NCBI GenBank assembly: GCA_016932835.1 | Contig: JAFGCD010000017.1 | Coordinates: forward strand, 1 to 64,000 | Reading direction: 5' to 3' | DNA length: 64,000 nt | From: Sedimentisphaerales bacterium | GTDB taxonomy: Bacteria; Planctomycetota; Phycisphaerae; Sedimentisphaerales; Anaerobacaceae | Shown: in pieces, positions 1 to 64,000 of the stretch | How the letters are laid out: each line of letters starts with the position of its first letter | How positions within the stretch are numbered: position 1 is the stretch's first letter | The notes under the pieces: generated by a model | What the model was told of the DNA's origin: nothing | Seen by the model: the letters and a program-made list of their open reading frames with translations, nothing else | The model's database searches: none | Program-made: the position numbers and the translations under genes

Positions 1-70
1 ATGACAAACGGAGCCGAAATCGTCTCCTAATTCAGAGACCTTTTTGTCTCATTCTTGCTGACGACGTACA
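1..70. repeat. 70-bp dispersed repeat, copy 1 (may extend left of the window)
   Basis: Matches 34565..34634 at 68/70 positions (mismatches at 3 and 15). Contains GTCTC-8nt-GAGAC-6nt-GTCTC, which can form alternative hairpins. Confidence 0.9.
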
Positions 71-276
71 GAGGTGTCCCTTACGGGACTTCCGGGACTT
101 ACGGAGAGAGCGCAGAGATAGGAAAACAGAGGACAGAGGACGGGAGGCGGGAAATCCGAAATCCTAAGCTCTAAATCCGAAACAAATCCCAAATTCAAAT
201 ATCTGAATGACCAAAACGAGGAGATTTACCGCAGAGAACGCTGAGAACGCAGATAGGAAGAGAAAAAGGGTAAAGA

Positions 277-314
277 CGAGATTGCCACGGCCGCTGCGCG
301 GCCTCGCAATGACG
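277..314. repeat. REP/MITE-like inverted repeat (ATTGC..GGCCGC..GCGGCC..GCAAT)
   Basis: Reverse strand reads CGTCATTGCGAGGCCGCGCAGCGGCCGTGGCAATCTC, an imperfect hairpin of a type I recall from intergenic regions of many bacteria. Confidence 0.5.
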
Positions 315-488
315 GTGGGTAAATGAGTAGGCCGGCGGGGCTTTGTTAGCAATAGGTAACAGAGCTTGTTTTGCGGCGGAGTATTGAAGCGTGAAGCGAG
401 GTTTGTCACGGGGTTTGGCTTCGTCCACCCGGCCGACGGGTCGGGCGATTTTTGAAGATGTCTGAAACCGGCTGTTCTGATGGCGAGG

Positions 489-546
489 GGGGGGCGGAAA
501 ATGGAGGACAGAGGACGGAGGACAGAGATACGAAGGACGAGGGACG
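489..546. repeat. Low-complexity purine-rich (GGACAGAGGACGGA) tract
   Basis: Iterated ggaggacagaggacggaggacaga; a related tract occurs at about 113-150. Confidence 0.5.
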
Positions 547-572
547 CTCCCTATGGGATAAATTCACGCGGA

Positions 573-3500
573 TTATTTTGATTTGGCATTGAGGGCGTCG
601 TAATGGTGGAGGATTTTGTCGTGGGTGGTTGAGCCTGCGAATGCGCCTTCGCGTTGCTTGCGGATGCCGGCGAAGGTCGAGAGGATGTACTCGACGTCGT
701 CTCGGGGGATTTCGTAGAGGATGAAATATGCGGCGTCGAGCTGGGCCATGAGGTCGGCTCGTTCGGCGGGGTCCCACCTGCGGACGGGCGGGTCGAAGCC
801 GCAGGCCTCGGCGAGGGGGATCATGTCGTTTGCGGTGCAGGTCAAGTTGAGCACGCGATTACTGATCCATTTCTCCAGAGTCGTGCGAGGGGACCAGGGG
901 CATTTCTGCTGATAGAAGTCGGGGGCAAACATCGGGAATTGTTCAACAAAGAAGAAGTTGAGGTTTATGTTCGCGATCTTGCGCTTCGCAATATAATCAA
1001 GTGGCAATGCGTTCAGATTGCCCAGCAGGCAGCACTGAAGGCTGGGTGAAATTCGAGGGGGACAGAGGATAAGTGGGGCTGAGTTTATGACGCCTGCCAG
1101 CGGAATGAAGGAGGCAATAACAGTCCGCGTGTCCGTAGCACGAGTGACGTTTCTGAACGCGAGAAGAACCGGAGGAGCAGGAGAGATGGTTCTTTCGAGT
1201 ATTATCGATTCTGATGCCCACCATCGGGGAAGGACTGAAAACTCTGGATTCTGGTGTTCAACAAGAGAAGTCTCGACGGTCTGGCCTTGGTTGATCCAGT
1301 TCTCTTTCTTGATATAGACGGCGCCAAATCTATGGTCATATTGCCTAAACATCTTTGCTTCGTATAGAGGGAGAAATCTCTCTTTTCGCTTCCTCCAAAC
1401 ATTACCTGAGCATTTGAAATCAAGAGCTTCCAGCCTTTCGGGAGTGTGGAAGAGTTCCGCGTCGTTGGTCTGATCGAACATTCTGAAGAATTTGATTTCC
1501 CAGGGGTTGCCACCTTCTTTGCGGTTTTTATCGACAAGCACGGGAACGCGCTTGTATATAGCTTTGGCAAGGTCAGCGTCTCGCTGGGTGTAAAAAACGG
1601 GACAGGTTTTTGTATTAGGATTGAGGAGATTGATGTCTTGGGGCGACAAAGTTATGTGTCGCCGATTATCACGAAGCTCTTCCATCCTGTGGGCAAAGAA
1701 GACGAAATCGGCCGTTTGTGACTCACGGGCTGTCCCTCCGAAGAGGAGCATGCAGAACTTGTATGAACGATGAACATCGGGGAAAATAGGTGCTTTGTTT
1801 TCAAAGTCATATAGGGCAGATATTGAGTTTGAGTCCACGAGTTCTTGGAAGAAATCTTTGGTTGTCTTTTCTGTTGCGATTCCAGAGGGGACGAGGATAC
1901 CGACGCGGCCTGCAGGGGCGACGAGGGAGCGGGCGAGCTCTGCGAAGAGGGCGTATGTATTTATGTCGCCTTTGGCTGTGAGGGGGAATCGGCCGGAGGC
2001 GCGGACGTGTGCGAGGGCGGTTTCTGCGGCTTTTTTTGCGGCGGTGTAGCGGCTGTACAGGTCGGGATTGGTCTTTTCGAGTTGCGCGATGAGGGCGCGT
2101 CGTTTGGCTGCGCTGGGGGCGGAGGCGATTTCGGGACACACAGTATCGAAAAATTCTCTTTCCTGGAGCTTCATTCTTTCCCATGGCGGATTTCCGACTA
2201 CGCAGTCGAAGCCGGGGGTTTCTCGCGAAAAGATCTGAGGGAAGGTATCTCGCCAATCCATCGCGCGGGGGTTGACTTGGGGGTCGGAGACGAGGGAGTT
2301 TCCGCAGACGATGTTGGCGGAGAGGTCAGCAAGTGATTTTCCCTTGTTTGCGGAGCGGAGCCAGAGGGCGAGTTGTGTGATTTCGACGGCTTCGGGGGAG
2401 AGGTCCACTCCGAAGAGATTGTCGTGGAGGATGTAGTCTGGGATTGCGTCTTTCAGCTCTTGGGCGCGGCGGGGGTCTGTGAGGGCGAGGGCCTCTGCGA
2501 GGTCGAGATATTTATTTTCGAGTGCGTCATATGCCTGGATGAGAAATGCTCCGCTGCCGCAGGCCGGGTCGAGAACTTTTATTTCGCGGAGTGCTTCAAA
2601 TGCTTCCAAGGCAAACTTAGCGATGTTGCCATTTCGCCGAGAGATCAGGATGTCATCGATATTGATGGCGTATTTTTGGGCGACGGCGTCGATTTTGTCT
2701 TCTGCGAGTTTTGCGAGCGTGTTATTGACGATGAATTCGGTGAATTCGGGGGGCGTATAGTATATTCCGGCTCTTTTTCGCTCGGCGGACTTAGGCATTT
2801 TGGGGGCAGGTTCCGGTTCATCCTTAGTGAGCCAGAGCCCTGCGAGTCGGATTTTTTCGATGTCGTTGATAGATTTTTCGAAGAGGTGGCCGAGGATATC
2901 GACGTTGATTTCGTGCTGGAAATCATAGGCTCCGATGCTCTTGAAGAAGTCCGTCCAGTCGTCTTCGAGGTCGAGGTCGTCCACATCGGGGTCCGGGCGA
3001 AAGAGGCCGCCGTTGTAGGGGGGGATTTGCCCGTCGGGTGAGCCTTTGTCGATAGAATGGAAGAGGTCGAGGAAGTTCCGCCAGCGGGGGTTTGTGACAC
3101 GGGAAAATGGAGGGAGGCGGTCCCATGCCTTGAAGATTGATCTATCGGGGAGTAATCCGCGGTCTTCGCAGAATGCAACGAATATGATTCTGTCGATTAG
3201 TTTTTGCGCGACAGGTATTGCCTGGTCGAGTGTCTTATTGCGCGGCGGGGATGTGAGGTGGCGGATCAGTCGGATTCTGTTGTCGTGGTAGTAGTCGTAT
3301 AGATCGTCGCCAACCTGCTTCTGGCGGTTGGCGGCTTGTTCGAGGAGTTGGTCTGCTCGCGGGGTCTGGCCGGGGGCGGCAGGGAGGAGACCGTTTTTCT
3401 GGAAGATGTAGTAGAAGCGGAGGAATTCATCTTCTCTGCGGAGGTCCTGGAGGGTGAAAAGTTCGTAGATTTTCGGGGTTTGGTTTCTGTGGTATAGGCG

Positions 3501-4022
3501 AAAGCTGACTATGTTCGAGACAATGCCCCAGGGGCAATCGGGGAGGGCATTGAGGTAGTCCCAGCATTGCTGGACGGGGGTTCTTCCGTTGGATTTATCG
3601 CGGTCGAGATTGGCCGTAGGGCCTTTGAGTTCTATTACGGCGCGGGGGACTGCTGGCCGGGCGGATTGGAAAAGGCCGATAGCGGCGTCGGCCTCGCCGC
3701 CGTTGACGGAGAATTTTGGCTTGAGGTTCCAGTGGTCGAGGCCGTCGGAAAAGAGAGTGTAGTCCAGGGCTTCACCGAAGACCTGGGTGAGGAATTCTGC
3801 TTCGAGCGAGGTCTCCTTTTCCTTGCGGAGCTTTCCGGAGGATTCGAGGTCGGCCCATTTGCATATTATTTCATGGGCTTTGTCGCGGGCGGGGCCTTCA
3901 AGGCGTCTATCCGTGGAACGGTCTTTGAGTAGATTAGGAAGGAATAAAGGGCGTTTGCGACGGGCGGCACCGTATCGAGCGGTATTGATCTGCGGGAAGA
4001 GATGTTCGTCGCTCGGCGGCAT
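573..4022 (-). CDS. Type IIG (Eco57I-like) restriction-modification enzyme, N6-adenine methyltransferase fused to nuclease
   Basis: 1149 aa. Motif I region VLDPACGSGAFLIQAYDAL; catalytic VVGNPPWERM (NPPW); N-terminal ..AVIELKG.. consistent with a PD-(D/E)xK ExK motif; long C-terminal region suits target recognition. Confidence 0.88.
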   Translation of the reverse strand: MPPSDEHLFPQINTARYGAARRKRPLFLPNLLKDRSTDRRLEGPARDKAHEIICKWADLESSGKLRKEKETSLEAEFLTQVFGEALDYTLFSDGLDHWNLKPKFSVNGGEADAAIGLFQSARPAVPRAVIELKGPTANLDRDKSNGRTPVQQCWDYLNALPDCPWGIVSNIVSFRLYHRNQTPKIYELFTLQDLRREDEFLRFYYIFQKNGLLPAAPGQTPRADQLLEQAANRQKQVGDDLYDYYHDNRIRLIRHLTSPPRNKTLDQAIPVAQKLIDRIIFVAFCEDRGLLPDRSIFKAWDRLPPFSRVTNPRWRNFLDLFHSIDKGSPDGQIPPYNGGLFRPDPDVDDLDLEDDWTDFFKSIGAYDFQHEINVDILGHLFEKSINDIEKIRLAGLWLTKDEPEPAPKMPKSAERKRAGIYYTPPEFTEFIVNNTLAKLAEDKIDAVAQKYAINIDDILISRRNGNIAKFALEAFEALREIKVLDPACGSGAFLIQAYDALENKYLDLAEALALTDPRRAQELKDAIPDYILHDNLFGVDLSPEAVEITQLALWLRSANKGKSLADLSANIVCGNSLVSDPQVNPRAMDWRDTFPQIFSRETPGFDCVVGNPPWERMKLQEREFFDTVCPEIASAPSAAKRRALIAQLEKTNPDLYSRYTAAKKAAETALAHVRASGRFPLTAKGDINTYALFAELARSLVAPAGRVGILVPSGIATEKTTKDFFQELVDSNSISALYDFENKAPIFPDVHRSYKFCMLLFGGTARESQTADFVFFAHRMEELRDNRRHITLSPQDINLLNPNTKTCPVFYTQRDADLAKAIYKRVPVLVDKNRKEGGNPWEIKFFRMFDQTNDAELFHTPERLEALDFKCSGNVWRKRKERFLPLYEAKMFRQYDHRFGAVYIKKENWINQGQTVETSLVEHQNPEFSVLPRWWASESIILERTISPAPPVLLAFRNVTRATDTRTVIASFIPLAGVINSAPLILCPPRISPSLQCCLLGNLNALPLDYIAKRKIANINLNFFFVEQFPMFAPDFYQQKCPWSPRTTLEKWISNRVLNLTCTANDMIPLAEACGFDPPVRRWDPAERADLMAQLDAAYFILYEIPRDDVEYILSTFAGIRKQREGAFAGSTTHDKILHHYDALNAKSK

Positions 4023-4244
4023 AGACTCCTTTCTATCGATGCAAAAGGCAATTGTCTGGCAATCCCAAGCCTTAAGAATATTTTAGCGGTGAAGCAAGGA
4101 TAAGCAAGAAAAAGGCTGGGGAAGAAGTAGTTTTTTGTTTTGGGTTCTTAGTTTGGCGAGATGGAAGAGAACCCCCTGCGGTGCAGGGGGCTAATTTGGG
4201 GATGGGGGAGGGCTTCGCTCCCTTAGGGACAGGTCGGAATGACA

Positions 4245-4300
4245 AAGGGGGGAATGAGTAGATGAGTAAATGGGTTAATGAGTGGATGGGATTGGCGGGG
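4245..4300. repeat. Short imperfect tandem repeat (gaRtRgatgagtaaatg-type)
   Basis: aatgagtagatgagtaaatgggttaatgagtggatggg. Confidence 0.4.
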
Positions 4301-4306
4301 TTATTG

Positions 4307-6874
4307 CTATTGGGCGGCGGGCTGCTCTGCTGCGAGCAGTTCGATTCGTTTTGTAATTTGGGCGGCCAAGTCCGGGTCGGGGGCGGAACGCGCGAGGTCG
4401 CGTGCCTTTTCGAGGGCGGCGAGGGCTTTTTCGCGCCGGCCTGTTGCGGCATAGCCGGCTGCGATGTTCATCAGGGCAACCGGGTGGTTTGGCCTGGCTT
4501 TTAGAAATTCGAGCCAGTGGGCAACGGCCTGGTCGTGTTTTTCGCTGCCGGTCAGTGCGAGGGCAAGATTGTACCTCGCGGCGATGTTGGCGGGATCGAG
4601 GCGTATGACTTCGGACCAGTGGTTAATTGCTTCGTCGATTTTGCCCTGCCCGGCCATGGCGTGACCGACGTTGTAGCGTGCATTGGTGTTGTTGGGGTCG
4701 ATTTCGATTACGCGGAGCCAATGTTCAAGGGCCCGGTCGATTTTCTTCTGTCGAGCAAATGCGGTCGCCAAAAGATTATGCGCTTCGGCGTCGTCGGGTT
4801 CGAGTCGGACAATTGCGAGCAGGTGTGTTACAGCCTGGTCGTTTCTGTTGTAGTGAAACATTGCCTGTGCGAGGTTGTAGTGGGCATCGACGTTGTTGGG
4901 GTCGAGTCGGACAGCCTCGTTGAGGCATGTCACTGCCTGTTCGATGTTTCCTTCGGCCAGCAGCAGCGCTCCGAGGTTGGCCTGCGCCTGGACGTGGTCC
5001 GGCTTTATGCTCAGGACCTTCCTGAAGTAGGCGGCGGCCTGGTCATTCTTCCGGCTGCGAATCATCGCTTGCGCGAGATTGCAGTATGCCTCTACGTTGT
5101 TTGGGTCGAGTTCAACGGTGCGGGTCCAGTGTTTTACGGCTTCGTCCGGCTTTCCCAAGTGGAAGAGGGCGAGGCCGAGATGGCAGTAGGCATCGGGATT
5201 TTGGGGGTTTATTTCGAGGGCCTTTCTGCACTGCCGTTCGACGCCGGCGTAATCCTCGGCCTTCATGAACTCTCTTGCGGCCCTGATATATGAGAGGTCG
5301 TCAACGAATTGTTCGCGGATAGTCTCGATTGCATAAGCGTCAATATTGACGAATTCGGGTATGTTCGCCGCCCGGTCGGGTGCTGTGAAGCGATCCAAGA
5401 CGACGGGCGGGGTGCTTCGACCCATTTCGTCGATATGGGTTAGGAACAGTTGGGTGTAGGGGGAGTTGGGCTTTGCGGAGAAGACGAGCCACTTGCCGTT
5501 GGGTGAGAAGCTGTGCCATGAGTTCATCCTGACGGTGTTTGCGAGCAATTTCCTTGCCTGGCCTCCCTCGGCGGGGATTATGTAAAGCTTGCTGTCGGGC
5601 TGGAGGAGCATATAGTTTTCGGCCTTGCAGAAGACTATCCATTTTCCGTCGGGGGAGTATCTTGCGAAGAAGTTGCTCATGCCGTTGAAGGAAGCTCCTT
5701 CGAGCGGCTCGGCTTTGCCTCCTTTTCCGCCGTTAAACGGTATCCTGTAGAGGTCGAACTTGAAGGGCTTTCCCTGTTCGAGGAATTCCCAGCATTCGTC
5801 GCCTGTAAGGAGGACTTTTCGCGGTCCGGTTCGTTTTAGTTTGTATGCCTCGCTTGCGGCGAAAACGATGTACTTTCCATCGGGGCTCCATGTCGGATTG
5901 CTCTGGACGAGGTACGGGTCGTCGGCACCGGGCAAGGCGGCGAATGTTCGCTGCTGCCTGTCGTATATGCAGAGGATTCCCTTTATCGGGAAGAAGAGCT
6001 GCGAGAATTCGAGTCCAGGCTTCGGGACGAATACGGATTCATCCTTTACGGTGCTGACGACATATCTACCGTCGGGAGAGACCTGGGATAGCAATCCAAA
6101 TGTCACTTCCTTGTCGTCTCTGTTATAGTCGCTCCATGTTATGATCGTGCTCTTATCGAGGACCATCTTTTGTTCGATTGGGACGATAGCGTATGATCCC
6201 TTGTCGTTGGCGTAATCGACGTCCATTCCGAGGACGTCGGCATCGGCAGAGAAGGAGTGACAATTTCCGCAGACGGGGAGCTTTTCCAGGACGACGGGTG
6301 GCTGCTGTTGCGAGGAGACGCCGCCGAACCGCCAGCGGATGTGCGAAGGGTCTTTGACGGCATCGACAAACGGGAGGTTGACCTCCCTGAAGAATATGGG
6401 CGCCTCGACGGCGTGGGCCGATGTCTCGAATGTAATTTGCGCTTTGGAGAGGGTTTTCGGCGGGGTATCGCCGCTGAGAGCCAGGATAGTAACGGTCGCC
6501 TGGTTTGGGCGAGAGCGTTTTTTCATATCCTGCCACACTTGCGGTTCTGGTGTCCAGCGGGTTTGACGCGTGACGGATTCTATGTTTTGCCGGTCATCCT
6601 GAAATTTGATAATGACACGCCATGCGTGAGAGTAGGGATTTGTGTCCTTCCATATGAAGGTCGGTGCGGCGATGTCAGATGGGAAGAGGGCGCCGTCGAA
6701 GGGATATTCTATGGTCAGTGTCGCTGCGCCGGCGACGGTCTGCGGCAGGCGGAGGGAAGTGTCATTCCCGGGCTGCTGCTGATAGTCACCAAGTGTCGAG
6801 CCGGCGAATAAGGCCAGGGCCATAATCGCCGATGCGGCACGGCCAACAAGATGGGCGTTCGGTTTGTGCATCAA
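4307..6874 (-). CDS. Secreted CxxCH-motif / TolB-like PD40 beta-propeller / TPR protein
   Basis: 855 aa. Signal peptide; LPVCGNCHSFS heme-type motif; repeated SPDGKYIVF/SPDGKWIVF (PD40); C-terminal TPRs with NPxNxxAxxNLxxxL periodicity. Confidence 0.8.
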   Translation of the reverse strand: MMHKPNAHLVGRAASAIMALALFAGSTLGDYQQQPGNDTSLRLPQTVAGAATLTIEYPFDGALFPSDIAAPTFIWKDTNPYSHAWRVIIKFQDDRQNIESVTRQTRWTPEPQVWQDMKKRSRPNQATVTILALSGDTPPKTLSKAQITFETSAHAVEAPIFFREVNLPFVDAVKDPSHIRWRFGGVSSQQQPPVVLEKLPVCGNCHSFSADADVLGMDVDYANDKGSYAIVPIEQKMVLDKSTIITWSDYNRDDKEVTFGLLSQVSPDGRYVVSTVKDESVFVPKPGLEFSQLFFPIKGILCIYDRQQRTFAALPGADDPYLVQSNPTWSPDGKYIVFAASEAYKLKRTGPRKVLLTGDECWEFLEQGKPFKFDLYRIPFNGGKGGKAEPLEGASFNGMSNFFARYSPDGKWIVFCKAENYMLLQPDSKLYIIPAEGGQARKLLANTVRMNSWHSFSPNGKWLVFSAKPNSPYTQLFLTHIDEMGRSTPPVVLDRFTAPDRAANIPEFVNIDAYAIETIREQFVDDLSYIRAAREFMKAEDYAGVERQCRKALEINPQNPDAYCHLGLALFHLGKPDEAVKHWTRTVELDPNNVEAYCNLAQAMIRSRKNDQAAAYFRKVLSIKPDHVQAQANLGALLLAEGNIEQAVTCLNEAVRLDPNNVDAHYNLAQAMFHYNRNDQAVTHLLAIVRLEPDDAEAHNLLATAFARQKKIDRALEHWLRVIEIDPNNTNARYNVGHAMAGQGKIDEAINHWSEVIRLDPANIAARYNLALALTGSEKHDQAVAHWLEFLKARPNHPVALMNIAAGYAATGRREKALAALEKARDLARSAPDPDLAAQITKRIELLAAEQPAAQ

Positions 6875-7305
6875 AGCGCCAAGACCAAAAGTACTTTTCG
6901 TTCGGAATCATTCCCTGCAGCCTGCGGAATTGGTCAAGGACGGCGAAGGACGCGTACGAGCACCACCACCTTATCGCCAAGCCCGCAAAGCTTGCTTGAA
7001 AAAGCGCCATCCTTGATTTGATGCCTGGGATACGGGGCCGGCAACCGACGTGCCCGGTTATCTCCAGATCGTACTATTGAGAAGACAAACTTCTCGATAT
7101 ACATCATCGGCAATTCTACCAGAAGGCTCCTGTAAAATCAAGGTCTTGGTCTTCAAAGGTCTCATAATCGGACATTTGCCGGGACGGAGAGTCTGTACGG
7201 GTTTTGCTTGAGTCCCAGGTTCGGCCTGAGCATTAAGAACGGGCGTTAAATTCGAGGCGAAAGGTCACCCAGGCGGCGAACTCCAACGTCTCAGGGCAAT
7301 TTCTT

Positions 7306-8463
7306 TCAATCGACCCCCTCGAGGTAGAGGTTTGAGAATTCGAGGAGGTCTCTCATGTCCACAGCGGTGTCTTCGGTGAGGTCGGCGCCATTGCAGGGGC
7401 CGCAGGCTTCAAAGCCGAAGTATAGCGCGAACAGTGCGAAGTCTGCGGAATCGACGTCGTAGTCCTTGTCCAGGTCTCCCGGCTGGGGGATGCTCTTGTA
7501 GAGGTGGACAAAGCCGGTAGTTAGATTGACCATTGCTCCAACCAAGAGATCGGGGTAGCCGTCGCCATTCCAGTCACAAACGAATGGTCTTGACCGCGGG
7601 GTACCGGCAAGGTCAATTGCTGTTCCGTCCGCGGTGACCGGCACATATCCGGCGAAGTTCGGGTCTGCATCCGTTCCGGTATTTGTGTAGAAGAAGATTT
7701 GGCCGTTCGTGTTTCCCGTGAGGATGTCCTTTTTTCCGTCTCCATCGAGGTCCATTACGACAGGGCTGGAGCGGTCCGCGGGGACATCAAGGTTGGCTCC
7801 ATTTTGCCGGACGAATGCTGTCGTGCGATAGTCGGGGGCGGTATCGGTTCCTTCGTTTATGTAGAGATATATTTGGCCGTAGCGTGAACCTACGATCAGG
7901 TCTCTGAGACCGTCATTGTTCCAGTCCACAACGGTTGGCGTTGCCCGATCACCGACGTCGATATTGGTTTTTGCGCCAGGTTGTCCGACCTGCAGGAAAG
8001 TTCCGGCGTAGAAAGCAGGGTTTTCGTCTGTTGCATTGTTGAGGAATATCTGGATTTTTCCGTCAGCTTGTCCTACGAGGAGGTCTTTTCGTGCGTCGGC
8101 GTCCCAATAGACCACCCGCGGAAAACATCCAAGGCATCCCGACGGCGTACAGGCGAGGTCTTCACCCTCGGACTGGGCGTAGAAATACGCATCGAAGTGA
8201 GGCTCTGTTTGATTACCGTCGTTAATGTAGATTCGTACTTTTCCGGGGACGAGTGACTTGCCCTCTCCTACGATGAGGTCTTTAAGGCCGTCGTTGTTCC
8301 AGTCTTCGAATGACGGGACGGAGTATCCGGGGATTTCGATTTGGATGCCGTTTGCATCCACGATTTGTTCGGGGCCGAGTCTCAGGCGCAATCCCTGGGC
8401 GTAGAGGGCGCCTGCAGCAAGCGAGACTGCTATTACCATCGCGAGCATTATCGCACGTTTCAT
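7306..8463 (-). CDS. FG-GAP/VCBS repeat protein with C-terminal dockerin-like domain
   Basis: Repeated DWNNDGLKDLIVG units; C-term DLDKDYDVDSADFALF...DLTEDTAVDMRDLLEF resembles two Ca-binding dockerin repeats. Confidence 0.75.
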   Translation of the reverse strand: MKRAIMLAMVIAVSLAAGALYAQGLRLRLGPEQIVDANGIQIEIPGYSVPSFEDWNNDGLKDLIVGEGKSLVPGKVRIYINDGNQTEPHFDAYFYAQSEGEDLACTPSGCLGCFPRVVYWDADARKDLLVGQADGKIQIFLNNATDENPAFYAGTFLQVGQPGAKTNIDVGDRATPTVVDWNNDGLRDLIVGSRYGQIYLYINEGTDTAPDYRTTAFVRQNGANLDVPADRSSPVVMDLDGDGKKDILTGNTNGQIFFYTNTGTDADPNFAGYVPVTADGTAIDLAGTPRSRPFVCDWNGDGYPDLLVGAMVNLTTGFVHLYKSIPQPGDLDKDYDVDSADFALFALYFGFEACGPCNGADLTEDTAVDMRDLLEFSNLYLEGVD

Positions 8464-8757
8464 CCCACATCCTCCGTTTATGAACGACCAGCAGGTATAT
8501 TACTTTGAACGCCGTTTCAGACGAAAGGCCCCCTTTGCAGAAGCAAATGCATAGCGGTTGCGGCCACACATCCATGCGATACTATTATATTGCATTTTCC
8601 GCAATAAGTCAAGCCCGGCGGATTTGGGGTGACGGTTTGGCCCTATAAAGGGTGTCCTGACGGGTTTTTTATGATGATACAGCGGTGTTGACAAGTCGAA
8701 CAAAATGCGTGAGAATCGGTATAAATAGTGAACGACGGCGTTAGCGGAGTATGTTTT

Positions 8758-9618
8758 ATGCAACTTGTCGTGAAACAAGACGGCGGCGGCTCGAACCGAC
8801 TGCGGTTCAGCGCAGGGCCGATTCATATCGGTCGGGGGCCAAACAGCCAGGTTTTTCTGCCTGACATGAAGGTTTCGCGTCAACATGCGGTGTTTTTTCG
8901 GCTTCCCGAAGGTGACTGGATGCTTCAGGACCTCGATTCTGCGAACAAGACTTACCTGAACGACAAGGCCATACACAAGGTCAAGGTCGAGACAGGCGAC
9001 CTCGTTCGGATCGGGGATTTCACAATTGAGATCGACCTCGACAAGGAAGGCGAATCGGAGCAGGCTACCAAACTCGAAGATACGCTGGTAGCGGTTCCCC
9101 GGAAGGTTCAGGTCATAACTCGAGATTTGCATGCGGATGACTCTCCCGATATTCGAATGCCAGCCGGTCGTGCGAAGGATTTTCTTCGTGCAACGGAGGA
9201 TATCTGCAACGCTACGGGTCTTGACCAGGTTCTGCAGACACTCATGACGATTATGTTTCGACAGTTCGATGCATCGCACGTTTGGTGCGCGTTGCGTGTC
9301 GAGCCGGCAGGTCCGATGACGTCGCACACGGGGAAGTCTCTGCACGGCGGGAGTCTTTCTCTGGAGGATATAGGTCTCAACGAGAAGATCACTTATGCTG
9401 TGGACAACAGTCTTTTCATGCTTTTTCCGTCCGTATCGGCCGAGTGCGGAGGAGAAGAGATATGCTCTGCGATGATAGGGCCTGTGCTGGATCCGGACGG
9501 GTGCTTCGGGGTTTTTTATCTGGATAACTCCGGGGGAGATGCAGCTTACGAGTTGAGCGATCTTGACTATCTGATGCTGCTGGCGATACACACTGCGGCG
9601 ATTGTCGAGAATTTCTAA
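8758..9618 (+). CDS. FHA domain protein with C-terminal GAF-like region
   Basis: HIGRGPNSQVFLPDMKVSRQHAVFF...LQDLDSANKTYLND is a canonical FHA core; C-terminal half GAF-like. Internal ATG at 8758 preferred over the upstream start. Confidence 0.8.
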   Translation: MQLVVKQDGGGSNRLRFSAGPIHIGRGPNSQVFLPDMKVSRQHAVFFRLPEGDWMLQDLDSANKTYLNDKAIHKVKVETGDLVRIGDFTIEIDLDKEGESEQATKLEDTLVAVPRKVQVITRDLHADDSPDIRMPAGRAKDFLRATEDICNATGLDQVLQTLMTIMFRQFDASHVWCALRVEPAGPMTSHTGKSLHGGSLSLEDIGLNEKITYAVDNSLFMLFPSVSAECGGEEICSAMIGPVLDPDGCFGVFYLDNSGGDAAYELSDLDYLMLLAIHTAAIVENF

Positions 9619-9636
9619 GAGCGTCTAAGTCAGTGG

Positions 9637-11784
9637 CTACCTGGTCGGCCTGCCCGTGAGCGAGATGTCCGTTATCGTGAAGGGCATTTGTTCTTTGCGG
9701 ATCTGATCGAAGGTGTGGACGACGATTCTGGCTTGTTGGGGGAGTTCTTCATGGACGGAGAATTTCACGGTGGTTATTTGTCCGAGCGAGATGCTTCCGC
9801 GGCGTCTAATTTCGATCGCGCGGTCGTCTTTTGTGTATAGTTCGACGGACTCGACGGCTTCCGGGGGGAGTTTCAGATCGAGCGCGACGATTGCAGCGTT
9901 GTTCTGGTATGGGTCGGCCTCGACGGCGACTATCCTGGCGCCAAGTTCGGGTCCGAGAGTATCCGGTTTCAAAGTCATCAGTCCCAAATCGACATTCTTT
10001 GTTCCTGCGGCAGTTAAGTAGTCGATTTTTCCCGAGAGTTCTTCAAGTCCGGTCGCAGTCTGGTCGGGCAGGAGCAGTTCTATATCGAAGATTGCCGTTT
10101 TGTAGTCGTTGCTGAGGCGAGTGAACTTAATCCTTCGGTCCCACTGCTTAGGCTGGAGCAGGCTTTTGCCGGTATCGGTGAGTGCTTTTTCTATTTGTCC
10201 TCCGGCGATTTTGACAGCCGGGGCGGGGAGTTCGGCGACCAGTGACAAGGTATAGCCCTGAGCTTGTCCGAGCGGCAATATTCCGAGCTTCAAATCGGCG
10301 AATGTTATTAGTCTTGCGCCGACTACCCTTACGGCCTGATTCTGCGGCGCGGCGACAGCTACGTCGTCGTCAAGTGCGCCGAGGCCCGTGTCGAACGGAT
10401 TGGTCTGATCCTGCATGGGAGTGATGACGATTTCGTCGGTCGGCGATGCGGTGACTTCGGCGAATGGGGATGCCGTTATCATCGAGATGTCATCTTGAGG
10501 CTGTTCTTCTTTAAGGAGCGTGTTCATGTCCATTTCGGCGGTATCCGCGGCGGCATCGGCGGCGTTGGCGGCGTCAGCGCTGCCGGCGGCGGCTATAATC
10601 TCGATGACATGCTCCTTCGGCAGTGCAATATCGACAGCCATTTCTCCGGCTCCGACGGAGACGGCGTATGCCATCGCGCTCTTGCTGGGTTTGGCGGGAT
10701 CGAGCTTTGGCATCGGGACCGGTGCGACCATGGCCAGGATTCCAAAAAGCTGCATCAGGTCGAGCTTTCCGGCGAGATTCGCATTGGCGGCCTGCGGGAG
10801 CATGGTTGTGACAGCGGCAAGGTCGGGGCCCAACTGAGCCGGGGCCTTTGCCCCTATCATTCCAAAGAGGGGCTGCAACTTGGCGGAATTGCGCACAAAG
10901 GTATCAGCGAGTTCCGAGCCCGGGACTGCCGAGATTCTTCCCATAATTTTGAGTACATCCGGGGATGGTTCGAGGCCTAACGTGACCGACTGGACGGGCA
11001 TGTCTTTTGCCGCTACCGTAATATCCAGATTTGCCATGTTGGGCATTATCGATCCGGCCTGGTTTTGCGGGGACATACCCGGCGAAGCCGGCATCTGAGA
11101 GGCCATCTGCGAGGCCATCGGAGCTACGGCGGCGGCGGTTTTTGGGCCATCGAGATAGAGCCAAATCGGGGCTTTTGCGACGTCGCTGGTCGATATCCCC
11201 GGCAGGGACGGGAGCATTTTAGTGGTTGCAGAGGAGATTTCAGCAGCGGTGCTTTTAAGCATTGCGGCGTACTGCGCGCCTGTAACCAGTGCGTATTGCC
11301 CGGCCTGTGTTACGATCATTATCTCTGCGCCTGCGACGGTGATTTTTGCGATGCCGTCGGCGTCGGGCGGCCCGACATTGGGTGCTGCGAGCAATGCATC
11401 GTAGTCTTTAACCGGTACGAGAATCGCCACGAATACCGGCTCGCTGGAACCTGCGGGCATCGGCATTCCAAATGCTGCGAAGGCAGCGTTCATATCTATT
11501 CCTGATAACTGGGGGTCTCCGAGTATCTGTCCGAACTGCATCCTGACCAGCATGGAGAGGCCCAGGGGCACTGGGGAAATACCTGCGAGGAACTGGTCCG
11601 CCTGGCTTACGGTCCATTCGAAGTTGTTTATTCGGAGACAGAAGGCACAGTCGGCGGGGACGGCGGCGAGCGGATCGGCAGCGCTCTTCGAAGCAGCCCG
11701 AGCCGGGGCGCCACTAATCGAGACCAGCAATACAAGTACAATAACGCGTTTGAGTCCTGAAGTCTTCACTTTTCGTACCCTCAC
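9637..11784 (-). CDS. Secreted hypothetical protein
   Basis: 715 aa, N-terminal signal peptide (RVIVLVLLVSISGAPARA), no recognised catalytic motif. Confidence 0.6.
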   Translation of the reverse strand: MRVRKVKTSGLKRVIVLVLLVSISGAPARAASKSAADPLAAVPADCAFCLRINNFEWTVSQADQFLAGISPVPLGLSMLVRMQFGQILGDPQLSGIDMNAAFAAFGMPMPAGSSEPVFVAILVPVKDYDALLAAPNVGPPDADGIAKITVAGAEIMIVTQAGQYALVTGAQYAAMLKSTAAEISSATTKMLPSLPGISTSDVAKAPIWLYLDGPKTAAAVAPMASQMASQMPASPGMSPQNQAGSIMPNMANLDITVAAKDMPVQSVTLGLEPSPDVLKIMGRISAVPGSELADTFVRNSAKLQPLFGMIGAKAPAQLGPDLAAVTTMLPQAANANLAGKLDLMQLFGILAMVAPVPMPKLDPAKPSKSAMAYAVSVGAGEMAVDIALPKEHVIEIIAAAGSADAANAADAAADTAEMDMNTLLKEEQPQDDISMITASPFAEVTASPTDEIVITPMQDQTNPFDTGLGALDDDVAVAAPQNQAVRVVGARLITFADLKLGILPLGQAQGYTLSLVAELPAPAVKIAGGQIEKALTDTGKSLLQPKQWDRRIKFTRLSNDYKTAIFDIELLLPDQTATGLEELSGKIDYLTAAGTKNVDLGLMTLKPDTLGPELGARIVAVEADPYQNNAAIVALDLKLPPEAVESVELYTKDDRAIEIRRRGSISLGQITTVKFSVHEELPQQARIVVHTFDQIRKEQMPFTITDISLTGRPTR

Positions 11785-12066
11785 TGCAACACGAGTTCAA
11801 ATTCCGACCAAAAACGCCCGGAGCGTTCTGTCGCTCTTGTATAATGTTACAATATTCGAGTCGGGATTGCAAGCTGTAAGGTCTGAAAATAAGGGTGTTT
11901 GCGGGCGTTAATGGGGATTAGTCAGACGAACGGCCTGCGAGAAATTCGTTGAAAATGAGGCTGAACGGCGGTATCGTCGATTCTCGCAGTCGCAGGCGAC
12001 GAAGTCCTGTGCAGTAATTCAAGTATCTGCGGGAAATGACATTCGAGCATTTAAGGAGATTTTGCC

Positions 12067-12837
12067 ATGTATTTGAAGCGAGTATTTGTTTGGTCGGTTG
12101 TCGTTGGTATGGCTGCTGTCGGTGTATGCGGCGGCGTCAAAGAAAAAGAGAAGGATAACGCTGCTCCTGCGGGCTGGCGGGCGTTGTTTAACGGGCGGGA
12201 TTTTTCGGGCTGGAAGGCGCCGAAGGGCGACGGCGGACACTGGAAAATTATCGACGGCGTTATCGACTACGACGCCCAGAGCGAGGCTCCCGGTGACAAG
12301 AGCCTGTGGCATACGGAGGATTTGAGGGATTTTGTTCTCCGTGTGGACTGGCGAATCAAGGAAACTCCTTATATTAATCCTAATATACCTTACATTCTGC
12401 CCGACGGGACGCACGCCCGGGATATTAAGGGCAATGAGATGCGAATGGCTCTGCCGGATTCGGACAGCGGGGTTTTTCTTCGCGGGTCCGGGAAGAACCA
12501 GGTCAATATCTGGTGCTGGCCTATCGGGTCCGGCGAGTTTTACGGGTATCGGACGGACAGAAATCAGCCTGCTGAGATTCGGGCCGGCGTGACTCCCCGG
12601 ACGCAGGCCGATAAGCCTGTGGGTCAATGGAACCGGTTCGAGATTACCGTCAAGGGCGACCGGGTTAGTGTGGTGCTCAACGGGATCAAGGTAATCGACA
12701 AGGCTCAGCTTCCCGGGATCGCGCGGAGCGGACCTATCGCGCTTCAGCATCACGGCGGCAAGCAGGACGGGAAGTGGTCGAGTCCGCCGAGCCTGCTGCA
12801 GTTCAAAAATATCTACGTCAAGGAAATCAAGGGCTAA
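12067..12837 (+). CDS. DUF1080 family secreted protein (3-keto-disaccharide hydrolase-like)
   Basis: GWRALFNGRDFSGWKAPKGDGGHWKIIDGVIDY...DFVLRVDWRI...SGVFLRG is typical of DUF1080. Confidence 0.85.
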   Translation: MYLKRVFVWSVVVGMAAVGVCGGVKEKEKDNAAPAGWRALFNGRDFSGWKAPKGDGGHWKIIDGVIDYDAQSEAPGDKSLWHTEDLRDFVLRVDWRIKETPYINPNIPYILPDGTHARDIKGNEMRMALPDSDSGVFLRGSGKNQVNIWCWPIGSGEFYGYRTDRNQPAEIRAGVTPRTQADKPVGQWNRFEITVKGDRVSVVLNGIKVIDKAQLPGIARSGPIALQHHGGKQDGKWSSPPSLLQFKNIYVKEIKG

Positions 12838-12863
12838 ATATCCTCATCAAACCGGCGTTGCGA

Positions 12864-14075
12864 TTATCTGAGTTTGTTCTCGAATAGTACGGGCCCGCCG
12901 AACTTGCCCGTTACGACGAAGTCCCAGTCGCCGTCCTTATCGAAATCGAAGACGGGGATATGGAGTGCCGAGCCGATTTTCTGGCCTGCTGAAATTGTGT
13001 GCCTGGTCCACTTGCCCGGTTTTTCGAGCTCGTACCAGTAGATTACGAGCGGTTCTTCGGCTCCGGGGTCGGCGCCGTTGTGGGCGTAGAATCTCTTTCC
13101 CGCGAGGAGGTCTGGGTCGCCGTCGAGGTCGAGGTCGGCCAGGGCGAGGCTGTGGGCCTGGGACCATGACTTGTCGATGATTCTCTGCTCGAATGTTATC
13201 GTGGATGAGCGTCTGATCTGCCTGTACCAGAAGATTCCGTATCCGTGGGCGGAGCTTGTAATTATGTCGTTATAGCCGTCGGCATCGACGTCATAGACGA
13301 ATATCTGCGGGGTGTGTTCGGCTTTTCCCTCTTCGAGGCTTCCGAGAGCTATGGGATGCTCTTTCCATTCTCCGGTTCTGGGGTTCGGTGGGGCCTCGTA
13401 CCATGCGTCGGGCCTGATAATATCGGGGCGTGCATCGCCGTTGATATCTCCGACACCGCCTCCGAAGTTGAGGTTTTTCGTTGCGACAATATGCCTAATC
13501 AAGGCAGGCTTGCGGTCTGGGCCCGGGGCGATTTCATACCATCTGGTGTCCTGGCAGTGCGGGAGTATCTCTCTGGGATTTCCGTCGCCGTCGATATCGG
13601 CGATGTCACCGGTCTCGAAGTTTACGCCCTCATCGAATACGGTTATCGGCCAGGGTGCGTCATCTTTGCCGGTGTTGCGATACCAGTCGAAACGTTTCGA
13701 GAACCACGAACAGGTGACGAGGTCGGTCAGGCCGTCGCCGTCGATATCGAGGGGTATGTTTGCGAAATCGTCGCGGTAGCCTTTTCCGTCTTCGTCAACG
13801 GCGTGTTTGCTGCCGTCTAGGTCGAGTTTGTCCTCGAGGGACCTGAATCTGTGGGGCTTCCAGGTCGGGTTTTCGTACCAGAACGAACCTGCGATTATGT
13901 CGGGTTTCCAATCCCTGTTGAAATCGGCGACGCCACAGGCCTCGCTGCGGAATGAACCGATTTGGTGCATTACAAATTCGACATCAGCGGCGAACGCCCC
14001 GGCTGCGGTGCAGATGAGCGTCAGGAACACCAGTACAAACAGGCACGTTCGATGATTGGGTTTGTATGTTTTCAT
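12864..14075 (-). CDS. Secreted FG-GAP/VCBS repeat protein
   Basis: Repeated DIDGDGNP/DLDLDGDPDLLAGKRF motifs; start at MKTYKPNHRTCLFVLVF (signal peptide). Confidence 0.75.
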   Translation of the reverse strand: MKTYKPNHRTCLFVLVFLTLICTAAGAFAADVEFVMHQIGSFRSEACGVADFNRDWKPDIIAGSFWYENPTWKPHRFRSLEDKLDLDGSKHAVDEDGKGYRDDFANIPLDIDGDGLTDLVTCSWFSKRFDWYRNTGKDDAPWPITVFDEGVNFETGDIADIDGDGNPREILPHCQDTRWYEIAPGPDRKPALIRHIVATKNLNFGGGVGDINGDARPDIIRPDAWYEAPPNPRTGEWKEHPIALGSLEEGKAEHTPQIFVYDVDADGYNDIITSSAHGYGIFWYRQIRRSSTITFEQRIIDKSWSQAHSLALADLDLDGDPDLLAGKRFYAHNGADPGAEEPLVIYWYELEKPGKWTRHTISAGQKIGSALHIPVFDFDKDGDWDFVVTGKFGGPVLFENKLR

Positions 14076-14329
14076 GTTTCTCATTCCCCTTTCCACTGAC
14101 AAGAGAAAAACTTTCGCGGGTTTCTCAACACGCGAACCGATCAATACGGAACGACAATCGGTGAATCGAGCGAACCGCCGAATCCCAGGCAATCGTACCA
14201 GGAATCAAGGGCGGCTGCAAGGGGGTCGCCAATCAGGGCTTCGGTGCGTTTGGGTCGGCTGGGGCGATGGGCTCAGCTTCGGCGGGGGCATTCGGATCCG
14301 AAGGTTTCGGGGCATTTGGCGCGGAAAGA

Positions 14330-15454
14330 TCAAGCCGGCTTGGCAACGACGGGCGTAGGAGGCTCGGGCTTTGCAACCGTGGGCGCAGGCGTATTAGGCT
14401 CGGCGGGTTTTGGCTCATCTTCGAGGAGGTCTGCGAGCTTCTTTGTAAGGTTCTTAGCCTTGTATTCGGGTATTTCGTATATCCAATCCTTGTGCCTGGC
14501 GGCAAAAACTGCGGCTTCATCGTATGCGAGGAGCAGGGTTTCTTTTCTCTTGAGCTCTTCTTCGGTGTCTGTTTTTGCGACTTCGTTTGGCCTTTTTTCG
14601 GTGAACTGTACGCTGCAGACGGCGTATGTTTTTTCGCCCTTCTTTGCGATGTTGAGGGTGTAGAGTCTTGAATCATTGAGCTTGCAGGAATACGTATTGT
14701 TGAAGGCGAGGCCGCCGGCGTTTTTGGTGACGTCGTCGAACCTGAGATCGGTCAGTGCCTTCAGCACGCTCTTTGCGTCTGCGGTTTTGAGTTTCTTGCC
14801 GGGCGGGGTATTCAGGAGTATGGCGGATTCACCGGGGCCGGGTTTTAGGACGTACTGTGCGTCGCCGGGATTGACGGTAACGGAGTTGATGTCTTCGAGC
14901 TTGAGACGGAGGAGATCCTGATCGATGTAGTCGTTGGGCTGGTCCTTTATCCAGGGCGATTCGGTTGTCAGGTACACGTTGTCTTCCGGGAGCATGCGGA
15001 CGTAAGCTCCCTGTCCGGCTTCGGGGTTCTTTCCGACGGCGATTCCCGTAATGAGGGCGGAGTTTGGTTCCGGGGTGTAGAATTCGACGATGCTTCTCGC
15101 TTTTTCTTTTGTGACTTCGAGGTCGGCGTGGTTTGCGGGGTTTGCGGTCTGGACGGCGCCTGTGGTCTTGATGTCAACACACCTCGAGATGAGGTCGTTG
15201 ACCTCTTTCATGCTGGCGGGGTAGTTTTCCTTGTTTGTCACGAGGAATGCTTTTCCTCGTCTCAAGAGGGTTACTGCGTTCTCTCCGGCGCCGACGACGA
15301 TTTTTCCGACATGGGCAGGGTCGAGTCCCTGAATAAGATAGGCTGGCCCTGCGGGTCGTTTTCCGGACCCGTCTGAGATGCCCGATATAACGACTGCAAG
15401 AGCCACCATTACGGCAGCGACAATACCCAATATCGCAAGACTCTTATTACTCAT
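14330..15454 (-). CDS. DUF4340 domain-containing membrane-anchored protein
   Basis: MSNKSLAILGIVAAVMVALAVV TM anchor, ALLRRGKAFLVTNKENYPAS and DLRFDDV features; directly downstream of gldG-like gene. Confidence 0.7.
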   Translation of the reverse strand: MSNKSLAILGIVAAVMVALAVVISGISDGSGKRPAGPAYLIQGLDPAHVGKIVVGAGENAVTLLRRGKAFLVTNKENYPASMKEVNDLISRCVDIKTTGAVQTANPANHADLEVTKEKARSIVEFYTPEPNSALITGIAVGKNPEAGQGAYVRMLPEDNVYLTTESPWIKDQPNDYIDQDLLRLKLEDINSVTVNPGDAQYVLKPGPGESAILLNTPPGKKLKTADAKSVLKALTDLRFDDVTKNAGGLAFNNTYSCKLNDSRLYTLNIAKKGEKTYAVCSVQFTEKRPNEVAKTDTEEELKRKETLLLAYDEAAVFAARHKDWIYEIPEYKAKNLTKKLADLLEDEPKPAEPNTPAPTVAKPEPPTPVVAKPA

Positions 15455-15575
15455 TCCACAACTCCTGTATTCTTCACGAACCCAAAAACTCAAATGTCGG
15501 GGCGTTTTTTTTTCTCATTCGCATTCCGGTCACCAACTATCTTCTGTCGTCCCAGAGGAAGTTAATCCTGGTGTT

Positions 15576-17564
15576 TCAGGCGTCACTGGCATGACTGATG
15601 TAGTGTCTCTTTCTTGAACTTCGTCTGAGCCCGACGGCGATTGCCACAATGAGTACGGCTATCGGAATCATCAATGTGTTCAGCCGCTGGAGTTTTCTTC
15701 CGAGGCCGTCGATTCCTTCCCTTCCCTGCATTCTAATGACTCTTTTCTGTCGTTCTGCGTCGTAGATTCTCTGTTCGAGGTCCCTTCTCTGCTTTATGAT
15801 AGCGTTTCCGAGGACTTCTTCGTCACCTTCTTTTGCGGAGGCGAGCATTTTCTGGAGGTCGGCATTATATGCGGCAATTTCGGCCTCTACGGCTTTCATT
15901 TTCTCTGCGGTTTTTTCCTGTGCTTCCTTCTCGATGGCATCGACGACCCCGAACGGTCTTCGGAAGTTTCCTCTCGATCTGATAGAGACGAGGTCACTGG
16001 AGCCGCTGAGTTCGTCGATTGCGTTCAGCAGCAGTGCGCTGTTGTCTCCGACGACCATTTTGCTGCCGAAGAAGGATTCTCGATACGCCACCATATCGCT
16101 GATGAAATCGACATCGCTGAATACGATAACGGCGCAATCTTCGACGGCCCGTGTGATTTCGGGTTTTATGAGTTTTGTAGTGGTTTTTTCTTCTTCGTCC
16201 TTATTTTCGTCGCCGGCGTCGTCCGATTCGACTGGGATCTCGACTGCGATACCATTCGGGAAAGCGGTTTTGAATTTTCCGGTAAGGAGGTATCCCATAA
16301 TTACGGGCTTGACCCCCGGGGTGAACTTATTTCTCAGGATAGCCGGGTCCCTGAACATCAGTTCGTAGGGGCTGTCAACCCTGATTGTATTTCCCTGGTC
16401 CGTTGTAGTCACAAGCGGGGTGCGTTTGACGTCGAGGGGCGGGGCGTTGGGGTCCATCGGTTCGCCGGCTTCGTTGAGTGCTCCGGCGTACAGGAATGTC
16501 ACCTGGTTGAGTTCTGCGGTTGAGACGCTTTCTTTGCTGAAGCATCCCGGTCTTAGGCCGAGGAATCCTACGATTCCGTCCTCTCCCATTCTCGCTGCGA
16601 GGGCGAGATTGAGGTCCCCTGCTATGGTGTTATCCGGCATTGTCACTCCCCAGTTGACGGTCAGAGCGTTGAGGTCTGATTTTTGGGACTGCTGCTGGGG
16701 CATCATCGGGTTTTGCGGCTGTGCTGGGGTATCGGAGAGGCAATGCGGATCGACACAGAGAATTGTTCTTCCGCCTTTGAGTACATACTGGTCTATCGCG
16801 AAGACCGTTCTTTCGGGCAGGTCTTTTGGATGAATAACGAGGAGGATATCGACGTCGTTTATGTCGTTTACATCTGTCGGGACTTGTTTGACTTCGTACT
16901 GTCTTCTGAGCTGCTCAACGATAGTCCATGCTCCCTTGGGCTGACGGCCCTGCATTCTCATCATCTGAGCCATATAGCCTGTCATATCATCTCCCATTAC
17001 GGGTAGGGAACTGAGGATTCCGATTTTGCTTTTTTCTCGTGTGATGGCTGTGTCTATGAGGTAGCTGATGTCGTATTCGACGAAGTTCTGCCGGTCCGGG
17101 GAGAAGAATTTAATGACCTTTTCGACTCCGAACTGTGTTTTTATGACGAGCCCGAAGAAGAAGCTTTCTTCCTGGGTGATTGGGAATTTCTGGAGGTCGT
17201 ATCGGACGGCTTCGGCTTCCTCCTCGGAGAAGGGCCTTGGGTCGATGACTTCGAGCTTTAGCATTCCTTTCGAAACGGCGACATATTCTTCGAGGAGCGC
17301 CCTTACGAACTGATAGTAGTTGTTGAAGAATCGTATCTGGTCAGGTCCTTTCAAGGCCGCGGTTTCTGCGTAGAACAGCTTTGCGGTGATGGGCTGATTG
17401 AGCTTTGCGAGTATTGCCTTTGTTCCGTCGCTGAGGGTGTAGAGCTTCTGGTCGGTGATATCGATTTTGAATCTTTTTCCTATGTCCTGGCAGATACTTA
17501 TCGCCGCGAGGGTAATAACGAGAACCAGCATTGCGCCCATTATCGCTCGTATTGTTCGGTTCAT
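15576..17564 (-). CDS. GldG-like ABC-type transport auxiliary protein
   Basis: 662 aa; TM at both ends, ITDQKLYTLSDGTKAILAKLNQPITAKLFY...LVIHPKDLPERTVFAIDQYVLKGGRTILCVDP. Confidence 0.8.
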   Translation of the reverse strand: MNRTIRAIMGAMLVLVITLAAISICQDIGKRFKIDITDQKLYTLSDGTKAILAKLNQPITAKLFYAETAALKGPDQIRFFNNYYQFVRALLEEYVAVSKGMLKLEVIDPRPFSEEEAEAVRYDLQKFPITQEESFFFGLVIKTQFGVEKVIKFFSPDRQNFVEYDISYLIDTAITREKSKIGILSSLPVMGDDMTGYMAQMMRMQGRQPKGAWTIVEQLRRQYEVKQVPTDVNDINDVDILLVIHPKDLPERTVFAIDQYVLKGGRTILCVDPHCLSDTPAQPQNPMMPQQQSQKSDLNALTVNWGVTMPDNTIAGDLNLALAARMGEDGIVGFLGLRPGCFSKESVSTAELNQVTFLYAGALNEAGEPMDPNAPPLDVKRTPLVTTTDQGNTIRVDSPYELMFRDPAILRNKFTPGVKPVIMGYLLTGKFKTAFPNGIAVEIPVESDDAGDENKDEEEKTTTKLIKPEITRAVEDCAVIVFSDVDFISDMVAYRESFFGSKMVVGDNSALLLNAIDELSGSSDLVSIRSRGNFRRPFGVVDAIEKEAQEKTAEKMKAVEAEIAAYNADLQKMLASAKEGDEEVLGNAIIKQRRDLEQRIYDAERQKRVIRMQGREGIDGLGRKLQRLNTLMIPIAVLIVAIAVGLRRSSRKRHYISHASDA

Positions 17565-18295
17565 CAGCTTGCCTTTCTTTCATCCAAAACAATCGTGCAG
17601 GCGGCCACCCAGCCAACAATTATCAACATATAATAGGCGATGTCCTTGAACTCAATCACTCCTTTCTGGATCGACTCGAAGTGTTCCTGGAAGCTCATGC
17701 TTCCGACGGCTGCGACGAGTCCCTGGGGCAGGAAGGTTGAGAGATAGTTCATGGTTGTCGGCATTCCTGCATACACAAAAATGGCACAAGCGACGACGGA
17801 TAGTACGAAACTTATGACCTGGTTTTTGCTGACGGCAGAGAAGAAACATCCTATAGCGAGGAATCCTCCGGCGATCAGCAGGCTTCCGATATACCCTGTT
17901 ATTATCAGTCCGATATCGGGATCTCCGAGATAGCAGACGGTTATTACCATCGGGAATGTAAGGGTCAGTGCGATTGTGAGGAACAGCCAGGCGGCGAAGA
18001 ACTTGCCGAGGACCGCCTGCTTTATCGTAATGGGCAGTGTGAAGAGGAGTTCTATCGAGCCGACCTTTCTTTCTTCGGCCCAGAGTCTCATTGCAACGGA
18101 TGGGACCATAAATACGAAGAGGAGCGGCAGATTCATGAAGAAAGTCCTCATATCAGCCTGTCTCATTTCGTAGAATCCCTGTTTGAATGTCAGGTATCCC
18201 GAGAAGAACAGGAATATAACGAGAAACACATATGCAAGAGGGGTAGTGAAGTAACTTTTCAATTCCCTCTTGAAGACGGCGTTGAAACTGTTCAT
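17564..18295 (-). CDS. GldF-like ABC transporter permease
   Basis: 243 aa multi-TM protein; AVFKRELKSYFTTPLAYVFLVIFLF. Confidence 0.8.
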   Translation of the reverse strand: MNSFNAVFKRELKSYFTTPLAYVFLVIFLFFSGYLTFKQGFYEMRQADMRTFFMNLPLLFVFMVPSVAMRLWAEERKVGSIELLFTLPITIKQAVLGKFFAAWLFLTIALTLTFPMVITVCYLGDPDIGLIITGYIGSLLIAGGFLAIGCFFSAVSKNQVISFVLSVVACAIFVYAGMPTTMNYLSTFLPQGLVAAVGSMSFQEHFESIQKGVIEFKDIAYYMLIIVGWVAACTIVLDERKAS

Positions 18296-18348
18296 TTCCG
18301 TTTACCTCAAATAATTATGAAGACTACCCCTAAAACACCGGAAGGGGC

Positions 18349-19086
18349 CTACTTCTCTTCCTGCCGGCCTGGGCCATTTGACTTTGTGATTTTCCGGAAG
18401 ACCGCGTCGAGGCTGCACCCGTGCTCTTGCTTCAATTTGGCTGGTGTGGAATCGACGAGTATTTTACCTTTTGCGATGATGATTGTCCTGGAGCAAATGG
18501 CTTCGACTTCTTCCAATATATGTGTCGAGATTACGATGCACTTATCCTCTGCCATTTTTTCGATGAGCTTTCTGACCTCGTGCTTCTGGTTCGGGTCGAG
18601 GCCGTCTGTAGGCTCATCGAGTATCAGGACATCCGGGTCGTGTATCAGTGCCTGTGCGAGGCCGAGACGTCTTTTGTAACCCTTTGAGAGGGTTTCGATA
18701 GTCTGGTGATATACGGATTCTATCGAGCATGTCGGCACTATCCTGTCGAGGGTTTTCCTGCGTGCCCGGCCCGTGATTTCTCTGACGTCGCATATGAAGT
18801 TTAGGAAGCTACCGACGGTCATTTCGGGATATACGGGTGAATTCTCTGCGAGATAGCCGAGTGTTCGACGGACTTCGATGGGGTTTTTGAGTATATCGTA
18901 GCCGCAGACGGATGCAGTTCCACTGTCCGGACGAATGAAGCAGGTCAGCATACGCATTGCGGTTGTTTTTCCGGCTCCGTTAGGGCCGAGCAGACCGAGG
19001 ACCTGGCCCTTTTCGACCTGGAATGATATTCCGTCAACAGCAACGACGGGGCCAAAACTGCGCCGAAGTTCTTTGACTTGTATCAT
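18349..19086 (-). CDS. GldA-like ABC transporter ATP-binding protein
   Basis: Walker A GPNGAGKT, signature TLSKGYKRRLGLAQAL, Walker B DVLILDEPTDGLDP. Confidence 0.9.
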   Translation of the reverse strand: MIQVKELRRSFGPVVAVDGISFQVEKGQVLGLLGPNGAGKTTAMRMLTCFIRPDSGTASVCGYDILKNPIEVRRTLGYLAENSPVYPEMTVGSFLNFICDVREITGRARRKTLDRIVPTCSIESVYHQTIETLSKGYKRRLGLAQALIHDPDVLILDEPTDGLDPNQKHEVRKLIEKMAEDKCIVISTHILEEVEAICSRTIIIAKGKILVDSTPAKLKQEHGCSLDAVFRKITKSNGPGRQEEK

Positions 19087-19324
19087 ATTTTTTACTCCAA
19101 TTTATTGTTCACGACTCAGCCCCCTTTAGACAACACCACTGCGATGCAGCAATATGAATATACAAAATTTTCACAGTTAGTCAATACCCTCGGCGCGATA
19201 TTTTTGTTCGTTATCGGCGTGCTTTTTTGCGTTTTGGAGTGCGGCGTCAGCTCTATTCGGCGTGGCAGGGTTTCCGCGAGGATGGAAGGGCCGGGCTGCT
19301 GATACGGGGTGATCGAACGTAAGC

Positions 19325-19358
19325 AGGCGTGCCGGCGAGTATGGCCGGCACGCCTTTT
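19325..19358. terminator. Strong GC hairpin between gldA-like and ppdK genes
   Basis: 12-bp perfect stem AGGCGTGCCGGC-gagtatg-GCCGGCACGCCT. T-run lies on the + strand (CCTTTTGATTT), whereas the flanking genes are on the - strand. Confidence 0.55.
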
Positions 19359-19396
19359 GATTTCAGATATGTTCCGAACAATTTTCGATCGGGTTC

Positions 19397-22108
19397 TCAG
19401 GCATTTCGAACGGCGGCCTGTGCGGCGGCAAGCCTGGCAATGGGGACTCTGAAGGGCGAACAGGAGACGTAGTTCATTCCCACCCGGTGGCAGAAATCGA
19501 TACTCGCCGGCTCTCCGCCGTGCTCGCCGCAGATGCCTACTTTCAGTTTCTTTCTGACGGACCTGCCGAGTTTGGTTCCCATTTCGACGAGCTTTCCGAC
19601 GCCGGTCTGGTCGAGGCTCTGGAACGGGTCGGCTGCGTAGATACCCTTGGCGACGTATTCGCCGAGGAATTTTCCGGCATCGTCTCTTGAGAATCCCATT
19701 GTCATCTGCGTGAGGTCGTTTGTTCCGAAGCTGAAGAACTGCGCTTCTGCGGCGACCTCATCTGCGGTCAGTGCGGCCCTTGGGACCTCTATCATCGTGC
19801 CTACGAGATATTCTATTTTGCTTTTCTTCTCCTTGAAGACGGCGTTTATCTCTTCGATGACCTGGTCCTTTACCATTTTCAGTTCAGCGACGCCTCCGAT
19901 AAGCGGTATCATGATCTCCGGAAGGACCTTCTTTCCTGCTTTTCTGATTTTGAGTGCGGCCTCTATAATTGCCCTTGCCTGCATTCTGTAGATGGCAGGA
20001 TATGTGACGGCGAGTCGGCAGCCTCTGTGTCCGAGCATGGGGTTGAACTCGTGAAGCTGGGCGACCTTTTCCTTTACGACCGCGGGCTTTACTCCGAGTC
20101 TCTTGGCCATTTCTTTCTGGCTTGCATCGTCCTGTGGCAGGAACTCATGCAGCGGCGGGTCGAGGAGTCGGACGGTTACGGGCAGTCCTGTCATTGCCTT
20201 GAAGATACCCTCGAAATCGCTTCTCTGATAGGGCAGGAGCTGCTTTAGTGCGCCTTCGAACTGCTTTTTGGCAGTTGCATGTTCCTTCGCAGCGGCCTTT
20301 GCTTCGTTTGCGTTTTGTGCGGTTTCGATTTTCCTGAGCATTAGGGCATATTCGTCCGCGGCGAGTATCATCTGACGGACGGGCCAGATTCTTTCGCCTT
20401 CGAAGAACATGTGCTCGGTTCTGCAGAGCCCTATTCCCTCGGCTCCGAACTGCCTTGCTCTTTTCGAATCTTCGGGCGTATCGGCATTCGTTCGAACGCC
20501 GAGGATTCTTATCCTGTCGCATATTCTCATAAAGCGGTTGAAATCGCTGCTCATCGTCGGGGCGACGGTTGCGAGCTGTCCTTTCATGACCTCGCCGCTG
20601 GAACCATCGAGGCTGATCCAGTCGCCCTGCTTTATGGTTATTCTTCCGACGGCGAACTTCTTGGCGTTGTAGTCTATGCTGAGGTCCGCGACGCCTGCGA
20701 CGCAGGGCTTTCCCATTCCTCTTGCGACGACTGCGGCGTGGCTTGTCATGCCTCCGAAGGCTGTCAGGATACCTTCTGCGGCGTCCATACCGCCGATATC
20801 TTCGGGGCTTGTCTCTTTTCTGACGAGTACGACCTTTTTGCCCTTATCCCTCCATGCCTCAGCGACATCTGCGGTGAAAACGACCTGTCCGACGGCGGCT
20901 CCGGGGGAGGCGGGCAGGCCCTTAGCAATGACTTCCCGCTTTGCTTTCGGGTCGAAATGGGGATGAAGGAGGCGATCCAATTGCTCGGGGGTCACCCTGT
21001 TGACGGCTTCCTTCTTGGGTATCAGCCTTTCGTTGACCATATCGACGGCGATTTTGATTGCGGCCTCTGCGGTACGCTTGCCGGTTCTGGTCTGGAGGAT
21101 GTAGAGGACGCCTTCCTGGATTGTGAACTCCATGTCCTGCATGTCTTTGTAGTGCTTTTCGAGGCGTGTCATGAGGCGCGTCAACTGGCTGTATGCGTGG
21201 GGCATTACCTTTGCGAGCTTTTTGAGCTCGATGGGGGTTCTGATGCCTGCGACGACGTCTTCGCCCTGCGCGTTCATTAGGAATTCGCCGTAGAATTCCT
21301 TCTTTCCGGTGCTCGGGTTTCTGGTGAAGCAGACGCCCGTACCGCAGTCGTCACCCATATTTCCGAATACCATTGCCTGGACGTTCACGGCTGTTCCGAG
21401 CAGTCCGGTGATTTTGTTGAGCTGGCGATACTTGACCGCGCGCGGTGCGTTCCAGGAGCCGAAGACGGCGTCGATGGCATGCTTTAGCTGTATCCTGCCG
21501 TCCTGCGGGAACATTGCTCCGACATGCTTTTTATATACTTTTTTGTATTCTTCGACGACGCCCTTGAGCTGGTCGGCTGAGAGGTCGCTGTCGAGTTCGA
21601 CTCGCGCTTTTTTCTTTGCGGCGTCGATTTTTTCCTCGAAGTACTCATGGTGACATCCCATGACTACGTCGCCGAACATGTCGATGAAACGCCGATAGAT
21701 GTCGTAGGCGAATCTTGCGTTGCCGGTTTTTTTGATGATTCCTTCAATGACTTTGTCGTTTAGTCCGAGGTTTAGGACCGTATCCATCATTCCGGGCATC
21801 GAGATTGCGGCACCGCTTCTGACGCTGACGAGCAGGGGCCTGGCGGGGTCGCCGAGTTTCGCGTTCATTGCTTTTTCGAGCTTAGCGACGTTCTTATCGA
21901 CCTCCTTGTCGAGTCCTGCGGGCCATTTTCCGCCGGACTTGTAGTACTCGCCGCAGACCTTCGTGGCGATAGTGAATCCCGGAGGGACGGGGACTCCGAG
22001 ACTGGTCATCTCGGCGAGGTTCGCCCCCTTGCCGCCGAGGAGCTCCTTCATTTTCGCGTTGCCCTCGGCCTTTCCGCCGCCGAAGAAATATACTCTTTTG
22101 TCTGCCAT
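19397..22108 (-). CDS. ppdK: Pyruvate, phosphate dikinase
   Basis: MADKRVYFFGGGKAEGNAKMKELLGGKGANLAEM; phosphohistidine motif GGMTSHAAVVARGMGKPCVAG; GICGEHGGEPASIDF. Confidence 0.96.
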   Translation of the reverse strand: MADKRVYFFGGGKAEGNAKMKELLGGKGANLAEMTSLGVPVPPGFTIATKVCGEYYKSGGKWPAGLDKEVDKNVAKLEKAMNAKLGDPARPLLVSVRSGAAISMPGMMDTVLNLGLNDKVIEGIIKKTGNARFAYDIYRRFIDMFGDVVMGCHHEYFEEKIDAAKKKARVELDSDLSADQLKGVVEEYKKVYKKHVGAMFPQDGRIQLKHAIDAVFGSWNAPRAVKYRQLNKITGLLGTAVNVQAMVFGNMGDDCGTGVCFTRNPSTGKKEFYGEFLMNAQGEDVVAGIRTPIELKKLAKVMPHAYSQLTRLMTRLEKHYKDMQDMEFTIQEGVLYILQTRTGKRTAEAAIKIAVDMVNERLIPKKEAVNRVTPEQLDRLLHPHFDPKAKREVIAKGLPASPGAAVGQVVFTADVAEAWRDKGKKVVLVRKETSPEDIGGMDAAEGILTAFGGMTSHAAVVARGMGKPCVAGVADLSIDYNAKKFAVGRITIKQGDWISLDGSSGEVMKGQLATVAPTMSSDFNRFMRICDRIRILGVRTNADTPEDSKRARQFGAEGIGLCRTEHMFFEGERIWPVRQMILAADEYALMLRKIETAQNANEAKAAAKEHATAKKQFEGALKQLLPYQRSDFEGIFKAMTGLPVTVRLLDPPLHEFLPQDDASQKEMAKRLGVKPAVVKEKVAQLHEFNPMLGHRGCRLAVTYPAIYRMQARAIIEAALKIRKAGKKVLPEIMIPLIGGVAELKMVKDQVIEEINAVFKEKKSKIEYLVGTMIEVPRAALTADEVAAEAQFFSFGTNDLTQMTMGFSRDDAGKFLGEYVAKGIYAADPFQSLDQTGVGKLVEMGTKLGRSVRKKLKVGICGEHGGEPASIDFCHRVGMNYVSCSPFRVPIARLAAAQAAVRNA

Positions 22109-22469
22109 CGTCAGTGTTCTCCTTGTTAAATATGTGTAATCCAAAGATCGTGGTGATTTTATCCGGGAAACGAGGGCGCTACTATATTGTAAAGGCGTTC
22201 TGCTGTCAACGGGGAAATGAGTTTTTTGCGCAGATTAAGGAGCGGAGAGCGTTTTTTCGGATACGGTATGGGGTTTATGCGATGCTGCTAAAGCGGGTTT
22301 GCCTTGCAACAGGGGCCGGTTCGGGGCGGGATTCAGACGGAACCGACGCAGCCGAAGGTGAAGTAGAAGAAGTAGGTGCTTGCGAATTCGAGTATCATTC
22401 GATTCAGCACGGCCCTTCGATTGTCAGGGCGGAGGCTGTTTCTCAGTTGGAGGAACCTGGTGTACCTTT

Positions 22470-23105
22470 CTATTGTCTGCTTCTGAGGGCGATAGTCATG
22501 GTATCGGGGTTGTTTGCGGGGAAGCTATGGCAGTTGACGCAGCCCTGGCCAAAGGAGCGACCGTGGAGAACGAGGGAGACATCGTAATTCGTGAGATTTC
22601 GCTGGTAGATTCCTATGTCTTTCCAGGCATTGTAGATTGTCTTCATGAAGCGGAATACGAGGGCGGGGTCGATGTCTTCTTTTGCGACGGTGTTCGTGAT
22701 TGGCTCGAACTTGAGCCATTTATCGTCGTTGTTTTTGAGATAAAGGTCGAAGAATATTTTTCGGCCTTTGGATTCGTTGAGCAGTTTTCTCCATTTTCGG
22801 ATCGGGATGAGTATTGCGTTTTCCTCTGCGGCGATTACAAAGCCCTCGCCGCTATCGGAGTGTATCCTGGCGATGCAGTCCTTCGCTTCTTCTCGAACGG
22901 TGAAATTCATAGGGGCGATATTGGGGGGCAGAACGATACCGGAATAGTCGGGGGTGATATTCGGGGGACGGCTGACGAGGTCGAAGCGGGCAGGCATTTC
23001 GGGCGGGAAGATAGAAGATTTCCATGACATTTTCATCGCGACGACTACCGTGATGGCACAGATCATCACAACAACAAGGAACCTTGTCAAAGGGGTTGTC
23101 TTCAT
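22470..23105 (-). CDS. Truncated CxxCH (heme-motif) N-terminal domain protein; likely degenerate member of the PD40 cytochrome-like family
   Basis: 211 aa; YSGIVLPPNIAPMNF...GIYQRNLTNYDVSLVLHGRSFGQGCVNCHSFPANNPDTMTIALRSRQ* stops just after the heme-type motif. Confidence 0.6.
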   Translation of the reverse strand: MKTTPLTRFLVVVMICAITVVVAMKMSWKSSIFPPEMPARFDLVSRPPNITPDYSGIVLPPNIAPMNFTVREEAKDCIARIHSDSGEGFVIAAEENAILIPIRKWRKLLNESKGRKIFFDLYLKNNDDKWLKFEPITNTVAKEDIDPALVFRFMKTIYNAWKDIGIYQRNLTNYDVSLVLHGRSFGQGCVNCHSFPANNPDTMTIALRSRQ

Positions 23106-23108
23106 TTC

Positions 23109-24497
23109 TCATGTTCCGTTTGGAGGCGGGCTGTAGAGCGAATTGCGCTGTGTCGGGACGGGGGCATTTGTTCGCTTTCGCCAGTCTCGCAGGATTCGCA
23201 GCAATTGCGCCGCCCTTTCAGGATTCGCATCGGCAAGATTGACCTTTTCGCCGATATCATCGTCGAGGTTGTAGAGCTCTATGCGGCTATCTTCGAAGAA
23301 TTCTATGAGCTTCCATGGTCCTGCGCGGACGGCTGAAGCAGGGGTCATTCTCCAGGGCTTCTGGTCTTCGTTATAGGGTTCGAGATATGCAGGGAAGTGC
23401 CAGAAGAGGGCTTTTCTGTCCAGTTTGTCCCGGCCTTTCAACAATGGCAGGATGCTCTCGCCGTCGAGTATCTGGGCGGGAGGGCCGGGCACGCCGGCGA
23501 TATTGAGTATTGTCGGGTAGAAATCTATTCCGATTACGGGGGTATTGCATTTTCGCGGGGCGTTTGTGATTCGCGGGCAGCGGATAATGAGGGGGACCCT
23601 TATTCCGCCTTCGTAGAGCATTCCCTTTGATCCTCGCAATGGCTTCATCGAGGTCACATTGGCGTAGCCTCCGTTGTCTGAGAAGAAGAATACGACGGTA
23701 TCTTCTGCGAGGGCGAGGCGGTCGAGCTCGTCGAGGATTCTTCCGACGCTTTGATCGACGCTGTCTATCATTGCGGCATATTTTGGATTGTTATGTAAAC
23801 GGCCGGGTGTTTCGCTCTCGTACTTTTCGATGAGGTCTTTTTTTGCCTGGATTGGTGTATGGACGGCGTAGTGTGACAGATACAGGAAGAAAGGAACATC
23901 CTTTTTGGTCCGGATGAAGTCGATAGCGCGGTCCGTGAGGACGTCGGTGAGGTATCGGCCGTCGGCGGTGAAGTGGCTTCGCTGTTGTCTTTCGAATGTG
24001 ACGTCGAACCCGCGGTCCTGCGGACGATATGGTTTTCTGTCGCCGAGGTGCCACTTTCCGATGCATGCGGTTGCGTATCCTGCGGCCTTGAGGGCCTGGG
24101 GGAGTGTTACGACTGCGGTGTCGAGATTTGTTTTGTTTGGGATTGGGACGAGCTTTCTCATGTTTGCGGAGCCGCGCTCGGGTGAGCCTACGGTATAGAT
24201 TCCGTGCCGGGGGGAGTACTGGCCGGAGATGAGACAGGCGCGAGTTGGGGCGCAATTGGGGGCGTTGGCATAGGCATTGGTGAAGACGACACCTTCTGCG
24301 GCGAGATTGTCTATTCGGGGGGTGTGGTGATACGAGCTGCCCATGAAGGCGGGGTCTTTGTAGCCCATGTCGTCTATCAAGATGAAGACGAAGTTGGTCT
24401 TTCGGCCCGCCCTTGCCTGGGGGAAGGCGGCACAGCCCGGCATAGCGAGGTATGCGGCGGTCAATCCTAATTTCTTGATGAAATTGCGTCGTTTCAT
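23109..24497 (-). CDS. Sulfatase (formylglycine-dependent, Cys-type), Tat/lipoprotein signal
   Basis: NFVFILIDDMGY, CAPTRACLISG catalytic site, GKWHLG; N-term MKRRNFIKKLGLTAAYLAMPGC. Confidence 0.92.
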   Translation of the reverse strand: MKRRNFIKKLGLTAAYLAMPGCAAFPQARAGRKTNFVFILIDDMGYKDPAFMGSSYHHTPRIDNLAAEGVVFTNAYANAPNCAPTRACLISGQYSPRHGIYTVGSPERGSANMRKLVPIPNKTNLDTAVVTLPQALKAAGYATACIGKWHLGDRKPYRPQDRGFDVTFERQQRSHFTADGRYLTDVLTDRAIDFIRTKKDVPFFLYLSHYAVHTPIQAKKDLIEKYESETPGRLHNNPKYAAMIDSVDQSVGRILDELDRLALAEDTVVFFFSDNGGYANVTSMKPLRGSKGMLYEGGIRVPLIIRCPRITNAPRKCNTPVIGIDFYPTILNIAGVPGPPAQILDGESILPLLKGRDKLDRKALFWHFPAYLEPYNEDQKPWRMTPASAVRAGPWKLIEFFEDSRIELYNLDDDIGEKVNLADANPERAAQLLRILRDWRKRTNAPVPTQRNSLYSPPPNGT

Positions 24498-24507
24498 ATT
24501 GTACGCC

Positions 24508-25938
24508 CTATTCGAAGGGGAATGGCCATTCTTTCGAAGGCCTGTGGGCCTTCTTCATAATCCGGGTGATCTTCTCGACGATATCGGGATGGTCGGTGGC
24601 GATGTTTTTTGTCTCTGCGAGGTCGGTCTTGAGGTTGTAGAGTTCTATGGGGCCGTCGGGTTTCTTTTCGATGTTCTGTCTTATTCCTTTGAAGTCGCCG
24701 ATTCTGACGGCCTGTCTCTTGCCCTGCTCGTGGAACTCCCAGTACATGTATTCGTGCTGTTTCTGGTCTTTGGTTTTGCCGAGGAGTGTCGGGAGGAATG
24801 AGATGCCGTCGATATTTTCGGGGGTCGGGATTTTGGCAATTTCGCAGCATGTGGGGAGGAAGTCCCAGAATGCTGAGATGTGGTCACTCTCTGAGGCGGG
24901 CTTTATTTTTCCGGGCCAGCGGGCGATTGTCGGGACTCGGATTCCTCCTTCGTAGAGGGCGCGTTTGTATCCTCTGAGGGGGCCTGCACTGTTGAAGAAT
25001 TCGGGGTCTGCTCCGCCCTCTTTGTGCGGTCCGTTGTCGCTTGAGAAAAGTACGAAGGTATCTTCGTCGATGCCGAGGTCTTTGATTTTGGCCATGATTC
25101 TTCCGAGGTCGGCATCCATTCTGGTAATCATTGCGGCGTGGCCTTTTTGTGGGTCGGGCCAAGACTCGGCGGCATAGGGCCCGAAGTCGGGGACTTCCAT
25201 TCCTTTGTTGCCGGCTTCGTTGTTGGCATGGGGGATTGTCAGGGCGAGGTATAGGAAGAAGGGATTGCGGCTGTTTTCTTCGAGAAAGTCGAACGCTTCT
25301 TCGGCGAAGAGGTCGTGGGAGTATTCGACTTTTTCGATTGCAACTCCGCCTGGGGGATTTACGTCTCTGACGACGTTTTTGAGGGGGGCTTTCTGCTCGT
25401 TTTGCCAGAGGTAGTCGGGGTAGTAGTTGTGGGCGTGCCGCTGGTTGAGGTATCCGAAGAAATAGTCGAAGCCTTGCCTGTTGGGGATGCCGGTGGAATC
25501 GGGTTCTCCGAGTCCCCATTTTCCAATGAGTGCGGTTTTGTAGCCGGCGTGTTTAAGGATTTCTGCGACGGTGAGGTCTTCGGGGCCGAGGGGGATTCTG
25601 GCGTTTCCCCGGATGAAGGCATGTCCTGTGTGGAGGCCCGTCATTAGTACGCAGCGCGAAGGCGCACAGACTGTGCTTCCTGCGTAGTGGCTTGTCAGGC
25701 GGATTCCTTCTTTTGCGAGGTTATCGATATTGGGCGTTTTGATGAGTTTTTGTCCGAAGCAGCCGAGGTCGCCGTAGCCAAGGTCGTCGGCGAGGATGAA
25801 GATTATGTTGGGCTTTTTGCTGCAGGCGCTATTTGCCCGGCCTGCGAGGGCACAGCCCGGCAAGAGTGAAAAGGGAGCTATCGAAGCCAGTGCTGTCGAT
25901 GCGTTTTTGAGGAATTGTCTTCTGGTGTGCGTATTCAT
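24508..25938 (-). CDS. Sulfatase (arylsulfatase-like, Cys-type), Tat/lipoprotein signal
   Basis: NIIFILADDLGYGDLGCFG, CAPSRCVLMTG catalytic site, GKWGLG; N-term TRRQFLKNASTALASIAPFSLLPGC. Confidence 0.93.
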   Translation of the reverse strand: MNTHTRRQFLKNASTALASIAPFSLLPGCALAGRANSACSKKPNIIFILADDLGYGDLGCFGQKLIKTPNIDNLAKEGIRLTSHYAGSTVCAPSRCVLMTGLHTGHAFIRGNARIPLGPEDLTVAEILKHAGYKTALIGKWGLGEPDSTGIPNRQGFDYFFGYLNQRHAHNYYPDYLWQNEQKAPLKNVVRDVNPPGGVAIEKVEYSHDLFAEEAFDFLEENSRNPFFLYLALTIPHANNEAGNKGMEVPDFGPYAAESWPDPQKGHAAMITRMDADLGRIMAKIKDLGIDEDTFVLFSSDNGPHKEGGADPEFFNSAGPLRGYKRALYEGGIRVPTIARWPGKIKPASESDHISAFWDFLPTCCEIAKIPTPENIDGISFLPTLLGKTKDQKQHEYMYWEFHEQGKRQAVRIGDFKGIRQNIEKKPDGPIELYNLKTDLAETKNIATDHPDIVEKITRIMKKAHRPSKEWPFPFE

Positions 25939-26055
25939 GTGGTGCTCCTTGGAACTTTCGAATCAGCTAAACCGGCAACCAGTATATTGGGGCGGGAGCC
26001 GAGGGTCAAGGGCGCGGGCAAGGGGCTGGGGCAGCGAGAGATTCGGAGACTGGGG

Positions 26056-27114
26056 TCATTCGCCGGCGGAATTGGGATCGATCAGGTGGGTGTCTCCGAG
26101 GGGGCCGAACCTTTCGAGGACATCCTTTCTGATGTAGTCCATGATTTTCGGGAAATGGAGGTCGGGGCGGATGCGTTCGGTCTGCTCTCCGAGGGCAAGG
26201 GCGACTCTCTTTTTGATAGTCGGCTTTATCGAGTATTCCACGGAGAAGCCGTGTTTTGTGAAGTCGAGATTGGGCAGCCGATATGCGTAGCTGTCGGCGT
26301 TTTCGCAGAGGCCGGGTATGGGCCATCCTTCGACCTTGTTATCGCCGGTTCCTATGTCGAGATGCCTTCTCAAGGTCCTTGCGGTGAAGTATCCCTCTCC
26401 TATGTACCAGACGGCGTATATGTTTTTGGATGCTTCCTTGACGTCTTCTTTGGGTTGGATATCGAGTTTTTCAAACTCTTTTCTCATGGCGATTGTGACG
26501 GCCTGGTTGTACGAATTCTCGGTGTCCCTCAGTGCGAGGTTTCCGACGACGGCGCCGAGGAGATTGGAGTAGTTGTCTTCGGGGGCCAGGGCGGAGATGA
26601 AAACGGGGATCATTGCGGGCTTCCATCCGAGGTATGTAATTATTTCATGCCAAGCAGTGCCCAGATAGGCGCCGTAAGCGCCGGCGTCGATGGCGATGTC
26701 CCTGGCTATTTTTCTTTTCTCGGATTCGGGCATATCGCGCCAGTTGTCCGGATACGTTATGTCGAAGAAATGCCTGGAAGGGTCGGTTAGTTTGAAGGAG
26801 AATTCGGTTTTACCCTTCATGATTGCTTCTTCGAGGTCAGTGGCGAGCCACCTTGTTACATCGGCGGCGTTGCGGACATGGCCGAGGTCTATGAATCCTC
26901 CCCGGCATGTTCCGACCATTCCGTTGTGCTCGGTTGTTTTGTGCCGGCCGAGGTCGGTGAGGTCGTGGAAGTTGACTTTTGTAATGGAGCCGAAACAGGA
27001 ACCGACTCGAAATATAGGGCGATGCTTCTTTCCGCACCCTTGTGCGGCAAGAGCCAGCAGCAAGAGCAGAAACGTCCGGGCATAGTCTCTTACAGTTAAG
27101 GTTCGCTGTGACAT
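26056..27114 (-). CDS. DUF4056 domain lipoprotein
   Basis: Lipobox LALAAQGC; overall resemblance (HDLTDLGRHKT..GMVGTCRGGFIDLGHVRNAADVTRW) to DUF4056. Confidence 0.65.
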   Translation of the reverse strand: MSQRTLTVRDYARTFLLLLLALAAQGCGKKHRPIFRVGSCFGSITKVNFHDLTDLGRHKTTEHNGMVGTCRGGFIDLGHVRNAADVTRWLATDLEEAIMKGKTEFSFKLTDPSRHFFDITYPDNWRDMPESEKRKIARDIAIDAGAYGAYLGTAWHEIITYLGWKPAMIPVFISALAPEDNYSNLLGAVVGNLALRDTENSYNQAVTIAMRKEFEKLDIQPKEDVKEASKNIYAVWYIGEGYFTARTLRRHLDIGTGDNKVEGWPIPGLCENADSYAYRLPNLDFTKHGFSVEYSIKPTIKKRVALALGEQTERIRPDLHFPKIMDYIRKDVLERFGPLGDTHLIDPNSAGE

Positions 27115-27145
27115 TTTACTCCTCGACTATTTTCCTGCGCGAACG

Positions 27146-28396
27146 TCAATCGGAATTCGCCCAGATTCGCTTTATTGTGTCCTCCTGGTCGAATCCATTC
27201 GGGACGAGCTTGCTGGGCTTCTGCGCCCAGTACCATCGAAAGCCGTCAACGGGGTCGGCTAATGTTCTGCTTCCTGGCATTTGGAGGTAACCGTTCTTGT
27301 CGGTTTTTCGGATCCAGTCCCAGGCGTATTGGAGCCAGTAGTTTCGGTAGTCTTTTGGCTGGTGCGCGAACCAGCAGATTTCGTCGTATCCCCAGATGTA
27401 GTGCATTCCGATATTCTGTCCGGGTCTTCTGCTGGAGCCGAAATTGTCGAGTTCGACGATGTACGGGAGGGAGTCGCAGGACCAGCCGCTGGGGGTTATT
27501 CCTCCTTTGCTTCTGCAGAACAGGCTGTCGAGATAGCCGACCTTTAGTATTCCTTTTTGTGGGTCTTCGACGACTTCGTCGATTCGCAAGGGAAACGAGT
27601 GGAAATCGAACATGAGCTTTCCATTGTGGACAATTCCGCCGCCGGGGACGTGCGCATCACAGAGGAGGAAATGGCGGCGTGCGTTTTGCTTAGCATAGGC
27701 CCTGACCCTTTTCATGAGGTCGAGCCAGGCGGCGTGGTCGGGGTCTTTGTCGTCCATGATCTCGACTTGCCCGAAGTGAATCGCCTCTACGCCGACGTCG
27801 ATATACCTTGCGACGAGATAGAAGAACCACATTCTCGTTTCCAGCTTGCTCATATCGGGGACGGAGGAACCCCGGCGCCACTGGTTTACGCGGTGGCCGT
27901 TGTCGTAGAGCATTGCGTCGTAGTCGAAGGCGCGTTTTTCGAATTCGAGGCCGAATTCGTCGAAGACCCACTTGGGGACTTCGAGTTCGGCGACTCTCTC
28001 GGTGACTATCTCAAAAGCGGCGGCCTGGAGGACGATGTCGGGGTCGGCGGCGTGGACTTTTTTTACGACGTCCGCGGCCTTTTGGATAAGCGAGTCGAAG
28101 CGGCTTTCATTTCCCCACATGTAAACGGACCTTCCGATGAGCTTTGCGCCGGTATTGGTGAGGAATCGGATATTGTCCTGCGTGTTTCCCTTGAGCTCGG
28201 TTTCGACTCGCCGGGGGTTGAGCAATTCGCAGAATGTAATTGACCGCGAGAGGTAATTTTCGAGGACGTTTCGCGAGATATTTCCGTCGAATGCATAATC
28301 CCGCTGTGCGGCTGAGAGGGGCAGGGAGATAGCGAGCAATACTACTATGGCGAGTGCAGATTTCATTGGCCGACTGCCTTTCGTCAAATGGGTCAT
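27146..28396 (-). CDS. Secreted hypothetical protein
   Basis: 416 aa with signal peptide (SALAIVVLLAISLPLSAAQ); no firm family recognised. Confidence 0.6.
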   Translation of the reverse strand: MTHLTKGSRPMKSALAIVVLLAISLPLSAAQRDYAFDGNISRNVLENYLSRSITFCELLNPRRVETELKGNTQDNIRFLTNTGAKLIGRSVYMWGNESRFDSLIQKAADVVKKVHAADPDIVLQAAAFEIVTERVAELEVPKWVFDEFGLEFEKRAFDYDAMLYDNGHRVNQWRRGSSVPDMSKLETRMWFFYLVARYIDVGVEAIHFGQVEIMDDKDPDHAAWLDLMKRVRAYAKQNARRHFLLCDAHVPGGGIVHNGKLMFDFHSFPLRIDEVVEDPQKGILKVGYLDSLFCRSKGGITPSGWSCDSLPYIVELDNFGSSRRPGQNIGMHYIWGYDEICWFAHQPKDYRNYWLQYAWDWIRKTDKNGYLQMPGSRTLADPVDGFRWYWAQKPSKLVPNGFDQEDTIKRIWANSD

Positions 28397-29847
28397 TTTG
28401 GGGGTTCGGGGATGGTGATGTCGATTTCGTTTACGGGTCCGAGGGTTGAGAGGGGTTTATCGAAGTCTTCCGGGCGTCCTACGGCGAGTATCCGGACGCT
28501 GCCCGGCCTGAGGTGTTTTTTTGCGACACGGAGGATGTCGGCCTTGGTGATATTCTCGACGTTTTCCTTCGTCTTCATGAGGAAGTCGGCGGGGTAGCCG
28601 AAGTACTCGTATGTCATGAGGCGGTTTACAATTTCTCCTTTTGTGTCGAAGTTGAATACGAATGAGTTGAGGAAGCTTTCCTTTGCGAGGGCAAGCTCTT
28701 CGTCGGTGACTTCGGCCTGCCTGATTTTTTCGATTTCGGCAATCATGGCCTCGATGGCGTGAACGGTCGAGGCGGATTTTGTCTGGCATCCGACGTAGAA
28801 GAGCCCGGGGAAGTCGTAGTTTGCCGAGTACGCTCCGAAGACGGAATACGCCAGTCCCTGCCGGGAGCGGACGTTCTTGAAGAGCCTTCCGGTGAAGCCT
28901 CCGCCGAGGATCTTGTTCATGACGACGAGTGCGAAGTAGTCGGGGTCGCTCATGAGGCCGCCTATGTGACCGAGGTAGATATTGGACTGGTTGACGTCGT
29001 CCTTTCGGATTTGGTTTACGGTTTTATTGAAGTCGTAAGCGACTTTCGGGATATCGGGGAAGTTCAGGTCGATTTTCTTCCAGTTCTCGAACGCCTTTTC
29101 GATCTTGCGGACGATTTGTTCTGTATCGAAATCGCCGCAGACGGCGATCATCATATTGTTGGGGGCGAAGAACTTGCTGTGGAATTCGACGAGGTCGTCG
29201 CGGGTGATATTGTCTATTGTGGCGTATTCGGCGTGGCGTGCGTAGATGCTTTGGGGGCCGTAGATGAGTTTTTCAAACTCGCGGCCCGCCACGGCTCGGA
29301 CGTTGTCGTTTCGGCGAGCTATTGCGCTGCGGCGCTGCATTTTCGCGAGCTGGATTTTGTCTTCCCTGAAGGCGGGGTTCATCAGTACATCCGCGAAGAT
29401 TTCGAGGGCCTGGTCGAAATTCTCTTTCATCGCGGAGAGGGAGGCGGAGCCGGAGTTGAGGCCGATACTTGTTTCGACCGAGGCGGCCATTGCTTCAAGC
29501 TCTTCGTCGAGCTGGTCTCCGGTTTTGGCTTGTGTGCCTCCGGTTCGCATTACTTCTCCCGTGATGGAGGCGAGGGCGATTTTTCCCGCGGGCTCATATA
29601 CCGAGCCTGTGCGGATTCTTGCGAAGATTGTTATCAGGGGCAGTTCGTGATCCTCAAGGGCGAAGAGCCTGACGCCGTTGGGGAGGGTCCGCCTGGTGAC
29701 TTCGGGGATTTCTATTGTTCCGAGCTTGGGGTATTTGAGTTTTCCGTAGTCGGATGAGCGGAAGTTCGAGCAGCCCGGCAGGAGTATTGAGATACCGAGT
29801 GCTGCGATTAGAAGAGCTTTGATTTGGAGTATTCCGTGACGGGTCAT
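28393..29847 (-). CDS. M16 family peptidase-like protein lacking HxxEH (probable non-catalytic subunit)
   Basis: M16 fold features (NNMMIAVCGDFDTEQI; GGGFTGRLFKNVRSRQGLAYSVFGAYS) but ITGEVMRTGGT where the HxxEH motif should be. Confidence 0.82.
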   Translation of the reverse strand: MTRHGILQIKALLIAALGISILLPGCSNFRSSDYGKLKYPKLGTIEIPEVTRRTLPNGVRLFALEDHELPLITIFARIRTGSVYEPAGKIALASITGEVMRTGGTQAKTGDQLDEELEAMAASVETSIGLNSGSASLSAMKENFDQALEIFADVLMNPAFREDKIQLAKMQRRSAIARRNDNVRAVAGREFEKLIYGPQSIYARHAEYATIDNITRDDLVEFHSKFFAPNNMMIAVCGDFDTEQIVRKIEKAFENWKKIDLNFPDIPKVAYDFNKTVNQIRKDDVNQSNIYLGHIGGLMSDPDYFALVVMNKILGGGFTGRLFKNVRSRQGLAYSVFGAYSANYDFPGLFYVGCQTKSASTVHAIEAMIAEIEKIRQAEVTDEELALAKESFLNSFVFNFDTKGEIVNRLMTYEYFGYPADFLMKTKENVENITKADILRVAKKHLRPGSVRILAVGRPEDFDKPLSTLGPVNEIDITIPEPPK

Positions 29848-29858
29848 TATTGCCGCTC

Positions 29859-31379
29859 CTACTTGGTGGTTTGTGTTGTCTCTATGAGGCCGACGGTCCG
29901 GTTGTTTTCGGTGAAGTATTGCTTTGCGACTCTCTGTATATCGTCGGCGGCGACCTTTTCAATCTTGTCGAGCTGGTGAAAGAGGTTTCTCCAGTCTCCG
30001 GTAACGACTTCGTAGTAAGTCAGTTGTGCCGCGAGGCCGGAATTGGAATCGAGCTGGCGAATCAATGAGGCCCTGGCGCGTGTCTTGGCCTTTTCGAGTT
30101 CGGCGGGCGAGACAGGTTCGGCCTTGAGCCTTTCGATCTGTTCGTAGATGGCGCTTAGGGATTCGTCGTTGGTATGTCCCCTTGCGGGAACGGCGTAGAA
30201 GAGGAAGAGGTTGGGATATTTGTCGCCGGGCATGCCCTGGAATCCGGAGGCATAGACGGCGATTTTCTTGTCCTTTACGAGGTCCTTGTAGAGGCGGCTT
30301 GTTCGGCCTATTCCGACGATGTCGGTGATTGCGTCGAAGACGGCGTTGTCATCGTGGAGTATGCCGGGCTTGTGATAGCCGACGAGGACGAAGGGCTGGG
30401 CGGGGTCGTTGAGGACGACGGTTCTTGGCCCAAGCTGGGGCGGTTCGACGGTCTCTACGGGTTCGGGCGTGGGTCCGCCTGGGATGCGTGCGAAGTACTT
30501 TTTTGCGAGTTTTTTGACCTGCTGCGGGTCCACGTCGCCGACAATCGCTATTGCAAGGTTGCCGGGGCCGTAGTATTTGCGGAAGAACCGCTCCGCTTCG
30601 GGGCGGGTGAGGGTTTCGATGTCACTCATGTGGCCTATTATGCTGTCGCCATAGGGATGGGCCTTGTATGCGACGGCCATGAACTCTTCGACGAGGCGGC
30701 CTGTGGGCTGGGACTCTATCGAGAGGCGGCGTTCCTCCATTACGACATCCTTTTCCTTGTAGAATTCCCTGAGGACGGGATTTGCGAATCTGTCGGACTC
30801 CATGAGCATCCAGAGCTCGATCTTGTTGGAGGGGAGGCTGACGATGTACTGGGTGGCGTCCTGGCTGGTGTATGCGTTGAATCCTGCGCTTCCGTGTCTG
30901 GCGAAGACCTCTTCGTATTCATCGTGGACGATAAATTGCTGTGCCTTTTCCTGTGCGGCCTTGAATTCCTCGGTTAGGCGTTCGATTCGGGCATTGTCGG
31001 CGTTCTGGGCTTTTCTGCGTTCGGCCTTTATTTCGAGAAACAGCTCGTCGATTTCGGCCATTACTTTCGCTTCGGCTTTGCAGTCCTTTGCGCCGACGGT
31101 CTTTGTTCCCTTGAACGCCATGTGCTCGAAGAGGTGCGCCAGGCCGGTGATTCCGCGGACTTCGTCCGAGGCTCCGACATTGGCGTAGATGTGGAACGAG
31201 ACAACAGGGGCCTGGGGGCGTTCGAGTACGATGAACTTCAGGCCGTTGTCGAGCTGGAATTCGGTGACCCGCTTTTCGAATTCGGCGAGGTCCTGGGCCT
31301 GGAGGGGCCTGCCGGGAAAGAGAGATACGGCAAGCAGCAAGCTTACCAGGGCCGGTATCGCGATCTTGGTTTTTCGCAT
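29859..31379 (-). CDS. M16 family zinc metallopeptidase (catalytic)
   Basis: GLAHLFEHMAFKGTKT contains HxxEH; GNLAIAIVGDVDPQQVKKLAKKYF. Confidence 0.9.
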   Translation of the reverse strand: MRKTKIAIPALVSLLLAVSLFPGRPLQAQDLAEFEKRVTEFQLDNGLKFIVLERPQAPVVSFHIYANVGASDEVRGITGLAHLFEHMAFKGTKTVGAKDCKAEAKVMAEIDELFLEIKAERRKAQNADNARIERLTEEFKAAQEKAQQFIVHDEYEEVFARHGSAGFNAYTSQDATQYIVSLPSNKIELWMLMESDRFANPVLREFYKEKDVVMEERRLSIESQPTGRLVEEFMAVAYKAHPYGDSIIGHMSDIETLTRPEAERFFRKYYGPGNLAIAIVGDVDPQQVKKLAKKYFARIPGGPTPEPVETVEPPQLGPRTVVLNDPAQPFVLVGYHKPGILHDDNAVFDAITDIVGIGRTSRLYKDLVKDKKIAVYASGFQGMPGDKYPNLFLFYAVPARGHTNDESLSAIYEQIERLKAEPVSPAELEKAKTRARASLIRQLDSNSGLAAQLTYYEVVTGDWRNLFHQLDKIEKVAADDIQRVAKQYFTENNRTVGLIETTQTTK

Positions 31380-31465
31380 TTTAGTACTCCGTTAACGAGG
31401 ATTCGGTATCTCAGCAGACATATTCATACCAGAGAAGCGGCGCGGCGGCAAGCGGCATTTGCGTT

Positions 31466-32950
31466 TTAGTTGTAGAAGAAGTATGCGGTCGCTTTGCAGT
31501 CGGAATGGACTTTCAGGCGGACCCAGTGGGCGCTGAAGGCGTCGGGGAATTCGTGGTGCTCGTACTTATTCTGGGCGGAAACTGAGACGGTTTTGTAGTG
31601 GCTCCAGGAGCCGTTGCCGAGGAAATCGACTTCGATTGTGAAGTCGATGTTTCTTTCCTGGTCGTGGGCGAGGTGGAGGACCTTTTTGTCGAATCCTGTC
31701 ATCAGGAAGGGGTCGGAGACCTGGCCTTTCGCAACTTCGGTCTGCCGCCACGGCCCTCCCCATCCTGCGGGCTTGCCCATTTTCCAGAGGTCGTCTATGC
31801 TGCCGAACCAGAGGCCGGACTGGGGCTGTCCTTCATCGTGGTCGATCTGGTCTGAGGCCATTACGAACATTCCCCGCCAATGGCAGAAATCGGGAACGAC
31901 CCGGAGGTGGGTGCATATCGGCCGAACGGCCCATACTTTGCCCTGGTAGGCGATGGCGGGCAGGTCGTAGAACATTCCGTGAACGTCCATCAGGAAGCGC
32001 TCCGTCTGGGCGTGGCGTATTCTCATCCATTCGGTGTTCCAGGTGTGGTCCCAGCGGTGGCTTGCTTTGGGCAGCAGGTATCTGGACCACTTGCCGTTAT
32101 TGAAGACCCTGAGAATAACCGAAGATTTGTTCCATCCTGTCGCGAAGATAGTGGTTCCTCCGTAACCGGGGCCGCCTCCTCCTCCGACGCCGATGAAGGG
32201 ATTGTCTTCGATAACGGTCCATCTTTTGCCGTCCCATTCTGCGAGGCGGCCCGCCCGGCGCTTATCGAGGAATTCGTTTTCGTCGTAGGTATTGTTTGCG
32301 ACGACGACGCGCCCGGCGGCGGAAAATGCGCCCTTGAAATGGGGCTTGCTGCCGGCGGGCAGGTCGAGCTCGGTGACAAGGTCGCAGAGTTTTTCGGCTT
32401 CGAGGGTATGAACATCGACCTGCCAGAATCGGCCTTCCATGCCGAGGAAATATACCTTGTTTTTCGGATCGGTAAGGTGGGCGACCGTGGCGGTGAGCCT
32501 GTAGTTCTTGAGGGCTTCGATTGTCCGGACGTTTCCATTGGGGTCAATCGCGTGCGGGCCGATGAATGCCTGGCCCGAGGGCCAGTGGGGCATTCGGTTT
32601 GCGAATGTCCCGGTGACCGAAGCGGGGTGGCGGCGCATTGTCATATCTTCGCTGATTTCGTAGAGGCCGAGGCCGCTGCCGTTGATGTGTGCGACGTATC
32701 CGACTGCCCAGAGCTTGTCGGCCCACGGTATGAGGGCGCCGATACCGGCTTCGGAGTCGCTTCCGATGCCCTTTGCCATTACGGTAAGGTTCGGGAAGAC
32801 GCCGTTCACCGCGACGGGGCCTGCGTTGCGGGATTCGGGGTCGCCGGCGGGCATCGCAACGGCCGGGGCGAGGAGGTGCGATGCAATTACGAGCAGGATT
32901 GCGCGGCGATGACTGCGGGAGAGAGAGGACGTTGTGTCGCGTTTGTTCAT
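31466..32950 (-). CDS. Secreted hypothetical protein
   Basis: 494 aa, signal peptide, GSWSHYKTVSVSAQNKYEHHEFPDAFSAHWVRLKVHSDCKATAYFFYN C-terminus. Confidence 0.6.
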   Translation of the reverse strand: MNKRDTTSSLSRSHRRAILLVIASHLLAPAVAMPAGDPESRNAGPVAVNGVFPNLTVMAKGIGSDSEAGIGALIPWADKLWAVGYVAHINGSGLGLYEISEDMTMRRHPASVTGTFANRMPHWPSGQAFIGPHAIDPNGNVRTIEALKNYRLTATVAHLTDPKNKVYFLGMEGRFWQVDVHTLEAEKLCDLVTELDLPAGSKPHFKGAFSAAGRVVVANNTYDENEFLDKRRAGRLAEWDGKRWTVIEDNPFIGVGGGGGPGYGGTTIFATGWNKSSVILRVFNNGKWSRYLLPKASHRWDHTWNTEWMRIRHAQTERFLMDVHGMFYDLPAIAYQGKVWAVRPICTHLRVVPDFCHWRGMFVMASDQIDHDEGQPQSGLWFGSIDDLWKMGKPAGWGGPWRQTEVAKGQVSDPFLMTGFDKKVLHLAHDQERNIDFTIEVDFLGNGSWSHYKTVSVSAQNKYEHHEFPDAFSAHWVRLKVHSDCKATAYFFYN

Positions 32951-33170
32951 TTTTCCGCTCCTTCTGCGAAAGACAATACGGGCACGGGCTCGAATGAAGG
33001 CCCATGCGGGGGAGTCTATATGGATGGTGCGGCTGTGTCAAGACGGCGGGAAGATTGGGGTGCTCATTGTGTTGCAAATCGGCGGAGGTCTGTTAGAATG
33101 GGGGCCGGTCGCAGGCTGCGGGCAGTCGGGGCGTTTTTCGCCGCCGGGCCTGCGGGCTTTTTTGAAATCC

Positions 33171-33255
33171 GGAGCAGTGGCAGAGTGGTTGATCGCGACG
33201 GTCTTGAAAACCGTTGTGCCGAAAGGCACCGGGGGTTCGAATCCCTCCTGCTCCG
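33171..33255 (+). tRNA. tRNA-Ser(TGA)
   Basis: Acceptor GGAGCAG/CTGCTCC, anticodon loop CTTGAAA, long variable arm, T-arm GGGGGTTCGAATCCCTCC; CCA not encoded. Confidence 0.95.
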
Positions 33256-33260
33256 TTGGG
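33238..33260 (+). repeat. att-like direct repeat copy A (tRNA-Ser 3' end)
   Basis: CGAATCCCTCCTGCTCCGTTGGG, repeated exactly at 34316..34338 and over 18 bp at 35507..35524. Confidence 0.85.
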
Positions 33261-33471
33261 AGGGATTCGAATCCGAGGAGGTCTGCGGGAGAAGCTCCGT
33301 GGGGAGGTAAAATCTGCCAAAGAATATGAAGAAAACTGTCTTCTATGCGTATATTGAACAGAGCAGTATAACGCAGGCTATTGACAGTGCTGTGGGGGTT
33401 GCCGATACTGTTCTGAGGCCGGTTTAAGTCGGTCTATCGAGAGAACACGGACAATTTTACAAGAGAACAAA

Positions 33472-34179
33472 ATGGATTTTGAAGCGGTTGGCAATTCATG
33501 CCTGTTTTGGGGTGGAGTGTGGGTTGGAGTAGGAGCGATCTCCGTCTCTGGCGGTTGGTTTTTGCTTGGTATCTACCAGCAAGCAAATAACTGGTTGCGA
33601 AAACGGCGGCGCTTCAAAGTTGCTGTCTTACGTAGAGGCTCAATCTTGTTAGCTTGGGTAATTCTGGTCCTCGGAGGCTCATTTCTGATAGGCAAGGGTA
33701 GCACGCTCACGACAAAGGGATGGAACATTTTGGATAATCATAGCCAGAAGCAAGCGTTGATTGTGGCCGCTATACGCGAGTGGAAGCTCAACGATGACTT
33801 GTTGCCGTTGTGCCATTTTGAGGAGACAGATGAAAGCGTGCTTGCAGAACGATGGCAATATCCCCGCTTTGAATGGAACGCCTCAAGCACACTTTATTCC
33901 TCGCCCTTATTCAACGTGAATCATTCGGGGGATTCAGAACTCTTGAAATCGGCCAGGAATTACCTATTTGTCGTCCGTGTCGTTCAAGAGGAGCTGGATG
34001 TAGTTGATGGGAAGCTCCATGCAGCACTAACAGCAAGCAAGCCGTTGGAGTACCACCGAGTTACTAACACTTCCAAGGATATCAAGATTTTCCTGGCTGT
34101 GCACAGGGGCCTGGGCAAATTATTGGAAGAGAAATACCCTGAGAACTGGCGGAAGGCCTTGAGAACACCTGAAGAGTGA
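33472..34179 (+). CDS. Hypothetical membrane protein (2 TM segments) in tRNA-Ser island
   Basis: 235 aa, two N-terminal hydrophobic segments then a soluble domain; no known family recognised. Confidence 0.6.
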   Translation: MDFEAVGNSCLFWGGVWVGVGAISVSGGWFLLGIYQQANNWLRKRRRFKVAVLRRGSILLAWVILVLGGSFLIGKGSTLTTKGWNILDNHSQKQALIVAAIREWKLNDDLLPLCHFEETDESVLAERWQYPRFEWNASSTLYSSPLFNVNHSGDSELLKSARNYLFVVRVVQEELDVVDGKLHAALTASKPLEYHRVTNTSKDIKIFLAVHRGLGKLLEEKYPENWRKALRTPEE

Positions 34180-34315
34180 GGCAGTGGTCTGCTTTTCGAT
34201 TTTTTTTTGTAAGCTGGTTTGTAAGCAGTGGATTGAGCTTTTGGTAAATTACTGCTTCTGCTGGAGGTAGGATTTTCAAGCGATGTTTCGAGACGCCGAA
34301 GGCGAGCCGCGAAAG

Positions 34316-34338
34316 CGAATCCCTCCTGCTCCGTTGGG
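34316..34338 (+). repeat. att-like direct repeat copy B
   Basis: 23/23 identity to tRNA-Ser 3' end and flank (CGAATCCCTCCTGCTCCGTTGGG). Confidence 0.85.
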
Positions 34339-34564
34339 CGTTCTTTAGAAGGGATTGCAGTATCCTCCGATACGCGTGGTTGGAGAGGCCGAAGGCAAGC
34401 GGCTGTTTGTCACGCGGAGCAAAGGTGTACGGTGAGTGTAACTGGAGTGCCGGCGGCTCAGAGGAGCGGAAACGGCGAGAATGCCGTAACATCGCCCCTC
34501 CACAGCGGTATTACTTGAATTGAAGCGAAAAACTATACTTGAAAGAAAGCAGTGCAATACCACA

Positions 34565-34634
34565 ATAACAAACGGAGCTGAAATCGTCTCCTAATTCAGA
34601 GACCTTTTTGTCTCATTCTTGCTGACGACGTACA
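34565..34634. repeat. 70-bp dispersed repeat, copy 2
   Basis: 68/70 identical to window positions 1..70. Confidence 0.9.
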
Positions 34635-34916
34635 TACTGTAACCGACTCAAGTGCCGCATACTCCCACCCTTCAGCAGACGCGCTATTCAGATGATTCTC
34701 GATCTTTCTTGCCTTGCTCCCTGCACTAATGCAGAACCAATCGCTTATTACCTTGTATTCTGCTCTCATAAGAAGCTTCCTTTCCTGTGATACCGAAAAG
34801 CTATCATGGTCATGAACAGGATACCACGAAATCCCTACAGGAGCAAGGAGTCGATATGGCTCGACAGGAGAGTGGGCGGCTTACCCCCGAAATAAAGGGA
34901 AATAAGAAAAGACTGC

Positions 34917-34944
34917 TTGCACAATCACACGGATGTGGTATAAT
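34917..34944 (+). promoter_or_regulatory. Sigma70-type promoter with extended -10 upstream of mini zinc-finger ORF
   Basis: TTGCAC (34917-34922), 16-nt spacer, TGGTATAAT (TATAAT 34939-34944); followed by hairpin AAAGATT-AGA-AATCTTT at 34958..34974. Confidence 0.6.
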
Positions 34945-35041
34945 CAACAAAATACATAAAGATTAGAAATCTTTAGGCCCCAGACGAAGACAACTGATCT
35001 TTGCAACTTCTCTGTTGGTGATCTACCTGATAGGAGTGAAG

Positions 35042-35203
35042 ATGGCGAAGAAACTAAAAACTTCGGCTGAGGGCAGGAAATGCAAGTTTCCACACTGTGG
35101 ACATCCCTTGAGTATCTACAATCATGAGGATTACTGTCATATACATCGGAATCAGACGGCTCAGGAGAGAATGCCCAAGATTCCATATCACCATCCTATA
35201 TAA
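35042..35203 (+). CDS. Small putative zinc-binding protein
   Basis: 53 aa: MAKKLKTSAEGRKCKFPHCGHPLSIYNHEDYCHIHRNQTAQERMPKIPYHHPI; CxxxxC and CxxH pair suggest a zinc site. Confidence 0.6.
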   Translation: MAKKLKTSAEGRKCKFPHCGHPLSIYNHEDYCHIHRNQTAQERMPKIPYHHPI

Positions 35204-35291
35204 ATTGACGCTATGGAGCACCTTTTCACTGTCGGAGACGGTTCTTCCTTGATTAAGCAACTTTCTTTCTGCAAATTCCTTTTTGCTTTAA

Positions 35292-35489
35292 GGCGGGGGT
35301 GTCGTTTTCCACTGCCATATTCAGATACCTTTTGCCTGTCTGCCAATCCTCGTCAGTCTCCAACAAGAACGACCGTCGAAAAATCGCCGAATTCTGAGCA
35401 AAGACGGACAATTACTGCTACCGTTTCTGGAGCTGATCGGCAACATCGCTGGGTGGGATAACCCAAGCGACCTATTGACCAGAGCATGA
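35292..35489 (+). pseudogene. Start-less open frame, possible C-terminal gene remnant next to att copy C
   Basis: Hand translation between stops: GGGVVFHCHIQIPFACLPILVSLQQERPSKNRRILSKDGQLLLPFLELIGNIAGWDNPSDLLTRA*; protein-like, no ATG. Confidence 0.3.
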
Positions 35490-35506
35490 GAAACTCCTTG
35501 CGTAGC

Positions 35507-35524
35507 ATCCCTCCTGCTCCGTTG
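35507..35524 (+). repeat. att-like direct repeat copy C
   Basis: ATCCCTCCTGCTCCGTTG, 18/18 identity to tRNA-Ser 3' end. Confidence 0.8.
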
Positions 35525-35848
35525 TTGTCATAGGGGGACATTGTGTCTTTTCCATTACCTAACTGTCTTGGAGATAAGCGTTTGGGATTCTCGGCTGTTT
35601 TGGCTGTGTTCTCCGGTTGGCTGCTAAACGAGGCCAACCGGCAACAAATAGCTCCCAATTTTCCTTGCCCTGCTACGTATCTAAGGGATATTCTATTTGC
35701 ATAACTAAAGAAATGAATTCACTGGACTTTTGACGTCGCAACTGAGACCGGCAGATATCAAAGCAAGCAGACGTGGGAAGCTCAGTGCCCCGATACGAGG
35801 CGCTGCTCCCACGAAAAGGTGAGAATCCAGACAAATGGAGAGGCCAGA

Positions 35849-36799
35849 ATGGGAATCAGTGAGGAGACAATCGTCCGAGTTTTGAGCGTTTCCGCTCTGT
35901 CGATCTTAGCCCTGCTTATATGGCTTATAGAGGGGCCTCGCAAACTGAAGTCATTTGTCCATGGTTCCGTTTGTGTGGCCGCCTGCTTTGCCTTCCTATT
36001 CGCCCTTGAGTTTGTTGACCACCTTCATCCTCTTTGGCTCCAACTCGTCGTACTATTCCCCGTTCTTTTTCTCATACTCGTCCTATGTTTTGCTCTCTGG
36101 ACGTGGCTTGAGCGCAAAATCGACCCACTCAGACCTCAACGAGAAGCCACCGAAAAAGCAAGAATCCGTAGAAACTATATCGAGCACGAACGCCGCTCGA
36201 AAGAATTGGAGGCTGAAATTGCCGAACTCAACCGCGAGTTTGATGAAATAGACCCCTTTTTAGACCAAGCCACCACCGATGAGGAACTGGAGCGATTGAT
36301 TGACATCAATGCGGCTGATGAAAAAGAGCCAAGTGGAATAAGCCACCAGCGACGAGAGAAGCTAATCCGGGATACAGAGGAGCGAATCAGGATGTGGCCT
36401 CCCATCAAGTTTAAGCTTGCCAAGGCCCACCAGCAAGACGCCCGAGTAAGAATCGAAGACTCTCCACTCACGGACGATGAAATCAGCATAGCGGAAGCTT
36501 GCGCCTCCCAAGATTTTATCGTCGAGTACATGGTAAACCGGCGTGCAGCCCTGCTGCGTGGTGCTTCCGCAAAGGAAATTGACACCTTGACAGAGGAGTG
36601 GGCGGAATATCACGAGGTCGATGTGGATGCGCTGGATTACGATTGGGTCGGCGCACTGCCCTTGAAGCTAAAGAAGATAAGGCGTATGGATAATGAAGCT
36701 GAAAAAGAAGCTGCAATCGAGGCTTTAGCATTGGAAGAAGTTCTGAAAACAGAGAAAGATACCGGCTCCGGGAGAGAACGCCCAACGAGTCAACAATAA
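35849..36799 (+). CDS. Hypothetical membrane protein with cytoplasmic coiled-coil region
   Basis: TM segments at the N-terminus then charged helical region; start MGISEETIVRVLSVSALSILALLIWL. Confidence 0.6.
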   Translation: MGISEETIVRVLSVSALSILALLIWLIEGPRKLKSFVHGSVCVAACFAFLFALEFVDHLHPLWLQLVVLFPVLFLILVLCFALWTWLERKIDPLRPQREATEKARIRRNYIEHERRSKELEAEIAELNREFDEIDPFLDQATTDEELERLIDINAADEKEPSGISHQRREKLIRDTEERIRMWPPIKFKLAKAHQQDARVRIEDSPLTDDEISIAEACASQDFIVEYMVNRRAALLRGASAKEIDTLTEEWAEYHEVDVDALDYDWVGALPLKLKKIRRMDNEAEKEAAIEALALEEVLKTEKDTGSGRERPTSQQ

Positions 36800-37380
36800 G
36801 TTAAGAGAGGTATCTCGTTGGGACCGCATTGGAGCCCCACGCAATCTTCCCAGAACCTCTCACCGTTACGTTGCGCGCGACTCGCAAGAAAAGATGCTCT
36901 TGCAGCTCAATCCACGGTATGCAGTAAGTTCAGCCTTGGGGGACATTCGTAAGGCTTGCATGGCGGTAAAACAGCGGAAAAATCTTTCGGTATGGGTCTA
37001 TTAAGATTGGAGAGTTCAGGACCGAAACAACGAGATTAATACAACGTTGTCCTTGTGCGGGGGTATTACTGGAATTGAAACGGTCTTCGATGTGCAATAA
37101 TCATAGTTTCGGCAAGAACCTCTCAGGATTTCTTTGGGCGCATTCAGGGCGCTGCCGGGAAAGGCGGGGATCAGGGGATTCAGGATTGGCGGCGGTTTTA
37201 TCGGGTCTTTTTCGGGGGCGGCGGCCTTCCAAAGATAAATCAGCGGTGATTTGCAGCAATAATTTGACATGGCTTTGGCGTGGGGCGGGATTGAATCTTA
37301 TATTTTACAGTGTAGGGGCGGTGTATGGTTCGGGCCCCGATTGTTCAGTGCTGTTCGTCAGCAGAAAGAGGTTTGCAGCT

Positions 37381-37626
37381 ATGAAAACGATAGAACTCTC
37401 AGACGAGTTGTACGAGGAACTGAAGGGCTTCGTCGCGGACCCGTTCGACGATACCGCGGAGATCGTAATCGGCCGACTGATCACGATAGCGAACAAGGCC
37501 AAGGATCGGTGGTCTCCCCTTGACGACTGCCCGAGCAGCAGTGTCGAGGAAGTGACGATGGCTTCCCGCACGAGGATGTCATACGAGGAACCCGAAGGCA
37601 TCGACGATTCCCCCGTAGTGCTGTAA
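37381..37626 (+). CDS. Small protein with SeqA-N/ribbon-helix-helix-like N-terminus
   Basis: MKTIELSDELYEELKGFVADPFDDTAEIVIGRLI resembles the SeqA N-terminal / RHH pattern MKTIEVDdELYxyI. Confidence 0.5.
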   Translation: MKTIELSDELYEELKGFVADPFDDTAEIVIGRLITIANKAKDRWSPLDDCPSSSVEEVTMASRTRMSYEEPEGIDDSPVVL

Positions 37627-37671
37627 GGCTAAGAGCCGCGGCGGCGGCTTAGAAGCCCTCATCTGATTTCG

Positions 37672-37694
37672 GGGCCGGATGCTTCGTCCGGCCC
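37672..37694 (+). terminator. Hairpin after small RHH-like gene (no T-run)
   Basis: GGGCCGGA-tgcttcg-TCCGGCCC; a second hairpin follows immediately (GAGCG-AGAA-CGCTC). Confidence 0.35.
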
Positions 37695-37905
37695 AACATG
37701 CCGAGCGAGAACGCTCACGGCAGAGTATTCATTTCACAACTGCCCCTTCCTTAAGAGCATCAGACGCTTTAACTCGTGCGGAGAAAGCGGGACAGCAGAG
37801 GTTTTCATTTGACTTCTTCGTCCGGCTGTCTATCATGTCAACAAAGGTTCGCTCGATGCCTGCAGCCGGTGCGGCAGAAGGCGTTGTGATGGTGTAAGCT
37901 CTACG

Positions 37906-38856
37906 ATGGATAAGGACTCCAAGATATACGTTGCGGGGCACAGGGGCCTTTTAGGCTCTGCGCTTATGAAGGAGCTCGGGGCGGGCGGTTTCGGCAATAT
38001 AGTTACGAGGGGACACCGCGAGCTGGATCTGACGGACAAGAAGGCTGTTTTCGATTTTTTCTCTTCGGAGAGTCCTGATTATGTCTTCTTGGCGGCGGGG
38101 AAGGTCGGCGGGATTATCGACAACAAGCGTCACCCGGCTGATTATCTCAATGTTAATCTCGGGATACAGACAAGCGTTTTCGAGGCGGCGACGGCGTTCG
38201 AGAGCAGGCATGTAGTATTTTACGGGTCGTCGTGCACATATCCTCGTGAATGTCCGCAGCCGATGCGCGAGGATTATCTTCTGACGGGGATGGTCGAGCC
38301 GACGAGCCTGGGTTATGCGGCGGCTAAGATCGCAGGCCTGGCGGCGTGCAGGGTTTACAACGAGCAGTACGGGGTCAATCGTTTCATCGCCCTTGTTCCG
38401 AATTCGATGTACGGCCCGGGCGACAATTTCGATCTTGAGCACTGTCACGTTGTTTCGGCGCTGATTCGGCGGTTTCACGAGGCCAAGATCGGCGGGGCCG
38501 AGAAGGTGACACTGTGGGGCAGCGGGCGGCCTCGACGCGAGTTTATTTACAGCAGGGACGTTGCGGCGGCTTCGCTGTTTGCCGTGGAGAACGCCGGCCA
38601 GATGGAGAACCGCCACTACAATGTGGGCACAGGGGTAGATTATTCGATCAAAGAGCTGGGGTCGATAATCGCCGAGACAGTCGAGTACGAGGGGCAAATC
38701 GAGTGGGACACGAGCAAGCCCGACGGTGCTGCGAGGAAGCTTCTGGACAGTGAGAGGCTGCTGTCTCTGGGTTGGAGCAGCACGACGGATTTGCGTGAGG
38801 GCCTGGCTGAGACTTACCGGTGGTATTGCGAGCAGTTGGCTGTCAGCCGGGGCTGA
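37906..38856 (+). CDS. fcl: GDP-L-fucose synthase-family NAD(P)-dependent epimerase/reductase
   Basis: KIYVAGHRGLLGSAL; FYGSSCTYP; YAAAKIAGLAACRVYNEQYG; VPNSMYGPGDNFD. Confidence 0.88.
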   Translation: MDKDSKIYVAGHRGLLGSALMKELGAGGFGNIVTRGHRELDLTDKKAVFDFFSSESPDYVFLAAGKVGGIIDNKRHPADYLNVNLGIQTSVFEAATAFESRHVVFYGSSCTYPRECPQPMREDYLLTGMVEPTSLGYAAAKIAGLAACRVYNEQYGVNRFIALVPNSMYGPGDNFDLEHCHVVSALIRRFHEAKIGGAEKVTLWGSGRPRREFIYSRDVAAASLFAVENAGQMENRHYNVGTGVDYSIKELGSIIAETVEYEGQIEWDTSKPDGAARKLLDSERLLSLGWSSTTDLREGLAETYRWYCEQLAVSRG

Positions 38857-38887
38857 TGCCGTCTGGCGATGCCTGCGACGAGGATAT

Positions 38888-39610
38888 ATGCAATCGATTT
38901 CTGATATTACGGCGGTGATATTGGCGGGCGGGTTCGGGACTCGTCTGCAAAGCGTAATCAGCGACAGGCCGAAGGTCATGGCGGAGGTCTGCGGCAGGCC
39001 TTTTCTTTCGTATCTTCTGGACCAGCTTTCGTCGGCGGGTTTTCGCAGGGTTATTATCAGCACAGGTTATATGGCCTCGGCGATCGAGGAGCATTTCGGG
39101 GGCAGTTACGGGGCGCTGGAGATTTCGTATTCGAGGGAGGACGAACCTCTGGGGACAGGAGGCGGGCTGCGGCTGGCGATTTCGCATTCCGCCGGCGAGA
39201 CTGTTGTGGTTATGAACGGCGATTCTTATATCGATGCGGACCTGAGGGGCTTTGTGGCGTGGTTTTTCGAGGAGCAGCGCGAGGCTGCGGTGGTGCTGAC
39301 CAAAGCGGCGGATACGAGTCGATTCGGACGAATCAAGCTCGGTGAGAATAAAATCATTGCATCTTTCGAAGAAAAGAATAAGATTGGGGGGGTCGGCTGG
39401 ATCAACGCAGGTGTGTATGCACTAAGAAGGCCGCTCATTGGGGCTGCAGAGCCGGGGACATATTTTTCGCTTGAGCGTGATTTTTTCCCCAATCTGGCAG
39501 GAAGCAGACTTTTTGGCTATTGCGTCGAAGGCGCATTTCTGGATATCGGCACACCACAGTCTTACTCCGAGGCTGAAGCATTCTTTCGCCGAGCAGGCAA
39601 GGAGGCTTGA
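38888..39610 (+). CDS. hddC: Sugar nucleotidyltransferase, D-glycero-alpha-D-manno-heptose 1-phosphate guanylyltransferase-like
   Basis: ITAVILAGGFGTRLQSVISDRPKVMAEVCGRPFLSYLLDQL; adjacent to HddA-like kinase. Confidence 0.75.
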   Translation: MQSISDITAVILAGGFGTRLQSVISDRPKVMAEVCGRPFLSYLLDQLSSAGFRRVIISTGYMASAIEEHFGGSYGALEISYSREDEPLGTGGGLRLAISHSAGETVVVMNGDSYIDADLRGFVAWFFEEQREAAVVLTKAADTSRFGRIKLGENKIIASFEEKNKIGGVGWINAGVYALRRPLIGAAEPGTYFSLERDFFPNLAGSRLFGYCVEGAFLDIGTPQSYSEAEAFFRRAGKEA

Positions 39611-39613
39611 GTT

Positions 39614-40750
39614 ATGATAATAAGTCGGACACCGTTTCGTATATCCTTTTTCGGCGGCGGCGCCGAGCAGGCGAAATGGTATCACAGTCAAGGCGGAAGC
39701 GTTTTGAGCGCGTCGATAGACAAGTACTGTTATATCTCGTGCCGGATTCTTCCTCCTTTTTTCGCTCATAAGACGCGGCTGGTGTATTCGCAGGTGGAGA
39801 ACTGCATGAGCACGGACGAGATTCAGCATCCTGCGGTTCGCGAGATTCTTCGTTTTCTGAAGATCGATTACGGTCTCGAGATTCACCATGACGGAGACCT
39901 GCCTGCGCGAAGCGGGATGGGTTCGGAGTCATCGTTTACGGTGGGTCTGCTGCACGCTCTTCATGCTCAGTCGGGGATTATGCCGGCCAGGCGGCGTCTG
40001 GCTGTCGAAAGCATTAAAATCGAGCATGAAGTTCTTGACGAGGCGGTCGGTATCGAGGATCAGGTATGTGCGGCCTACGGAGGATTCAGCCGAATCGATT
40101 TCTCGGCAGACGGGAAATTCGAGGTTCATCCGGTCAGCCTTTCACCAAGTCGATTGGCGGAGTTCAATTCTCACTTGATGCTCTTCTTCGCGGGCCCGAA
40201 ACAGTGCGACACCGGTGCGATCGAGGCGCCCCCGAACAGAGATGAACTCCTCGCCGAAACTCAGAGACTCATCGGCAGAGGCACAGCTCTTCTTGAAAGC
40301 AATGAGCCGATAAACGGATTCGGCGAACTTCTGCATGAAGCGCAACAAATCGAGAAACGCCTGACGCCCGGCTTATGGAGCGACAAGATCGAGAAAGTTT
40401 ACAGGCGCGCTCGCAGAGCGGGGGCGATTGGCGGAAGATATATGGGTGATGCGGGAGGCGGATTCCTGCTGCTGGTTGTGCCGCCTTGCTTGCGTGAGAA
40501 GGTCAGGGGAGCACTGCCCCGAAATATCCATGTGCCGTTCCGGTTCGAATCGGGCGGCAGCCAAATCATATTTTACAAGTGCGAACGCGAAGACTACCTA
40601 CAACTTCACAGACAGGGGGTGAGGCGGATAAACGGAAGCTCCGCGGAGGGTGGGCAACGTATCAGGACCCTGGCAGCAGCAAAGCAAGGAAAGAGAGGGG
40701 ACCATTCGCACAACGGCGACGTTGTGGAAGGAGTCGGCGCAGAGAGATGA
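39614..40750 (+). CDS. hddA: GHMP kinase, D-glycero-alpha-D-manno-heptose 7-phosphate kinase-like
   Basis: MIISRTPFRISFFGGGAE; LPARSGMGSESSFTVGLLHAL (GHMP motif 2 type). Confidence 0.78.
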   Translation: MIISRTPFRISFFGGGAEQAKWYHSQGGSVLSASIDKYCYISCRILPPFFAHKTRLVYSQVENCMSTDEIQHPAVREILRFLKIDYGLEIHHDGDLPARSGMGSESSFTVGLLHALHAQSGIMPARRRLAVESIKIEHEVLDEAVGIEDQVCAAYGGFSRIDFSADGKFEVHPVSLSPSRLAEFNSHLMLFFAGPKQCDTGAIEAPPNRDELLAETQRLIGRGTALLESNEPINGFGELLHEAQQIEKRLTPGLWSDKIEKVYRRARRAGAIGGRYMGDAGGGFLLLVVPPCLREKVRGALPRNIHVPFRFESGGSQIIFYKCEREDYLQLHRQGVRRINGSSAEGGQRIRTLAAAKQGKRGDHSHNGDVVEGVGAER

Positions 40751-42156
40751 GGCCTTTAGACAAGAAGTATCTTTACGGCTTGCTCGCTGCAGTCGCGTTT
40801 CTGGCGGTGCTGGTGCTGTTGAAATCAGTCAACGGGCCTTTCTGGGTGGACGAGTTCGAGCATATTCACACGACGTGGTATGCAGCCCACGGCCATATAC
40901 CGTACCGCGATTTTTTCCAGCACCACAATCCGCTGTTGTGGTATTCGATGGTTCCTTTTCTGTGGGTTTTCGGGGAGACGACCGAGACGGTCATAGTCTA
41001 TCGCATTGCGATATTCGCCGTTTCTATGGGTATAGCATATACGATATATCGGATATCCAAGTTGCTGACGGGGTCGAGAGAGGCGGGCCTTATTTCGGTC
41101 GCGATGCTGCTGTCGATGGCTATTTTCGTGGATTCGACGGTGGAGATCAGGCCCGACGTTCCAATGCTTCTGTTCGCCTTGATATCGGTCCACTTCCTGG
41201 TAAGGCACATTCAGACAGGCGAAGCAAAGTCCATGATGCTTTGCGGCCTGTTTGCCTCGATTTCGTTCCTGTTCCTGCAAAAGGTGGTTCTTTTTCTTTT
41301 TGCTTACGGGGCGATATTCGCATACCGGCTAATCAGGCGGAGGCTTTCGATAAGGGACTTGCTGTATTTCTGTTCGTCTTTCATACTGGTGCAGTCGGCC
41401 TTTTTTTTATGCCTGACGGCATCCGGCTGCTTTAGTGACTATATACTGACGAACTGGCGGCTGAACGCTTTGCGGAGCGATCTTTACAGTTCGTTATTTT
41501 TGGCGAAGATCGATTTCAGCAAGCAGTACCGCGTGTTCTGGGGGCTTTCCGTTCTTGGGGTAGTGTTGATTTTTGCGGACAGGAAGACCTGTGCAGGGCT
41601 GAAGACGGTCGCGTTTATCTCGGTCGTGCTTTTTGCGGGACTGCTGAAGTTCGCGCCGCCCTGGCGTCACTACTTTATGCCGCTGGTTGCGGTTTTAAGT
41701 ATCGTCGTGGGGTGTTTTCTAAAGCTTGGCTTCGACAATCTCAAGCTTGGCCCGACTGCGCGAATCGCACTTATTGGCTTGATTCTTTTCATACCCGTAA
41801 GATATGTGGCCGGCAAGGCGAATATCCGCAGGGAAGACAACCTTCTGGAGAAGGCTGAGTATGTTCTGGCGAACACGGAGGCTCGCGAGTGTGTTTACGA
41901 CGGGTATAACTTATTCAACCTTTACAGGCCCGACCTGCACTATTTCTGGTATGCTTTCGATGAGGCCGGCTGCCTTAATACATACAACAAGATCACAGAT
42001 AACAAGTACGGCGATTATGATACTTGCGAACTTGTCCGATCCAGGAAGCCCAAGTTCATTTCAGATTATGAACTGGATATCAGCAAGTGCGGATTGGACG
42101 GACTCTACAGGAAGACAGAATTCGACGGCCTATACATAAGAAAAGCCGCAGAATAA
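40747..42156 (+). CDS. Polytopic membrane glycosyltransferase (GT39/PMT-ArnT-like)
   Basis: Overlapping ATGA start after hddA; PFWVDEFEHIHTTWYAAHGHIPYRDFFQHHNPLLWY, multiple TMs. Confidence 0.7.
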   Translation: MRPLDKKYLYGLLAAVAFLAVLVLLKSVNGPFWVDEFEHIHTTWYAAHGHIPYRDFFQHHNPLLWYSMVPFLWVFGETTETVIVYRIAIFAVSMGIAYTIYRISKLLTGSREAGLISVAMLLSMAIFVDSTVEIRPDVPMLLFALISVHFLVRHIQTGEAKSMMLCGLFASISFLFLQKVVLFLFAYGAIFAYRLIRRRLSIRDLLYFCSSFILVQSAFFLCLTASGCFSDYILTNWRLNALRSDLYSSLFLAKIDFSKQYRVFWGLSVLGVVLIFADRKTCAGLKTVAFISVVLFAGLLKFAPPWRHYFMPLVAVLSIVVGCFLKLGFDNLKLGPTARIALIGLILFIPVRYVAGKANIRREDNLLEKAEYVLANTEARECVYDGYNLFNLYRPDLHYFWYAFDEAGCLNTYNKITDNKYGDYDTCELVRSRKPKFISDYELDISKCGLDGLYRKTEFDGLYIRKAAE

Positions 42157-42189
42157 CGAGCAGATGAAGAAGACAGTCTATTTTAATCG

Positions 42190-43215
42190 ATGTCCCCAAA
42201 CCGATCGGGATGGCTTCAAAGCGTAAAACCGAATATGAAAGGAAGATTCGTGCTTTTGTCTGTAGTCTTATCTTTTCGGAATGAAGAAGAAGTCCTCGAC
42301 GAACTCATCAAGCGGATGCATCGGGCGCTCGACCCGCTGGAGTTGGAATATGAATTGATATTCGTTAACGATGCCTCGACGGACGGCTCTCTGGAGAAAC
42401 TTCTGAGTCTTAATCAAGCGGACCGACGAATCAAGATTATCAATATGTCGAGGCGGTTCGGGCCAAGCCCGTGCGTTATGGCGGGATTGCGGTATTCACG
42501 AGGCGATGCCGTCGTTTATATGGACAGCGATTTGCAGGACCCGCCGGAAGTGATAGTGAAGCTGCTCGCCAAGCTGGCCGAGGGGGCTGAAGTAGTGCAT
42601 ACTCGCCGCACATTGCGAAAAGGGGAAAGCACAATCAAGATGTGGCTGACCAGGCAAGCCTACCGCATAATAAACTTTGTTGCGGATATCGATATTCCGG
42701 AAAATACGGGTGATTTCAAGCTTCTGAGCCGTCGAGCGGTTGACGAGGTTCTGCGGCTCAACGAATACGATCCCTTCATGCGCGGCCTTGTGCGATGGGT
42801 CGGATTCAAGCAGGATTCCGTTCCTTATGAGCGTGACGTTCGCTTTGCGGGGAAGACGCATTTTTCGCTTCTGAGGAGCCTTAATCCTGTAAAGGAGTTT
42901 ATTCGGGGCCTGATTTCTTTTTCCGAACTGCCCTTGTATTTTTCGCTGTTTCTGGGTTTTCTGGTATCTACAGGCGCATTTATTTATCTTGTGTACATTG
43001 TCATTTCACGAGTATTCTTCAATATGCACAGGCCCGGCTGGCCTGCAATGATGGTTACGCAGTTGTTCCTCGGGGGCACGATTCTTTTTACAATCGGGAT
43101 TTTGGGGCTGTACGTCGGCAAGATTCATCGCGAGATGAAGAACAGGCCTCCTTATATTGTTGAAAGCACCGCAGGATTCGATGAAGACACAACCGATGAC
43201 GAGCAGAATTCGTAA
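42190..43215 (+). CDS. Family 2 glycosyltransferase, polyprenol-phosphate type, with C-terminal TMs
   Basis: SFRNEEEVLDELIKRM...YELIFVNDASTDGSLEKL...MDSDLQDPPEV; likely start MKGRFVLLSVVLSF at 42235. Confidence 0.88.
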   Translation: MSPNRSGWLQSVKPNMKGRFVLLSVVLSFRNEEEVLDELIKRMHRALDPLELEYELIFVNDASTDGSLEKLLSLNQADRRIKIINMSRRFGPSPCVMAGLRYSRGDAVVYMDSDLQDPPEVIVKLLAKLAEGAEVVHTRRTLRKGESTIKMWLTRQAYRIINFVADIDIPENTGDFKLLSRRAVDEVLRLNEYDPFMRGLVRWVGFKQDSVPYERDVRFAGKTHFSLLRSLNPVKEFIRGLISFSELPLYFSLFLGFLVSTGAFIYLVYIVISRVFFNMHRPGWPAMMVTQLFLGGTILFTIGILGLYVGKIHREMKNRPPYIVESTAGFDEDTTDDEQNS

Positions 43216-44971
43216 GCTTGCACAAACACATCCCCTTGCAACCGTACTTTTAGTCAGCGGCTTTTTGGGGTTTTGTCTCGGGCTTTGCAGCGCGACATGG
43301 CAGGTGACGGTCGAGAGCGGGCAGGTTCTGGCGGGGATAGTGAAGTATCCGCCCGGCAATCCGTTCTACATCTACCACATCAAGGTTATGACTATTCTTA
43401 ACCAGATTAGCGCGGTTTTGCTGTATATGGGCTTGTCGGAACGGACTCTTTCGATTCTGGTTTCGGGGTTACTCGGGATGCTGTCTTTCCAGGGGCTTGC
43501 GACTCTTGTCTTCGCAATCAATAGAAACCGCACAATCGCCCTTCTGAGCGTGATTCTGATATACTTCGCCAACTACATCGGGGACGGTGCGATATATCCG
43601 ATATGGCTTCTGGGCGAACCTCAGACTTACGGGATTGCAGGACTTTCTTTCGTTGTCCTCGTTATCGCCCTGCTCGGCGCGAAGGCTTATCGTTCGGGTT
43701 TTTTTCTGCTTGGCGCGGCGCCATGCGTACATCCGTCGCTGGGGACGTGGCTTGTCATAATCGTTCTGGTCTCGGCGTTTTTGGAGCGGGACTGGGCCGC
43801 TGGGATAATCAAGCGTCACTACGGCTGGCTGATCGCGGGCGTACTGGTCAGCGTCGGCAGCTTCGGATATCAATTTCATTTAATCGAGAGCATTTCAAAT
43901 TCCGGTTCAGGCACAGGGAGGATTTACTTCGACGCTTATATCAACCACTGGAGCTCACACCACCAGAAGCTCTACTGGGGCTATCCGCCGGGTGATCCCG
44001 GCTACGAACGCTGGGGGGTTGTCTTCTGTATCTACAGCGTTATCGTCAGCTACTTATCGCGAAGCCTGCTGGCGAAGGACAGGCCGGTGTGCTTCATGTT
44101 TACGGTTGTTATGGTCTGCGGTATTGGCGCGCTGCTTTTGGGTTTTTTGACCCAATTTCCACCCGACCGCATCCCGCTTTCGCTTCTGATGCTCATGCCC
44201 GGCAGGTATCTCAATATCAATAATATGACTATAGCGGCTTGCGTAATAGGCGTACTTACGTTCAAAGCGCATAAGCCCTACGTATGCAACTACAACAGTC
44301 TGTTCGTTCTTCTGATGGCGTCTTTCTTCTCCCGACACTGTGAAGTTCTGCTTGCTGTTCTGAGCCTTATCGTCTGGTGGCTGGGCTATATGGTGGTGCG
44401 GAGGAGGTATCCGAGCACCAAAGCTATCATGCTCAATACTGCGGACCACAATATAAGTTATGAACTGATGATTTCCCTGGTCGTTGCGGCATTTTTAGTT
44501 GTCAATATCCCCCAGAAGGAGTTTTTCCAGCGTTATCTGCGTTCGAAGGGCGACATGAAAGACCATACTAACAACGAGTTTTATTCAGCGGCGGCCAGGG
44601 GGCAAGGACTGCTGCTCACCACTCACTACGGCGCTCAGATTTCACTCAAGACTCGACGCAGCGTTCTGGTTGACATGTCTTCTCCGAATACGATTATATA
44701 CGCACCGGGCGGCGGCTCGGCGCTGAGCGAAGTACTGAAGAAAATTTATGGCGTTGACCTGCTGGAGCCCCCTGCCCAGCAGTATAGACACAAGGAGATA
44801 CCTGCCGAGTTATACCGAAGAATATGGCAGGAAAGGTCCTCGGAGCAATGGCGAGAAATCGGGAGGGAATTCGGGGTCGGGGACGTGCTGACACCGGAAG
44901 ACTGGCAACTTGCGCTTCCGATAGGGGCACGAGGCGAGGGTATGATTCTCTACGAAATCCCTGATGACTAA
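43181..44971 (+). CDS. Polytopic membrane protein (glycosyltransferase-like, unknown)
   Basis: About 596 aa with many TM segments, at the end of the polysaccharide cluster. Confidence 0.6.
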   Translation: MKTQPMTSRIRKLAQTHPLATVLLVSGFLGFCLGLCSATWQVTVESGQVLAGIVKYPPGNPFYIYHIKVMTILNQISAVLLYMGLSERTLSILVSGLLGMLSFQGLATLVFAINRNRTIALLSVILIYFANYIGDGAIYPIWLLGEPQTYGIAGLSFVVLVIALLGAKAYRSGFFLLGAAPCVHPSLGTWLVIIVLVSAFLERDWAAGIIKRHYGWLIAGVLVSVGSFGYQFHLIESISNSGSGTGRIYFDAYINHWSSHHQKLYWGYPPGDPGYERWGVVFCIYSVIVSYLSRSLLAKDRPVCFMFTVVMVCGIGALLLGFLTQFPPDRIPLSLLMLMPGRYLNINNMTIAACVIGVLTFKAHKPYVCNYNSLFVLLMASFFSRHCEVLLAVLSLIVWWLGYMVVRRRYPSTKAIMLNTADHNISYELMISLVVAAFLVVNIPQKEFFQRYLRSKGDMKDHTNNEFYSAAARGQGLLLTTHYGAQISLKTRRSVLVDMSSPNTIIYAPGGGSALSEVLKKIYGVDLLEPPAQQYRHKEIPAELYRRIWQERSSEQWREIGREFGVGDVLTPEDWQLALPIGARGEGMILYEIPDD

Positions 44972-45009
44972 CCTGCCTCAGGCCCCGCTCCAATCGGGAT
45001 TCTGGCGGC

Positions 45010-45044
45010 AAAAAGCGGCTTCTTGAAACAAGAAAGGCTTTTTC
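45010..45044 (+). terminator. Intrinsic (possibly bidirectional) terminator of polysaccharide cluster
   Basis: AAAAAGC-ggc-TTCTTG-aaa-CAAGAA-ag-GCTTTTT. Confidence 0.65.
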
Positions 45045-45266
45045 TGCAAATCGCATATTATAGGACTTTTTTCTTGACAGCGGGGTTTGCCGCTGGTAGT
45101 GTTGCGTTATGGTTGAAGAGGTGTGGTGAGAAAAAGTGCTTATAAGCATTTCTCGGTATTCTCGCCAAATTACCTGAATCCGCAGCTGGGCCGGTGCGTG
45201 ATGATCATCGGGATAGCCGGCGACGGACGATGAAGGAACGATTGGTGTTTATGGAGGAACACAAGG

Positions 45267-46388
45267 ATGAAAAAGTATGCGGCGTTTTGTTTGACAGCGG
45301 GGCTGCTTCTAAGCAGCGGGGCCTTGGGGGCTATCACAGGGACGTTAACTCCCACCAGTATTGCTGAAGTTCACGATTTCGGCGAGACACGGACTTATAC
45401 TCTCGACTACTGCGTTGATATCAGCAGCGGTCTCGGCAAGGCCGATGTGCTCTTCCTGACAGACACCACTGCGAGTATGGGCGGTTATATTGACGGCATC
45501 AAGCTGGCCTTCGGCGGCATTATAACGAGCATCGATACGGAGCTTCCCGGGCTGGATATCGAGTACGGTGTGGCGGATTACAAGGACTATCTCGACGGCG
45601 GTTACTACTCAAGCTATGGCGTGAACGTCCGGCAACCTTTCACGAGCAATACGGGGGCGGCTCAATCGGCCATCAACGGGATGTACGCCATGGGCGGTTA
45701 TGATACACCGGAGGAGCAGTTAAAGGCGATGGTGAGCCTGGCGAACAACTGGCTGAATCCGTCGGGTCCCATAGGCTTGAACGGTCGTGCGGACGCTCAG
45801 AAGATTCTGATCTGGGCCGGGGACGCCGAGGGGCATTATTACGGCGGCGGCGGCGACGGACCGGACGATTACTACCCTTCGCTGAGCAATGCCCTGGCGG
45901 CGCTGAACAGCCAGGGGATTCTGACATTCGGCCTGAACACCAAGGGCGCCGGGGATGGAATCGACCTTGATCACGGTGGCGCAAACCAGGCGAGTTACCT
46001 GACAGAGAACACGGGCGGGCAACTTTTCAACAACGTCAGCTCGGCCAGTTCCGAGATTCAGGCGACCATTGTCGATGCGGTGACCGCGGGCGTTGAGGTT
46101 CTCAGCAATATCACGCTGGCACTTCAGAGCGACAGCTACTTCATCGTCGGCCCGATGAATCAGACGATCACGGGCTCATGGACTCCGGACGACAGTCCGG
46201 TATGCGGCAGTTTCGAGTTCGACGTTACCGCTCCGGAGACGGTATGTTCGATGGATTTCGAGGTTGTCCTGATGGGCAACGGGGCAGAACTGGACAGCAC
46301 AACGGTTCACGTGGAGACAGTTCCGGAACCGGCTACACTGCTGCTTCTGAGCTTAGGAGGGCTGGGGCTGGTGAGAAAACGCACTTAA
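45267..46388 (+). CDS. VWA-like domain protein with PEP-CTERM sorting signal
   Basis: Signal peptide; ADVLFLTDTTASMGGYIDGIK (MIDAS-like); C-term VPEPATLLLLSLGGLGLVRKRT. Confidence 0.85.
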   Translation: MKKYAAFCLTAGLLLSSGALGAITGTLTPTSIAEVHDFGETRTYTLDYCVDISSGLGKADVLFLTDTTASMGGYIDGIKLAFGGIITSIDTELPGLDIEYGVADYKDYLDGGYYSSYGVNVRQPFTSNTGAAQSAINGMYAMGGYDTPEEQLKAMVSLANNWLNPSGPIGLNGRADAQKILIWAGDAEGHYYGGGGDGPDDYYPSLSNALAALNSQGILTFGLNTKGAGDGIDLDHGGANQASYLTENTGGQLFNNVSSASSEIQATIVDAVTAGVEVLSNITLALQSDSYFIVGPMNQTITGSWTPDDSPVCGSFEFDVTAPETVCSMDFEVVLMGNGAELDSTTVHVETVPEPATLLLLSLGGLGLVRKRT

Positions 46389-46524
46389 GGACGCATCACA
46401 TTCCGTAATCAAAGCAAAAGACCGCCGGCAACGAGCCTATTCGTTAGTTGAGAGATCCTTTTGCTTTTTTCTGGGGAGGCTTCGAGTTAAGGTTCGCCCT
46501 GCAACTCTATGCGAGAGTGCTTTC

Positions 46525-46890
46525 TCAGCTTTTGAGGACCTTGAGGGCCTCCTTAATCCTGGTCTTGTCGCCGCGTTCGAGGGATCTGTCTATGCCCTTG
46601 TGGCTGCTGAGCCTCTGCAGGATGTCGGACAGGTCGTTCGGCAGGCCATGCCTGTCTTGTCCGAGGGTTTTGAGCAACCACCTTCCGCACTGCGCGACTG
46701 CATCCGGTGGTAATATTATTGCGGCGGCAACGTCGTTTTCGTGGGAGAACTCGATTTTGACGCCGTTGTTGCCCAAATCAGTAGCCGAGAACAAAAAGCC
46801 ATTCTGATACTGAAATCCGGGCAGTGAATTTCGGGCATAACTGACGACCTCACCCGTTTCCTTGGTTACGCCGTTGGTCAGTTCTATCAT
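46525..46890 (-). CDS. Hypothetical protein
   Basis: 121 aa, well-formed ORF, no family recognised. Confidence 0.5.
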   Translation of the reverse strand: MIELTNGVTKETGEVVSYARNSLPGFQYQNGFLFSATDLGNNGVKIEFSHENDVAAAIILPPDAVAQCGRWLLKTLGQDRHGLPNDLSDILQRLSSHKGIDRSLERGDKTRIKEALKVLKS

Positions 46891-47134
46891 AAGAATATCC
46901 TTTTCCAGCCTCCATCCCTGTTAAGGGGCGGACTCCAATACACCCTTGCAAGACAATAACAATCCGGCGATATTAACTATCGTCTCATCTATCGCCGATT
47001 CCGGCTTTTTGGCTACTTGTTTAGACGAGGCTGATCCGAGAATTATTGCAGAAATCTCAAAATAGCTTTTTTTTGGTCTAAACCGGGGGTTTTCTGTGCG
47101 TTGCACGGGTAAACCGCTCGATTTTCGAGTATTT

Positions 47135-47143
47135 TGCTATAAT
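47135..47143 (+). promoter_or_regulatory. Extended -10 promoter element for putative sRNA
   Basis: TGCTATAAT; no good -35 hexamer at 16-18 bp. Confidence 0.55.
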
Positions 47144-47149
47144 GGTGAA

Positions 47150-47285
47150 CTGTCTGTTTTGAACAGCCGTAGTAGAGGTAGTCAATATTGCCGAGAACTG
47201 TGGGCTGGGGGTGTTCTCGGCACCCCTCTCCTCCGCACTCCAGCCCACTCTTTTTGTATTACGGCCCATTCGGGCCTTTTTCTTG
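47150..47285 (+). ncRNA. Putative structured small RNA
   Basis: Starts about 7 nt after TATAAT. Stems CCGAGAAC(47191-47198)/GTTCTCGG(47213-47220) and GTGGGCTG(47200-47207)/CAGCCCAC(47241-47248) interleave. Ends in GGCCC-ATTC-GGGCC-TTTTTCTT. Confidence 0.5.
47263..47284 (+). terminator. Intrinsic terminator of putative sRNA
   Basis: GGCCC ATTC GGGCC TTTTTCTT. Confidence 0.75.
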
Positions 47286-47361
47286 CGCGGCTGAGCCAGA
47301 GGCTGTTGCAGCCTGTTTTTGCATTTGAGCAGGTATTGATCTATTGTCAGAGGCTGTTAGT

Positions 47362-48264
47362 TTACCTGGGGTCTTTTTTCTCAGGTTCGCGGACTCGGCC
47401 TGTCATGGGAACAAAGCGGACGGGCATTACTTTCTTTCTTGTAATGGTTCCGGTCTTGTCCTTTGTGAGGAGTTCGAGGTACTCATATCCAAGTTTTCCG
47501 GTGAGGGGCAGTATCATTTTTCCTCCGGGCTTTAGCTGGTCGAGCAAGGGCGCGGGGACTCGGCCTGCGGCGGCGGTTCCAATTACTGCGTCGAACGGGG
47601 CCTTTTCAGGCCATCCGAAATAACCGTCGCCCGCTTTGACGAACACGTTTCTGTAACCGAGCTTTTTTAGCTGTTTGGCGGCTGATTCTGCCAGTTCGGG
47701 TACTATCTCTATGGTATAAACCTCGCGTGCAATTTCTGCGCAGACTGCGGCCTGGTAGCCTGAGCCGGTTCCTATCTCGAGTACGGTGTCATTCGGGTCG
47801 AGGGCGAGGGCCTCTGTCATGAAGGCGACGATATATGGCTGGCTTATGGTCTGGCCTTGGCCGATGGGACGGGGCTGGTCTGTGTAGGCATAGGATTGTT
47901 GGCTTTTCGGAATAAGGGCGTGTCGCGGGACGATCCGCATTGCTTTGAGGACGTTCGGGTCTTTTACGCGACGAGCCTGAATCTGGGCGGCGACCATTTT
48001 TTGTCTCTCTCCGATGCGTTCTTCGAAGGCCGGATGCTTATGATCCGGGCGAAGGGGCCCGGGATCGTTTGGTTCTTCAGGGGTCCGACCGTCCTGCCCG
48101 GAGCGGCTGTCGGATGATTTGTCGGAGGCGGAAGCGGCAGCGGCGCCGCCGGAGTCCTGACAGCCGACAAGGGCTGCGACAACTGCAATCAGCACTGCGA
48201 ATGAGGCGAGGCATACGAGCAAAGAGGATTTTTTTCCGGGCTTTTTTCGATGTTTTGCGTACAT
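47362..48264 (-). CDS. pcm: Protein-L-isoaspartate O-methyltransferase with lipoprotein-type signal peptide
   Basis: MVAAQIQARRVKDPNVLKAMRIVPRHALIP...GQTISQPYIVAFMTEAL...VLEIGTGSGYQAAVCAEI; N-term LASFAVLIAVVAALVGC lipobox. Confidence 0.9.
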   Translation of the reverse strand: MYAKHRKKPGKKSSLLVCLASFAVLIAVVAALVGCQDSGGAAAASASDKSSDSRSGQDGRTPEEPNDPGPLRPDHKHPAFEERIGERQKMVAAQIQARRVKDPNVLKAMRIVPRHALIPKSQQSYAYTDQPRPIGQGQTISQPYIVAFMTEALALDPNDTVLEIGTGSGYQAAVCAEIAREVYTIEIVPELAESAAKQLKKLGYRNVFVKAGDGYFGWPEKAPFDAVIGTAAAGRVPAPLLDQLKPGGKMILPLTGKLGYEYLELLTKDKTGTITRKKVMPVRFVPMTGRVREPEKKDPR

Positions 48265-48443
48265 CGTATCGACCCCCTTTCTGTGTTATCCGGCACGGCA
48301 CCGCTCGACTGTTATCGCATCATTATAACATACGCGCGGCAAAAAATGCGTGAAGATTCAGAACGAAGTTATTATTATCAGTCGGCCGGACATTCGCCGT
48401 CTGTGGAATCGTCGGGACAAACGAATTTAGTGGAGATTTTAAG

Positions 48444-49154
48444 ATGCATGCCAGAGTTCTCGCAAAAATCGTTGTTTTTACAGTGGTTGGCCTTTTTGTT
48501 TCAGTATTCGTCGGTTCCTGCAAGTCGCAGGGCAATCAATTAAATCCGGGGCGTTACGAGATGTGGTGTTTCGATAAGGACAAGGGGGGGGCTGTGCCGA
48601 AGGGCTGGGTAGTAAGCGAGACTTCCGGGCGGGGCAAGAAGGCGAGGTGGCAGGTGGTTTCCGATCGGACGGCGCCGAGCGGGGGCAAGGTAGTTGCGAT
48701 TACGGCTAACGAAAATTCGGGGCATACTTACAACCTTCTAACGGCTGAGGGCACGAAGTATAAAGACCTCGAAATCCGGGTTATGGTCAAGGCTGTCGCC
48801 GGGAAAGAAGACCAGGGTGGAGGGCCCATCTGGCGAGCGAAGGACAGCGAGAATTACTATATAGCCCGCTGGAATCCGCTGGAAGACAATTTTCGGGTCT
48901 ATTTCGTCAAGGAAGGCAAGCGGCAGCAGTTGGGCTCTGCGGATGTCAAGACGGACCGGTCGGGGTGGCATGAAATCAGCATTACGCACAGGGATACGAG
49001 GATCGTCGCTTCGCTGGACGGCAGTGAGCTGATCGAAGTGGAAGATTCGACGTTCAGCGAAGGCGGCCAGGTGGGCCTGTGGGTAAAGGCCGACGGGGAA
49101 ACAGCATTCGATACGGTCTCGGTGGTGAAGCTTTTCGGTTTTGGCTCGCCCTGA
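48444..49154 (+). CDS. Lipoprotein with DUF1080/LamG-like fold (hypothetical)
   Basis: Lipobox FVSVFVGSC; beta-rich GPIWRAKDSENYYIARWNPLEDNFRVYFV...GQVGLWVKADGETAFDTVSV. Confidence 0.65.
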   Translation: MHARVLAKIVVFTVVGLFVSVFVGSCKSQGNQLNPGRYEMWCFDKDKGGAVPKGWVVSETSGRGKKARWQVVSDRTAPSGGKVVAITANENSGHTYNLLTAEGTKYKDLEIRVMVKAVAGKEDQGGGPIWRAKDSENYYIARWNPLEDNFRVYFVKEGKRQQLGSADVKTDRSGWHEISITHRDTRIVASLDGSELIEVEDSTFSEGGQVGLWVKADGETAFDTVSVVKLFGFGSP

Positions 49155-49290
49155 GGGCTTTCGAATCGGTCCTGATTAAGGGCTGTTTTTAGGTGTTCGA
49201 GGGTTGTTTTGTCCCGGCGGCGACTGAAATTTTGGGAAAAAACCGCTTGCAAGCCGAAAGTGAATGTATATACTACGAAATGTTGTAACT

Positions 49291-49362
49291 GCGGGCGTAG
49301 CTCAGCGGTAGAGCGTCACGTTGCCAACGTGAATGTCGTGAGTTCAAATCTCATCGCCCGCT
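49291..49362 (+). tRNA. tRNA-Gly(GCC)
   Basis: GCGGGCG/CGCCCGC acceptor, anticodon loop TTGCCAA, GTTCAAATC T-loop. Confidence 0.95.
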
Positions 49363-49600
49363 TTCAGGACTTTTTCCCATGGATGGGCAGCAGTGGGCGA
49401 GTTTGCCCTGCGAACCCATATAGTATCGGTAAGGTACCGGCTAGGCTTAGTTTGGCGTTGGTTTCCGATATGTTCGAGGCTTATCTCAGTAGGCCGACAC
49501 TTACGAAAACTCAGGCTAAGGGATTTATGGTTCCCTGACGCCTTTTTTGTTTGCTGTAAGAAAGCATTGCAAAGAGAACCATTTTTTGGAGCACCACAAG

Positions 49601-51106
49601 ATGGGTGAAGAAGACACGAAGGTCAACGAGGCTGGAACCGAAACGGCGGCAGAAGAGCAGGAATCCTCCACGTCCAAAAATACTGTGACAATCGAGGACG
49701 CCGGCCCTTGCAAGAAGCGGGTTTCCATAGAGATACCGGAAGAGACCATCAGGCAGGCTACGGACGAGCAGTACAAAGAGCTCGGCAGAGAGGCGATTCT
49801 TCCCGGCTTTCGCAAGGGGCGTGCGCCTCGGCGTCTTTTGGAGAAACGTTTCGGGAAAGAGACTTCGGAGCAAATCAAGCTCAAGCTGCTGGCCGAGGCG
49901 AGCGAGGCGGCGACGAAGGATCTGCAGATCATAGGCGATCCGGACATTAAGCACGAAGAGATCGAGATTCCGGGCGAAGGGCCGATGAAATTCGATTTCG
50001 AGGTCGAGGTTCGTCCGGAATTCGAGCTGCCTGTGCTGGAGGGCATCCCTGTCACGAGGACGAAACTGGAAGTCGCCGAGGCTCAAATCGACAGAGAGAT
50101 CGAACAGATGCGGAGACTGGCGGGGATGTGGACGCCTCGTGATAAGGGCGGCGTCGAGTCGGGCGACCAGGTTATCGCGGAGGTATCTATCAAGGCCGAG
50201 GACGCCGAGGAAGAAGACAAGCTCGGCGAGACACAGATATTCGTCAGGGCTAACGGTTTTGTCGGGGCTATTCCGGTCGAGAAGCTGGATAAGCTTCTGG
50301 CGGGCGCCAAGGCCGGTGACAAGAAGGAAACGAGCGTCGAAGTTCCCAAGACGTATGTCAAAGAGGAGTATCGCGGCAAGAAGGTCGATATCAGTATCGA
50401 GATAAAGGATATCAAGTGGCTCAAGCCGGCGGAACTGGATGCTGCGTTCTTCGAGAGGGCCGGGGTTGAGAACGAGGAGGAGCTTCGAGAGCGGACCGAG
50501 GACGGGCTGCAAAGCCGGCTGGAACAACAATCCCGCACTGAGATGACCGAACAGATTCACAAGTATCTGGTCGAGAATACCGAGTTCGATTTGCCGCTGG
50601 ATGTCGTTGCCGAGCAGGCCGGCTCGCTGCTTCAGAGACAATACATCAACCTTCTCTCGCGAGGGCTTACGCGTGAGCAACTTGAAGAACAAATGGAGCA
50701 GTTGCGGGCGGGCAGCGAAGAGCAGGCCAAAGAACAACTCAAGACGTTTTTCATAATGGATAAGGTCGCCGATAAGCTCGATATCGAGGTCAGCGAGGAA
50801 GAAATCAACGGGCGAATCGCTCAGTTGGCGCTTAGCCAGGGACAGCGGCCTGAAAAGATGCGTGAGGAAATGGCTCGGAACGGCTCTCTTGGGCAGTTCG
50901 GGCTGGAGGTGCGTCAGAACAAGTGCATCGCTAAGATGCTGGAATCGGCGAAGATAACGGAAGTCGAGCCGGAGAAGAAGGCCGAGAAGAGCAAAGCCAA
51001 GAAGGCGAAGAAGACTGCGAAGAAAACAGCTAAGAAAAGCGATTCGGCAGAGAAAAAACCGGCGAAAAAACGGAAAAGCACGGCCAAAAAGAAAACCGAA
51101 GAGTGA
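49601..51106 (+). CDS. tig: Trigger factor with extended Lys/Ala-rich C-terminal tail
   Basis: KKRVSIEIPEETIRQATDEQYKELGREAILPGFRKGRAPRRLLEKRFG; tail KKAEKSKAKKAKKTAKKTAKKSDSAEKKPAKKRKSTAKKKTEE. Confidence 0.93.
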   Translation: MGEEDTKVNEAGTETAAEEQESSTSKNTVTIEDAGPCKKRVSIEIPEETIRQATDEQYKELGREAILPGFRKGRAPRRLLEKRFGKETSEQIKLKLLAEASEAATKDLQIIGDPDIKHEEIEIPGEGPMKFDFEVEVRPEFELPVLEGIPVTRTKLEVAEAQIDREIEQMRRLAGMWTPRDKGGVESGDQVIAEVSIKAEDAEEEDKLGETQIFVRANGFVGAIPVEKLDKLLAGAKAGDKKETSVEVPKTYVKEEYRGKKVDISIEIKDIKWLKPAELDAAFFERAGVENEEELRERTEDGLQSRLEQQSRTEMTEQIHKYLVENTEFDLPLDVVAEQAGSLLQRQYINLLSRGLTREQLEEQMEQLRAGSEEQAKEQLKTFFIMDKVADKLDIEVSEEEINGRIAQLALSQGQRPEKMREEMARNGSLGQFGLEVRQNKCIAKMLESAKITEVEPEKKAEKSKAKKAKKTAKKTAKKSDSAEKKPAKKRKSTAKKKTEE

Positions 51107-51200
51107 AAATACCCGATAAAAAAGGCGTGTCTCACGGAATGTGGGGCCGGCATAGAAGTATCGGTTTGGCAATACGGGTTAGGTAAAAGGAAGTAAGTTA

Positions 51201-51905
51201 ATGTCTATCGAACATCCTGTCAGAAAGATCCTCGGGCCGCAGCGGCTGATTTCTTCAGATTATCGAACCGGGACAGAGGATATTCAGCCCTGCAATCAGT
51301 ACGGCACCAGCGCAGGCGGGGCTTACCAGCGTTACCGCCAGATGAGCCTTGACGATATGCTGCTTGACAATCGTATCGTTTTCCTTATCGGGGAAATATC
51401 TTATGCGCGGGCGGCGGAAGTCATAATGAAGATGCTCTACTTAGATAATCTGAAGCGGAAGAGCGAGATCAGCCTTTATATCAACAGCCCGGGGGGAAGC
51501 GTTGACGATACGATGGCGATTTACGATACTATATGTTTTCTCGGCTCGCCTGTTTCGACGTATTGCATCGGTCGCGCCCAGTCGGGCGGCGCGGTGATAC
51601 TTGCTGCGGGGACAAAGGGCAAGCGTTTCGCGCTTCCACATGCGAAGGTGATGCTTCATCAGCCCTGGGGGGGAGTAAGCGGACAGGCGGCGGACATCAA
51701 GATACAAGCCGAGGAAATCCTCAAGGCCAAGACGATGATTAATGAGATCCTGTCTAAGCATACGGGCCAGTCTGTGGAGAAGATTCAGGCCGAGACCGAA
51801 CGCGACAGATACATGACCGCCGACGAAGCCAAAGAATACGGCCTTATCGACGAAGTGCTTCACGAAGAAGAGAAAAAAGACAAAGAGACATCCAAGGACA
51901 AGTAA
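51201..51905 (+). CDS. clpP: ATP-dependent Clp protease proteolytic subunit (paralog 1)
   Basis: [56 protein letters not shown]. Confidence 0.95.
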   Translation: MSIEHPVRKILGPQRLISSDYRTGTEDIQPCNQYGTSAGGAYQRYRQMSLDDMLLDNRIVFLIGEISYARAAEVIMKMLYLDNLKRKSEISLYINSPGGSVDDTMAIYDTICFLGSPVSTYCIGRAQSGGAVILAAGTKGKRFALPHAKVMLHQPWGGVSGQAADIKIQAEEILKAKTMINEILSKHTGQSVEKIQAETERDRYMTADEAKEYGLIDEVLHEEEKKDKETSKDK

Positions 51906-51956
51906 GGAATAAGCAGCAAAACGAGACGTCCTCGACGGCAATAGGGAAAACTGAAT

Positions 51957-52595
51957 ATGAGCCTCAATCAGCATTTAGTACCGATAGTGATAGAGAAGAG
52001 CGGGCGAACGGAGCGCGCTTACGACATATATTCAAGACTGCTTAAAGACAGGATCGTTTTTCTGGGCGGTGCGGTTGACGATACGACGGCGAATCTGATC
52101 ATCGCCCAGATGCTTTTCCTCAGCAACGAGGACAGCAAGAGCGATATTCATTTCTATATCAATTCTCCGGGCGGTTCTATCACGGCCGGTCTTGCGATTT
52201 ACGATACGATGCAGTTTTTGCGTTGCGATGTTGCGACGTACTGCGTTGGACAGGCGGCGAGCATGGGCGCGGTTCTTATGGCCGGCGGCAAGGCGGGTAA
52301 GCGTTTTCTTCTGGCCAATAACAGGGTTCTTCTTCACCAGCCTTTGATTTCGGGCGAATTGATCGGGCCTGCGACAGACCTCGATATCGAGGCTCAGGAG
52401 ATACTGCGGCTGCGCGCCCGGCTGTATAATATTCTTGCCAGCCATACGGGGCAGACGGCGGAGAAGGTGGAATCGGATTGCGACCGTAATCTTTGGCTCG
52501 ACGCCGAAGAGGCTATCGAATACGGCCTGGCCGACAGGATATTACAGAAGGCGCCTGAGATTGTCAACTCAGAGAAGCAAGAGCAGGAACAATAG
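51957..52595 (+). CDS. clpP: ATP-dependent Clp protease proteolytic subunit (paralog 2)
   Basis: [56 protein letters not shown]. Confidence 0.96.
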
Positions 52596-52623
52596 CCGAG
52601 GAAGTTCCAAGAGCCGCCCCGGC

Positions 52624-53289
52624 ATGGAAGCAACAAGAAAGAGGGGTCTTAAAGTGAAATCGCAAAGAACTACTCGCTGGGTCGTGCTGTGGACATTGTC
52701 GCTTTTTTCTATGCCTGCATTGCTTGCAGGCTGCGGAGGGTCGGATAAATGCGTTGGGTTTCAGGATGAGGTACAGGCTCTTACAGACGAGAAAGCCGAA
52801 CTCGAAAAGCAACTGGAGCAAACCGAGGCGGAGAATGCGGAACTCGAAAAGCGGATGAAGGTACTGGCCGCCCTGCCGGGAGATGTCAAAGGCGAAAGTC
52901 TGTACCGCATCGAGCAGGTCACTATCACGAGTCTGACCAATCTTTACGACAAGGATAAGGACGGCAAGAAAGAGAAGCTGATCGTCTATCTTCAGCCGCT
53001 CGACCAGGACGGCGACCTTGTGAAGGCGGCCGGGGCGGTTGACGTGGAGCTCTGGGACCTTGACAACGCCGACGGCGAGGCGAAGCTAGGGGACTGGCAG
53101 GTAACGCCGGAGGAATTGCGGAAGCTCTGGTTCTCGGCGATTATGGGGACGAATTACCGGCTGACCTTCGATGTCGGCGAGCGAGTGAAGGACGTATCCG
53201 AACCGCTTACGGTCAAGGTAGCCTTCACGGATTACCTGACGGGCAAGGTCTTCAAGGAACAAATGGTAATCGAGGCTCAGGGCGAGTAA
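52624..53289 (+). CDS. Lipoprotein with short coiled coil (hypothetical)
   Basis: Lipobox MPALLAGC; coiled coil QALTDEKAELEKQLEQTEAENAELEKRM. Confidence 0.65.
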   Translation: MEATRKRGLKVKSQRTTRWVVLWTLSLFSMPALLAGCGGSDKCVGFQDEVQALTDEKAELEKQLEQTEAENAELEKRMKVLAALPGDVKGESLYRIEQVTITSLTNLYDKDKDGKKEKLIVYLQPLDQDGDLVKAAGAVDVELWDLDNADGEAKLGDWQVTPEELRKLWFSAIMGTNYRLTFDVGERVKDVSEPLTVKVAFTDYLTGKVFKEQMVIEAQGE

Positions 53290-53377
53290 GAGTCCGGCAG
53301 CACTTCAATCACTTCAATCTTCATGCGAGCATCGAATTAGCTCTTGCGAAACCGGAGACGGTTTATAGAATGTCCGT

Positions 53378-54334
53378 ATGTCCAGATTTCGCAATAAGAT
53401 AGTATGCGGTGACTGCATCGAGGTTCTGGGGAAAGTTCGCAAGCCTTTCGCCGATTTGATCTTCGCTGATCCGCCATTCAATATCGGGTACAAGTACGAT
53501 AAGTACTACGACAAGGTCAAGAAGAAGAACTACATCGCCTGGACGAAGGCATGGATGAGCGTTTGTAAGGCTGTTCTGAAGCCGCACGGCTCTTTCTACA
53601 TCGCTATAGGCGACGACTACGCGGCGAACCTGAAGATCATAGCCGATGAACTTGGGCTTTTCATGCGCAACTGGATAATCTGGCATTACACTTTCGGCCA
53701 GCAGACCAAGACCAAATTCGCCAGAGCCCATACGCACATTTTTTACTTCGTCAAGGACGAAGACAATTTCACCTTCAACGACCATGCGGTTCGGGTTCCG
53801 TCCGATCGGCAGTTGACCTATAACGACAGGCGAGCCAATCCGAGGGGTAAGATGCCGGACGATGTCTGGGGCGAGTTCTCGCGTGTGTGCGGGACGTTCA
53901 AAGAACGGCAAGGCTGGCACCCGTGTCAGATGCCGGAAAGTCTGCTGGGCCGAATCATCGCGGTCAGCTCGAATGCCGGTGACTGCGTACTCGACCCTTT
54001 CAGCGGGTCGGGAACGACGGCGGCGGCGGCCCTGCGATTAGGCAGGAATTATGCGGGGGTCGAGATATCACAAGAATACGTCGATAAGACGTACAAGCGT
54101 CTTGAAACTCTCAGGAAGAAATCCCGCCAAGCGGCGCAGACAATGTTTCTCAGTCCTGCTGAGATCAGCGAGTTGAAGCGTCTTTTGTCTGACATGGGGA
54201 TGCCGCTTTCGGAAATCGCGAAGAGCAAGGATTTGACGGAGATATTTGCGGGGCAGCTTGCGGTGCGAATGAATAGCGATAAGCATTACAGTGCAGATGA
54301 GGTAATATCTGCTTTGGGGGTATTGACGGATTGA
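53378..54334 (+). CDS. Site-specific DNA methyltransferase (N6-adenine/N4-cytosine type), apparently orphan
   Basis: DLIFADPPFNIGY (DPPF) near N-terminus; LDPFSGSGTTAAAALRLGRNYAGVEI near C-terminus; no adjacent nuclease. Confidence 0.9.
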   Translation: MSRFRNKIVCGDCIEVLGKVRKPFADLIFADPPFNIGYKYDKYYDKVKKKNYIAWTKAWMSVCKAVLKPHGSFYIAIGDDYAANLKIIADELGLFMRNWIIWHYTFGQQTKTKFARAHTHIFYFVKDEDNFTFNDHAVRVPSDRQLTYNDRRANPRGKMPDDVWGEFSRVCGTFKERQGWHPCQMPESLLGRIIAVSSNAGDCVLDPFSGSGTTAAAALRLGRNYAGVEISQEYVDKTYKRLETLRKKSRQAAQTMFLSPAEISELKRLLSDMGMPLSEIAKSKDLTEIFAGQLAVRMNSDKHYSADEVISALGVLTD

Positions 54335-56163
54335 GACATCGCATTGGAAATCGCAGTGGTCTGTTGCGAAGGGGTCGGCTCAAGTCGGCCTTACGCCTGC
54401 CCGGTCAGGCGGTGCGCAAAGCTTTGCCTGTCAGTCCGCTTTTTGCGGTCAGCGCGGTGTTTTTGACGGTTATTCAGCCGCCCTTTAATTGGGGGTTCTT
54501 AGCGTGGGCGGCGTATGTTCCATTTGCTTTGGCGTGCTCGCCTCGGGGCAAAGCCGGGCCGCGAGCGCTTGCGGCGTACCTGGTTTCAGTGCTTTACTGG
54601 ATGGGCAATCTTTACTGGATGGTTCCCGTGACCGTCATCGGCTGGGTCGTTTTCTGCCTTTATACGGCGCTGCTCTGGCCGGTACTGGCGTTGGGGATTC
54701 GGTGGTGCAGGGGAAAAGGGATTCCGCTGTTTCTGGCGTTGCCGGTGTTTATTGTCGGTATCGAGCAAATGCAGGGACTTTTCCTTGGGGGCTTTCTATG
54801 GCGTCTTCTGGGTCACAGCCAGTACCGGAATATCACGATTATTCAGATAGCGGACATATTCGGGGCCGGCGGGGTCTCGTTCCTTGTCGGCATGGTAAAC
54901 GGGCTGATTGCGGAGCTGATACTGGGCCGACAATCCGGGCTGGCTCGCACAACGGGTGCCCTGAGCAGGAATTCTGTTCGTATTCGGCAGTTGGGCAAGG
55001 GTATCATCGTGGGCGGTGTGGTGGCAGGGGCGGTTTTTTACGGGCGGTGGCGGATTGCGCAGACGGAAGATTCGGTCAGTCCGGGGCCTGTCGTCGCCTC
55101 ATTGCAGTCGAACGTACCGCAGTCGGTCAAGAGAGAGTTCAAGCAGGAAACGAGCAGGAAGATATTCGATGACCTGATGGTCCATAGCAAGGTCGCTTCG
55201 AAGGCCGGCGCCGAGTTCATCGTCTGGCCGGAGACGATGGTTCAGGCGACTCTGAATGAGGAAGTTCTCGGTATTCTCGAGCCTTCGCATCCCTGGAAAG
55301 TGCTCGATAAGGCCCTTTCCGAGCATTCCAGGGAGGGTGCTTTTGTGCTTGTCGGCGCGTATGGAGGCGTAGCAAATGAGGCTGGCACAGATTTAGTCGA
55401 GGAGTACAATTCTGCCTTTTTGTATCAGCCGGACGGCAAGAAGTACCCGCAACACTACGATAAGATCCACCTGGTCCCGTTTGGCGAGGTGCTGCCTTTT
55501 CGCAAAAGCCTGCCCTGGCTATACAATATCCTGATGAAATTTACGCCTTATGACGGCGACTATTCGCTGGATTACGGGAGCAAGTACACAGTCTTCGAGA
55601 TGGCTGGCAAGCAGGGCCAGCCGTACAGATTTGCGGTAATAATCTGCTACGAAGACGTAGTACCCTACATCTCGCGGAATTTTGCAATCGATAAACAGGG
55701 CAACAAGCAGGTTGACTGGCTTGTTAATATAAGCAACGACGGCTGGTTCGTACGATTCGACGAGAATTCCCGGCAGGTCCATCCGAGTACCGAACTGCCT
55801 CAGCACGCAGCTATTTGTGTTTTCCGGGCGGTTGAGAACCGTCTTGGTATCGTCCGCAGCGTCAATACCGGTATAAGCTGCCTGATAGACAGCGCTGGGC
55901 GCATTGGCAACAACCATATCGCCGGAACTCTTCCGTCCAAAGCGATGTCGAGAACGGGTATGGCTGGATGGTTTGCGGACAAAATGCCGATAGATAAAAG
56001 GATAACTTTTTTCAGCAAATATGGGCAATGGCTTGATTCCTGCTGTAAAATTTGCGTATTTCTATTCGTGATAGCATCGATTCTGGCACGATTGCCGGGG
56101 ACGAGGCTATTTGGGACCGGTTTTTCAGGGAGGTCAAATGAAAGACGAGTTCACAGGGTTTAA
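54331..56163 (+). CDS. lnt: Apolipoprotein N-acyltransferase
   Basis: FIVWPETMVQATL; YDKIHLVPFGEVLPFR; RFAVIICYEDVVPYISR; NISNDGWF. Confidence 0.93.
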   Translation: MRHRIGNRSGLLRRGRLKSALRLPGQAVRKALPVSPLFAVSAVFLTVIQPPFNWGFLAWAAYVPFALACSPRGKAGPRALAAYLVSVLYWMGNLYWMVPVTVIGWVVFCLYTALLWPVLALGIRWCRGKGIPLFLALPVFIVGIEQMQGLFLGGFLWRLLGHSQYRNITIIQIADIFGAGGVSFLVGMVNGLIAELILGRQSGLARTTGALSRNSVRIRQLGKGIIVGGVVAGAVFYGRWRIAQTEDSVSPGPVVASLQSNVPQSVKREFKQETSRKIFDDLMVHSKVASKAGAEFIVWPETMVQATLNEEVLGILEPSHPWKVLDKALSEHSREGAFVLVGAYGGVANEAGTDLVEEYNSAFLYQPDGKKYPQHYDKIHLVPFGEVLPFRKSLPWLYNILMKFTPYDGDYSLDYGSKYTVFEMAGKQGQPYRFAVIICYEDVVPYISRNFAIDKQGNKQVDWLVNISNDGWFVRFDENSRQVHPSTELPQHAAICVFRAVENRLGIVRSVNTGISCLIDSAGRIGNNHIAGTLPSKAMSRTGMAGWFADKMPIDKRITFFSKYGQWLDSCCKICVFLFVIASILARLPGTRLFGTGFSGRSNERRVHRV

Positions 56164-57208
56164 GGCACATAGACACGCACAGGCCAGATATGCATGCCGG
56201 CTTCTGCTGGTCGCCCTTTTTTCGGTATTTTTCGTCGGCTGCGAGGTTCCACAGCAGCCCATGACAGCCCCCCAGGCAGAGGAGTTGCCTCCAGAGGCCG
56301 ATGTTTCAAACGACCTGACGGCACAGGCTTACCGGGTTCTCTTGTCCGGCCTTACAGACGAAAATCCGATGATTCGCGCCAACGCCATCGAGGTAGTTGC
56401 CGAGACGGGGCAGGTCAAGCTGGTTCCTAAGATTCAGCGTTTGCTTGGCGACGAGTTTGCTCCTGTGCGGTTCGCAGCGGCACTTGCTATCGGTGATTTG
56501 GAGTATTCGTTCGGGTCTAGTCTGGTTCGGCAGTTGTTCAAGGACCCGGATTCCAACGTCAAGATCGCGGCCTGCTATGCGATGGTCAGGCTTGGTTCGA
56601 AGAAATATCAGGAAGTTCTTCGTCGTGCTATTGCCAGCACGGACCAGACTGTTCGCGCTAATGCGGCGTTTCTTCTTGGCAAGAGCCACGACAAAGACGC
56701 GCTGAAGCTGCTCTATTGGGCGATGCGGGACCATGATTCACAGGATAAAGTGATCTATCAGGCTGCGGAGTCGATAGCCATGGTTGGCGACGAACGTATC
56801 TATCCGAAGCTCTGGACGATGCTTTTGAGTGTGTATGCCGACGTTCGGGTCACGGGCATCAAATGTATGGGCGCCTTGGGCACTCGTGACGCAAAGAATG
56901 CCCTTCTTTCGATGCTGGACGACAAGGTTGTCGAGGTTCGCCTGGCCGCGGCCGAGCAGCTTGGGCGATTCAACGATACGAGCGGCGAGGCGGAAGTTCT
57001 CGATGTTTTCCGCAAGAAGCTTACCGCAGGGATGGACGCTGCGGGATGCGAGCGAGTTTATGTCTTGACGGCGCTTGCAATAGGCAGGATCGGCACGCCT
57101 GAATTGACGGCATTCCTTCCTCGTCTTCTGGAAAACGAGTCCAAAGCCGTTCGGATAGCGGCTGCCAAGGCAGTATTACAGGGTAAAATACCGAATCCGA
57201 CACGTTGA
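56138..57208 (+). CDS. HEAT-repeat lipoprotein
   Basis: Lipobox ALFSVFFVGC; multiple HEAT-like repeats (DENPMIRANAIEVVAETGQ, DSNVKIAACYAMVRLG). Confidence 0.75.
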   Translation: MKDEFTGFKAHRHAQARYACRLLLVALFSVFFVGCEVPQQPMTAPQAEELPPEADVSNDLTAQAYRVLLSGLTDENPMIRANAIEVVAETGQVKLVPKIQRLLGDEFAPVRFAAALAIGDLEYSFGSSLVRQLFKDPDSNVKIAACYAMVRLGSKKYQEVLRRAIASTDQTVRANAAFLLGKSHDKDALKLLYWAMRDHDSQDKVIYQAAESIAMVGDERIYPKLWTMLLSVYADVRVTGIKCMGALGTRDAKNALLSMLDDKVVEVRLAAAEQLGRFNDTSGEAEVLDVFRKKLTAGMDAAGCERVYVLTALAIGRIGTPELTAFLPRLLENESKAVRIAAAKAVLQGKIPNPTR

Positions 57209-57494
57209 AGATGCTGAAATGCGAGCTGCGCGTTATCCGAGGAGTATTCCTCGGGCCAGTCGTGAACCTGATTTTGGGACTTTTTTGCGGAATGGCGGGT
57301 TAAAATAGCTTGACCTGTCGCCTTGAAAAGCCTAAAATTAGAGTGTATACGTGCATAGTTGGGGTTTTCGCTCCTATTATTGCTGCTTCGTGTGGCATCA
57401 GAGTTGTCGCAGCGCGGGTAGCCGCGGTCGAAAATTCTGCTGCAGAGGGGTGGGTGCACTGGAAAAGAGAAGAATTAAGTGAAAGGAGCATGCT

Positions 57495-58409
57495 GTGAGC
57501 ACTCTTACGAAGGTCTTGATCATACTGTTGACTGTATCGTCAATCTTCCTTTGCGGCATAGTGGCGACATACGTTGCCCAGGCGGACAATTACAAGAAGC
57601 TGTACGACAGCGGGCAGGCAAAAGTGCGCAGCGCCCAGAACGACGCCAGGCAAGCCAATGACCAGTTCAACAAACTGAAAGAGACTACACAGCAGGAAAA
57701 GGCCGCGCTTCAGGCGAAAATCGGCGTCATCGAAAGCGAGATGATCACTTTGAAGAACGATCTGCGGACTCTGGAAGTTGAAAAGAACCAGGCAATCAAT
57801 GCGATGGAGAATGCCAACAGCTTAAGCAAGGGTCTGCAGGAAACAACCGACAATCTACAAACCTTGTTCCAGAACAAGGAAACAGAGCTGGTCAAGGTGG
57901 CATCGGAATTGACGAAGGAGCGAAACCAGAACAAAGAAGTAACGGCTGCAATACTGGAGAAGATGGCGATTATAGCCCAGTTGGAGGAGCAGCTCAATCA
58001 GTTGCAGAAAGAGAAAGAAAACCTTCAGGCTAAGCTGGTTCAGGTTGTCCGTCAGTACGGCAAGACGATGGCCAAGCCGACACCATCGGTTCCGACCGTG
58101 AATGACAATGTCGAGGTGGCCTCGCCTCCTACGCCGAGCAAATCTGCAACGGTCGCGAAAACGCGGGACATCGGACTCAAGGGGCTTATAACCCAGGTTG
58201 ACCTGAAGAATTCTCTGGCGATGATCTCAGTTGGTGCGGCAGACGGCGTCAAGGACGACATGCGATTCTACGTTACCCGGGGCGACGCTTTTATCTGCGA
58301 ACTTCTGATTCTCGATGTTGACGCCGAGCGAGCGGTAGGCTTTCTGGAGCGGGTTCAGAGCCCTCCCAAGAGCGGCGATAACGTCAGTACGAATATAGGC
58401 GCCAAATAA
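57495..58409 (+). CDS. Membrane-anchored coiled-coil protein with C-terminal small beta domain
   Basis: N-terminal TM (VLIILLTVSSIFLCGIVATYVAQ), long coiled coil, C-term GLITQVDLKNSLAMISVGAADGVKDDMRFYV. Confidence 0.65.
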   Translation: MSTLTKVLIILLTVSSIFLCGIVATYVAQADNYKKLYDSGQAKVRSAQNDARQANDQFNKLKETTQQEKAALQAKIGVIESEMITLKNDLRTLEVEKNQAINAMENANSLSKGLQETTDNLQTLFQNKETELVKVASELTKERNQNKEVTAAILEKMAIIAQLEEQLNQLQKEKENLQAKLVQVVRQYGKTMAKPTPSVPTVNDNVEVASPPTPSKSATVAKTRDIGLKGLITQVDLKNSLAMISVGAADGVKDDMRFYVTRGDAFICELLILDVDAERAVGFLERVQSPPKSGDNVSTNIGAK

Positions 58410-58537
58410 GACGGCTCGATCAGCGGGGCATCGAATCTAAAGGGGCGTTTTTGGGGCGTGAAGGCGGCCGCAGCTTAGGCCCTGTTTCTCAGCGGCACCG
58501 CGAGATTTATATTGTATTTATTGCGCGAGGTTGGTAT

Positions 58538-58696
58538 ATGAGTCCCAATGGACAGGCTAAGGGCAAACAAGTGAAGGCATCCCATAACATTTATACGGTT
58601 GTTCTTGCCGTTGCGACCGGCGCAGTATTAGCTGTCGCCGGATTCGTATTGTATATGTGCCACAGTCAATACGGTGCGATTTTCAAGCTGCCTTAA
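58538..58696 (+). CDS. 52-aa single-TM microprotein upstream of mreB
   Basis: MSPNGQAKGKQVKASHNIYTVVLAVATGAVLAVAGFVLYMCHSQYGAIFKLP. Confidence 0.55.
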   Translation: MSPNGQAKGKQVKASHNIYTVVLAVATGAVLAVAGFVLYMCHSQYGAIFKLP

Positions 58697-58723
58697 ATAA
58701 TTCAAAAGCGACGATACCGCTCT

Positions 58724-59824
58724 TTGTCAGACAAGAACAGCCAGTTATTGCGAAAGGAGTCGGAAGTGGTGTTGGACACAGTGTTAGGTTGGTTTAGTAT
58801 GGATATGGGTATCGACCTGGGCACTTGTACTACGCTGGTCTGTGTCCGCGATAAGGGTATCGTTCTGAATGAGCCATCTGTTGTGGCCGTTCGCAAAGGC
58901 ACAAATGTTGTCCTCAACAACGGAGAAGCGGTTGGCCTTGTGGCCAGGGAGATGCTCGGCAAGACTCCGGGTTCGATCAGCGCGATACGCCCATTGAAAG
59001 ACGGGGTGATAAGCGATTTCGAGATAACCGAGGCGATGCTGAGCTATTTTATTCGGAAGGTCCACGGGCGTGGCGGCCGCCTTTTGCGGCCTCGCGTGGT
59101 TATCGCGGTTCCAAGCGGCATCACTGCGGTGGAGCGTCGTGCGGTTATCGACAGCGCCGAACGTGCAGGCGCTCGCAAGGTGTTCCTTGTTGACGAACCG
59201 ATGGCGGCGGGGATCGGGGCGGGGCTGCCTATTACCGACCCGACGGCATCGATGATTGTGGACATAGGCGGTGGAACTACCGAAGTCGCCATCATGAGCC
59301 TTGCCGACATCGCAACGGCGGAATCGATTCGTATCGGGGGTGACGATATGGATGAAGCCGTGATCAATCATCTCAAGAAGACATACAATCTTCTCATAGG
59401 CGAGGCCAGGGCTGAGAAAGTCAAGATTCAAATCGGTTCGGCGTCGCCCCTTGACGAAGAACTGACGATGGAAATCGCGGGCAGGGACACGATTTCGGGT
59501 CTTCCGCGAAAGATCGTCATAACAAGCGAGGAGATTCGCGAGTCGCTTCGCGACCCGATCGCCACAATCATAGACGCGGTGACGGCGACGCTGGAGAAGG
59601 CCGAGCCTGAATTGGCCGCGGACCTGATCGACAACGGGATACACATCTGCGGGGGCGGCTCGCTGCTTCGGGGCATGGATACCGTTCTTGCCAATGCAAC
59701 GGGCTTGAAGGTGCATACGGTCGAAGATCCGTTGAGTTGTGTGGCGCGAGGGACGAGCGTTTATCTGGAGAATTTGGAGTTGTGGAAAGACACGATGGAT
59801 CATAACGGCTACGGATGGGAATAA
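58724..59824 (+). CDS. mreB: Rod shape-determining protein MreB (start probably at an internal GTG near 58766)
   Basis: DMGIDLGTCTTLVCVRDKGIVLNEPSVVAV; MIVDIGGGTTEVAIMSL; GGGSLLRGMD. Confidence 0.95.
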   Translation: MSDKNSQLLRKESEVVLDTVLGWFSMDMGIDLGTCTTLVCVRDKGIVLNEPSVVAVRKGTNVVLNNGEAVGLVAREMLGKTPGSISAIRPLKDGVISDFEITEAMLSYFIRKVHGRGGRLLRPRVVIAVPSGITAVERRAVIDSAERAGARKVFLVDEPMAAGIGAGLPITDPTASMIVDIGGGTTEVAIMSLADIATAESIRIGGDDMDEAVINHLKKTYNLLIGEARAEKVKIQIGSASPLDEELTMEIAGRDTISGLPRKIVITSEEIRESLRDPIATIIDAVTATLEKAEPELAADLIDNGIHICGGGSLLRGMDTVLANATGLKVHTVEDPLSCVARGTSVYLENLELWKDTMDHNGYGWE

Positions 59825-59914
59825 CCGGCAAGGAGCTTTAGTGCGAACGTCTTAAGCGCATGAGTGACTTTGCGGCTTGTGGGCTTCTGCTGCGGCGTAT
59901 CGGTGTACTGGATT

Positions 59915-60718
59915 ATGGCAGGAAAGCAAACCAAAGTCTCCAGACGAATGCTCTTTACATGGCTGATGCTTGGCGGACTTATCCTTCTGATTGCCCCTGC
60001 GAAATGGACGAGCAGTTTTCAGTTCGCTTTTCTTCGTGTTTTCCGCTGGCCTTTGAGCATCGGGGAGAATATTTCACTTTCCGTGGAGAATCGGGGCATT
60101 GGGGGGGATTCGGAGACAGTCTCCCGAAAGAAGTACCGTGAACTTCTCAACCATTACGCGAACATGGAGGCTCGTTTGCGTCAGGAACAGGCAAAGGTGG
60201 AGCAGTTGACGGGGGTTCGCGAGAGCTTCGCCCTGGGCAACACCAAGCTGGTGGAGGCGCTGGTTTATCCGGTCTCGATTGGCAAGGGGAATTCGGAAAT
60301 TCTTATCGACAAAGGGGCCGACAGCTCGCTGGCGAAAGGTCAGTTTGTCCTTGCCGAGAACAGTATTGTCGGCACAATCAGCGAAGTATCGACAGCCGGG
60401 GCGAGGGTAAGGCTTATAACCAGCACAGCTTCAAATATGGCGGTCGATATCGGCGGAACGAAGCGTTTTATGCGGGGCACAGGCGACAATCTTGCCAAGA
60501 TACCGATGATGAAGAACAAGATCGAGGCAGGCACGGCGGTTATGGCAGCGCGAAAGGCGGGCGTTCTGAACACGCCCATTACCGTCGGGCGGGTGCTTCG
60601 CTGTGACAGGAATATGGACAGCGCGGTTCTCTGGGATATAATCGTCGAGCCGGCTTGTGACATCCAGCAGTTGAACGACGTTGTGGTTGTTGTGATGAAT
60701 CCGCAGGGACAAAAATGA
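59915..60718 (+). CDS. mreC: Rod shape-determining protein MreC
   Basis: N-terminal TM, coiled coil, DKGADSSLAKGQFVLAENSIVGTISEVSTAGARVRLITS. Confidence 0.85.
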   Translation: MAGKQTKVSRRMLFTWLMLGGLILLIAPAKWTSSFQFAFLRVFRWPLSIGENISLSVENRGIGGDSETVSRKKYRELLNHYANMEARLRQEQAKVEQLTGVRESFALGNTKLVEALVYPVSIGKGNSEILIDKGADSSLAKGQFVLAENSIVGTISEVSTAGARVRLITSTASNMAVDIGGTKRFMRGTGDNLAKIPMMKNKIEAGTAVMAARKAGVLNTPITVGRVLRCDRNMDSAVLWDIIVEPACDIQQLNDVVVVVMNPQGQK

Positions 60719-60751
60719 TATGAGTCGGTGACGACGAAGTGGAGCTGCCCG

Positions 60752-61249
60752 ATGCGTTGGTTTCGGTTTGCGATATTGATTGTTTTTGTTACGGTAGTGC
60801 AGGCAAGCGTGCTGCCGAACCTGGAGGTAAGCCCGGATCTTCTGCTCATTCTCCTCGTTTTCTTCTGCATTTACTGCGAACCGAACGAGGCTATCATAAC
60901 GTCTTTTGCCATCGGCTTTGCGGCTGATTTGATCGGGTCGCCTATGCCCCTTATGCCGATGGGCCCTCAAACAATCAGCTTCGGTCTTTTCGGGACGCTG
61001 CTGGCTTATATTCACCGTGTGATCAATGTCAGAAAGATGCCTTATCAGGCCTTGACGATATTCATAACAGCACTTCTGGCCGGAGTCCTGGCCCAGTTTC
61101 TGGCGATGCTCAAAGGCCATGTAATAGTATCGAACATCTGGGGTATGCTGCTGGGCGTTGCGATTTATTCGGGTCTTGTCGGGCCGTTTCTGTTCCTGCC
61201 GTCGGCGTGGTGGATGCGTGTCAGGATGCATCGTTTCGCTCGGCGATAA
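60752..61249 (+). CDS. mreD: Rod shape-determining protein MreD
   Basis: Small polytopic protein directly after mreC; PNEAIITSFAIGFAADLIG. Confidence 0.75.
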   Translation: MRWFRFAILIVFVTVVQASVLPNLEVSPDLLLILLVFFCIYCEPNEAIITSFAIGFAADLIGSPMPLMPMGPQTISFGLFGTLLAYIHRVINVRKMPYQALTIFITALLAGVLAQFLAMLKGHVIVSNIWGMLLGVAIYSGLVGPFLFLPSAWWMRVRMHRFARR

Positions 61250-61329
61250 TCCAATGCGAGGCGAAGCCGAAGTGACATTGACGAAACAGGACCCTCGATA
61301 TTATACGATAATTCAGTGCGCCGGGTAAA

Positions 61330-63495
61330 ATGTACGAAAAGCGAGTACGAATTCTTGTCATAACAAGTTCAGTTCTGCTGGCGATCTGCATCCTCCGCCT
61401 GGGGCAGATGCAGTTGTTTCCCGGCTCGTCGCTGCAGGACGACATAGCCCGACTGCGAAAACAGGGGAATTCATCTCGTCAACTCAAGACGGTCCGCGGG
61501 CTGATACTTGACAGAAAAGGCAGGGCCCTTGCTACGGACGTGGTGCGATTCCAGCTCTGCATAAAATACGAGCTATGTTCGATTCTGGATGAAAACGTTC
61601 GAAAGGCTTCGCTGCTTCGGGCGGCGAGCAATTCCGACGATGAAGCGGCCAACAAGGCTCTTGTCGCTGCGCGCGGCAAGCTCGAAGCCAAGCTCGCAAC
61701 GATGCAGCAGATAATCGACAAGCTCGCGCTGTTCGGCGCCGAGCGAGAGGATATCGAACGTGATATTCGCGAGATAAACGAGCGAATATGGAAGCTCAGG
61801 ACGTTTCTTGCATGGCGGCGAGGTGAGCCGAATCCGGAGTTAATACGCAGGTACGGCAAGATCAGCAGTGTACCGCTGTCCGAGGCGATCGACGACTTCG
61901 AGAAGCAGGTGCCGAGCGAGAGCCGGCGTCTGGTGCTTACTTCGAGGGTCAGCAACCTGCCCGAGATGAATAAAGCGATACCGATTGTCGAGATCGAGGA
62001 CGACGACGAGGTTTTCAATGCACAGGTTGAGTTCATGAATGTGGACGGGATCAAGATTCTTCCGCGAGAAGACAGGTTCTATCCATACGGTTCCGCAGCG
62101 GCGCAGACAATCGGGTGGGTAGGCCCGGCGTCTCGGCCTGAAGACCTGGAGGTCTTTGCGGACGACAAACTCGCCAGTTATCTGAGCGGGGAACTGTGTG
62201 GCAGAGAAGACGGGGTCGAATATGTCTGCGAAGCGATTCTTCGAGGCAGGCGCGGCGAGCTGCTATACGATATCGACAAACAGCTCGTGAGCGAGACGGA
62301 GACTCAATTAGGCAGAGATGTTCGGCTGACTATCGATATCGAACTGCAGAAACGGATAGAGGATTACCTGGCCGGTTATGAGTACGACCCTAATTGCGGG
62401 CCGGGGGTCGCGGCGGTTCTGATTGATGTTGCATCCGGCGATGTTCTGGTGATGGCTTCACTGCCCACATTCGATCTTAACCGCGTTCGGTACGACTACG
62501 GGGAACTATCGACAGACGACATCAACAAACCTCTGATTAACCGGGCGATCAACAAATGGTATCCGCCGGGTTCGGTTGTCAAGCCGCTGATTTTCGTGGC
62601 CGGGGCGCAGAGCGGCGTTATCAGCCCGGATGAGGTTATCAGTTGTCCTGCGAAGGCGGCGCCGGAGGGCTGGCCCAACTGCTGGATTTATAACACATAC
62701 CACTGGATGGGGCACGATAACCAATGGCCCAACAATAACGCCCGCAACGCTATCAAGGGCAGTTGCAATATCTACTTTTCCCGGCTTGCGGACCGCATTG
62801 ATCCTCCGATTCTGCAGCAGTGGCTATTCGAGTTCGGGTACGGCAGGAGCATCGTGCCGGGGCCGGCGCATCTTGAAGACAGCGAATTCGAAAGGTCCTT
62901 TCGACATCTCTCGGGGAGGATTTCGAGCGGCGTGCCGAAGGGTCGAATAGTTCGTTTCGACCAGGTTCCCCTGCTGACCAAGCAAGAGCGGAGATGGTTC
63001 GGTATAGGTCACGGCAAGCTGCTTGTTACTCCTTTGCAGGTGGCCAATGCAATGGCGGCGCTGGCCCGGGGGGGCAAATACAAATCGCCGCAGTTGTTCC
63101 TCGATGATCCGAACGGGCCTTCAAGGCGGATACGAGTGGACTGCAACGAAACGGACCTGATGCTGTCTGAGGAGGTGCTGGCGACTGTTTATGACGGGAT
63201 GTGGGCGGTCGTTAATGAGACCAGCGGCACTGCTAATAAGCAGTTTGCCGGTGTGCTGGGGCGGCTCGCCGAGCAGGACGTGAAGGTTTACGGCAAGACA
63301 GGCTCGACCGAAAGCCCCGATCACGCATGGTTCGGCGGATTTGGCAAAGACAGCGAAGGACGCGCAATTGCAATCGCGTTAGTCGTAGAAGGCGGCCAGC
63401 ACGGTTCATCGGACGCGGCTCCGCTGGCGCGGGACATCATCCAATTCTCGATAGAAGCAGGATACCTGGGCAAAGCCATTGCCGATACGGAATGA
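61330..63495 (+). CDS. mrdA: Penicillin-binding protein 2
   Basis: Transpeptidase motifs: KWYPPGSVVKPLI (SxxK-like), SCN, KTGS (VKVYGKTGSTES); PBP dimerization domain. Confidence 0.88.
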   Translation: MYEKRVRILVITSSVLLAICILRLGQMQLFPGSSLQDDIARLRKQGNSSRQLKTVRGLILDRKGRALATDVVRFQLCIKYELCSILDENVRKASLLRAASNSDDEAANKALVAARGKLEAKLATMQQIIDKLALFGAEREDIERDIREINERIWKLRTFLAWRRGEPNPELIRRYGKISSVPLSEAIDDFEKQVPSESRRLVLTSRVSNLPEMNKAIPIVEIEDDDEVFNAQVEFMNVDGIKILPREDRFYPYGSAAAQTIGWVGPASRPEDLEVFADDKLASYLSGELCGREDGVEYVCEAILRGRRGELLYDIDKQLVSETETQLGRDVRLTIDIELQKRIEDYLAGYEYDPNCGPGVAAVLIDVASGDVLVMASLPTFDLNRVRYDYGELSTDDINKPLINRAINKWYPPGSVVKPLIFVAGAQSGVISPDEVISCPAKAAPEGWPNCWIYNTYHWMGHDNQWPNNNARNAIKGSCNIYFSRLADRIDPPILQQWLFEFGYGRSIVPGPAHLEDSEFERSFRHLSGRISSGVPKGRIVRFDQVPLLTKQERRWFGIGHGKLLVTPLQVANAMAALARGGKYKSPQLFLDDPNGPSRRIRVDCNETDLMLSEEVLATVYDGMWAVVNETSGTANKQFAGVLGRLAEQDVKVYGKTGSTESPDHAWFGGFGKDSEGRAIAIALVVEGGQHGSSDAAPLARDIIQFSIEAGYLGKAIADTE

Positions 63496-63516
63496 ACGAG
63501 CAAGAGGGAGAGAAGC

Positions 63517-63960
63517 TCAAGACAGGGATATGTCAACTGCGGGCTGGAGTTTATTTAGCCGGCTCTGGAGGATTTTGAAGAATTCCTCGTTGTCGGGCCA
63601 GAGGATTCTTTCGTCGTCGGGCATTGGTTTTTGGATTTCATCGAGGAACCGCCCTACCGCCGCAGTATCCAATTCCTTCGCAGCAACACCGAGACCGAGT
63701 TTTTCCACATAGTGAGCGTTGATTATCTGCTCGTATTGTCCCGCGACGGGCTGGAGGAGCATCTTCTTTTTCAGGTAGAGGCATTCGCTCAGCAATGAAA
63801 AGCCCGCCGATGCGATGACTCCTCCGGCGGCGGCGAGATCGTTGAGGAAGCCCTCGGTGGAACGTTTTTTGAAGACGCAGTTCTTATAGTCGAGGGGGGT
63901 CGGCGTGGTCTTGTCGAAGCCGTAGATGAAGAACTTATGGTCGCTGAATCCGCTTAACAC
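63517..63960 (-). CDS. Glycosyltransferase C-terminal fragment (GT28/MJ1255-like), extends beyond window edge
   Basis: AAGGVIASAGFSLLSECLYLKKKMLLQPVAGQYEQIINAHYVEKLGLGV is a GT28 C-terminal type pattern; frame appears open toward 64000. Confidence 0.6.
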   Translation of the reverse strand: MLSGFSDHKFFIYGFDKTTPTPLDYKNCVFKKRSTEGFLNDLAAAGGVIASAGFSLLSECLYLKKKMLLQPVAGQYEQIINAHYVEKLGLGVAAKELDTAAVGRFLDEIQKPMPDDERILWPDNEEFFKILQSRLNKLQPAVDISLS

Positions 63961-64000
63961 CCGACAGAGACCTTCGCGGTCCTGGCCGGTAGTGGAATAG

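Follow-up and report, generated by a model that had tools for sequence, protein, structure and literature searches.

Background

Elements that have no integration genes of their own but keep attL and attR sites (CIMEs) can be stacked by tandem accretion at the 3' end of a tRNA gene (PMC5704250). Dehalococcoides genomes carry tandem islands at ssrA that are bounded by direct repeats of the ssrA 3' end, some of them without an integration module (PMC3146451). On a smaller scale, a short fixed palindromic motif is found a little behind many tRNA genes of Methanopyrus kandleri (PMC5217627).

Here we examine the window (the whole 64,000-nucleotide stretch of DNA that was analysed), in which an intact tRNA-Ser(UGA) gene is followed by two further copies of its own 3' end. 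We consider it likely, with a probability of roughly two in three, that this array arose by serial integration with decay at tRNA-Ser(UGA), leaving an accretion array without integrases. The locus shares with CIMEs and accretion arrays the bounding repeats, the unoccupied sites in relatives and the lack of an integrase. Copy 2 and, weakly, copy 3 also lie inside a structured element that accompanies tRNA genes in relatives, so that a copied tRNA 3' end is not necessarily a simple att site in this clade.

Sequences and profiles

Profiles of right (attR) and left (attL) element ends were built with the window's own sequences excluded. All conclusions were drawn from draft and MAG sequence.

Results and discussion

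The tRNA-Ser(UGA) gene and its repeated 3' end

33170-33256, plus strand: intact tRNA-Ser(UGA) gene (ARAGORN), whose 3' end is repeat copy 1 (33238-33260)
33259-33271, plus strand: GGAGGGATTCGAA, immediately behind the tRNA and exactly reverse-complementary to the 3' part of its T-arm (inverted repeat I1)

The first-pass annotation reported exact recurrences of the tRNA 3' end, and re-measurement returned the same values: copy 2 (34316-34338) matches the tRNA-Ser 3' end and flank (33238-33260) at 23/23 positions, and copy 3 (35507-35524) matches the core of that 3' end at 18/18. The 18-mer starts at 33241, 34319 and 35507 with no mismatch at any of the three, compared with a chance expectation of 0.10 matches in the window when up to 3 mismatches are allowed. 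Over the longer 23-mer, copy 3 agrees at 19/23 positions, and the full 23 bp are kept by copy 2 only. Frequent occurrence of the 18-mer elsewhere had been named as grounds for doubt; no further copy with up to 2 mismatches was found across the whole 4.16 Mb genome (157 contigs).

That the copies reflect an assembly artefact or chance is extremely improbable. While the genome is a draft, and relatives' contigs sometimes break at this tRNA, the array is internal to a 108-kb contig and its left flank is syntenic, the probability that an 18-mer occurs three times on one strand and in one region is negligible, and independent profiles match at two of the copies.

Unoccupied sites in relatives

Synteny with two congeners, G001 and G002, extends through the left flank (23-33 kb of the window) as far as the tRNA. 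In G001 and in G015, which belongs to a different genus, the same lipoprotein and 308-aa genes come after this tRNA and it has no further copies of its 3' end, from which we infer that the island is an insertion. The G002 contig terminates exactly at the tRNA 3' end, as would be expected at a repeat. The search for empty sites that had been proposed thus yielded two unoccupied loci, and a conserved three-copy arrangement, which was to speak against integration, was not encountered in the relatives. The sole gene right of the island that is also present behind tRNA-Ser(UGA) in G015 encodes an 81-aa protein (60% amino acid and 73% DNA identity), and the right limit of the island is therefore placed near 37.3 kb. 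G015 also has another occupied tRNA-Ser site, on contig C331 (L229, L235), where a partial, 69-bp copy of tRNA-Ser(GCT) lies some 9.4 kb downstream of the gene.

Content of the island

33472-34179, plus strand: orphan 235-aa ORF, cargo of module 1, no family or relative found
34565-34634, minus strand: dispersed short repeat, always bounded by TGTACGTCGTC, cutting into the end of the DUF4177-like ORF
34596-34769, minus strand: DUF4177-like ORF, apparently truncated (DUF4177 match below cut-off)
35042-35203, plus strand: 53-aa Cys/His ORF of module 2, 78% DNA identity to a stretch of contig C157 of congener G002
35249-35365, minus strand: IS-like relic, a multi-copy repeat of which several copies sit at contig ends
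35849-36799, plus strand: 316-aa membrane/coiled-coil ORF in the third, presumably oldest, segment of the island
37381-37626, plus strand: 81-aa ORF marking the right limit of the island, with its counterpart behind the same tRNA in G015

The two modules of the first-pass annotation are borne out; they measure about 1.08 and 1.19 kb and hold the two ORFs, of 235 and 53 aa. Features that it did not list are the DUF4177-like ORF, the dispersed repeat, the IS-like relic, the arm-like sequence and structured element described below, and the continuation of the island past copy 3 to about 37.3 kb, with the ORF at 35849-36799. GC content is 0.44-0.52 over 33.3-37.2 kb, as against 0.55-0.62 in the left flank. 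A search of 84,980 genomes found no relative of the 235-aa ORF, no cargo protein scored above cut-off against Pfam, PADLOC or PHROGs, and an Rfam search of the island returned the tRNA and sub-threshold matches only. The modules had been described as lacking a recognisable integrase; none was detected anywhere on the 108-kb contig, nor any remnant peptide of one in the island.

Two repeats in module 2 recur elsewhere. The type represented at 34565-34634 (about 100 bp) has a sharp TGTACGTCGTC boundary and flanks that are unrelated from copy to copy; other copies lie on contigs of the same genome (G000: C78 start, C79 start, C129, C153, C109 and C135) and on C449 of G002, and it is probably a separate small mobile element. 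The repeat at 35249-35365 is also present on contigs C140, C50, C110 and C58 and at the end of C78, and its minus-strand peptide resembles a transposase C-terminus, so that it probably represents the terminal portion of an IS transposase gene.

A tyrosine-integrase family at tRNA genes

34207-34226, plus strand: TTGTAAGCTGGTTTGTAAGC, 20 bases, paired putative integrase arm-type sites, identical on contigs C9, C13 and C16 and in relatives

The genome search for a tyrosine recombinase that had been recommended found ten Phage_integrase matches, all on contigs other than that of the window. On contig C16, integrase L007 sits at tRNA-Arg(CCT), and its relatives at 42-54% identity adjoin tRNA-Ser in four genomes (G058, G045, G008 and G041). 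The sequence TTGTAAGCTGGTTTGTAAGC is found behind tRNA-Arg(CCT) and within the integrase 3' end on C16, before a partial tRNA-Arg(CCT) on C9, and before a partial tRNA-Lys(CTT) on C13. Allowing up to 2 mismatches, it occurs in 12/41 genomes (0 for the reversed control), mostly beside tRNAs or tRNA fragments; this position and conservation suggest that the repeats are putative integrase arm sites.

Complete elements carry TTGTAAGCTGGTTTGTAAGC twice: at one end it follows the intact tRNA at about 175 bp, and at the other it precedes the end of the tRNA copy by 122 bp. The arm-to-tRNA-end spacing is exactly 122 in 5/5 canonical attR sites and 134 in G058, with its longer Ser variable arm. A whole element of about 6 kb in G037 comprises tRNA-Arg, integrase, arm sites at both ends and a second tRNA copy; in complete members such as this one the integrase is antisense and adjoins the tRNA. 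Canonical tRNA copies of this TTGTAAGC-arm family begin at the anticodon loop. Tandem stacking at the same tRNA-Ser is seen in G058, a single-contig genome.

Several further observations were made on this family. In G058 (L062, L063, L066), tRNA-Ser(TGA) is partially repeated at 25 and again at 66 kb downstream, and the sequence right of the last copy repeats that right of the tRNA, making this a tandem array of large integrative elements. In the genome of the window (G000), the integrase element at tRNA-Arg(CCT) is divided between C16 and C9 (L102, L105), and another element end lies at tRNA-Lys(CTT) on C13 (L104); C9 and C13 share their terminal 85 or so bases, which indicates that the assembly broke at a repeated element end. 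Translation of the arm sequence gives AYKPAYKK both in the C-terminus of the left-end integrase and in a small right-end ORF (L102, L104, L105, L151), and coding sequence and putative binding site therefore overlap.

att-type ends at copies 2 and 3

34200-34281, plus strand: attR-type element end before copy 2 (profile without the window, E=1.2e-9; next best 0.86)
35525-35595, plus strand: attL-like element end immediately right of copy 3 (window-free profile, E=0.0027, best match over the window)

Before copy 2 the arm-to-tRNA-end distance is 126 bp, compared with 122 in the five canonical attR sites. The attL-like match at copy 3 is weak (12.5 bits), offset by about 12 bases and without arms. 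No left arm sites of the TTGTAAGC family were found right of copy 1, so that they are missing from the left end of module 1, and none of its arm sites were found in module 2; nor was a fourth att copy found at the right end of the island. Unlike the canonical copies with their anticodon-loop start, copy 2 is identical to the tRNA from the T-loop onward only, because the tail element described below occupies that place. The window thus has the attR end with arm spacing of a TTGTAAGC-arm element at copy 2, and has no attL with arms, no integrase gene and no anticodon-loop start.

These ends bear on both origins put forward in the first-pass annotation. Serial integration with decay is strengthened by the repeat-free relatives, the attR-type end (E=1.2e-9), the attL-like end (E=0.0027) and the lack of an integrase. 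The other proposal, that the modules are functional non-autonomous miniatures excised and inserted in trans, for example by the L007 integrase on C16, is quite unlikely. It can draw on an integrase of the right family encoded in the same genome, with relatives adjoining tRNA-Ser, on the identical arm-like sequence common to C16, C9, C13 and the window, and on the 23-bp identity of copies 1 and 2; however, module 1 has arm-like sites at its right end only and none were found in module 2, which holds an interrupted ORF and the IS-like relic, the flanks of copy 3 are degenerate, and the same module is present in no second genome.

The tRNA-tail element

34263-34334, plus strand: tRNA-tail element with hairpin 1 shortened, whose 3' end is copy 2 (covariance model R1, 36.4 bits)
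35452-35522, plus strand: possible degenerate tail element ending in copy 3 (covariance model, 15.6 bits, E=0.016 in 6 kb; weak)

The tRNA-tail element is a structured element of about 90 nt that is apparently undescribed. The R1 match at copy 2 has E=2.1e-4 genome-wide, second after that on contig C156, and E=3e-7 in 6 kb. When the genome was searched with the island, 34288-34335 proved similar to a site on C156 behind tRNA-Ser(GCT), whose own 3' end is duplicated there about 130-150 bp downstream. The layout, namely GGGATGAGAACACGC, a variable, covarying hairpin, ACGCGGGTTTGACACGCCGAAGGCGAGCCGCGAAGC and then GAATCCCGCCCTCTCCG (equal to the tRNA end), is seen behind all tRNA-Ser isoacceptors in many relatives. 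On its left side the host T-arm is repeated in reverse complement, except that the loop reads GAG instead of TTC, and GGAGGGATTCGAA behind the tRNA of the window looks like such a left arm. The elements span about 90-190 bp and end in a copy of the host tRNA 3' end. Their conserved core, GATGAGAAC ... GGTTYGAC, might fold into a kink-turn-like junction of the tandem G-A type.

Nineteen tail loci were detected among 84,980 species, 18 of them 5-91 bp behind a same-strand tRNA (16 Ser, 2 His) and the last starting at a contig edge; the element in the window is exceptional in lying about 1 kb behind its tRNA, with module 1 between. All but one of the 19 are in records titled as Planctomycetota/Phycisphaerae groups, the other being 'Proteobacteria UBA2136'. 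A looser search added tRNA-Met and tRNA-Cys hosts. The elements behind tRNA-His, -Met and -Cys and in the UBA2136 record are loci L241, L255, L266, L284 and L247, and that in the UBA2136 record ends in the encoded CCA of its tRNA-Ser. A phylum-wide scan with strict filters found the element in 6/392 genomes, which suggests that it is confined to part of the phylum.

The element follows the sequence of its host tRNA. Matches to the own host scored 112 for the left arm, 111 for the inner arm and 342 for the end, compared with 100.4 ± 2.4, 95.9 ± 2.0 and 300.9 ± 5.2 for permuted hosts. Across 37 copies, in an alignment fitted to the covariance model, 91.8% of pair cells are standard and 112 are double-changed, as against 29.9 after shuffling and at most 21 in slid controls; a first alignment, made without the model, gave 22 double-changed cells against 6.9. 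Single-sequence folding of the window's copies was no better than that of shuffles, and the claim of structure therefore rests on covariation across relatives. Rfam returned only tRNA and sub-threshold matches, none at gathering score, and no description was found in the open-access literature. Taken as a real, structured, tRNA-bound family, the tail element is well supported.

Three other possibilities were set aside. The core sequences do not fit the boxes of an integron attC, as judged by eye; a small coding gene is at odds with reading frames that vary among copies while the hairpin covaries; and a second tail element at about 34352-34403, hinted at by repeat D5, gave no match to the covariance model.

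Presence, absence and possible mobility of the tail element

Close relatives differ in whether they carry the element. A 125-bp unit is present about 1.8 times behind tRNA-Ser(CGA) in G046, whereas its congeners G050 and G054 lack the tail and have only 76-77 bp before the same gene; the tail at tRNA-Ser(GCT) of C156 is likewise missing in congener G001. Two tRNAs of G136 are followed by tandem partial tail copies, and the terminator-like hairpin that separates tRNA from tail element disfavours a simple tRNA trailer there. In G016 the order is tRNA-Ser(TGA), tail element and then the left end of an integrase element, which suggests that tail ends may serve as landing sites for integrase elements. 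The tail is most likely a non-coding mini-element for which tRNA 3' ends are the place of insertion or exchange. We put forward tentatively, at somewhat less than even odds, that it represents a novel class of mobile non-coding mini-element and that the repeated tRNA ends in the window are partly its product.

On another reading, tail elements multiplied in tandem by slippage or unequal recombination would account for the extra 3'-end copies, with no role for an integrase and with the intervening DNA an unrelated insertion. Tandem tail elements do occur in G046 and G136, and tail elements stand beside many tRNAs with no integrase nearby. This origin is nonetheless unlikely: an attR-type arm region with conserved spacing immediately precedes copy 2 (E=1.2e-9), the cargo is low in GC and has orphan ORFs, and an attL-like end lies right of copy 3.

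Proposed origin of the array

Under serial integration with decay, tRNA-Ser(UGA) would be an integration hotspot at which tyrosine-integrase elements recombine with the tRNA gene in its 3' part; each insertion would restore the tRNA and leave a 3'-end copy on its far side. Repeated insertion would stack the elements, the newest adjoining the tRNA and the oldest outermost, and subsequent loss of their integrases would leave an accretion array of cis-mobilisable-type remnants, here the segments 33257-34338, 34339-35524 and 35525 to about 37.3 kb. At the same time copy 2 would be the 3' end of a tail element, as copy 3 may also be. An order with the youngest element next to the tRNA fits the interruptions of module 2 (dispersed repeat, IS-like relic) and the retention of the full 23 bp at copy 2 only. 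The order of events, catalysis by the TTGTAAGC-arm integrase family and the present immobility of the array are what we infer from these features.

Significance and comparison with known systems

The array of decayed elements varies a known theme only slightly; the structured tail element is of greater importance. It is shorter than 200 bases and geneless, tracks the sequence of its host tRNA and occurs in many genera, yet close relatives differ in whether they have it. Mobility, if confirmed, would place it among the smallest known integrating elements; were it an RNA, it could represent a novel type of tRNA 3' flank, competing with or complementary to the T-arm of the tRNA. Duplicated tRNA 3' ends, the usual sign of a genomic island, can thus have another origin in this clade.

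Among described RNAs, the model of the sX4 sRNA (RF02223) overlaps tRNA-Ser and downstream sequence, but all matches are far below gathering score and driven by the tRNA. With tRNA-targeting tyrosine-integrase elements (IME/satellite type) of the TTGTAAGC-arm family, the window shares the attR end and arm spacing at copy 2, and it differs from them in having neither integrase nor left arms. The Dehalococcoides ssrA islands (PMC3146451) involve serine recombinases and kilobases of cargo, as opposed to a tyrosine-integrase family and tRNA genes here. As in CIMEs (PMC5704250), integrase-less segments stand in tandem at a tRNA 3' end; in the window, however, the segments are far shorter (1.1-1.2 kb) and the putative att copies overlap a structured tail element. 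That element resembles the Methanopyrus kandleri motif (PMC5217627) in being conserved and close behind many tRNA genes, and differs from it in having several hairpins, an inverted copy of the host T-arm and a copy of the tRNA 3' end.

Follow-up and report, generated by a model that had tools for sequence, protein, structure and literature searches.

A predicted multi-copy family of self-terminating small RNAs with an anti-Shine-Dalgarno-like loop in Phycisphaerae

The locus and its sequence elements

We analyzed a 64,000-nucleotide stretch of DNA from a Sedimentisphaerales bacterium (hereafter the window). Between two genes on the minus strand it holds a plus strand region with the following features, numbered from the first letter of the window:

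46525..46890, minus strand: divergent gene for a ~120-aa unknown protein, adjoining the small RNA in all four orthologous loci
47147..47150, plus strand: GAAC, -35 element of a predicted ECF-sigma-type promoter, kept in all four orthologous loci
47168..47173, plus strand: CGTAGT, -10 element of the same predicted promoter, as GAAC-N17-CGTA in all four orthologous loci
47180..47255, plus strand: predicted small RNA (sRNA) of ~70-76 nt, delimited by the promoter position, the T-run and the block that the orthologues share; its start may shift by several nt
47189..47198, plus strand: 5' arm of helix S1 (TGCCGAGAAC), complementary to 47213-47222, confined to the window copy and its three orthologues
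47200..47210, plus strand: 5' arm of terminator stem S2 (GTGGGCTGGGG), with family-wide covariation
47213..47222, plus strand: 3' arm of S1 (GTTCTCGGCA), within the hairpin loop; its UCUCG motif also occurs in loops of copies without the 5' arm
47226..47234, plus strand: anti-Shine-Dalgarno-like loop motif CTCTCCTCC, with CCTCC at 47230-47234; predicted unpaired probability 0.91-1.0
47238..47248, plus strand: 3' arm of S2 (CTCCAGCCCAC), with family-wide covariation
47249..47255, plus strand: T-run TCTTTTT right after S2, the predicted 3' end; a T-run lies 3' of the stem family-wide
47263..47284, plus strand: second intrinsic-terminator-like hairpin; the three orthologues also have a stem-loop in this position
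47362..48264, minus strand: pcm, protein-L-isoaspartate O-methyltransferase (PF01135, E=1.1e-61), convergent with the sRNA

A preliminary description of this region had proposed an unannotated structured RNA of about 135 nt, folded as an H-type pseudoknot with a possible conformational switch. All the sequence elements that it named were found at their coordinates by direct inspection of the stretch, namely a TATAAT-type extended -10 (TGCTATAAT, 47135-47143), helix S1 (CCGAGAAC/GTTCTCGG, 10 bp, 47189-47198 with 47213-47222), helix S2 (GTGGGCTG/CAGCCCAC), which extends to 11 bp including one G-U and the flanking G-C pairs (47200-47210 with 47238-47248), an inner GGGGTG/CACCCC hairpin, and the hairpin GGCCC-ATTC-GGGCC-TTTTTCTT (47263-47284). 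The two crossing helices are indeed present, at 10 and 11 bp. When 47150-47290 was shuffled 1000 times with its dinucleotides preserved, perfect helices of 8 bp turned up in 7.4% of the shuffles, and a crossing pair of them in none. The fold z-score of the region is -2.36. The plus strand RNA does not serve the converging pcm gene, as had been stated.

That the RNA could not be assigned to 6S, SRP, tmRNA or a known riboswitch agrees with our searches. Rfam 15 returned only two tRNAs over the whole window at the gathering threshold, and a scan of the region at lax threshold gave no plausible match. A search of the literature found no paper on the family described below.

Conservation and distribution of the sRNA family

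The core of the RNA was matched by BLAST, at 82-89% identity, in three other genomes: the remaining two of its genus, and one from a different genus in the same taxonomic family. The suggestion that the plus strand carries a structured sRNA gene which had escaped annotation is supported. The neighboring ~120-aa protein has no Pfam match over cut-off; its gene is found in 25 of 89 genomes of the family, only four of which carry the sRNA within 1.5 kb, and an obligate pairing of the two was accordingly rejected.

Two weaker BLAST matches lack S1 and share the S2 stem, which differs in them by two double compensatory changes. From these six sequences (the window copy, three orthologues and two weaker matches) we built a covariance model, R1, which matches 82 of the 89 genomes in the taxonomic family to which the host belongs (class Phycisphaerae, Planctomycetota). 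A second model, R2, built from 109 matches, finds 85 of the 89, mostly with several copies per genome and up to 14; the host genome has six, the window copy and five siblings. When 398 genomes from across the class were sampled, 42 positives were members of this family and one weak positive lay outside it. An exact-pattern scan of GTDB genomes returned 63 stretches, and the titles of nearly all of them name Planctomycetota, Phycisphaerae or Sedimentisphaerales. Two stretches titled otherwise also carry the RNA (L200, CP070751.1, Thermoplasmata archaeon; L180, JAUXBO010000254.1, Candidatus Zixiibacteriota), where titles or bins may be wrong. Copies keep their synteny across genera. On the basis of these sequence comparisons, 47180-47255 (plus strand) is one copy of a multi-copy, previously uncatalogued family of predicted sRNAs.

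A wider spread into a sister family (f2) was discarded: its four matching genomes hold mostly plain terminators, some of them GGGCTG/CAGCCC. Two loops of terminator-like hairpins there have CTCCTCC or TTCCTCCC (L213 and L215, around position 1500) and are possibly a distant or parallel form.

Copies within the family often stand in tandem, two or three within 150-450 bp (L073, L075, L077, L078, L079, L082, L119, L139, L142), and tandem copies commonly adjoin a convergent terminase-like gene (PF17289, just under cut-off) that is conserved across genera.

Neighboring strands were counted from mechanically picked ORFs, so that the following numbers are approximate: the nearest upstream ORF lies on the opposite strand in 63 of 103 cases, and the nearest downstream ORF in 76 of 99. 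With most downstream genes thus facing the other way, the sRNA is not a cis-regulatory leader.

The S2 hairpin and the 3' end

Over 107 distinct sequences, 97.2% of the cells of the S2 alignment are paired, an alignment that was fitted to the S2 model and thus leans towards it, and that includes one antisense match. Two-sided changes occur at 7 of the 11 pairs (114 such cells vs 26 shuffled), and covariation exceeds that of all shuffles and all slid controls, the latter being 25-58% paired. The covariation check on relatives thus strongly supports S2.

Directly 3' of the stem, 102 of the 109 copies have five or more T within 8 nt, compared with 19 in flanks 30 nt further on, and the family's hairpins show the GC-rich stem and following T-run of an intrinsic terminator. 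Because the T-run stands directly 3' of the stem family-wide, the S2 hairpin is predicted to be the sRNA's own terminator. The window RNA would then most likely end at 47255, upstream of the 47263-47284 hairpin. The latter had been taken for the 3' end of the RNA; the hairpin exists, but the family-wide position of the T-run after the 11-bp stem moves the predicted end to ~47255. Orthologues keep the position of the downstream hairpin with other sequence, and it is probably a backup terminator.

The predicted promoter and the start of the RNA

Promoters read by ECF sigma factors are marked by AAC in the -35 and CGT in the -10 element (PMC8103513). This combination, at a fixed spacing, is present as GAAC-N17-CGTA in the window copy and its three orthologues. 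Across the family, GAAC-N16/17-CGTW lies upstream of 27 of 106 members, compared with 0.4 expected from shuffles, mostly 17-25 nt 5' of the stem; the spacer is 16 in 13 cases and 17 in 14, the neighboring values 15 and 18 have none, and other spacings give strays only. The TATAAT site that had been proposed as the promoter exists as sequence, but only in the window; the three orthologues lack it, and the motif that all four loci share is GAAC-N17-CGTA. We infer from the conserved promoter motif and the T-run that a shorter RNA, ~47180-47255, would be expressed in place of the ~135-nt transcript. Its start would be at ~47176-47185, a position that is uncertain because the distance from promoter to stem is 8-9 nt longer in the window than in the orthologues.

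The five other copies in the host genome do not have the ECF motif. Two of these have TTGCNN-TATAAT sites scoring at least 9/12, and the rest have weaker look-alikes by eye. Sigma-70-like sites precede 31 of the 79 family copies without the ECF motif (10 expected). Sigma70_r4_2 has 35 matches in the host genome, and the 32 that exceed the cut-off are consistent with many ECF factors in this host. In the host genus, copies of the sigma-70-like subtype (L068, L069, L087, L090) recur near a family of secreted proteins (cluster F6) whose tail is PEP-CTERM-like.

We also considered that these are plain intrinsic terminators or 3' UTR hairpins, repeated in the genome by chance, and not sRNA genes. 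A hairpin followed by a T-run is a good terminator, and some f2 matches are just that; however, the copies have promoter motifs of their own at a fixed distance, their upstream gene is frequently on the opposite strand (63/103), and the loop keeps its sequence from genus to genus, something that termination would not call for. We regard this explanation as very improbable.

Helix S1, the pseudoknot and the switch

Only the window copy and its three orthologues, 4 of 108 sense copies, have the S1 arm, and variation among the four is a single C-G to U-G exchange. Outside these orthologues, leader-loop pairing is no better than with shuffled leaders, and the pseudoknot was rejected as a family-wide feature. 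Regarding the H-type pseudoknot of the preliminary description, the crossing helices are there and S2 has strong covariation; the one C-G to U-G change in S1 is compatible with its pairing, short of a proof. A pseudoknot at the window locus is, from the sequence, a possibility. Nearest-neighbor energies are -15.8 kcal/mol for S1 alone, -13.4 for the 8-bp S2 and -21.6 for the 11-bp S2, and on account of these a pseudoknot of S1 with the 8-bp S2 could compete with the full S2. By A-form geometry S1 and the full S2 would be mutually exclusive, because a loop 1 of 1 nt is too short to span 11 bp, while the 8-bp S2 would be compatible. The suggested conformational switch drew no direct support: the inner GGGGUG/CACCCC helix is replaced by GGGAAG/CUUCCC in one orthologue and is mismatched in the other two, so it is kept in one and broken in two.

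The original model, a ~135-nt pseudoknotted RNA that runs from the TATAAT to 47284 and switches conformation, can be weighed on these results. Every motif is present, the crossing helices are beyond chance and all four orthologues have retained the S1 arm. Set against this are the lack of conservation of TATAAT, a 5' third (47150-47185) that is poorly conserved compared with the core, a loop 1 that could span the 8-bp but not the 11-bp S2, and the rest of the family, which does without S1. We consider it an unlikely account of the locus.

The conserved loop

Family-wide, C makes up 45% and U 37% of the loop. CCTCC occurs in 104 of the 109 loops, where its predicted probability of being unpaired averages 0.98, and the CCUCC(G) core varies less than the remainder of the loop. 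The window loop carries CUCUCCUCCGC and most other copies CUCUCCCUCCGC. The loop can be kept on a different stem: in one chromosomal copy (G016:C77) the stem is swapped to CCCTGTGG.../...CCACAGGGG, and on a viral contig to CGGCCCGG.../...CCGGGCCG. CCUCC is the core of the anti-Shine-Dalgarno (anti-SD) tail of 16S rRNA; the loop was compared with the general anti-SD sequence only, the 16S tail GGATCACCTCCTTT not being found in the host's draft genome.

The loop sequence is also present on four IMG/VR contigs, each time on the minus strand (L211:1511-1576, L212:10497-10562, L248:1786-1808 and L249:1364-1387). In L211 and L212 the whole hairpin is followed by tRNA-Met and preceded by an apparent truncated start of a DNA methyltransferase gene. 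In L248 the same 25-nt loop sits on an unrelated stem, ~180 nt from an integrase-like ORF. These matches may be either phage-borne copies or attachment sites within the sRNA gene. They could also be read to mean that the element acts as DNA, being either an attachment site for phages or a palindromic repeat that moves, with no RNA gene, and the integrase-like ORF close to one of them fits this idea. Yet the T-run and promoter are strand-asymmetric, copies are syntenic across genera, and the changes in the stem preserve pairing, which identity at the DNA level does not require. We find this reading extremely improbable, and use as an attachment site, if real, would be secondary.

A further alternative accepts a real RNA and has the loop bind a protein, such as a pyrimidine binder of the cold-shock, KH or S1 type, as a sponge or scaffold and not as an SD antisense. 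CCUCC sits in a generally C/U-rich context, and sponge RNAs are typically multi-copy with near-identical loops, as is the case here. However, a core that varies less than its surroundings in the loop, in a host genome that uses SD sites, argues for pairing, and we judge protein binding to be unlikely.

Proposed function

We think it fairly likely that the locus encodes a stand-alone, ECF-driven, self-terminated sRNA whose anti-SD loop would block, in trans, the translation of mRNAs led by GGAGG-type sites. An ECF sigma factor would probably transcribe 47180-47255, and the 11-bp terminator stem would hold up a C/U-rich loop of 25-30 nt. Within it, CUCUCCUCC would mimic the anti-SD tail of 16S rRNA and pair with GGAGG-type ribosome-binding sites of target mRNAs, thereby blocking translation. 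The six sibling genes of the host genome have similar loops and different promoters, and several signals could thus feed one class of targets.

Suitable SD sites exist in the host, since a strong SD stands near the start of 16 of 42 long window ORFs, compared with 4 in the control. Duplex energies calculated within the window indicate that SD-bearing start regions can pair with the loop, and no more than that. One window gene (45267-46388, plus strand), whose PEP-CTERM product weakly matches von Willebrand A, is preceded by a GGAGG-type SD with -14.4 kcal/mol against the sRNA loop; it is a candidate target by proximity and SD only. Hfq was not found in any of 21 genomes searched; the control was positive in 5 of 14.

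Discussion

RybB and MicA of enterobacteria are sigma-E-dependent sRNAs that pair through 5'-end seeds with Hfq. The sRNA described here resembles them in being short, with an ECF-type promoter and an expected repression of translation, but its seed would be the terminator loop, without known Hfq. In Staphylococcus aureus, sRNAs with C-rich loops (UCCC motif) pair with SD regions independently of Hfq. A C-rich loop and an Hfq-independent pairing with SDs, proposed in the present case, are common to both, whereas phylum, sequence and architecture differ and there is no homology.

The closest resemblance is to the alpha-r14 (NfeR1) and cuckoo (CcsR) sRNAs of Alphaproteobacteria, in which an ultraconserved anti-SD CCUCCUCCC is unpaired while the stems vary; they occur in several copies with stress-related promoters, and their CCUCCUCCC loops silence mRNAs at the start of translation (PMC10746234, PMC10253847). 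Here, too, an anti-SD motif lies in a loop predicted to be unpaired, and by analogy with these RNAs the sRNA should repress the translation of SD-led mRNAs. In contrast to them, the exact CCUCCUCCC is absent, the loop having CUCUCCUCC or CUCUCCCUCC; there is one hairpin per gene, which is also the terminator, instead of the three motif hairpins per RNA of alpha-r14; each gene has its own promoter and is not part of a co-transcribed array behind a DUF1127 gene; and the host belongs to Planctomycetota, with no Hfq found in 21 genomes. Neither Rfam threshold, gathering or lax, pointed to homology with alpha-r14 or cuckoo RNAs. The resemblance would be in mode of action, common ancestry being a separate matter. 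Since no Rfam family and no paper were found, we describe it as a new sRNA family, predicted to act like the known anti-SD-loop kind and without the specific features of alpha-r14 and cuckoo.

Planctomycetota have very few known sRNA families; for the PVC group as a whole, a survey from 2022 counted eight distinct sRNAs (PMC9029176). The present one occurs in nearly every genome of a taxonomic family with dozens of genera. More tentatively, and with real doubt, the siblings might form a family-wide, Hfq-independent network, in which a fixed anti-SD loop under diversified promoters (sigma-70-like and ECF-type) would channel many signals into one translational block, the pseudoknot of one sub-lineage could gate the seed, and some phages would carry the loop. 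If confirmed, our findings would place the anti-SD-loop strategy far from Proteobacteria, in bacteria where no Hfq was found. The family gives a concrete seed, promoter and terminator to test, and offers a natural series of constant loops with changing stems and promoters.
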